Below, in pieces: positions 1-35,341 of a stretch of 35,341 nt of DNA (the stretch's first letter is position 1; every line of letters starts with the position of its first letter). The notes beneath the pieces were generated by a model. That model ran no database searches, was not told where the DNA came from, and worked only from the letters and a program-made list of their open reading frames with translations. The stretch is from contig JBAXGN010000070.1 in the NCBI GenBank assembly GCA_037139415.1, forward strand, positions 1 to 35,341, in the 5' to 3' direction. A program made the translations under genes and the position numbers. The stretch comes from Verrucomicrobiota bacterium (GTDB taxonomy: Bacteria; Verrucomicrobiota; Verrucomicrobiia; Limisphaerales; Fontisphaeraceae).

Positions 1-196
1 CATCCAAAGCGGCGTCGCGGCCCCCGTCACCCCACCTTGCCGCCGCACTCCAAAAAATGCGGCTCCCGCGCTTCCTTGGGGCAAGGGCCAAAATGGAGCG
101 CGGCCCTCCGGTCCGCTGGGGGGCGGGGAGTAGCTTCGGTTATTCCCTCCGCAGTGCGTGCGGCTAAAGCAGTCAAAACCACGCGGACCATGTAAT
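1..196. other. Non-coding edge region with one copy of a dispersed repeat
   Basis: No gene is supported here. Bases 2-55 hold a dispersed repeat that begins ATCCAAAGCGGCGTCGC and ends TTGCCGCCGCACTCCAAAA. A second copy lies at 33907-33966 with the same two ends and a diverged middle. The region is downstream of the minus-strand PQQ gene. I see no hairpin followed by a T-run that would act as its terminator. Confidence 0.5.
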
Positions 197-3100
197 TTAT
201 TTATCTGCCGGAGCCAGCGCCAGGGAGGTTTGGAAGGGATATTCGCAGGTGCAGCCGGCGCTGCCTTCGGGAATGAGAATCAGCCCGCCTGCCGGAATGG
301 TGTTAATCCAGCAGCTTGGCCGGGTGACCGTGGACAACGCGGTGCGCTGGCCGGATTTGAGATCAAACATGTAGGGCAGCTTCTCCAGGGTGAACCGGCT
401 GAAGGCGCAGTAGCGCGAGGTGGACAACGTGGCGCACTTTTGGCTTTTCTGCCACTGCCAGCCTTCATAGGGCTGGCCGGTCAGCAGGTGGAACGCAAAC
501 CCCGGGCCGTACACGATTTCCTCCACAATCGCGGGATGCTGCACCTGTTCGCCATGCGCCCCGGTCAGCACATGATCGTAACTGGGCATGGCGGTGGCGT
601 GCCATTTCGGGTCGCCCGTGCGCGCGTCAAATGCCAGCAAGTCGTACCGCACGCGCTTGAGCTGTGTCGGTTTCTGAAAACCCTTGGTCTCCTCCGGGGA
701 CACGGTGGCATAGCGGCTCCCGGAGACCAGCAGCGTTTCCTTCGCATAGCTCAAGTAAATGATTTGTTGCAACGAAGTCAGATCGGTCTCCCGCGTCCAA
801 ACCGGGACGCCGGTCTTGAGGTCCAGCGCCACCAACTGCGCTCCGGCTCCGACCAACTCGTGAAGCGACACGCGACCGTTCGTGGATTCCAAGGTCCCGG
901 CATTGCGGCTTTCGACAAAATATATCCGGCCGTTGCCGATGGCCAGGGTGGGATTGATGATCGCGCCACGCTGTGCCGGGTATTCCCAAACGGGTTTGCC
1001 AGTCGCGGGATCCACCGCAAAGACGGAGGTGCTGCACACCACCGGTTGATCGTTTTTCCAGATGATCACGTCCTCCAGCTTACCCAAGGCGCGCAACGAA
1101 CCGCCCGGCTTTGCCACACTACCGATGATCAGGCCCCCGGCGGTCGCCAGATAACCCCAGGCTTTCTCCGGTTGTTTGCCCACGACGGGAATGCGCATCG
1201 TGGTTGTTCCTGTTTGCGCGTCCAGAACCAGGCAGGTATCGCCCGCCGCCACCAGCACGTTGGAATCGGTGGCCGCGATGCTGCTGGAATCCTTGAACGC
1301 CGCCACGCGCACCGAGTCGGGAATTTGCTTTTCCCACAGGATAAATCCGTTGAACGCGTCCACCGCCGCCAGGTAGTTGTATCCGGGAATGAAGAGCCGC
1401 CCGTTCACAAACAGGGGGGCCGGGCCTTTCTTATGACGATCCACCATGTTGTCACCAGGGCCGGGACGCCCGAACCATTGCAGGTCCATCGGCACCGGGC
1501 GGATTTCGTCGCTGCTGCAAGCGGTATTCCCAGGATCGGCGTAGAAGTGAGACCATTCACCGCTGCCGGGCGGACGCCCGCGCCGGGCCAGGCCGTGCGT
1601 GAGAGCGCCGGCGCTCACGTGCCATTCTGGCAAATCCCGCCCCCACTTGGGCAACTGACGATCCGCCTTGGTTCCGGGACGGGCCATGATATCCACTGTG
1701 CCGCCATACGGGCGCAGGACCCGCAAAACCTGATCGGCGGGCGGCAGTACGGCGTCTTCGGTCAGCACGCCTTCCGCGACGATGAGATTGGCGAAGCCTT
1801 TCGGATACGGCAATGTCTTAGCCGGGCCTTGATGGACTTCGATACGCCGCCCGTATAAACCGGCCTTCGATAGGGCGGCCCGCAGGGCCTCGACCTTCAC
1901 CGGGTTTTCTTCGTGGCAGACGATGCGGAATTCAGAACGCCGGGCGATTTCATAGGCGAGTTGGCCGGTGCCAGCTTGCAGCACCAGGCAGTAACCCTTG
2001 GTTACGCCCGCGTTTTTGATGGCTGCTTCCGCCGCTTGCGCTAATTGCGGATTGTCCGGATACGGTTGGTCCATCGCTGGCGGGGCCAGTACCGGCGCGG
2101 GTGTTACCGGGCCAGTCTGGAAACAGACCGTCTGTCCGTGATCGAGGCTGGCATAGAGCCGCCCGTTGCAAAACGCCAGACCTTCCACAACGCCGCTCAG
2201 GCTGGTGGTCCAAAGCCGGGTTCCATTCTGCGTGTCGTACACGGCGACTGCGCCAGGACCTGCCGCAACGATTTTGTCCCCCGCCAGGATCATGGTCGTC
2301 GCCTTATCCGTGGTGACGGACCAGAGGGGGCGCGGCTCCTTCCGGGGCTTCTGATCGTTCAGGTAAGCCGTGCGGTTGACCGCCGCCAATTGTCCCTTGC
2401 CCAGCAGGTACACGGTATCACCTTGGATCATTACGGCATCTCCATGAGCACGCAGGATCGGGCTTTTGCGCCAAGCATTGAACCAGTGGAACTGTCCATC
2501 TTCGCTGGGGCCAGTCGTCAGCACGCCATCCGCCACGAGCGCGAAACTGCCGCCGACCAGGTTGGTCTTCCACGGATCAGAAGTTCCGTAGCGAACCAGC
2601 GGGCGGCCATCCTTGCGGTCGCAACCCCAGAAGGCGGTGCGTCCGGTGGCCACGAAGAGCTGGCTCGGTGACGCCAGCATGGTGCCTTGCGCGGTGAAAT
2701 CGAGCGGGCGTTTGAAGACCTGGCGTCCGGTGTCCGCCTTGAGTGCGCAGAGATAGACGCCGTGCGATGGAAACAGGCCCGCGGTCAAATACACCATGCC
2801 CGCATCCGCCACCAAGCCACCGCGCACGGGCCAGAGGGAGATCATGCGGCCATTACCGGGCAACCGCTGATCGCGATCACCGGCGCGATATTTCCACCGC
2901 AGTTTTCCGCTGCGCGCCTCCAGCGCGTACAGATAGCCATCATCGGAACCGGCAAATAGGCTGCCTTGATAAAGCACCGGCGGGAGCCGCACCGGGCCCT
3001 GGGTGACGAACCGCCAGCGTTCCGCGCCGGTGGCCGCGTCCAGGCAGTACACCGCATCCTCCGAGGAAGAACCGAAATAGACACCCTCCGCATCCGCGAC

Positions 3101-3433
3101 GACATGGAAAGCGCGGTCAAAGGTGAGGGTTTGCTGGAGCGGCCCGTACTGGATGGCGTAGTTGGTTAATGCGGGCTCCGGCCAGGCGGGGGTCGGCGGC
3201 AGCGCCGGTTGGCAAGTCCAGGCTTGGGTGAGTGGCAACGTCAGTGGTTCGGCAGTGACGCCGGAACGTTGCGCATCGCCGCGGAAGGCAGGCCATTCAC
3301 CGGCCCCCGCCAGGCTGACGAACAGAAGCCCGAGCAGGGATGGAAAAAATTGACTGAAGACGTTCGTAAGTAAACTGCTTATACCATGCGAAACGACATG
3401 ATTGCGGCAAAACTCATTTTCAAGACGGACCAT
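197..3433 (-). CDS. Exported PQQ-like beta-propeller protein with embedded methyltransferase-like domain
   Basis: A 1078-aa protein using the ATG at 3433. The frame stays open to a TTG at 3469, but the ATG gives a more plausible N-terminus, with a hydrophobic signal segment around FFPSLLGLLFVSLAGAG. Just after it comes WPAFRGDAQRSG, a typical start of bacterial PQQ-like (PQQ_2/BamB-like) propeller proteins. Blade repeats such as GVYFGSSSEDAVYCLDAATG and GYLYALEARSGKLRW fill about residues 50-460. Residues about 470-620 look like a degenerate SAM-methyltransferase fold: a glycine-rich LQAGTGQLA, then an acidic strand end (CHEENP) and VLRVLRPYGGTV. A second propeller follows, about 630-1078. 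No enzyme activity can be assigned. Such proteins are usually periplasmic or outer-surface scaffolds or dehydrogenase-like. It is divergent to the SIS-like gene, with about 230 bp between the starts. Confidence 0.8.
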   Translation of the reverse strand: MVRLENEFCRNHVVSHGISSLLTNVFSQFFPSLLGLLFVSLAGAGEWPAFRGDAQRSGVTAEPLTLPLTQAWTCQPALPPTPAWPEPALTNYAIQYGPLQQTLTFDRAFHVVADAEGVYFGSSSEDAVYCLDAATGAERWRFVTQGPVRLPPVLYQGSLFAGSDDGYLYALEARSGKLRWKYRAGDRDQRLPGNGRMISLWPVRGGLVADAGMVYLTAGLFPSHGVYLCALKADTGRQVFKRPLDFTAQGTMLASPSQLFVATGRTAFWGCDRKDGRPLVRYGTSDPWKTNLVGGSFALVADGVLTTGPSEDGQFHWFNAWRKSPILRAHGDAVMIQGDTVYLLGKGQLAAVNRTAYLNDQKPRKEPRPLWSVTTDKATTMILAGDKIVAAGPGAVAVYDTQNGTRLWTTSLSGVVEGLAFCNGRLYASLDHGQTVCFQTGPVTPAPVLAPPAMDQPYPDNPQLAQAAEAAIKNAGVTKGYCLVLQAGTGQLAYEIARRSEFRIVCHEENPVKVEALRAALSKAGLYGRRIEVHQGPAKTLPYPKGFANLIVAEGVLTEDAVLPPADQVLRVLRPYGGTVDIMARPGTKADRQLPKWGRDLPEWHVSAGALTHGLARRGRPPGSGEWSHFYADPGNTACSSDEIRPVPMDLQWFGRPGPGDNMVDRHKKGPAPLFVNGRLFIPGYNYLAAVDAFNGFILWEKQIPDSVRVAAFKDSSSIAATDSNVLVAAGDTCLVLDAQTGTTTMRIPVVGKQPEKAWGYLATAGGLIIGSVAKPGGSLRALGKLEDVIIWKNDQPVVCSTSVFAVDPATGKPVWEYPAQRGAIINPTLAIGNGRIYFVESRNAGTLESTNGRVSLHELVGAGAQLVALDLKTGVPVWTRETDLTSLQQIIYLSYAKETLLVSGSRYATVSPEETKGFQKPTQLKRVRYDLLAFDARTGDPKWHATAMPSYDHVLTGAHGEQVQHPAIVEEIVYGPGFAFHLLTGQPYEGWQWQKSQKCATLSTSRYCAFSRFTLEKLPYMFDLKSGQRTALSTVTRPSCWINTIPAGGLILIPEGSAGCTCEYPFQTSLALAPADK

Positions 3434-3659
3434 GGCAACAGGGTATCTGGATTTGTCATGGCAGGTCAAGAATTGAGGTAATCCGAAGAATTAGTAATTC
3501 AGAAGAGCCGCACAAAAACGACCGCTGGAAAATCAAACGGTACGCACGCATTTCGATCCATCGGGAAAATTGTCAAGGGAGTGGAAAGTCCAGTAATTAC
3601 CTTTCTCAAGTTTATTCGTATTGAAAACCACACGATTGGGAATAGAGTCTGCGCACTCT

Positions 3660-4937
3660 ATGAACACGATAATGCGATTCACCCCGGTCTGCGCTTTCGC
3701 GATCTGGCTGGCCGTCACGGCGCTCGGCGCAGCCATCCCCGCAAACGAGTACCTCGTTTTTTCTCTGAAAACCTGCGACACGGTGGCGGCGGAACTTCCT
3801 GAAATCACGCGCCTCGCTGAAATTGTGGCGCAACGCCATTTGCGCGGCGGGACGCTCGGGTGCCTGCCCAATGGCCAGACGCTGGGGCCGGAACTCCAGG
3901 GACGCAGTGGCGGCATGATTTGCTTCGGTGCGGCGCGGGCCACCAAGACCGAACGCACCGACGCAGAAAAAACCAACGCCGTGATCCTGGCTGGCTGGGA
4001 TCGCCAACCGGGGGAACGTGATCTGCAACTCATCCGGGATGCCCGGGCGCGCGGGGCCTTCCTCATTGGTTTCGGGCCGCGTAAAATGGCCGCACTGGCG
4101 GAAACGGCCGCTCAGTGCGATGCCTGGTTCGATACCGGATTCGGGGATGAAGATCTTGTTGTCACCTTGGAAGATGGCAGGCGGGTGGGACACGGAAACG
4201 TGCTGGTCAACACCTTGCACGCCTGGACGTTTACCGCCGAACTTGTGGCGGCACTCACCCGGGAAGGCAAGATGCCCACGATGTACAAATCGGTATTTTG
4301 CCCGGATGGCCGTGAGTGGAATGCGCAGTACGTCGGCAAGAAACTGTTCCATGATGACCTCCGGATCGTCCCCATTGCACGCGGGGCTCTGGGACAAGAA
4401 TACTTGAGCCGGATTCGCACGTATCTGCAACGCTTCCAGGATGGCCAGGTGGCCGCGGTGAACCAGACCGCCCGCCTGATTGCCGAGGAACTGAAACAGG
4501 GACAACCCACGGTGGTGGCGATGTTGGGCCACATGCCGACCTATTATGTTGGCAAAGCCGAGGATGCGCGCTGGGCACGCCCGATTGACTTTTACGGTGG
4601 CATTCCTGGGCGCGAAAAGGCGTATCTGGAGAAGACACCGGATGGGGCGCTGGTATTGCGACTCGGCTACAGCAGCCAGTTGCAGGCAGAGACGGAAATC
4701 TTTGCCCGCAAGCGGCAACGCGAGATGTTGATCACCGCCGCTGACACGCCGCGCACCGACTGCCAGATGCCCACCAAACTGGTGACCCGCATCGAGATGG
4801 GCTGGGAATTCGGCGATGCCTGCGTGACCCTCCCCGGCTACCCGATCAAGATTCTCCCGCCTAGCGGCGTAATGCAGGTGGTCGCGTATGAATGCGTCAA
4901 TGTCGAAGTCCTGAACCGCACGGGGAAAGCGCCGTGA
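3660..4937 (+). CDS. Exported protein with two SIS-like domains, function unknown
   Basis: A 425-aa protein from the first ATG of the frame; the frame is open from a TTG at 3621. The N-terminus MRFTPVCAFAIWLAVTALGAAIPA looks like a Sec signal peptide. The body suggests two sugar-isomerase (SIS) type Rossmann-like domains. In the first, NAVILAGWDRQPGERDLQ is followed by LIRDARARGAFLIGFGP. The second has a long helix (YLSRIRTYLQRFQDG) leading into ARLIAEELKQGQPTVVAMLGH, which is the usual helix-strand-loop order of SIS proteins. SIS domains normally bind phosphosugars in the cytoplasm, so a signal peptide here is odd. It could instead be an unrelated alpha/beta protein, since the SIS match is by pattern only. 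It converges on the 1798-aa gene, leaving 29 bp between stop codons. Confidence 0.6.
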   Translation: MNTIMRFTPVCAFAIWLAVTALGAAIPANEYLVFSLKTCDTVAAELPEITRLAEIVAQRHLRGGTLGCLPNGQTLGPELQGRSGGMICFGAARATKTERTDAEKTNAVILAGWDRQPGERDLQLIRDARARGAFLIGFGPRKMAALAETAAQCDAWFDTGFGDEDLVVTLEDGRRVGHGNVLVNTLHAWTFTAELVAALTREGKMPTMYKSVFCPDGREWNAQYVGKKLFHDDLRIVPIARGALGQEYLSRIRTYLQRFQDGQVAAVNQTARLIAEELKQGQPTVVAMLGHMPTYYVGKAEDARWARPIDFYGGIPGREKAYLEKTPDGALVLRLGYSSQLQAETEIFARKRQREMLITAADTPRTDCQMPTKLVTRIEMGWEFGDACVTLPGYPIKILPPSGVMQVVAYECVNVEVLNRTGKAP

Positions 4938-4966
4938 TGTTCAGCCTACGGTTACAGCGGAATTTA

Positions 4967-7900
4967 CTACGGCAGCAACAGGCGCGTATTCACCGAGAAG
5001 CCTTGCGGGTTCACTTTGTCCAGGCTATTGCTCAGCTTTTGCCAATGCGCGGCACCGCCATTGGTTCCCTGCAAACTAATATATCCCAGCCACATGCCTT
5101 TGCCGGTGTATAAGGTCTGGTACGGGATGATTTCCCGTTGCCGGGTCAGCGGGAATGAACCGGCCAGTGTGTTTTTATCGGAGAGTGTGCCGTTCACGGT
5201 CACCGTTCCGGTGGATTGCACCAGCAGCGTCAAACGGCCACCGTTGGTTCCGCCCGGCCCGGTTTGCACCGTCAAGGAATAGTTGGTCTTCACCGACTGT
5301 TTCACAATCATATCCGCCCAGAGGCCAGCCAGCCAGTTGGTCCCTTGGGCCACGGTGCCCACGAATTCCCCCTGGCTGCCCAAGTCCAGGCTTAAGCTCA
5401 CTTGCAACGCCGGATCTTTGCCGCGCAGAACCACCAGGTTGGTGGCGCCATTGAGGTCCAGCACGCCGGTCAACGGCCAGGTCTTGCCCTGGTGCGTCAG
5501 TTGCCCGGTGAAAGTGCCCTTGTCGGTCATGGTCAATTTGATCACGCCGCTATTGGTCCAGTCCGCCTGGCTAAAGTCATCGCCTGGCATGAACAACCCC
5601 ACATAGTCTCCTTTGCGGGAGAGGAAGGCGTTGGTCACAAAGTTGGCGGTGAGGGTGGTGTTCGAGCGCAAGGTCAGTTGCACAACGGGTTTGTTGGTGA
5701 GAGCCACACCATTGCAGACCCAGTTGGAAAACAGGCTGCCGGCCAAGGGGGTGGCGGTGAGCGTGTAGGTCTTGCCAAGTTCCAAGAGGTTGTTGGTAAA
5801 GGGAGCCGTTTTGCCAAGCCCCGTGCCACGATTGATCACCTGCAACAGATTGGTCACGACATAGCATACCTTGACCGTGTTTGTGCTGGAACAATTGCCT
5901 GCCAGGTCGCGGCCATAGGTTTGGATGACATTGGTCCCGGGCGTTAACCCGGAAACCGCCGCCTGCCAATTGGTAGTCTGGCTGGCCGACAGCCAATTGC
6001 CCTGATTGAGCCGGTAGCACACAGCCGCAAGCGGGCCGCCCGTGTCAGCAGCCTTGCCCGAGACCGTCACGGTTGCGTTACTGACACGGGCGTTGGCCAG
6101 CGGGGCGGAAATCACGACCGTGGGTTTTGCTCCATCCACGATCAGCATGGCCGGTGCACTCGTGACACTACCCAGAGTATTGGTGATAATGACCTGATAG
6201 GTGCCAGCCTGTGCAGTGGTGGCATTGGAGATAACGCACGTCGCATTGCTGGCCCCGACCACCACGGTCCCATTCCGGGCCCAGCGATAGCTAAAGGGAG
6301 CGAGGCCGGAGGCGGTGACACTGAAAGCCGCGCTGCCACCAGGCAGGACGAACTGACTCACGGGCTGAGCGCTGATCACCGGCGCGGTATTCGCGCTGGC
6401 GCTGTTCGTTACCACCACCTTGATGGGGATGCTGGTTGAGAGCCCGACCACGTTACTGGCCACCAGCGTGTAGGTGCCCGCTTGGGATGGTTGGATATTT
6501 TTAAAGTACACGGACGTCGTGTTGGAGCCCACCAAAGCCACGCCGTCCTTAAACCATTGGTAATTAGGTTTGGGAGTGCCATCGGCATAGAAGCTCAAAT
6601 AAAGCGCGGCGCCCGAGCCAATCTCCCGGAAGGGCGTGGTGGTGAACACATAGGGCATTTTTCCCAAATACGGGCGATATTTCGCTTTGAACACGGTGTT
6701 ATCCGATATGACGTTATCCACATAATACGATAGGGGCGTGATCCAACCCGGGATGGGTTTGAAATTGATGAGCCGCGTGTAGCCAGGGAAGTTGGTGTCC
6801 GAAAGCGTCGCGGCCGAGGCGTTCCAAGCATCGCTTTCCACGCGCCATTGGGCGCCGGCCTGGACGGCGGCTGCCGGTTCGATCTGCACCGTCACACCGA
6901 CGGGTTGGGTGGACAGCGTCCAACGGATTTCGTTATTGGCGAGGTTGGCATCAGCGGGTACCACGTTCGTTAGTAAAGCGCGCACGGTATAGCCCCCGGC
7001 GACCTCGGGGGTCAAGCGGGCGGTTATCTGGACGGTATCTTCCACGTAGAGGTCATTCGTTTGCAACAGGTATTCCGAACCGCCCGGCGGTTGGATGAAA
7101 ATTTGCAGGGTCCCCGCAGCGGGGTTACCACCATTGAGAACCGTAAAACGAAGCTGGTTGTTATGGCCCAGCGAAAGGAATGGCAACGTGCCGGGGCTGC
7201 CCGAGACCACAACCAGCGAGTTGGTTTCCAACCGGGGATCGGTGGCGGCGGCGTTCCCCGCGACGGTCAGTTGTAGCCGCGCGGTATTGCTTGCCCCGGC
7301 ACGGTCGGTGGCCGTACAGGCGATCGTGTGCAGACCGGCAGACAGTTTTATGCCCGGCAAGGCTGGCCCGGTACCCAACGTGCCATCCAGTGAGGAGGTC
7401 CAGACCAGGTTGGTCAACTCGCCATCCTCGATATCCGCCGCCACGGCATACAGGTCGCAAACCGGGCCGCTGGTTTGACCGCTGCGGGGCTGGTTGATGG
7501 CCACTTGGGGGCTGCGATTTACAACACTGAGGTTGGAGATCACATTGATGACGGTGTGAAACCCGTCACTGGAGCACACCTTGAGAAAGACGCGATTGGT
7601 TATCGGCAGCGGGCCGGCGGAGAGCAGGCGCTGGTTGCCTTTGATGAGCCGTCCGAACCGCGTCCAGGCGGAGCCATCGGTGCTGTAAAACAACAGATGC
7701 GAGACCGGCGCCCCCGACGTGGTTGCGGTAAAATTAAAGGTGTCCCCCAAAGCGTCACCATTACGCGGTGATGTGACGATCACCGAGGGTGTTTTTGAAA
7801 AATCCAGCATCAGGTATGGGTCCCCGGAGACATGCTCCGGATCGGCTGCGCCCTCGACGGAAAGTCCGGCGGCCGTATTGGTGATGTCAAAGGTTTGTAT

Positions 7901-10363
7901 CCAGAATCCGATGGGGCTGTTAAGGAGATCTGGTCCGGGGATTTTAACATACTGACTGTCCAAATACCCGTAATTCGTGTTGAGGCTCCGGACCAAAATG
8001 GAATCCGCCTTGCCACCATTATACGAGGGGATGGAATCCACATTCAAATCCGTGACGTCCATGGCCGTGACGGTATCCCGAATAAGGACGTAGCTCATGA
8101 GATTGGCATCCCAAGGCCAGGGCGAGCCCAAACGCGCGTAAGCACCTTGCATGAGAATGCGCCGCTGGCCCGGGTTGACCGGCGCTTTACTGGCGGCCTT
8201 ATTTTGGGTAATGGCCGGTGCCGGAGATGGAGAATAGAGCAATGATAGCAGCCCACGGCCATACTCATAATGGGTGGAAGGGATGATCCATGACGGTTCA
8301 AGACTGCCCATCACGTCGGTGTATTTATCCCCAAGGTTTTGGGCGAGATGGAAAAAGCGCCCGAGATTGGTCATGCCGGGAACGCCATTGAGCGAGAGCG
8401 CGGCCTCCGGCAAAAACGCGGTGACTTGATCCACCGGGTAGCCACCCTCGACAATAGAATATTCTTCCTTGCCGGTGTAGAGGCCGAAGGAATGTCCCAT
8501 TTCGTGAAGCACCGCCAGCGGCTTGGTCTCATCCACCAGCATGGAGGCGCGCGACGTCATGACGTTGACGCCATCCCCTTCGCCCAAGGTTCCCTTGGCG
8601 ACCACGCCAACGATCCGGTCATACCGTTGCGCAGCGGGCAGGAACGCGTTGATTTCCAGCATGTACTGCAACAGCCATTCATTCACCGTATAACACAAGG
8701 AGGCGGTCATCCAGGAATCAAAGAACCCGCTCTCCGCGCTGCTGTAAGTCAGCAAGGTATCCAGTTCCACCACCAGTTCGTCACTCCGGATTGGCAGCAT
8801 GGCGGGCGCCACCTTACGCAAGGTGGCGGCGACGGCCGTCCCCGTGGGAATGCCGGTGGGATAGCCTGCCACTTCGATCTTCACGGGGGTGACCAACACT
8901 CGGAGCGGGCGCACCGGGGCATTCCAAAAATTCAAGGTCTGGGAATAAATGGTTGCCTGGTAGCCGTTGGTGCCAAAAGCTGGGGAATTGCTGGTATTCA
9001 TGATGACCTGCAAGGCGGCGGTCATTTTGGTCTGGGCGGGCAAGATCAGGTTGAACGTAGTTGCGCCCGCGCGCACCTGCTGGTTGGCTTCGCCGCCTTT
9101 GGCGGCACAATCACGCCAGTCGCGGTAAATGTCGGGCGATTTCACGGGATCAATGCGGACGCCATCCAGCAGCGCATAGACCTGGACGCCACTGACTTGT
9201 TTCCAGTTGGAGGCAATCTCCACACTGACGAGGGTTTCCCGCCCCTGACGCAGCAGGGATCCGGAAACATTCTGGGCGATGCGGGTGCCCATGTTATAGA
9301 GTATCGGGGGCAGATTCGTGCCGGTTGAAAATTTGCGATTGGCAAGGTCCGCGCCGGTAAAGGACGCCTTGGAAATCGCGAAAAAGTTGGTGTTCACACT
9401 GGCGCCGCGCCCGCTGGCAAACCCCCAGTTATTCGGACCGGTCGTGTCACCATAATAATTTTTCCCCAGCGCCACCTTGGTGGTGATGGGATCGGTGCCG
9501 GTATAGGTCAAGGCTTCCACCCCCACGAAGCTGTTGTTCTCAATCACGGCCTGGTTCAAATAGGTGCCCCAGCCTTTATCGGTAAAAATCAACCCGCCGG
9601 CAAACATGTTGCCGCGCAGCGTCACCGGACGCCCGCCGTAGAAGCAAACACCAGGCGCCATGCCGAACTCACACTGCTCGAAAATGATCGGGGTGGCATT
9701 GGTGCCATTAACGTAGAAGCCCGCTCCACTCCGGGTGGTCGGAAACTTGCAGTTGAGGAAATTGGCCATCAAGCCGGCTCCCAGGTTGAATACGGACTCA
9801 AATTGGGAGTCTGCCACCGCCAGCGTTCCGGAGGCTGGCGGATTAAAACCCAGCACGCGGCAATTGCCGATGGAGTAGTTGCCGTTGCCATTGAACGAAC
9901 AATATTGAACCGAGCTGCAATCCTGCAGGAGCAACGACAGGCCGTTGGTGATATTCACCCCAACGACCAGAGGATTGGTAATCCCGCTGAAGGTCTCATT
10001 GAACAGCAGCGTTCCACTGATGTTGGATTCGGTCACCCCAGGCGAGATACTGGTTACCAGATTCGTATAAACCAAGGCCGGGCTCCGGGAGGTGTCGTTG
10101 AAACTTTCCTCGATCCGGATGTCGGTATAACCGGAAGGCAGCTTATCCACCCTCAGGGTGCCGTGAATGGCGGTTCCCTGGGCCAGCACGGTGCGCGTTT
10201 GCCCGTTCACCCGTACCAACTTAAGCCCGGTGGAATACGCGCCAGAGGCGGAGGCACTGTAGGTGAGGTGAACCAGGCCGGGGCCCGTGAACGGAGCGGA
10301 CAATTCCGCCGCGCCGGCAAAGAGCGACACGGACAATAATGACAATAACGTCTGCTTAAGCAT
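4967..10363 (-). CDS. Giant secreted multidomain protein (beta-helix, HExxH protease-like, Ig-like repeats)
   Basis: A 1798-aa protein with a signal peptide (MLKQTLLSLLSVSLFAGAAE). Residues about 100-310 contain short repeated Asn/Gly-rich strands (NCKF, EQCEF, GNMF, ENNSF) like a right-handed parallel beta-helix. Around residue 620 is LHEMGHSFGLYTG: H620, E621 and H624 form HExxH and G627 fits a metzincin, but T630 stands where the third zinc ligand (His or Asp) is expected. A CARDB-like domain lies about 1050-1150. Two Ig-like domains follow at about 1230-1410 (NYQWFKDGV, SYRWARNGT, each with AGTY), then another Ig-like domain to about 1500. An InlB-type B-repeat-like segment (about 1515-1575, ending TLTANFV) precedes a terminal domain starting GDYVGLF. 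The last three parts are shared with the 1401-aa neighbour. AAGG sits almost touching the ATG. It is likely a surface-attached or secreted adhesin or protease. Confidence 0.8.
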   Translation of the reverse strand: MLKQTLLSLLSVSLFAGAAELSAPFTGPGLVHLTYSASASGAYSTGLKLVRVNGQTRTVLAQGTAIHGTLRVDKLPSGYTDIRIEESFNDTSRSPALVYTNLVTSISPGVTESNISGTLLFNETFSGITNPLVVGVNITNGLSLLLQDCSSVQYCSFNGNGNYSIGNCRVLGFNPPASGTLAVADSQFESVFNLGAGLMANFLNCKFPTTRSGAGFYVNGTNATPIIFEQCEFGMAPGVCFYGGRPVTLRGNMFAGGLIFTDKGWGTYLNQAVIENNSFVGVEALTYTGTDPITTKVALGKNYYGDTTGPNNWGFASGRGASVNTNFFAISKASFTGADLANRKFSTGTNLPPILYNMGTRIAQNVSGSLLRQGRETLVSVEIASNWKQVSGVQVYALLDGVRIDPVKSPDIYRDWRDCAAKGGEANQQVRAGATTFNLILPAQTKMTAALQVIMNTSNSPAFGTNGYQATIYSQTLNFWNAPVRPLRVLVTPVKIEVAGYPTGIPTGTAVAATLRKVAPAMLPIRSDELVVELDTLLTYSSAESGFFDSWMTASLCYTVNEWLLQYMLEINAFLPAAQRYDRIVGVVAKGTLGEGDGVNVMTSRASMLVDETKPLAVLHEMGHSFGLYTGKEEYSIVEGGYPVDQVTAFLPEAALSLNGVPGMTNLGRFFHLAQNLGDKYTDVMGSLEPSWIIPSTHYEYGRGLLSLLYSPSPAPAITQNKAASKAPVNPGQRRILMQGAYARLGSPWPWDANLMSYVLIRDTVTAMDVTDLNVDSIPSYNGGKADSILVRSLNTNYGYLDSQYVKIPGPDLLNSPIGFWIQTFDITNTAAGLSVEGAADPEHVSGDPYLMLDFSKTPSVIVTSPRNGDALGDTFNFTATTSGAPVSHLLFYSTDGSAWTRFGRLIKGNQRLLSAGPLPITNRVFLKVCSSDGFHTVINVISNLSVVNRSPQVAINQPRSGQTSGPVCDLYAVAADIEDGELTNLVWTSSLDGTLGTGPALPGIKLSAGLHTIACTATDRAGASNTARLQLTVAGNAAATDPRLETNSLVVVSGSPGTLPFLSLGHNNQLRFTVLNGGNPAAGTLQIFIQPPGGSEYLLQTNDLYVEDTVQITARLTPEVAGGYTVRALLTNVVPADANLANNEIRWTLSTQPVGVTVQIEPAAAVQAGAQWRVESDAWNASAATLSDTNFPGYTRLINFKPIPGWITPLSYYVDNVISDNTVFKAKYRPYLGKMPYVFTTTPFREIGSGAALYLSFYADGTPKPNYQWFKDGVALVGSNTTSVYFKNIQPSQAGTYTLVASNVVGLSTSIPIKVVVTNSASANTAPVISAQPVSQFVLPGGSAAFSVTASGLAPFSYRWARNGTVVVGASNATCVISNATTAQAGTYQVIITNTLGSVTSAPAMLIVDGAKPTVVISAPLANARVSNATVTVSGKAADTGGPLAAVCYRLNQGNWLSASQTTNWQAAVSGLTPGTNVIQTYGRDLAGNCSSTNTVKVCYVVTNLLQVINRGTGLGKTAPFTNNLLELGKTYTLTATPLAGSLFSNWVCNGVALTNKPVVQLTLRSNTTLTANFVTNAFLSRKGDYVGLFMPGDDFSQADWTNSGVIKLTMTDKGTFTGQLTHQGKTWPLTGVLDLNGATNLVVLRGKDPALQVSLSLDLGSQGEFVGTVAQGTNWLAGLWADMIVKQSVKTNYSLTVQTGPGGTNGGRLTLLVQSTGTVTVNGTLSDKNTLAGSFPLTRQREIIPYQTLYTGKGMWLGYISLQGTNGGAAHWQKLSNSLDKVNPQGFSVNTRLLLP

Positions 10364-10429
10364 ACCTTTAGAATTTATTATTTTATCACAGGCAGCAATC
10401 CAAAAAGTTGGAAACCATAAACCACCTCA

Positions 10430-10465
10430 AAAACACCCCCGCCGGAGGCGAAGCTCGCGGCGGGG
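10430..10465 (-). terminator. Rho-independent terminator of the 1401-aa gene
   Basis: On the minus strand, CCCCGCCG (10465-10458) pairs with CGGCGGGG (10444-10437). An inner GAG/CTC pairing extends the stem, and GTGTTTTTG follows. It lies 30-65 bp past the stop of the 1401-aa gene and upstream of the 1798-aa gene, so the two giant genes are probably transcribed separately. Confidence 0.75.
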
Positions 10466-10495
10466 ATGACGTGAATCGGTTGTGGCAGGCGGTCG

Positions 10496-13400
10496 TTACT
10501 GCCCGATATTCACACTGCCACTGTTGGTCGCACCCAGCCACCAGCCCATGTTCATGCTGCCTTGGGGCACAGTATTGGTCCCGTACCACTGCAACACCAC
10601 GCCTTTGAAGGGGACGACTTTATTCTTGTCCTGAGGGTTGGAAAAGGTACCCGCAAAGGTGCCTTTGGTCGCATCAAATGTCACCGAATAACTCTTCACG
10701 GTGTTGTTGGTTCCAAACGGCACACCGACATTCTTCACCAGGCGTAACTGCCCCGTCAGATCGTTGGTCAGCCCGCCACGACTCACAACGATGCCGCCAA
10801 TATTCGTGCTCCAGAACGTCGCATTCGCCCCAGGCGCCGGTGCCGTGAACCGACTCATCCACAGCATCGGATTCACCGAGAATCCACCCTTATACAGTTT
10901 ATCCGTTGGTACCGCCGGCTTCTGCCAGTGCAATTCACCCTGGCCGTCGTAGTCACAATGCGCGTAACCCAACAGCATCCCCTTATTCCCATACAAGTTT
11001 TGGTAAATGATAAAGTCGCCGTTGGTGGTCAACCAGCGGGATTGCGTGATTGCAGTGCCATCGGCCATGGAGCCCGACACCGTGACCGCACCCTGTGGCG
11101 AAACCGTTAAAGTGAGCGCACCAGCTACCCAAGCGTTATCCGGTCCGCCTTCGATCCCCACCGTATAGTTGCCTTTGAAAGCCGTATCCTTGGTGATCAT
11201 CTTCCTGGAGGCCCACAGCTCGGCATTCCACGCGCCCGCCTGACTGACCGTGCCAATGATCTGCGCGGCCCCCGGCATCAACTGAAAGGTCACGATCAGC
11301 GCCGGATCTTTGCCGCGCGCCACGCTGATGGTATTTGACCCCCGCGCATCCAGTTCCCCCGTGAAGGGATAATTCACGCTCTTATATGTCAACTGGCCGC
11401 TGAAGGTACCGTTGGTGGTCAACGTCAAGGTCATCATGCCGGCATTGGTCCAGTCCGTCGGCTTGATCCACACGTCATTGGTATCGCTGTATGAGGGCGG
11501 CTGGAACAGGCCCGCATAATCACCACCTTCCGTCAGGAACGGATTGGGCACAAAGTTGGCGGTGACGCTCAGGTTGGATTGCATGGTGAGCGCCAGGATA
11601 TTGTAATCGTGCTTGAACGGCACAACGCCATTGGACGCCCCCACTTGCACCTCCCAACTGGAGAGGATGTTACCCGCCACCGGCTTGGCCGTTAAGGTCA
11701 CGGTTTTGCCCAATTCCCGAACCAGACCGGTTACAAACGGCTTGTTACTCTCGATAATCGCCCCGTTTCCGGTGGTGCCACCCACCAACACATCGGTCGC
11801 CACTTTGAAGAAGGAGACTTTTTGGATGGCGGAACAGTTCCCCGCATCATCCATCGCATAAACCTGGAAGATATTCGTGCCGCCGAGGGGAGTAATCGTT
11901 TGCGACCAGGGTCCGTTCATAGACTGGGCGGCTACCCAAGCATTTGAATTCAACTGGGACCACACCGTCACATTGGCCCGGTCATCACTCACCTTGCCGC
12001 CGAGGGTCAACTGGCTGGTGAACACGCGCGCCGCCGGTGCTGTAATGGTGATGGTGGGTTTAACGCCATCCACAACCAGCAAGGCCGGGGAACTGGTGGC
12101 GCTGCCATAGATATTGGTGACAATCACCAGGTAGGTACCGGCGTTCGCGGTCGTGGCGCTGGCGATGGAATACGTCGAGTTTGAAGCTCCCACGATGGTG
12201 GCCCCGTTCTTCGCCCACCGATAACTCATCGGCGTTGCGCCAGCGGCGCCAACTTGAAGTTGCACCGGTTGTCCCGGTCGCACTGCCAATCCGGACGGAT
12301 CTCGCGTGATCACGGGTTTCGAGGTAGTTATCAATATCACCTGTTGATTATACTCATGCGAAGTGCTGGCCGCGTATTGATTCGTGCCGCCATACTGCAC
12401 CGTGATTGCGTGTTCCCCCAAGGCCAAGGCCGAGGTGGTCAAGGTTGCCTGTCCCTTGCTATCCAGAGTAGCTGAGCCCAAGCTGTTCTTGCCATCCAGG
12501 AAAGTTACTGTTCCAGCGGGCACGCCAAAATCGCCCGCAACCACGGCGGTAAAGGTGACCGTTTGTCCGGGTGCGTCGGGATTGCGATCCGATGACACCA
12601 AGGCCGAACTGGCACTCACGGCCGGCACCAGCATGAAGTTAATATTGCTCACCGTCGTGCCCGCCGCGACCGGCACGGTAACGGCATCGGAGGAATTGGT
12701 GCCCGCCGGATACCACGTCGGTAAATAGTTGGGATTCGAGGAAATATAACGGAATTTATAATTGCCGGGTTGCAGGTAGGAGGCGAGATAATCCCCCCCG
12801 TGACTCCAAATAGAGTTGGTCCGTATTGGCGCGCTGCTGCCATTGTAGTACACTTCCAGATCTCCGCTACCCTGGTCATACGGCATTCCAGAAAGAGCGG
12901 GTATGCCCACGATAATGTTGCCCGCCACCTGGCCGCGCGACGCGGCATTAACCACCGTCAATTGCAACCCGCGCACAGCGCCATTCGCATTATTTTTGGC
13001 GTAGTAGTAATATGTGCCAGGCTGCTGACCCGCAGGCACCGGCTGCCGCCAGGACATCGAAGACCAATCCGTAGAATGGGCCACATCAGTCGTATCATAC
13101 GGGCCAGTGCCTTCCATCCCGTACTCATTGATCGTGCCGCCCACCGCGTGCCAGGTAAATACATTCGTCATGGTCCCTGAGTTATCCACCAAACCAGGGG
13201 AAGAGTAGGCAGCGTCAATGACCGGAGACGTGGGCAGCGTCACGGTGACCGGGAAATTCTTGGTAAACCCATCGGGAGTGGTGAACGTCAGATTCGCCGA
13301 ACCGCTGCCCACCGCGTCAAAGGTGTAGAACCCCATATTATCCGTGCCTACCATCACCACGTTGGGATCGGACGAGACGACCTTGTACGCCGGCTTGCCG

Positions 13401-14701
13401 CCGGGACCCGCCGCCACCATGCCAAAAAGCCGGCCATCCTGCTGCACCAGATCCGCGTACAGATAAAACCGTCCCTGCTTATTGGTGCTGAAGCTTGACA
13501 CCGGTACACCGTATGAGGAGAAGGCAAAATTGGTGATCGAAACCACCGTCAATTTGAAGGGTGCCCAGCGGGCATACGAACGACCTTCCAGACTCTGCGC
13601 AACACAATCATAGGTTCCGTTCGCCAAGGTGGTCGTGTTCAAATTCAACAGACACGCGCCGCTCTGCGTCAGGGGTTTCGAGCCAGCCGTATCAATCCCT
13701 GGCGGGGTATGCATCATCAGCGACACGCCGCCGGAACTGGTGAACCCATTCAGGAACCCCACTTGGAAAATCGCTGGCACCGTCTGGCCGCGAATCGCTG
13801 TAATCTCCGGACTCTTCGCCGCCACCGTAAAGTTGGACGAGGTCACAAAAAAACCGGAATCCCCGTCCGCCTCCACACCATTAGCCACCACCTTGATCTG
13901 GCCGCTCCGATTGGGTTCCAACACCTGGCACACAATTTGGGAATTGGCCCAGCTCACCACCTTCAACTGCCCTACGGTAGGTCCGCCCGTGTAATCTGCC
14001 GGGCTGACACTCAGGAAGACCTGGCCTGTGGCACCGAAATTCGTGCCAAAGATGGTGATGTTGGTTTGGTACTTGCCCAGCAATGGCGATGATCCTTCTA
14101 CCTTGGCCAACCCGCCCACGGTGCCGCTGGCAGTGGTAAGGCTCACATTATCCGCCAGAATTTCTCCGTTGTCTTCCTTGACCAACAAGAGACGCACCAC
14201 TTTGGTTGCCTGCGCGGGCAGCGCTACCGAGGCGGTCACGGTGGTCCAGGTTCCACTTGGCAGGTTATCCGCATTGGGATTCAAGATTTTGACCCGGGTG
14301 GTCTGGGTTGTATTGGTCAGATAATCCAGATATACCGCCATCGTTTTGGCGCCGGCAGGAGCGGAACCCTTTTGCAGGCTCACCGAGAAGTTCAGCGTGG
14401 TTCCGCCCACCCCGGTGAGATTCAGATTTTGGTAAATGACATACCCGTAAAAGCTGACAAACGTGGCGGGGGGATGCAGGCTGACCACATTATTGGTACC
14501 CAGGTCCACTTGAAGGGGGCTCCAGGTCCCAACGGCGTCATTGACCACCCAGCCGTCCAACCCACTGTCGAATGAGCCGTTGCGAATGGCTTCGGTGGCA
14601 CGTACTTGCGGTGCCACAAGGCCAGAAGTCGCGCAAACCGCCAACGCAGCCAAAATACTACAGAGGGGTCGGATCGCCTTGTCAAAAACTATTGTTTTCA
14701 T
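10496..14701 (-). CDS. Giant secreted Ig-rich protein, partial paralogue of the 1798-aa neighbour
   Basis: A 1401-aa protein with a long signal peptide (hydrophobic LCSILAALAVCATSGLVAP). Residues about 37-190 resemble a carbohydrate-binding jelly roll (IRNGSFDSGLDGWVV, ending ILADNVSLT, as in CBM4/9-type domains). An IPT/TIG-like domain spans about 200-290 (ITIFGTNFGATGQVFLS). A group-3 bacterial Ig-like domain lies at about 700-785 (GQTVTFTAVV, then GTVTFLDG). An Ig-like domain at about 790-880 (MSYRWAKNGATIVGASNST) is closely similar to the one in the 1798-aa protein, as are the following Ig-like unit, the InlB-like repeat (ending VTANFV) and the terminal domain starting GGDYAGLF at about 1059. 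Here the terminal domain runs about 115 residues longer. RBS AAGGAAATT lies directly before the ATG. It is probably exported and binds glycans or matrix; no catalytic motif was seen. Confidence 0.8.
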   Translation of the reverse strand: MKTIVFDKAIRPLCSILAALAVCATSGLVAPQVRATEAIRNGSFDSGLDGWVVNDAVGTWSPLQVDLGTNNVVSLHPPATFVSFYGYVIYQNLNLTGVGGTTLNFSVSLQKGSAPAGAKTMAVYLDYLTNTTQTTRVKILNPNADNLPSGTWTTVTASVALPAQATKVVRLLLVKEDNGEILADNVSLTTASGTVGGLAKVEGSSPLLGKYQTNITIFGTNFGATGQVFLSVSPADYTGGPTVGQLKVVSWANSQIVCQVLEPNRSGQIKVVANGVEADGDSGFFVTSSNFTVAAKSPEITAIRGQTVPAIFQVGFLNGFTSSGGVSLMMHTPPGIDTAGSKPLTQSGACLLNLNTTTLANGTYDCVAQSLEGRSYARWAPFKLTVVSITNFAFSSYGVPVSSFSTNKQGRFYLYADLVQQDGRLFGMVAAGPGGKPAYKVVSSDPNVVMVGTDNMGFYTFDAVGSGSANLTFTTPDGFTKNFPVTVTLPTSPVIDAAYSSPGLVDNSGTMTNVFTWHAVGGTINEYGMEGTGPYDTTDVAHSTDWSSMSWRQPVPAGQQPGTYYYYAKNNANGAVRGLQLTVVNAASRGQVAGNIIVGIPALSGMPYDQGSGDLEVYYNGSSAPIRTNSIWSHGGDYLASYLQPGNYKFRYISSNPNYLPTWYPAGTNSSDAVTVPVAAGTTVSNINFMLVPAVSASSALVSSDRNPDAPGQTVTFTAVVAGDFGVPAGTVTFLDGKNSLGSATLDSKGQATLTTSALALGEHAITVQYGGTNQYAASTSHEYNQQVILITTSKPVITRDPSGLAVRPGQPVQLQVGAAGATPMSYRWAKNGATIVGASNSTYSIASATTANAGTYLVIVTNIYGSATSSPALLVVDGVKPTITITAPAARVFTSQLTLGGKVSDDRANVTVWSQLNSNAWVAAQSMNGPWSQTITPLGGTNIFQVYAMDDAGNCSAIQKVSFFKVATDVLVGGTTGNGAIIESNKPFVTGLVRELGKTVTLTAKPVAGNILSSWEVQVGASNGVVPFKHDYNILALTMQSNLSVTANFVPNPFLTEGGDYAGLFQPPSYSDTNDVWIKPTDWTNAGMMTLTLTTNGTFSGQLTYKSVNYPFTGELDARGSNTISVARGKDPALIVTFQLMPGAAQIIGTVSQAGAWNAELWASRKMITKDTAFKGNYTVGIEGGPDNAWVAGALTLTVSPQGAVTVSGSMADGTAITQSRWLTTNGDFIIYQNLYGNKGMLLGYAHCDYDGQGELHWQKPAVPTDKLYKGGFSVNPMLWMSRFTAPAPGANATFWSTNIGGIVVSRGGLTNDLTGQLRLVKNVGVPFGTNNTVKSYSVTFDATKGTFAGTFSNPQDKNKVVPFKGVVLQWYGTNTVPQGSMNMGWWLGATNSGSVNIGQ

Positions 14702-14935
14702 AATTTCCTTATCAGTTTTTACTTAATGATTCCTGCCAGTTGCTAATTACCACGCATAAAATGAGCACAAAATAAAACATATTGCTTTGCATATATTGCG
14801 ATTTCATAGCTTCATTTTGTTATTTGCCAACAAACGAAAGACGGAATGGCATAATATCCGTTTGGCGCAAAGGGCTGCTGGTGGCACTTTATGGACACCC
14901 AGCCCACCCCACGCACACAATCAGCCCCGGCTGAC

Positions 14936-15385
14936 TTACAATGGCCGGGGTAAGGTCTGCCAGCGGATGACTTTGTTTTTGAGGAAGACGATTTCAGATC
15001 GCACATAGCTGCGCGGGGTGTAATCGGTATCCAGGTACCGTTCCATGTGGGATTTCCCGTCATGGGTTACCTCGCGGAAGGTCCAATACCGGGTTTCCTC
15101 GCCATAACCGCTGTGATACCGCCAAGTGACGGTGTGCCCCTCCGCGGACTCGGCTTCCGTCTCTTCCGAGGGTTTTCCCCAGGCAATAAAGACGGCGTCC
15201 ATGGTCATGCCCATGCGGATCTTGCCCTGATCCACCAACTCGCGCTGCTCCTGCGGCAAACCGCTATACGCCATCCAACGTTCGTGTTTGCGAGTCTCGA
15301 TGGTGCTTTTGTCGGCGCAGCCCGCCAGTACGACCAGCCAGCCGGCCAACCAGCCGATTGTTAATCCGATTCGCGTTAACTTCAT
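14936..15385 (-). CDS. Small lipoprotein with BamE/SmpA-like pattern
   Basis: A 149-aa protein with a type II signal peptide ending in the lipobox LAGC, so Cys23 is the predicted lipidated residue. After the Cys it has a charged segment, then DQGKIRMGMTMDAVFIAWG and later strands (TVTWRYHSG, YWTFREV). The pattern 'G-K-I-x-x-G-M-T-x-x-x-V' followed by 'W-G-K-P' is that of BamE/SmpA/OmlA-type small lipoprotein domains. That family resemblance is by pattern only, and a role in outer-membrane assembly should not be assumed. The start is 24 bp after the response-regulator stop on the same strand, so it may be co-transcribed with the two-component genes. Confidence 0.7.
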   Translation of the reverse strand: MKLTRIGLTIGWLAGWLVVLAGCADKSTIETRKHERWMAYSGLPQEQRELVDQGKIRMGMTMDAVFIAWGKPSEETEAESAEGHTVTWRYHSGYGEETRYWTFREVTHDGKSHMERYLDTDYTPRSYVRSEIVFLKNKVIRWQTLPRPL

Positions 15386-15408
15386 AAATCAGTATCCGTT
15401 ATCAGACA

Positions 15409-15783
15409 TCAGGCGGGCGGCTTGGGCAACAGTTTTTCGATTTTATCGAGCAACCGGGGCAGTTCAATGGGCTTGGTGTCGTAATCATCGCACCCGGCGG
15501 CGAGTGCTTTTTCACGATCCCCGGCCATGGCATACGCCGTGAGGGCGATGATGGGAATGGTTTGTGATGCCGGAAAGGTTTTGAGGATTTTGGTGGCCTC
15601 CCAGCCGTCCAAGACCGGCAGGCTCATGTCCATCAGGATTAAATCCGGGAACTCGCTTTGTGCTTTTTCCACCGCCTCATTGCCGTCCACCGCGATAATC
15701 ACCTCATACCCCTTGCGCGCAAGGCGCCGGGACAGCATGTCGCGATTCATTTCGTTGTCTTCGACTAACAGTATCTTTGCCAT
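15409..15783 (-). CDS. Stand-alone CheY-like response regulator (receiver only)
   Basis: A 124-aa single receiver domain with no output domain. The key residues are all present: the acidic pair E8 and D9 (LLVEDNE), phospho-acceptor D52 (LILMDMSLP), T82 (IIALTAY) and K104 (DTKPIEL). It belongs to the class that often relays or competes for phosphate beside hybrid kinases. It lies 90 bp downstream of the hybrid kinase on the same strand and is its likely partner. It could act through protein-protein contact or as a phosphate sink; the target is unknown. Confidence 0.9.
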   Translation of the reverse strand: MAKILLVEDNEMNRDMLSRRLARKGYEVIIAVDGNEAVEKAQSEFPDLILMDMSLPVLDGWEATKILKTFPASQTIPIIALTAYAMAGDREKALAAGCDDYDTKPIELPRLLDKIEKLLPKPPA

Positions 15784-15873
15784 AAATCTTCAAACGTTCA
15801 GTTTTTGCCGCGCTGCGGTACCGCAAACCTGTTTTCGCAGCCCGCGTAATTTCAATCCGGTTACCCTATAACG

Positions 15874-18231
15874 TCAGGAGTGCTGATTCACGCCTTTTTG
15901 ACGCTGGGTAAAAATCCGTAATTGGACTGCCAAATCCTCGCAGCGGCAGGTTTCCTTGCGCATAATTGCCTCGACTTGGCCTTTTAAGCGCGCGTGATCC
16001 TGATCAGATAGGACCATGCCCGTGAGGATGACCACCGGAATCAAGCGCCATTCTTTGTGCTGGTGCATGTGCCTGAGAAACTCAAAGCCGTCCATTTCGG
16101 GCATGGAGAGATCCAACAAGATCAAGGAGGGCACTTCCTGGGCCAGCCGCTCCAAGGCCTCGCGTCCATTTCCGGCTTCCCGGACGATCCAGCCGTCGTG
16201 TTCCAAAATCAGCTTCAAGATGTCGCGCAAGGACAATTCATCGTCCACGAGCAAAATCGTGGGGGAAGCAGTCCGCCGGTACTTGTTCAGGACTCGGGCC
16301 ATGGTTTCCCGGTTAATTGGTTTGGTCAAATAATCGGAGGCACCCAGGGCAAAGCCCAAATTCTTGTCATCAATCATGCTCACCATGACCACCGGAATAT
16401 CCGCCAGTTGCGGGTCGGCTTTGAGATGCTTGAGCACGGCCCAGCCATCGAATTCGGGCATCATCACATCCAGGGTGATAACATCCGGCCGTGATTCCCG
16501 GGCCAGCGCCAGGCCTTCCTTGCCCCCCATGGCGGATGTGACATGAAAGCCTTCCTTGACCAAATACCGTTTTAACAAGTCGTGGATGACGGGATCGTCA
16601 TCAATCACCAACACCCGGCTGGCATCCTTCGGCAGCGTCGTCAAGAGAGTTTCTTCCGGTTGCGTGATGGGTTCGGGTTTGGCTTTGACGGTCTTGGCCG
16701 GCAGCCGCACTGTGAAAATTGAGCCTTGTCCGTACTGGCTTTCCACCGAGACCGTGCCGCCCATAAGGTGGCAGAAATGGCGAGTAATCACCAAGCCCAG
16801 TCCCGTGCCGCCGAATCGCTTGGTGGTGCCACCATCCGCCTGGGTAAAGGCTTGGAACAAGCGGTCCATCTGTTCGGGCGTCATGCCAATGCCGGTATCC
16901 TGCACTTTGAACACCACCCAATCTGCGCTGTCCACAGTTTCCCGGAGCACGGATAATGTGATCACGCCCCGCTCGGTAAATTTGCAGGCATTGCTGAGCA
17001 AATTAAACAGCGCCTGGCGCACCTTCGTCTGATCCGCATAAATGGCTTCCATGCTCTCCGGGCAATGGACCACCAGGCGATTGGCTTTCTTATCCACCAA
17101 CGGCGCGATAGTGGCGGTGACCTCGCGGATGGTTTCGGAAACATCGAACGTCTCCAGATACAAATCCATTTTTCCAGCCTCGATTTTCGACAAATCCAGG
17201 ATGTCGTTAATCAACTCGAGCAGATGCTTGCCGGCACCATGCACCTTTTTCAGGTCACTGCCGAACTCTTTCATTTCCAGGTCCTCCGCCTCCTCCATCA
17301 ACATCTCGCTGTAGCCAATGATAGCATTGAGCGGTGTGCGCAGCTCGTGGCTCATATTGGCCAGAAAGGCGCTTTTGGTCTGGTTGGCCAGTTCGGCGGC
17401 CTGGCGCGCGTCTTGCGCCTCGCGCGTGGACTGCGCGAGTTCCGCCGTTCGCTCGGTCACCTTGTTTTCGAGCATTTGATTATTCTCCGCCAGCTTCTGG
17501 TTGGCGGACTTCAGCTCCTGGTCGCGGTCCTGCAAGGCCTGAAGCATGGCGTTGAAATTGTCAATGAGCTGCCCCACTTCGTCCTCCCCCTGTCGGGGAG
17601 CCCGCAGACTGTAGTCGTTGCTCCGGGCCAATTGTTTGGCGGTGGTGGCGAGACTCAGAATTGGGCGGGCAATCACCCGTTGCAGCACGGCGGAAAAAAC
17701 GACGGCCACCAGCGAGGAAATCAGCATCACCACCACCATGATTTCCGTATAATGCTGGTCGTTCTTGCCCTGGGCCACCGACAAATCCGCTTTCAGGTAC
17801 AGCATGCCGACCCGTTGGTTTTGCACCTCGATCGGCTTGAACAAGACGAGAAAGTCTCGATCAAAACTGAACCGTAATCTACGGGGCGTCGCCGGGACGA
17901 ATTCCACGGAGTCCATCCGCGTATATTGGCCGATCAGCATATTGTTGGTACCATAGACACCGGCAGCAACGATGTTCCGACTGCCGCTGAGCCTGAATAA
18001 CTGCTTTTTCACCTCATCCCGGCTGCCCTTTTGCACCGCCAGACCGGTGCCAGCGGTCACGACGTCCGCCAAGGTGGCCAACTCCTTGGTCATCGCCTGC
18101 CGGAATTTCCACAGCTCGTAGAAGATGATCGCCCCGCCGCCAGCCACTGACGAAAAGATGCAAGCCGCGCAGATCATCAGCATCAGCTTCCACTTGAAAG
18201 ATATGTTCGTGAATAATCGCATTTCCATCAT
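15874..18231 (-). CDS. Membrane hybrid histidine kinase with two C-terminal receivers
   Basis: A 785-aa protein from the ATG at 18231; the frame opens at a TTG at 18255, which I consider unlikely. TM1 is about residues 15-38 and TM2 about 163-185, with a roughly 120-residue periplasmic sensor between them. A HAMP linker (about 185-237) and a coiled coil (about 232-290) follow. HisKA has phospho-acceptor H295 in [11 protein letters not shown]. HATPase_c has the N box (N414 in LLSNACKF), G1 (DTGIGM), F box (LFQAFTQAD) and G2 (FGGTGLGL). Receiver 1 (about 538-650) has D588 (LDVMMP) and K637. Receiver 2 (about 657-770) has D707 (LDLSMP) and K759. No HPt domain is present, so a separate HPt protein may be needed for relay. 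It is upstream of the stand-alone receiver and divergent to the sialidase-like gene. The input signal is unknown. Confidence 0.92.
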
Positions 18232-18523
18232 GACGCATTTGCCCACTAGCGCCAACGGGGCTGGGACTGAGCCAACCCCGCCATAGCCAGTCCTATAACT
18301 GGTTCAGCTTAGACTTTGTCACCGGATAACGCAAAAGATTTTTGCAACCGAACACCGGGTGAACAGTTATCAGCATCCCGTTGGCGGTAAACTGACTGGA
18401 TTGACAGTTGCGTGATCAAAGCTAGGGTTGCCGAACATGAATACCCTCCGAAACCAGTGGTCGGCAACCCGCGGTGAAACGCGGGTGGAAACACACATTC
18501 CGGTCATGACGCAATTCTTCACC

Positions 18524-20617
18524 ATGAAAATGCAGAGGGTGGGCAGAGCAATCGGAGCGTTGGTGGTGGCTGCACTGGGTGCGTTGGCGGGTGCGCAAGT
18601 GCCCATTGATGCGCCGCGCGTTGGTGGCCAGATGTTGCCACACGGCGCGCCCCAGGGTCGCAACCGCCCAGGGCCGTGGGACGGTGACGCCTGGCTCTAT
18701 GAATCCACCGACGGGCTTCGCTTCACAAAAGTGAAAAAGCTGGTCGAGCGGGCGGGGGTGCCCACGCTTATCGCAGACAAGCGCGGGCGTCTTATCGCGC
18801 TCTTCCAGTGGTTTCCCCAGCATGACGATCGGGCGTTTGATCGAGTCGTCGTCTGCCTTTCCGAGGACGCGGGGCGCACTTGGAGCGCGCCGCGCACGAT
18901 CGCCGTCGAGGAATTTCCGAACACCCTGATGCGCCCCTTCGATCCGACGATCGTGCTCCTGGAGGACGGGCGCTTCCGGCTCTACTTTACGAGCGTCGCC
19001 GGGAAGCGCGGCGGGCCGGCGACCAAGGAGTCGCCGCCCGGCATCTACTCTGCGATCTCGGACGACGCGGTGACGTGGCGATTTGAGCCGGGAATGCGTT
19101 TCGGCGTGGACCGTGAGTTCGTCATTGATTGCGCCGCAGCGCGGTTGGGCAGCACGTGGCACCTCTATTCCCCCGTGCAGCGGAAGGACGGCTATGCGTA
19201 TCACGCGGTCTCTACCGATGGGTTAAAGTTTGAGCGTCGAGAGGATGTGAAACTGGCCATGGAAGGCACCTGGCTCGGATGCGCCGTGAATATTGGGGAG
19301 AAGCTGCGCTTCTACGGCAGCGGCATGAGGGGCGGTTGGTCGGCGACATCGTCGGATGGGGCGACCTGGACGCTCGACGGCGGAACTTCGCCCGGCGGGG
19401 GAAGCGATCCGGGCGTGGCGGCCACCGCCGATGGACGCTGGCTCATGGTCGCAACCAGGCCAGGCGAACTCCGTCCGGGCGGCGGGCGGGCGGGGGGTGA
19501 CCGCAAGGCTTATCTTGAGTATATGCGGGATTATGACTCCGCCAAGGCACCAAAGCACGCATGCAAAACGTACGAGACGCCCAAGAGCGTCACCATGGGC
19601 CGCCTCACGCGGGTGGGCCATGGCGGTTTTCCCCGGTTGCTGCACGTGGGCGGTCGTCTTCACGTCTTCCTCTCGGTCGGGGACCGATCCTGGGTAGTGC
19701 GGTTGGACGGGGAACTGAAGCCCGACGGCTTCGAGAAGCAACTGAAGCCGCCAGAAACCCGCTGGGTGGACCATGATCTCACAGCGGCTGGCGATTTTGT
19801 ATATCACTATGCAATGCTTCCGGGTGGCGCCGGACAGGTACGCAAGTACGACAAGGATTTCAACTTGGTGGCCGAGACGGAGGTGTTTCACACGAGCGGA
19901 ACGGACATGATCCTGGACCAGAACATCGAAGTCATCCAAGGCAAGGTGTATGCGGCGGGCGAGTATCGAGAGAACGGGCCGTGGCGCTCACCCCGCAGCG
20001 GAGAGCAGAACATTCCGCCCGATCCGAAGCAGGCGCGCGGCATACACCTGCGAATCTTTGATCTGAACCTGAAACCGATCGGCGAGGAGAATCTCACGGC
20101 CGACATTCCGGGGGCGGCGGTGCGCAATCAATTCTGGGGGCTGGGGACGAGCCAGTTCGAGGCGGGCGGGTACCACTGCCTTGCGGTGCACACCCCGATC
20201 GGAAATGTTGCGAAGTTCGCGCTCGGCGAATCAGTGGGCGCGCGCCAGATCTTCGTGCTGCGCTACGATGCGAAGCTCCGGTTCGTGGATGCAAAGGGGC
20301 CGCTTTCCGATACCGACCGCGACAATTTCTGGTGCACCGGGAGCTGCACCGATGGCGAGCGAACCTACATCGTGTACGCCTCCGTCACCCGCGGCTACAT
20401 TCCCGGCCCCGGCGAACAAGCGGAGAGCAGGGCGGAAGCGAACGTGCGGCTCGGGATTTTTGACGAGAATTTTGAGGAAATCGAGACGATTGACCTGACG
20501 AAACGTGGCGACGGCGGGATGTGGCCCGATGTCCTCAAGGTCGGCAACCGACTCTACGCGGCCTATGTAAGCGAGACTGAGCGAGGAGTGGTGGTGCGGG
20601 AGATTATTCCGCGATAG
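18524..20617 (+). CDS. Exported sialidase/BNR-type propeller protein
   Basis: A 697-aa protein from the ATG at 18524, chosen because MKMQRVGRAIGALVVAALGA gives a compact signal peptide; in-frame ATGs at 18437 and 18506 would give overly long N-termini. An Asp-box SEDAGRTW, typical of sialidase/BNR propellers, appears in VVCLSEDAGRTWSAPRTI, with weaker versions SDDAVTWRF and SSDGATWTL. LMRPFDPTIVLLEDGRFRLYF is a glycoside-hydrolase-propeller-like strand. No sialidase Arg triad can be assigned with confidence, so activity is unproven. By eye it uses more CG-rich codons (GCGCGC runs) than its neighbours, which might mean transfer. It is divergent to the hybrid kinase, with about 290 bp between the chosen starts. 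No clear terminator follows directly. Confidence 0.7.
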   Translation: MKMQRVGRAIGALVVAALGALAGAQVPIDAPRVGGQMLPHGAPQGRNRPGPWDGDAWLYESTDGLRFTKVKKLVERAGVPTLIADKRGRLIALFQWFPQHDDRAFDRVVVCLSEDAGRTWSAPRTIAVEEFPNTLMRPFDPTIVLLEDGRFRLYFTSVAGKRGGPATKESPPGIYSAISDDAVTWRFEPGMRFGVDREFVIDCAAARLGSTWHLYSPVQRKDGYAYHAVSTDGLKFERREDVKLAMEGTWLGCAVNIGEKLRFYGSGMRGGWSATSSDGATWTLDGGTSPGGGSDPGVAATADGRWLMVATRPGELRPGGGRAGGDRKAYLEYMRDYDSAKAPKHACKTYETPKSVTMGRLTRVGHGGFPRLLHVGGRLHVFLSVGDRSWVVRLDGELKPDGFEKQLKPPETRWVDHDLTAAGDFVYHYAMLPGGAGQVRKYDKDFNLVAETEVFHTSGTDMILDQNIEVIQGKVYAAGEYRENGPWRSPRSGEQNIPPDPKQARGIHLRIFDLNLKPIGEENLTADIPGAAVRNQFWGLGTSQFEAGGYHCLAVHTPIGNVAKFALGESVGARQIFVLRYDAKLRFVDAKGPLSDTDRDNFWCTGSCTDGERTYIVYASVTRGYIPGPGEQAESRAEANVRLGIFDENFEEIETIDLTKRGDGGMWPDVLKVGNRLYAAYVSETERGVVVREIIPR

Positions 20618-21275
20618 AGGGCTGATCAAAGCAAAGATACATTTACCAGATGGCGATTCTGAGCACGAACAAAACCGTCGTCGCCGCGCGCATCCGCAAC
20701 GAGGCCGGCGGGTTGACCGTTGGCCTGATGGCGGAAAAATGAACCGGCAGAAAGATGAAGACCTGGGATTTTAACCACGGATGACACGGATGACACGGAT
20801 CAGACCGAAGACAGGATGGACAGGCTGAAGACCGCCGGCCCATTCACGCGAACGGGCAAAAGTGATGGCGGAGGCCGTTGATCCTTTTTGCGGCGGGAGC
20901 AGACCTGCCCCCCACCACGCGGGCACACTGGTCCCGCGCCCGCCAGAGAAGAGGCGGCTCCGAGGAGCCGCCTGGTTGTTTTGATTGCACTCTGCTTTTC
21001 GCACCCGGCCCGGCAGTCAGGCCGCTGAGGCAACGAACGAGTACGATGATAAACTTTTCTGGGCATACGGCAACCAGACAGATTACCTTAAAAAAGGTAG
21101 CGCCGTTCACACGGTGTCATCGCACCGTTGCAATCAACAATTCCTGGGGGGATTCGGAGGGAAGCCAACGGAAGTCGGCGATTGGCTCACTCGCTCCCGC
21201 TCGTTCGGCCCTGCGGGCCTTGCCGTCGCTGCGCTCCGGCAATCCCTTTCGCTGCTGCCAAAGCGGCGCAAGGCA

Positions 21276-21297
21276 GCAGGCTGGAAGCCTGCGGTAC
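21276..21297. repeat. REP-like hairpin, copy 1
   Basis: GCAGGCT and AGCCTGC form a 7-bp stem closing a GGA loop, and GGTAC follows. The same pattern with changed stem bases is at 21384-21406. Confidence 0.7.
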
Positions 21298-21359
21298 GGG
21301 GGGCGGATTCAGTCTACGGGTACTTGGTAGGATGTGGGCGGTGGGGGGGATGACGGTAA

Positions 21360-21406
21360 GCCGACTGGGAAGTCGGCGACACAGCAGGTTTGGAAACCTG
21401 CGGTAC
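21360..21406. repeat. Paired REP-like hairpins, copies 2 and 3
   Basis: GCCGACT/AGTCGGC (21360-21377, loop GGGA) is followed within 6 bases by GCAGGTT/AACCTGC (21384-21401, loop TGGA) and then GGTAC. The stem changes relative to the 21276 copy (GCT to GTT, AGC to AAC) are compensatory, so pairing is conserved. Confidence 0.7.
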
Positions 21407-21432
21407 TATTTTCATTTCCACGCTTGATTCAG

Positions 21433-21461
21433 TTGACGCGGCACCGGCAATTCATTATTAC
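21433..21461 (+). promoter_or_regulatory. Candidate recA promoter
   Basis: TTGACG (21433-21438) and TATTAC (21456-21461) are separated by 17 bp, which fits a sigma70-type promoter. Transcription would start near 21468, giving a leader of about 44 nt. No Shine-Dalgarno sequence is obvious before the ATG at 21512. I see no inverted TGTTC-type SOS box here. Prediction only. Confidence 0.4.
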
Positions 21462-21511
21462 GGGGGGGACAATAACAGAGTGAATTTAACGAATACGAAT
21501 ACCAACTGACT

Positions 21512-22594
21512 ATGGCTGCCAAAACCACCGAAAAAACTGCGGAGAAAACTCCCGCCGCCGACACCAAGGCCGCTGAGGCCAAAGCCCTCTCCGCCACCCG
21601 CCAGCGCGACCTGGATGCCGCCATTTCCACCATCCATAAATCGTTTGGCGACGGTGCCATCATGCGCATGGGCGACGCCCGGGCATTGGTCAAGATTGAG
21701 GTGATCCCCACCGGGGCGTTGGCGTTGGATTTTGCCCTCGGGGTGGGCGGGATCCCGCGCGGGCGCGTGGTTGAAATCTACGGGCCGGAATCCTCGGGTA
21801 AAACCACGTTGATGCTGCACGTCATCGCCAACGCGCAAAAAGTCGGCGGCCTGGCAGCCTTTATTGACGCTGAACACGCCTTGGACCCGGCGTATGCCAA
21901 GAAGCTGGGCGTCAACCTGGACGACTTGCTGGTTTCGCAGCCGGATAGCGGCGAAGAGGCGCTGAGTATCTGCGAGACGCTGGCGCGTTCCAATGCGCTG
22001 GATGTCATCGTCGTGGACTCGGTGGCCGCATTGGTGCCCAAGGCGGAGTTGGAAGGCGAGATGGGCATGGCCACCATGGGCATGCAGGCCCGGCTGATGA
22101 GCCAAGCCCTGCGCAAGCTCACCTCCATTCTCAGCAAGGCCCGCACCACGTGCGTCTTTACCAACCAAATGCGCGAGAAAGTCGGGGTCATGTTCGGCAG
22201 CCCCGAAACCACCCCGGGCGGCAAGGCCCTGAAATACTACGCCAGCGTCCGCCTGGATATTCGCCGGAAAGACACCATCAAAGATGCCGCCGGCGCCGCC
22301 ATGGGCAGCCATGTCAAAGTCAAGGTCGTCAAGAACAAGGTCGCCCCGCCGTTTTCCGAGGCTGAATTCGACATCATCTTCAACCACGGCATCAACAAGG
22401 AGGGCAGCATCCTGGACGTGGCCATTGAACACGGCGTGGTAGAAAAGAAAGGCGCGTGGCTGCAATTTGCCGGGGAACTGATCGGCCAAGGCAAGGATGC
22501 CGCACAAAAAGCGCTGGCGGAAAAGCCCGAACTGGCAAAGAAAATCGTGGACGCGATCATGGAAAAACGCGCGGCCGCGCTACCGGGGGCATAA
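21512..22594 (+). CDS. recA: Recombinase RecA
   Basis: A 360-aa RecA, the ATP-dependent strand-exchange protein of homologous recombination and the SOS co-protease. Walker A is GPESSGKTT at residues 91-99. The Walker B region is [11 protein letters not shown]. The diagnostic [16 protein letters not shown] and the L2-side [18 protein letters not shown] are present, followed by RLDIRRKDT. The N-terminus has an Ala/Lys-rich extension of about 25 residues before the usual start ([19 protein letters not shown]). The C-terminus ends in a short Lys/Glu and Ala-rich tail. It runs into the URO-D-like gene, with 19 bp between the recA stop and the next ATG, so the two may share a transcript. Confidence 0.97.
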
Positions 22595-22613
22595 CACCGA
22601 AGCGCAATCCGCC

Positions 22614-23765
22614 ATGGGGCTCTCCACTCCGCAGGATGCGGTGCTGACCGTGCTGAAGCGCCAGCGCCCGGCGCGTTTGGTCTATGCGCCGAATTACTGG
22701 CAGTGGTATGTACACCAGCGCAACCACGGCCACCTGCCCGGTGACATCCGGTCTTGCCGCTCCCAACTGGAGTTGATCCGGCAGCTCGGGCTGGAGGTCT
22801 TCAGCCGGAACGTCTATTGCGACGAACAGCGCGGTTGGTTTGGCGGGTTGTGCGATGAAGTGTGGACCGGAGTGGATACGCGGGTGGAAGAAACCTTCGA
22901 GGGAAAAGACCGGCTCCTTGTCAAAACGTACCAGACCCGCAAGGGAACCCTGACGGAACGGCAGCGGTATGTGTTCGCGGAATCCACCCTCGTGCAAGAG
23001 CAGTTCGCGGTGGACAATCTGGACACCCAACTGGCGGCGCTGGAGGAATTGGTGGCGGGCCGGCGCTGGCGTTTTGTGCCGGAACGGTATGCGGCCAGCC
23101 GCGCGGCGGTGGGCAAGGACGGGGTGGTGGTCGCCGGCGAGGTCTTCAGTCCATTGAAACTGCTGCACCTGTTGGTGGGCGCGGTCAACACCACTTTCCT
23201 GATCATGGATCATGGCGACCAGGTGCGGGAAATCCTGGCCCGGCATGAATCGGCCCAGTTGGATTTGATCCGGCAAATGGCGGCGGCCGGGGTGCCAGCC
23301 ATCATGGCCATGGACAACCTGGACGCGGCCTTTCATACCCCGGCCTACGTGGACCGGTTCAGCGCCTCGTTTTACGAAAAGGCCAGCCGCCTCTGCCACG
23401 AATACGGCAGCACCTTTTTCATCCATGCCTGCGGACGCCAACGGGTCAACCTCAAACGCATTGACGCGCTGGGCGTGGACGGCCTGGAAGGAGTGGCCTT
23501 TCCGCCATTGGGCGATGTCACCCTTTTGGAGGCTATGCAGATGACCCGGGATCGCTTCCTCATCACTGGTGGCATCAGCGCCATGGAAACGCGCAATTTG
23601 AAAACCCGCGCGGACGTCTTTGAATACACCAGGCAGTTGGCGGATCAAATGCGCCCGTTTGCCCACCGTTTCATGCTATCCGCAAGCTGCAACACCCCCA
23701 TTGATGCCCGCTGGGAAACCCTGTGCGATTTCCGCGACGCCTGGCGGGAATTTGGGACGGTGTAA
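22614..23765 (+). CDS. URO-D superfamily protein, MtaA/MtbA-like methyltransferase type
   Basis: A 383-aa protein from the ATG at 22614; the frame extends upstream inside recA, but that part is recA shadow. The fold pattern is that of the uroporphyrinogen decarboxylase superfamily (AGVPAIMAMDNLDAAFHTP, VDRFSASFYEKASRLC, LITGGISAME). It has H271-x-C273 in FIHACGRQ and C359 in SASCNTP. This H-x-C...C arrangement is the zinc site of corrinoid:coenzyme M methyltransferases (MtaA, MtbA) in this superfamily. A methyl-transfer or demethylation role is therefore more likely than heme synthesis; the substrate is unknown. Its stop codon lies inside a 36-bp relic of a vapC gene read from the other strand, so the C-terminus may have been re-formed by a rearrangement, although FRDAWREFGTV looks like a natural family end. 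Confidence 0.8.
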   Translation: MGLSTPQDAVLTVLKRQRPARLVYAPNYWQWYVHQRNHGHLPGDIRSCRSQLELIRQLGLEVFSRNVYCDEQRGWFGGLCDEVWTGVDTRVEETFEGKDRLLVKTYQTRKGTLTERQRYVFAESTLVQEQFAVDNLDTQLAALEELVAGRRWRFVPERYAASRAAVGKDGVVVAGEVFSPLKLLHLLVGAVNTTFLIMDHGDQVREILARHESAQLDLIRQMAAAGVPAIMAMDNLDAAFHTPAYVDRFSASFYEKASRLCHEYGSTFFIHACGRQRVNLKRIDALGVDGLEGVAFPPLGDVTLLEAMQMTRDRFLITGGISAMETRNLKTRADVFEYTRQLADQMRPFAHRFMLSASCNTPIDARWETLCDFRDAWREFGTV

Positions 23766-23794
23766 CTTATCAGGTTGGTGTCAAACGAAAGCAG
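23759..23794 (-). pseudogene. Relic of a VapC (PIN toxin) N-terminus
   Basis: Read on the minus strand, 12 codons give LLSFDTNLISYT. They align without a gap to MISFDANLLLYA, the start of the intact PIN toxin at 25495; S, F, D, N, L and Y match, including the first catalytic Asp. The start codon is CTG where the intact gene has ATG. The relic lies 30 bp past the solitary antitoxin stop, where a toxin is expected. Homology stops at about 23759, and the URO-D stop codon TAA (23763-23765) lies within it. Confidence 0.65.
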
Positions 23795-23824
23795 GGGGAG
23801 TTGGCGCCTGGGTTGGCACAACGC

Positions 23825-24058
23825 TCAATCCTCATGCGCCAGTTCGGTCCACCGCTCGGGCGGGGCAAGAAACGGGCCGCAATCTCCGGGGGGTGGAAAA
23901 GCCCAAGTCTCCTCCGTATCCGTCTCCTGAGGATAGAGGCTGATGAGACGTTCCGCCCCGCGGCGGAAGGTTTCCGCCATGGACCATTCACGCTTGGCGG
24001 CAAAGCGCTTCACTTCGCGGTAAAGCTCGTCCGGCAGTTGGATTTGCGTCTTAACCAT
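23825..24058 (-). CDS. Solitary VapB-like ribbon-helix-helix antitoxin
   Basis: A 77-aa protein starting MVKTQIQLPDELYREVKRFA, an N-terminal strand plus helix-turn-helix of the RHH/CopG-type antitoxin fold; REWSMAETFRRGAERLI is the second helix. It is closely similar over about 42 residues to the antitoxin at 25492-25758 and has the same promoter arrangement. The C-terminus, which would bind the toxin, is shorter and diverged, and the partner toxin survives only as a 12-codon relic. It could still bind DNA or the intact operon's operator; that is inference. Confidence 0.75.
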   Translation of the reverse strand: MVKTQIQLPDELYREVKRFAAKREWSMAETFRRGAERLISLYPQETDTEETWAFPPPGDCGPFLAPPERWTELAHED

Positions 24059-24064
24059 AATGGA

Positions 24065-24093
24065 AATCTACCACTCCATCAAAATAATGTCTA
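24065..24093 (-). promoter_or_regulatory. Promoter of the solitary antitoxin, leaderless type
   Basis: On the minus strand: -35 TAGACA (24093-24088), a 17-bp spacer, -10 TAGATT (24070-24065), then 6 bases (TCCATT) and the ATG. The spacing is identical to that of the intact operon at 25765-25793. The spacer contains the degenerate dyad remnant ATTATTTTGAT. Confidence 0.6.
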
Positions 24094-24104
24094 AGGTAGA
24101 GTTT

Positions 24105-25045
24105 TGACCACCGATGGACAGGATGGACAAGATAAACAAGATGAACTGGCAAAAAGATGAAGGCCAGAAGATAGAAACTTGGAGTCAGGAGCTAGAATGC
24201 TGGGAAAAAGCACTCCAAAAGTAGTCCAAAATTACACCGGTACGGGTGGTGCAGTGAGGTGGTTTGATGTGGGAGATTGGTTCCTAAGTTTCTGCCAGAT
24301 AGGAAGTTGATTCGTTTGCGCCGACTCACGTCGGCGGCTACGACGAGGGTTGGCGGGGTAGTTTTGAAAATTGTGATGTTTTTGTGATGAAATAGAATTT
24401 CTCACACATTTTGTGATAAAAATGTGATAAAATGAAATTTTTATCACAATTCTTTGACTGCGGATGGCGCGGATGAGAAGCCGATACGTCCGAAGACCGA
24501 GCCCGAAAAACTTTTGCAGGGAAATGAAGACAGGATGGACAGGATGGAATAAGGCCGAAGACTGCAGCCCGCGAATCACGCCAATTGACGCGAACGACGA
24601 ACAAATCCGAATGCTGAAATTTTTTGCAGAAAAATGAACCGGCATAAATATGGGAGGCCGAACATGACAGGAAGATAGGAGCTTGGAGCAAGGAGATAGA
24701 ATGGCCAAACCGGGCGACTGGAAATCGCCGGTGGCTGGCTGCGAACTGTATCTATTGATAGCATTCATGGGATCAGAATAACATGAGTCCCGCGAAGCTG
24801 GTTCCCTCCGGGAGGGAAAAAATTTGAGTGACCAGTTATCAGCCATCAAGTTATTTAGGATTTAGGACCAAGATTTAGGATTTAGAATTTATGATTTATG
24901 ATTTCAGATAACCATAAAGCCATCGCCGCCCAAATCCTAAATCCTAAATCCGAAATCCTAAATTTCCCCGGTTGCCTATCGGCATTTCGTCTGTGACTTG
25001 TCCATTCTGCCCTCCATTCCGCAATCCGCAATCCGCAATCCGCAT
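24105..25045. repeat. Long gene-free stretch of degenerate repeats
   Basis: About 940 bp without a supported gene. 24105-24200 and 24513-24703 are diverged copies of one family (AAATGAACCGGCA, then CAGAAGATAG or AGGAAGATAG, AGCTTGGAG, AGAATG). 24371-24449 is AT-rich with four TGTGAT motifs and a 12-bp perfect inverted repeat (TTGTGATAAAAA at 24411-24422, complement at 24438-24449). 24713-24729 is a hairpin GGCGA/TCGCC with a CTGGAAA loop, like the REP hairpins near 21300. 24853-24905 and 24931-24965 carry ATTTAGGATTT units in opposite directions. 25019-25045 is a heptamer array. Confidence 0.6.
24853..24965. repeat. Oppositely oriented ATTTAGGATTT arrays
   Basis: The left arm (24853-24905) has the units ATTTAGGATTTAG and GATTTAGGATTTAG; the right arm (24931-24965) reads as their complement (AAATCCTAAATCC). 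The arms could pair across about 25 bp. Function unknown. Confidence 0.6.
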
Positions 25046-25048
25046 TCA
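25019..25048 (-). repeat. GGATTGC heptamer array beginning at the vapC stop codon
   Basis: Read on the minus strand, the vapC stop is the start of TGAATGCGGA, followed by TTGCGGA units three times and TTGCGGAATGGA. A matching array lies right at the stop of the GH106 gene (33842-33873). Confidence 0.7.
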
Positions 25049-25495
25049 CAAATTCCCCATCAGCGGGTTCCACACTTTTTTAAACCCGAACGCCTGAAAA
25101 TCCTTCACATTGGCGGTGGCGAACTCGGTGACGCCGTGATGGCGGAGGGTGAGCGCCAGGCGGGTATCATAAATGCGGCGGCGGGCGAAATTCGCCTGGG
25201 ATGCCAATTGCCATAGTTCCTGGTGCAACGCCACGCTATCGGTGGCAAAACCGACCAGCAACCAACGTGGGTGACGGCGATAGGCCTGGATGACGGCCGC
25301 CGCCGCCGCAGGATTCAGCGGATGGGTTAGCACCGCCGGGTTGCGCAGCAAGGTGTAAAACTCCGTCAGCACCAGTTCGGAAACGATCACCGTTTCGCGC
25401 GGTGATAGCGCTTCAAAAAATTCTTTGGCCTTGGCGTAGAATGGGCTGGCGGTGTTGCTGGCGTACAACAACAGATTGGCGTCGAATGAAATCAT
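25046..25495 (-). CDS. vapC: VapC-type PIN-domain toxin
   Basis: A 149-aa PIN-domain protein, expected to be an RNase toxin of a type II VapBC system. It starts MISFDANLLLYASN, with the first acidic catalytic residue at D4. Downstream acidic positions include SELVLTEFYTLL (E in the helix after strand 2) and the late RIYDTRLALTLRHHGV and FATANVKDF, the usual third acidic site and C-terminal NxxDF of PIN proteins. The ATG overlaps the antitoxin stop by 4 bases (ATGA), which favours translational coupling; the frame continues upstream but that is antitoxin shadow. The stop codon coincides with the start of a repeat array. Confidence 0.85.
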   Translation of the reverse strand: MISFDANLLLYASNTASPFYAKAKEFFEALSPRETVIVSELVLTEFYTLLRNPAVLTHPLNPAAAAAVIQAYRRHPRWLLVGFATDSVALHQELWQLASQANFARRRIYDTRLALTLRHHGVTEFATANVKDFQAFGFKKVWNPLMGNL

Positions 25496-25758
25496 GCGGT
25501 GTGATCCCCCGGCAAGCGCGCTTCCTGGTCTTCCAGGATGGCCTCGCGAACTTGCTCGTGGGTCAGTCCGCGCCAGCCCAAGTCCATCGGCTCCGGCAAT
25601 TTCCATTCCTTGCACACCGCATCGGCTTTGGGATAGCGATCCAGGAATTGCTCGGCGGCGCGGCGAATGGTCTCGGCCAAAGTCCATTCGCGCAGTTCCG
25701 CCAACGACTTGAGGTCACGGTACATGTCATCGGGCAATTGGATTTGCGTTCTAACCAT
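25492..25758 (-). CDS. vapB: VapB-type ribbon-helix-helix antitoxin
   Basis: An 88-aa antitoxin. MVRTQIQLPDDMYRDLKSLA plus REWTLAETIRRAAEQFLD form the ribbon-helix-helix DNA-binding domain. The acidic/hydrophobic tail (HEQVREAILEDQEARLP) is the usual toxin-neutralising segment. It overlaps vapC by 4 bases. Regulation is probably autorepression at the dyad ACATCA-AAA-TGATGT (25776-25790) that covers the spacer and -35 box. The ATG lies 6 bases after the -10 box, so the mRNA is probably leaderless. Confidence 0.85.
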   Translation of the reverse strand: MVRTQIQLPDDMYRDLKSLAELREWTLAETIRRAAEQFLDRYPKADAVCKEWKLPEPMDLGWRGLTHEQVREAILEDQEARLPGDHTA

Positions 25759-25764
25759 GAGTTA

Positions 25765-25793
25765 AATGTACAGCAACATCAAAATGATGTCAA
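25765..25793 (-). promoter_or_regulatory. vapBC promoter with internal operator dyad
   Basis: On the minus strand: -35 TTGACA (25793-25788), a 17-bp spacer, -10 TACATT (25770-25765), then TAACTC and the ATG. The perfect dyad ACATCA/TGATGT with a 3-base centre (25776-25790) sits in the spacer and overlaps the -35 box, a logical place for VapB binding. Confidence 0.65.
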
Positions 25794-26252
25794 ATAACGA
25801 CTTTTTCAACCACAGATAAACACAGATAAACACAGATCTGAAAACAGAAACAATTGCAGGTCAGATCCTATTCCGTTTCCGCAAGCCTGATATTGGTGGT
25901 TTGCACAAGAATCAAACAAGATGTTTCCATGCCTCCACTGCATTCCAGCGTCTTGGGTCTGGCTTGGTGATGTTGAGCGCTTTTTCTGCGTTCACAAGCG
26001 AATGACCAGGAGGCCGTCGTGGCGGGTTATCCAAAGTGGCAGCCGTTGGCGGCGGATTTCTGGCCGAAGTTTTGGAAGTTTTTCGCGCGTAGCGGCAGCC
26101 GGATGCGGGAAACCTCCAGCGACCACCGAGGGGATGAAGACCGGCGGAAATAGTCAGAGTCTCGTGACCTGCCTGCTACGATTTTAACGGCCGTAGAGAC
26201 GACGACAGGAGAATCTAACGAACAGATTGCCGGTTCATGCCAAGCTTGGTTT
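25794..26252. other. Gene-free region upstream of vapBC
   Basis: 25808-25838 is a direct repeat of CACAGATAAA (three units, the last ending CACAGATCTG). The rest has only short open frames. One at 25921-26187 has no recognisable fold, and a piece read in another frame (WQPLAADFWPKFWKFF) looks protein-like but has no start. It may be a decayed gene. Nothing else is seen. Confidence 0.45.
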
Positions 26253-26478
26253 AGGTGCCGTCAAGAAATAACATTTACATTCTGCCTCGGTCTTTGGGCG
26301 GCTGGCTTCGTTGCTCACTCGTTTGACTTCCCAAGTCCTGCGATATTGCTGCCCCAAACTGGGCTGGGCGCTCTCGCGCCTTGCAGTCAGCCCGCTGCGG
26401 GGATGCGCCTCGCTCGCGCCTCGCCAGCCACCCCAATACCATCGGCATCTCTGCAAAGCTTATTTCTTGACGGCACCT
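26253..26478. mobile_element. 226-bp inverted-repeat element, MITE-like
   Basis: The ends are a perfect 19-bp inverted repeat: AGGTGCCGTCAAGAAATAA at 26253-26271 and its complement at 26460-26478. The interior is GC-rich with short dyads (CGCTCTCGCGCC) and no transposase. No clear target-site duplication is visible. It ends 18 bp from the 3' end of the tRNA-Arg gene. It could also be a large structured RNA or terminator. Confidence 0.5.
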
Positions 26479-26496
26479 TACCGAAGTTTTATGAAC

Positions 26497-26573
26497 TGGT
26501 ACGCCCGGCAGGACTTGAACCTGCAACCCTTTGATCCGAAGTCAAATGCTCTATCCAATTGAGCTACGGGCGC
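26497..26573 (-). tRNA. tRNA-Arg (anticodon TCG)
   Basis: A 77-nt tRNA with encoded CCA. The acceptor stem GCGCCCG/CGGGCGT has a G-U first pair. The D arm (AGCTCAATTGGATAGAGC) is standard. The anticodon stem TTTGA/TCAAA carries the loop CTTCGGA, so the anticodon is TCG, which reads CGA and related Arg codons. The T arm is GCAGG-TTCAAGT-CCTGC. ACCA is read directly from the sequence. Confidence 0.95.
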
Positions 26574-26690
26574 ACACGGTATTCCAATCACGACCGACCG
26601 ACGGATGCTATACGCTGTTTTCCGGCCGAGGGGAATCAAATTTTAATGCGTGTCACCCACCGGTTCCTGCGCTAAGGTAGGGGCACAGTT

Positions 26691-28253
26691 ATGGCATTTG
26701 ATTCTTTTGGCGAGTTTGTACAGGCGCTCGACCGCGCCCGGGAGTTGACGCGCATCACCCAGCCGGTGGCGACGGAGTTGGAGATTACCGAGCTGGCGGA
26801 TCGCGAGATGAAGCAGCCCGGCGGCGGCAAAGCGCTGTTATTTGAGAAGCCCACGGTGAACGGCCAAATATCGCCCTTCCCGGTGGCCATTAACACGCTT
26901 GGTTCCTGGAAGCGCATGGCGCTGAGCCTGGGCGCCAACTCGGTGGAGGAGGTCGCGGCGGATTTGGGTGCGCTGATGAAAGCGAAACCGCCGACCGGTT
27001 TCAAGGACGCCATTAAACTGCTCGGCATGGCCTTGGATTTGCGCCATGCGCGGCCCAAAATGGTTTCCAGCGGCCCGTGCAAAGAGGTCATCCACCGATT
27101 GAATGCGCCGAACACGCGCACGGAGCCGTGGCCCGCCGCGCCTGAATTCTCCAAGCCGGAGTTGATCCCTCCCCTGCCCCCGACCCTGTTGAATCTGCCC
27201 ATTCTGAAATGCTGGCCGCTGGATGGAGGACGGTTCATCACGCTGCCATGCGTCGTCACCAAGGACCCGGACACGGGTGAGCGCAACGTGGGGATGTACC
27301 GCATCCAGATTTACGATGACCGCACGACCGGTATGCATTGGCAATTGCAAAAGGTCGGCGCGCGCCATGGCCGGCGTTATTATGAAAGCGGCACCCGCAT
27401 GCCCGTCGCCATTTTCCTGGGCGGCGATCCGGCCTACACGTTTGCCGCCACCGCGCCACTGCCGGATGGGCTGGACGAATTTCTGCTGGCGGGTTATCTG
27501 CGCAAGAAATCCGTGGAACTGGTGAAGTGCGAAACCAATGATCTCGAAGTGCCAGCGGACGCGGACATCGTGATCGAGGGCTACGTGGACCCGAAGGAAC
27601 CGTTACGCATGGAGGGGCCGTTCGGCGACCACACCGGCTTCTACACCTTGCCGGAACCGTACCCGGTGTTTCATATCACGGCCATCACGCATCGCCGGGA
27701 TGCCGTGTATCCCGCCACCATCGTGGGCATCCCGCCCATGGAGGATTTTTACATGGGTGGCGCGAGCGTGAAGTTGTTCCTGCCGGTGTTCAAAATGAAC
27801 TTCCCGGAGATCGTGGATATTGCGCTGCCGGCGGAAGGAACGTTTCACAACCTGGTATTTGTCAGCATCAAGAAGACCTATCCGATGCAGGCGTATAAAA
27901 TCATGCATGGCCTGTGGGGCATGGGGCAGATGATGTTCACCAAGTACCTGATGGTGGTGGATGCGGACGTGAACGTACACAATACCAGCGAGGTGCTGTT
28001 TCACCTGTGCGCCAACACCGATCCGCAACGCGACCATATCTTCACCAAAGGCCCGGCAGACGTGCTGGACCACGCCACCAGCGAGATCGCCGTGGGCAGC
28101 AAACTGGGCATTGACGCGACGAAGAAACTTCCCGGGGAAGGTTTCAAACGCACCTGGCCGCCGCTGCTCCGCATGGACCCAGCCGTGAAAAAGAAGTTCG
28201 CGGACTTCCGGCTTTCAAGCCTTGCCACTTCCGGCACAACGAAATCCCATTAG
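26691..28253 (+). CDS. UbiD-family decarboxylase
   Basis: A 520-aa protein of the UbiD (prenylated-FMN-dependent) decarboxylase family. The N-terminal half carries the metal and prFMN-binding regions (NVGMYRIQIYD, HWQLQKVGARH), then LEVPADADIVIEGYV with the acidic catalytic area and the family signature EGPFGDHTGFYTLPEPYP. The C-terminal part holds ATIVGIPPMEDFYMG and GIDATKKLPGEGF. Members act in ubiquinone or menaquinone synthesis or on other aromatic acids; Verrucomicrobiota usually make menaquinone, but the substrate here is not shown. AGGTAGGGG lies about 8 bases before the ATG as a ribosome-binding site. It is followed 15 bp later by a cupin gene on the same strand, probably an operon. 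No UbiX-like partner is in the window. Confidence 0.9.
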   Translation: MAFDSFGEFVQALDRARELTRITQPVATELEITELADREMKQPGGGKALLFEKPTVNGQISPFPVAINTLGSWKRMALSLGANSVEEVAADLGALMKAKPPTGFKDAIKLLGMALDLRHARPKMVSSGPCKEVIHRLNAPNTRTEPWPAAPEFSKPELIPPLPPTLLNLPILKCWPLDGGRFITLPCVVTKDPDTGERNVGMYRIQIYDDRTTGMHWQLQKVGARHGRRYYESGTRMPVAIFLGGDPAYTFAATAPLPDGLDEFLLAGYLRKKSVELVKCETNDLEVPADADIVIEGYVDPKEPLRMEGPFGDHTGFYTLPEPYPVFHITAITHRRDAVYPATIVGIPPMEDFYMGGASVKLFLPVFKMNFPEIVDIALPAEGTFHNLVFVSIKKTYPMQAYKIMHGLWGMGQMMFTKYLMVVDADVNVHNTSEVLFHLCANTDPQRDHIFTKGPADVLDHATSEIAVGSKLGIDATKKLPGEGFKRTWPPLLRMDPAVKKKFADFRLSSLATSGTTKSH

Positions 28254-28268
28254 ACCACACGAAAACCT

Positions 28269-28607
28269 ATGCAGAATTTTGAGCTGACACAGATGGAAAG
28301 TTTGGGGGCGGTGGCGTGCCCTTGCGGTTTTGCGCGCCGGGCATTCGCCCATTCAGGTAGTGTGGCCAGCCTGCACATTACCGATATTCAGGCGGATTCA
28401 CGGACCCATTATCACAAACGGATGACGGAGCTTTACCTGGTGCTCGAGGGGGAGGGGCAGATGGAACTGGATGGCCAGCTTTATCCGCTAAAGCCCATGA
28501 CGGCCATCTACATCAAACCGGGCTGCCGCCACCGGGCCATCGGGCGGCTGCGGGTGAACATTGTCGCCATCCCGGCGTTTGACAAAAACGACGAGTGGTT
28601 CGATTAA
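28269..28607 (+). CDS. Single-domain cupin
   Basis: A 112-aa small cupin. Motif 1 is H47-Y-H49 with E54 and the expected glycine after LYLVLEG; motif 2 has PGCRH with H88. All four metal ligands of a canonical cupin are thus present (Fe, Mn or Zn possible). An unusual CPCGFARRAF lies near the N-terminus (Cys17, Cys19). Directly downstream of the UbiD-family gene, it may be a sugar or aromatic-metabolite binding or isomerase protein acting in the same pathway. Function not known. Confidence 0.85.
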   Translation: MQNFELTQMESLGAVACPCGFARRAFAHSGSVASLHITDIQADSRTHYHKRMTELYLVLEGEGQMELDGQLYPLKPMTAIYIKPGCRHRAIGRLRVNIVAIPAFDKNDEWFD

Positions 28608-28625
28608 ATCCGGGCGGGACGGCGG

Positions 28626-28883
28626 CTATGCCTCCGGCTTTTGCAGCGCATGGCTATACTTGCGGCTCATGCGGTTGCAGGAATCGATTTCGGTTTTCCC
28701 GTCGTCGTTCTCCCAGACCTCGTCATAGATCGCCTTGCGCGGCTGGCTTTTCCGTTGGATTTCGGACACAATGGAGCCATCCTCTTTACATTCAAGTTCA
28801 AACCACTTCGGTTTGGCGGTGCGCTGAAACCGGTTCGTCAAGATCACCAACACTTTTCTAACTTTATCACTGGTTTTGGCCAT
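28626..28883 (-). CDS. Small hypothetical protein, 85 aa
   Basis: Starts MAKTSDKVRKVLVILTNRFQ at the ATG at 28883; the longer reading to 29060 runs against the isomerase gene and is not needed. The sequence is charged and Lys/Glu-rich (KWFELECKEDGS, then VWENDDGKTEIDS), compact and without signal or membrane segments. I recognise no family. It converges on the cupin gene, with 18 bp between stop codons. Confidence 0.5.
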   Translation of the reverse strand: MAKTSDKVRKVLVILTNRFQRTAKPKWFELECKEDGSIVSEIQRKSQPRKAIYDEVWENDDGKTEIDSCNRMSRKYSHALQKPEA

Positions 28884-29044
28884 AATTTTAATACCGATCA
28901 TTGGTCGGGCGAATGTTCGCCATGACTTGATTGCGGCGCAAATAAGAAGGGTTTTTGCGTGGTTTGGCAATGGTAAATTTAGGATACGCACCGGAATCGT
29001 TTTTCGGATTGTTTCAGGGCGGGCATCCTGCCAGGATTGGGCGC

Positions 29045-30472
29045 ATGAAACCGTGCACACGCGTTGGTCTGTTTGGCATTGGGTTGGACACGTATTGGCC
29101 GCAGTTCAAAGGGCTCAAGGCCAGGTTGGAGGGGTATCTCCAGGTGGTCCAGCAGCGGCTGGAACGCCCCGGAGTGGAGATCGTCAACCTGGGCCTGATT
29201 GATTCGCCACCCAAGGCGTTGGCGGCGGGGCACGCGTTTCGCCAGGCGGATGTGGATTTGATTTTTCTGCACGTGACGACGTATGCGCTGTCCGCCACGG
29301 TGCTGCCCGTGGTCCAGCGCGCCAAGGTGCCGGTGATCATCCTGAACCTGTCGCCGGCGGCCGCCATTGATTATGCGGCGTTCAACCGAATGGGGGACCG
29401 CACCGCGATGACCGGGGAGTGGCTCACGCATTGCTCGGCGTGTCCCGTGCCGGAAATCGCCAACGTTTTTAACCGCGCCCGCATTTCGTTCCACCAGATC
29501 ACCGGCATCCTGCACGACGACCCGGTGACGTGGCAGGAGGTGGATGCCTGGATCGAGGCGGCACGGGTGGCCAATGTGATGTTCCACAATCGCCTGGGGC
29601 TCATGGGCCATTATTATGGCGGGATGCTGGATATTTATTCGGATATGACGCAGCAATGCGCGTGCTTCGGCGGACATGCGGAAATCGTGGAAGTGGATGA
29701 GTTGAGCGCGCTGCGCCGGGAGGTCAGCGCCCAGCAGATCGCGCGGCGGGTCGCGGAGTTTCACCGGAAGTTTGAGGTGCAGACGGATTGTCCCCCGGCG
29801 GAGTTGGCGCGGGCGGCCCGCACGTCGGTGGCGCTGGATCGTTTGGTAAAGGAGCATGATCTGGGTTCGCTGGCCTATTATTATATGGGCACGGGCAACG
29901 CGGAAAATGAGGACGCCATCAGTTCCATCATCCTGGGCACCTCCCTGCTCACCGCGCGCGGGGTGCCGGTGGCTGGCGAGTTCGAGATCAAGAACGCGCA
30001 GGCCATGAAGATCATGGATACCTTCGGCGTGGGCGGCTCATTCACCGAGTATTACGCCATGGATTGGAACGATGATGTGGTGCTAATGGGGCACGACGGC
30101 CCCGGCCATCTCGCCATCTCGCAGGGCAAAATCAAGGTGCGCCCGCTAAAGGTCTATCACGGCAAGGTAGGACGCGGGTTGTCGGTGGAGATGTCCGTGA
30201 AGCACGGGCCGGTCACGCTGCTCTCCGTGGTGCAAACGGCGGATGGCCGGTTGAAGCTGCTGGTTGCGGAAGGCGAGTCGGTCCCCGGTCCGATCCTGGA
30301 AATTGGGAACACGAACAGCCGCTACCGGTTCAGCATTGGGGCGCGCCGGTTTGTCAATGAATGGAATGGGCATGGCCCGGCGCATCACTGCGCGGTAGGG
30401 GTGGGCCATATCGCGGATAAAATTGACAAGCTCGGCCGGTTGTTGGGAATCGACGTAGCGAAAGTAGGATAA
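29045..30472 (+). CDS. L-arabinose/L-fucose isomerase superfamily protein
   Basis: A 475-aa protein from the ATG at 29045; an in-frame ATG at 28955 adds an implausible N-terminus. The N-terminal domain has VGLFGIGLDTYW, and DVDLIFLHVTTYALSATVLP is the usual strand-helix of the L-arabinose/fucose isomerase fold. The metal-binding residues appear kept: an early E in VAGEFEIKNA, another E in GSFTEYYAMDW, H in LMGHDGPGH and a late H in GHGPAHHCAVGVGH. It should interconvert an aldose and a ketose with a divalent metal; which sugar is unclear. It is followed 9 bp later by the GH106 gene, a likely operon that releases and then isomerises a deoxy sugar. Confidence 0.85.
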   Translation: MKPCTRVGLFGIGLDTYWPQFKGLKARLEGYLQVVQQRLERPGVEIVNLGLIDSPPKALAAGHAFRQADVDLIFLHVTTYALSATVLPVVQRAKVPVIILNLSPAAAIDYAAFNRMGDRTAMTGEWLTHCSACPVPEIANVFNRARISFHQITGILHDDPVTWQEVDAWIEAARVANVMFHNRLGLMGHYYGGMLDIYSDMTQQCACFGGHAEIVEVDELSALRREVSAQQIARRVAEFHRKFEVQTDCPPAELARAARTSVALDRLVKEHDLGSLAYYYMGTGNAENEDAISSIILGTSLLTARGVPVAGEFEIKNAQAMKIMDTFGVGGSFTEYYAMDWNDDVVLMGHDGPGHLAISQGKIKVRPLKVYHGKVGRGLSVEMSVKHGPVTLLSVVQTADGRLKLLVAEGESVPGPILEIGNTNSRYRFSIGARRFVNEWNGHGPAHHCAVGVGHIADKIDKLGRLLGIDVAKVG

Positions 30473-30481
30473 AATTAAATT

Positions 30482-33400
30482 ATGATGAATACAACTAATT
30501 CAAGTCGTCCATTCGCCTTCGCCTCGCTTTGGCTGCTGGCGATGTGGTGTCAACTCGGCTGGGCCGCTGGTATTCCGGCGGCGGGCGAACTGGAGCAGGG
30601 CTGGAACAATCCGCCCCGGGATGCCCGCCTGCGCGCGTATTGGTGGTGGCTCAATGGGAATGTCACCAAGGAGGCCATCACCCGTGACCTGGAAGAGATG
30701 AAGGACAAGGGGTTTGGCGGCGCGCTGATCTGCGACGCGGGTGGAGCCGAACAGCGCGGCAACGCGCAGGTGCCGCATGGGCCCACCTTCGGAACGCCCG
30801 CCTGGCGCGAGCTTTATAAGCACACGTTGCGCGAGGCGGACCGGCTTGGGCTGGAAATGAGCCTGAATATTTTGAGCGGCTGGAACCTGGGTGGACCGAT
30901 GATCAAGCCCGAGGACGCCGCCAAGAAACTGGTTTGGACGGAACTGCGTGCCACCGGCCCGGCCAAGTTTGAACAAGCACTACCGACGCCCAAAAAGCGG
31001 GACGGCTATTACCAGGATTTATTCGTGGTCGCCTATCGTCTGAAAGCCGGCGCGGCCACCCAAACTGAATTCACCGGCCTCACCGTCAGTTCCGAACAAG
31101 CCAATAATTCCGCGGAGCGGATGGCCGATGGCAACCCCAACACGTTCTGGGTTTCTAACGGCTCGGATATGGGCCAGGGGCCGACCAAGGCGCGGCCCGT
31201 CTGGGTGCAGTTGAATTTTTCGCAAGCCATCAGCGCGGACCGCCTCGTCGTGCAACCTCGCCCGGGCTACGGCCCGCGCGACTGTGAAATTCAGGTATCG
31301 GATGACGGCAAAACCTTCCGCCCGATCAAGGTATTCACTGCCACGGAGAAGGCGGAAACGGTGGTGAGTTTCAGCGCCGTCACGGGCAAAGCCGTGCGAC
31401 TGGTGATCTTCAGTTCATTCGACCCGCGCTTCCCGCAGTCGCCACGCAACGTGCAAATCGCCGAGCTGAAATTGTCCGGCAAAGACGGTGCCTGGCCAGC
31501 CAGCGCGCAGGGCCATCGCCCCATTCAATTCTGGCAGGAGAAAGCGGTTCACACGACGTTGCATTTCTCCGCGCCCGACACCGCCCCGCTATTCCAGGAT
31601 TTCCCGGCGGAACCCGGCGAGGAAGACACCCAAGCTGCCGGGGTTATTGATTTGACCACCAAACTGGGCGCGGATGGGGTGTTGCGCTGGGAGGTCCCGG
31701 AAGGCAACTGGCAGGTGTTTCGCTTTGGCTGCACCATTGGTAATCACGCCACCGTCTCCACGAGCAGTGAGGGCTGGGCGGGCTACGCGGTGGATGCCTT
31801 GGATCGCGATGCCTTCAAGCGCTACTGGGATGCGGTGGTGGAACCGCTCATCGCCGATGCCAAGCCGTGGCTGGGCCGGACCTTGAAATATCTGCACACG
31901 GATAGCTGGGAAGTGGAGGCGGTCAACTGGACGCCCACACTGCGCGAGGAATTCCGAAAGCGGCGCGGTTACGATCTGCTGCCGTTCCTGCCGGTGCTGG
32001 CCGGGCGCATGGTCAACAGTCGTCCCGTGAGCAACCGGTTTCTGCATGATTTCCGGCGGACCATCGGCGACCTGGTGGCCGATAATCATTACGGCTTCTT
32101 CCTGGAAAACGCGCACAAGCACGGGCTGCAAATACACCCGGAATCCGGCGGCCCGCATGCCGTCCCGCTTGACGCGCAACAATGCCTGGGCATCGTTGAC
32201 GCCCCCATGTCCGAGTTCTGGGCATGGTCCTGGGAGCATCGCATTGGCGACTCGAATCGTTTCTTCCTGAAACAACCGGCCTCCGCCGCGCACACCTATG
32301 GCCGCCGCCTGGTGCTGGGGGAAGGCTTCACCACCATTGGGCCGCACTGGCAGGAGACGATCTGGGATAACCTCAAGCCCGCGTTTGACCATGCGCTGTG
32401 CGAGGGCTTGAACCTGCTCGTGTGGCATGCCTTCGTGTGTTCCCCCAAGGAAATGGGGATTCCGGGACAACAATATTTTGCCGGCACACATTTCAACCCC
32501 AACACCACTTGGTGGCCGAAATCCGGCGCATTTCTGGGTTATGTGGACCGCTCGCAATTCCTGTTGCAGCAAGGGTTGTTCGTGGCCGATGCCTGTTATT
32601 ACTATGGCGATCACGTGCCCAACTTTACCCAAATCAAAAGTTCCAACCCCGCGAAGGTCCTGCCCGGCTACGACTACGATGTGCTGACCGCGGACGCCTT
32701 GATCGCGCGACTTAGCGTCAAGGATGGCCGCCTGGTGCTGCCGGACGGCATGAGTTACCGGGTGCTGGTGCTGCCCGACCGGACCGTGATTTCGCTGCCG
32801 GTGCTGCGCAAATTAAAGGAACTGGTGGCAGCGGGAGCAACGGTCATCGGCCCCAAGCCAACTGAAGCCACCGGCTTGCAGGGCTATCCGCAGAGCGATG
32901 CCGAGGTGGCCCGGCTGGCCGGGGAACTCTGGGGCGATTGCAACGGCCAGAGCGTCCAGCAACATGCTTTCGGCAAAGGCCGCGTGTTCTGGGGCAAAAC
33001 CGCCCGCGAAGTATTGCAGGCCGATGGCGTGAAACCGGATTGCAGTTTCACCAGCAGTCTGCCCAATGCGGACCTGGATTACATCCACCGCAACGTCAAT
33101 GGGGCGGACATCTATTTTGTCGCCAGCCGGTCCAACCGCTGGGAAGAGGCGCGCTGCGCGTTCCGGGTGTCTGGCAAAGCCCCGGAAATTTGGAATGCCG
33201 TCACGGGCGAACGCCGTTTTGCCGACGCGTATGAGCAAGCGGAGGGACAAACCGTGGTGCCGCTGGAATTCTCGCCGTACGGTTCCTGGTTCGTGATCTT
33301 CCGCGACTCCGCCGCGCAACATCCAGCCACCGCAAAAAGCAATCAGTTGAAACTGGAACCACAAACCGAACTGGCCGGTCCCTGGATCGTAAAGTTTGAT

Positions 33401-33844
33401 CCCAAATGGGGCGGTCCGGCCGCAGTCCAGTTCGACTCATTGATCAGTTGGCCGACGCATCCCGATTCGGGAATCAAATACTACTCCGGCACCGCGACGT
33501 ACGAGAAGACGTTCGCTGCCCCAGCCGCATTGCAGGTGGCGGGGCGGCGGGCCTGGCTGGACCTGGGCGCGGTGCGCGAACTGGCCGAGGTGCGCTTGAA
33601 CGGCAAACCGCTCGGCATTGTCTGGGCACCACCGTTCCGCGTGGAAATCACGGGCGCGCTGAAGCCATCCGGCAATGTGCTCGAAGTGGAAGTGGTCAAC
33701 TTCTGGCCCAACCGCATCATCGGCGATCAGTTCCTGCCGGAGGAAAAACGATTCACCAAAACCAATGTTCGCAAGCTGACGCAAAAAACCGCGCTCATGG
33801 AATCCGGTTTGCTCGGCCCGGTGCGTTTGATGACCGGACAGTGA
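30482..33844 (+). CDS. GH106-type alpha-L-rhamnosidase, exported
   Basis: A 1120-aa protein with a signal peptide (FAFASLWLLAMWCQLGWAAG). LRAYWWWLNGNVTKEAITRD followed by LEEMKDKGFGGALI is the start of a GH106-type barrel. Residues about 200-335 look like an inserted discoidin/F5-8-type beta-sandwich (NNSAERMADGNPNTFWVS, RDCEIQVSDDGKTF). Around 470-490, HTDSWEVEAVNWTPTLREEF carries a candidate catalytic Glu, and LGEGFTTIG near residue 612 a second. The C-terminal jelly roll has GTATYEKTF and LDLGAVRELAEVRLNGKPLG. GH106 enzymes remove terminal L-rhamnose from pectin-like glycans. AGGAT is the ribosome-binding site. The stop codon is the first three bases of a repeat array. Confidence 0.85.
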   Translation: MMNTTNSSRPFAFASLWLLAMWCQLGWAAGIPAAGELEQGWNNPPRDARLRAYWWWLNGNVTKEAITRDLEEMKDKGFGGALICDAGGAEQRGNAQVPHGPTFGTPAWRELYKHTLREADRLGLEMSLNILSGWNLGGPMIKPEDAAKKLVWTELRATGPAKFEQALPTPKKRDGYYQDLFVVAYRLKAGAATQTEFTGLTVSSEQANNSAERMADGNPNTFWVSNGSDMGQGPTKARPVWVQLNFSQAISADRLVVQPRPGYGPRDCEIQVSDDGKTFRPIKVFTATEKAETVVSFSAVTGKAVRLVIFSSFDPRFPQSPRNVQIAELKLSGKDGAWPASAQGHRPIQFWQEKAVHTTLHFSAPDTAPLFQDFPAEPGEEDTQAAGVIDLTTKLGADGVLRWEVPEGNWQVFRFGCTIGNHATVSTSSEGWAGYAVDALDRDAFKRYWDAVVEPLIADAKPWLGRTLKYLHTDSWEVEAVNWTPTLREEFRKRRGYDLLPFLPVLAGRMVNSRPVSNRFLHDFRRTIGDLVADNHYGFFLENAHKHGLQIHPESGGPHAVPLDAQQCLGIVDAPMSEFWAWSWEHRIGDSNRFFLKQPASAAHTYGRRLVLGEGFTTIGPHWQETIWDNLKPAFDHALCEGLNLLVWHAFVCSPKEMGIPGQQYFAGTHFNPNTTWWPKSGAFLGYVDRSQFLLQQGLFVADACYYYGDHVPNFTQIKSSNPAKVLPGYDYDVLTADALIARLSVKDGRLVLPDGMSYRVLVLPDRTVISLPVLRKLKELVAAGATVIGPKPTEATGLQGYPQSDAEVARLAGELWGDCNGQSVQQHAFGKGRVFWGKTAREVLQADGVKPDCSFTSSLPNADLDYIHRNVNGADIYFVASRSNRWEEARCAFRVSGKAPEIWNAVTGERRFADAYEQAEGQTVVPLEFSPYGSWFVIFRDSAAQHPATAKSNQLKLEPQTELAGPWIVKFDPKWGGPAAVQFDSLISWPTHPDSGIKYYSGTATYEKTFAAPAALQVAGRRAWLDLGAVRELAEVRLNGKPLGIVWAPPFRVEITGALKPSGNVLEVEVVNFWPNRIIGDQFLPEEKRFTKTNVRKLTQKTALMESGLLGPVRLMTGQ

Positions 33845-33873
33845 AATGCGGAGTGCGGAATGCGGAATGGAAT
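33842..33873 (+). repeat. TGCGGA array beginning at the GH106 stop codon
   Basis: TGAAATGCGGAGTGCGGAA, then TGCGGAATGGA. The pattern and orientation relative to the upstream gene match the array after vapC (25019-25048 on the minus strand). GGAGTGCGG (33850-33858) pairs with CCGCACTCC (33954-33962) in the neighbouring repeat. Confidence 0.7.
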
Positions 33874-33906
33874 ATTCGGGCGGTAAATCACGGCTGGACG
33901 GTTGAA

Positions 33907-33966
33907 ATCCAAAGCGGTGTCGCCTGCCGCCCCTATTCCCCCGGCAGTTGCCACCGCACTCCAAAA
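33907..33966. repeat. Dispersed repeat, second copy
   Basis: ATCCAAAGCGGTGTCGC ... TTGCCACCGCACTCCAAAA matches the two ends of the repeat at 2-55, each with a single change, while the middle differs. It follows the TGCGGA array with about 30 bp between them. Confidence 0.65.
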
Positions 33967-33984
33967 TTTCCGGCGTCCCAATCG

Positions 33985-34218
33985 CCGCAGCCGCTTTCAG
34001 GGCTGCTGGGTTTGGGTTTCAATCCCGAATGGGATTGGCAGAATGTAGCCGCTGCCCTGAACAACCTCAGCGCGGCCCTCCTTGCCAACAGCAGCGCCAA
34101 CAGCAACGGCGTGGCCACGATGGACTGGACGTTGAGCGATCCCCCGACCGCCTGGGAATTGGGCACCATGTTCAACACCATCAACGCCCTGATCCTGGCC
34201 CTGCGCCGCCCGGCGTAA
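33985..34218 (+). pseudogene. Coding remnant ending at a terminator
   Basis: The frame ending TAA at 34218 reads like real protein (FNPEWDWQNVAAALNNLSAA, then VATMDWTLSDPPTAWELG and TMFNTINALILALRRPA). Upstream it has no in-frame ATG before running into the repeat block at 33842-33966. TTG or CTG starts near 34000 are possible. It is probably the 3' part of a gene whose beginning was replaced by repeat DNA, or a short gene with a weak start. No family recognised. Confidence 0.4.

Positions 34219-35341
<1,123 letters not shown>

Follow-up and report, generated by a model that had tools for sequence, protein, structure and literature searches.

We analysed a 35,341-nt stretch (the window) of contig JBAXGN010000070.1 from a Verrucomicrobiota bacterium with a draft genome of 378 contigs totalling 7.9 Mb. 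It carries two vapB antitoxin genes on the minus strand. The first, vapB1 (25492..25758), encodes a predicted ribbon-helix-helix antitoxin of 88 amino acids with arginine at position 3 (Arg3), scoring 25.3 bits against PF01402 (cut-off 20.5). It is followed by vapC1 (25046..25495, minus strand), which overlaps it by ATGA and whose 149-residue product is a predicted PIN toxin (TIGR00028, 92.4 bits, cut-off 73.6; PF01850, 28.1 bits, cut-off 23.6). The second, vapB2 (23825..24058), encodes a ribbon-helix-helix antitoxin of 77 amino acids with lysine at position 3 (Lys3), 45% identical to VapB1 over query residues 1–69. VapB2 scores 15.7 bits against PF01402, under the cut-off of 20.5, and matches our A1 profile, of which it is itself a part, with an E-value of 8.3e-36. 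Its nearest homologue (L004), also a Lys3 protein and 84% identical over 74 columns, comes from another genome of the same order.

Downstream of vapB2, nothing of a PIN toxin beyond its first residues is recognizable. This 11-residue stub, LLSFDTNLISY (vapC2; 23762..23794, minus strand), is identical in 9 of 11 positions to the VapC adjoining the nearest vapB2 homologue, and it abuts the end of an oppositely oriented URO-D-like gene (22497–23765). A VapC is present downstream in 151 of the 163 family loci that have at least 300 nt of downstream sequence. By sequence, both copies encode the DNA-binding ribbon-helix-helix antitoxin of a type II VapBC system, and a PIN toxin gene lies downstream of copy 1 and not of copy 2; vapBC1 looks intact, and copy 2 is an orphan antitoxin gene with its toxin gene reduced to a stub.

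Reading toward vapB1 on the minus strand, a -35 box TTGACA (25788..25793), which is conserved among homologues, is followed by a 17-nt spacer (25787–25771), a -10 box TACATT (25765..25770; A at -11 and T at -7 relative to the ATG), the six bases TAACTC (25759..25764) and the ATG start codon (25758–25756). In the same orientation, vapB2 is preceded by TAGACA (24088..24093), a 17-nt spacer, TAGATT (24065..24070) and TCCATT (24064–24059), leading to its ATG at 24058–24056. Both arrangements, TTGACA-17-TACATT-6-ATG and TAGACA-17-TAGATT-6-ATG, are exactly as the first-pass annotation had claimed, and they fit the layout expected of leaderless genes with a sigma-70 promoter: a -10 box 6–7 nt before the start codon, a -35 box 16–18 nt farther up, and AUG as start codon. 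An in-frame stop lies close upstream of each ATG (TAA at 25764, within TAACTC and separated from the ATG of vapB1 by one codon; TAG at 24070, within the -10 box and separated from that of vapB2 by three codons), and no ATG, GTG or TTG occurs in frame in either stop-to-ATG interval; thus, neither gene can start farther upstream. A promoter scan detects both sites, with 10 of 12 matches for copy 1 and 9 of 12 for copy 2. Since the same scan found 5 sites in 2.7 kb where 2.4 were expected (sd 1.7), two promoter-like sites are unremarkable by themselves. What exceeds chance is the fixed placement of the boxes relative to the ATG across homologues.

Box-to-start spacing in homologues and in other toxin–antitoxin operons

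Homologues were found by protein alone, not by promoter. We took the best 80 of 306 relatives from a scan covering one genome for each species and added further matches from 10 of 58 relatives, from 48 of 293 genomes surveyed in the order and 32 of 387 in the phylum, from all 14 genomes behind named loci, and from 8 of 247 genomes in the phylum of an acidobacterial match. The merged set, including those best 80 of 306, held 170 distinct upstream regions, 164 of them with E below 1e-12; the 6 rows above this value (L140, L141 and L209–L212) were left out, as were ten weaker or partial matches from the order-level scan. Matches less than 45 nt from an end, or falling short of profile position 3, were dropped uncounted. 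Near-duplicate proteins were removed by identity thresholds, giving a divergent set of 89 homologues whose antitoxins are less than 70% identical. For a first set, we joined the two copies in the window to the best 80 of 306 and removed 4 near-identical upstream regions, which left 78. Full geometry in the strict sense means a -35 box with at least 5/6 matches to TTGACA, a spacer of 16–18 nt, a -10 box with A at its second and T at its sixth position, and 5–8 nt to the ATG; a looser variant accepts 4/6 at the -35 box. No relatives were found in a genome-contig scan with VapB1 alone as query, nor in plasmid searches with two family members and one viral-contig scan.

The first-pass annotation had staked its reading in part on whether homologues keep the box-to-ATG spacing, and they do. 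In the divergent set, TTGACA with at least 5/6 matches lies at -37 to -34 in 75 of 89 homologues, and 68 of 89 have the full geometry, compared with a mean of 0.55 and a maximum of 3/89 in mononucleotide shuffles. Sliding the windows 10–50 nt upstream left the geometry in 0–1 of 89. Among the 30 homologues under 50% protein identity, 24 retain the -35 box and 21 the full geometry. All 164 sequences together gave 142 with the -35 box and 129 with the full geometry, and the first set gave a similar picture, with TTGACA (at least 5/6) starting 37–34 nt before the ATG in 69 and the full geometry in 67/78 vs 1/62 neighbouring ORFs (shuffle mean 0.38). T-35, A-11, T-7 and C-1 stand out in the columns of this first set, and the stretch from -60 to -40 is nearly uninformative. 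Scanning at 4/6 showed that a 17-nt spacer with 6 nt to the ATG is the commonest combination (33 of 75 scored homologues); a pyrimidine occupies -1 in 153 of 158, with T-7 in 134 and A-11 in 119. Of 87 loci found without a pattern requiring ATG, 81 start with ATG, 1 with GTG and 0 with TTG; the other 5 have no usual start codon. The geometry is missing from 21 of the 89 divergent homologues by the strict definition (two named Acidobacteria, L038 and L075, among them) and from 16 at 4/6; one homologue, L048, has TTGACA at -47. With the A of the ATG numbered as +1, the conserved columns fall where sigma-70 promoter elements are placed in textbooks.

The family extends beyond the phylum. We picked 19 loci whose titles or search groups place them outside Verrucomicrobiota, the bulk of them from MAGs that possibly include misbinned contigs, and 14 of these have the strict geometry and 17 the 4/6 variant. 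They represent Planctomycetes, Deltaproteobacteria and other Proteobacteria, Spirochaetes, Acidobacteria, Poribacteria, Caldilineales and three Mycobacterium strains, whose records are titled as strains; in these three non-tuberculous mycobacterial isolates the spacing is 17 + 6 and the -35 box reaches only 4/6. Eight further loci, titled Lentisphaerae, Kiritimatiellaeota, PVC group or bacterium, were counted apart, and 7 of the 8 are strict. Because 8 weaker or second matches in non-Verrucomicrobiota genomes include none with the strict geometry (1 at 4/6), the geometry is a property of the core family and not of its remote members.

We propose that a sigma-70-type promoter drives each vapB; counting the A of the ATG as +1, its -35 box would begin at -35 and its -10 box would end at -7. 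Since the -10 box ends at -7, a leaderless mRNA is to be expected, with transcription probably starting on the A of the ATG or within about one base of it. Alternatively, a few nucleotides might precede the ATG as a short leader, making the mRNA near-leaderless. The gap from -10 box to ATG is indeed 7 nt in 15 of the 75 scored homologues and 8–9 nt in 4, and RNA polymerase is well established to shift its choice of start by a few bases. On the other hand, the commonest gap is 6 nt (52 of 75), and a pyrimidine at -1 is a favoured context for transcription start, so that its prevalence there favours the A of the ATG. We regard a short leader as rather unlikely, an estimate that is not exclusive of the leaderless start, with which it overlaps at one base.

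The same geometry recurs at other toxin–antitoxin operons of the source genome. Before genes for other PIN, ParE or PemK toxins, 8 of 16 antitoxin-like ORFs have it strictly and 11 of 16 at 4/6 (16 of 18 loci scored, the other 2 having no antitoxin-like ATG ORF), whereas a control of 232 small ORFs before 494 long host ORFs gave 2 and 7. Judged by eye from their sequences, these antitoxins resemble Phd, AbrB, other VapB or ParD types. At comparable loci of relatives, 5 of 22 are strict and 7 of 22 fit at 4/6; for this comparison 28 loci were taken, fewer than all matches among the relatives, and 6 of them, with no antitoxin-like ATG ORF, were left out. Long host ORFs taken from their leftmost ATG have the strict geometry in 8 of 216 cases and the 4/6 variant in 15, vs 4–11 with the window slid 3–24 nt, and show a small excess of TANNNT at -12 (4.6%). 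In raw host sequence, the geometry occurs 3.2 times per thousand before any ATG and 2.3–4.2 times before triplets of the same letters; being no commoner before raw ATGs than before other triplets, it marks vapB-type genes and not ATGs generally. Leaderless-type promoters thus seem to be a minority in this host and common among its toxin–antitoxin operons.

The first-pass annotation had also argued from the lack of a ribosome-binding site. This held for copy 1, which has no Shine-Dalgarno (SD) 4-mer at -19..-4, but copy 2 contains GGAG inside its promoter spacer, where it would be untranscribed if the mRNA is leaderless, and the absence of such a site is in any case not diagnostic. SD 4-mers occur in 6 of 78 vapB upstream regions of the first set vs 11 of 62 neighbouring ORFs, no clear separation, and no SD peak is visible upstream of the long ORFs of the host sample. 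As this sample looks SD-poor, we dropped the absence of an SD sequence as evidence; it appears to be a trait of the host.

Operator half-sites and antitoxin residue 3

A putative VapB1 operator, the dyad ACATCA-TTT-TGATGT (25776..25790, minus strand), precedes vapB1. The first-pass annotation had placed this dyad between the promoter boxes and called it decayed at vapB2; it is present at copy 1, but it takes in the final three bases of the -35 box and so does not lie wholly between the boxes. Across the 7.9 Mb of the genome there are just two occurrences of a similar pattern, TTGACATCA-N0-8-TGATG (0 for a control pattern), and the second lies directly before another vapB. Copy 2 has two candidate half-sites on the minus strand, namely TGATGG (24076..24081), the complement of the Lys3-type half-site, and CCATTA (24058..24063), whose last base is also the A of the ATG. 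Separately, as a possible dispersed repeat, CATCCTGTCCATC was seen in the flanks, with 7 copies in 435 kb and 0 in a reversed control.

Ribbon-helix-helix repressors of the CopG/Arc/FitA type read bases with alternate residues of their N-terminal strand, and in CopG-type repressors it is the strand position corresponding to residue 3 that makes base contacts. VapB1 resembles these repressors in matching Pfam RHH_1; it differs in that its family has no close solved relative, the best sequence match of the family profile in the PDB being VapB26 (E 0.00055). Among homologues, CC at -5 and -4 accompanies 34 of 54 Lys3 proteins vs 2 of 56 Arg3 proteins. Of 1760 residue–base pairs scanned with average-product correction, residue 3 and base -5 gave the strongest association, and the statistics for this pair carry the selection of having been picked as the top of that scan. 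When the traits were simulated on the best tree, 0 of 5000 runs reached the observed association. Greedy pairing on the same, mostly unsupported tree gave 9 pairs in the same direction, 0 opposite and 7 without a difference. The 75-column protein tree is poorly resolved, with 13 of 124 branches starred, and supported branches yield only 2 independent Lys/Arg pairs. The rule also has exceptions: C-5 is absent in 22 of 61 Lys3 rows and present in 3 of 65 Arg3 rows. Because residue 3 covaries with base -5, the dyad of copy 2 may have been re-specified rather than decayed; the evidence for this is moderate, since L004, the Lys3 homologue nearest to VapB2, lacks CC at -5 and -4. Inverted repeats with strong arms are found at 18 of 89 homologues vs 10 of 445 shuffled sequences, and 12 of those 18 reach the ATG. 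This excess is real but modest, and we claim no universal palindrome.

The antitoxin, alone or with VapC, would probably act as repressor of its own operon through ribbon-helix-helix half-sites that overlap both promoter boxes and, in some homologues, the ATG as well. This raises the question whether the conserved box could be a ribbon-helix-helix operator and nothing else, its likeness to a -35 element coming from the ACATCA within TTGACATCA, with the true start elsewhere. The half-sites do overlap the boxes, and residue 3 does covary with a base of the box. Yet with Lys3 the half-site changes from ACATC to CCATC while the -35 box stays TTGAC (42 of 54 Lys3 and 44 of 56 Arg3 homologues, TTGCC in 1 and 3, respectively). 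Moreover, operons whose antitoxins do not look like ribbon-helix-helix proteins have the same geometry, and no further conserved block appears at -60 to -40. We consider an operator without a promoter improbable. Since the half-site shifts with residue 3 while the -35 box stays TTGAC, the same 36 bases seem to be under promoter and operator constraint at once. That the geometry is unconstrained inheritance among closely related copies, as common descent of all copies and a protein tree that resolves few branches might allow, is very improbable, given that the flanks at -60 to -40 are unconserved while the -35 box is kept under 50% identity, and that other antitoxins of the source genome have the same geometry.

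Relation to known leaderless toxin–antitoxin operons

Taken as a whole, the reading of sigma-70-type promoters locked to the ATG, leaderless mRNA and probable antitoxin autorepression is one that we hold with good confidence; it is from sequence that we infer the start site, leaderless translation and autorepression. Start-codon-locked promoters, which are very probably leaderless, thus occur on a ribbon-helix-helix vapBC family of several phyla and on other toxin–antitoxin operons of the source genome.

Leaderless toxin–antitoxin operons are known in Mycobacterium tuberculosis, where 32 of 37 toxin–antitoxin pairs with a mapped primary transcription start site are reported as leaderless (PMC3898074), the clearest measured case that we found. 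The predicted promoters described here extend this pattern. They share with that system a TANNNT -10 box just before the start and the prevalence of a leaderless layout, here predicted, at toxin–antitoxin pairs; unlike the M. tuberculosis promoters, for which no conserved -35 motif is described, they have a strongly conserved TTGACA, and they belong to a different phylum, with starts predicted from sequence where those of M. tuberculosis were mapped (PMC3898074). MazE6 is reported to bind an 18-bp operator containing a TANNNT -10 box (PMC9477884), so that there too the antitoxin operator takes in the -10 box. MazE6 belongs to another antitoxin family and its binding was measured, whereas the half-sites predicted here may reach the start codon. 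Zheng et al. (2011) predicted TA-led genes to be leaderless from a Pribnow-like signal located some 12 bp ahead of the start codon (PMC3160421); this resembles our use of such a signal near the start as a mark of leaderless genes, although theirs is a genome-wide survey whose main text contains neither the word toxin nor Verrucomicrobia. Among 76 systems of Synechocystis, no more than three loci are suggested to be leaderless (PMC4963859). Akkermansia muciniphila and another member of the Verrucomicrobia have been termed SD-scarce (PMC10783764). Among the matches listed in searches of the open-licence literature, no title or abstract opening dealt with leaderless antitoxin promoters in Verrucomicrobiota.

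A broader proposal, which we advance tentatively as a possibility short of our favoured expectation, is that the ATG-fused promoter is a portable, host-independent cassette adopted by toxin–antitoxin operons with different antitoxin families across phyla. It would need no leader or SD sequence, the antitoxin would cover promoter, start site and start codon, and the switch between Lys and Arg at residue 3 would set the half-site, insulating sister systems from one another. A start-codon-locked promoter on a multi-phylum vapBC family and on other antitoxins of one genome suggests class-wide selection on toxin–antitoxin operons. The geometry offers a sequence signature for predicting leaderless genes and helps to fix the start codons of antitoxins, and the pairing of residue 3 with base -5 would provide a simple residue-to-base rule that can be checked with purified protein.

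Orphan antitoxin and a possible intergenic repeat

The sole surviving part of vapC2, the PIN toxin gene partnered with the antitoxin gene vapB2, is a stub of 11 residues on the minus strand (23762-23794), which is met by the end of a URO-D-like gene on the plus strand (22497-23765). Since vapC2 is reduced to this stub, vapB2 is an orphan antitoxin. The word CATCCTGTCCATC lies in intergenic sequence of the window at 24113-24125 and 24534-24546 on the minus strand; with seven occurrences in 435 kb of host sequence, as against none in the reversed control, it is possibly a dispersed repeat.

Promoter geometry and start codons

The arrangement of -35 box, 16-18 nt, -10 box, 5-7 nt and ATG also occurs at eight other toxin-antitoxin operons of the same genome (L233-L236, L240, L242, L245, and L249), whose antitoxins look unrelated. 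Among vapB homologues, L048 has TTGACA at -47 and its close relative L054 at -37; L048 is thus a natural variant whose transcript may carry a leader. Five homologues have none of the usual start codons where the others have ATG (ATA in L114 and L185, ATT in L119, GAG in L146, and ATC in L160), although the reading frame continues.

Start signals before long host ORFs

Before long ORFs of the host (sample L213-L232 plus the window), no Shine-Dalgarno peak was visible and TANNNT was in small excess at -12. This is a slight indication that leaderless genes may make up a few percent of those in the host.
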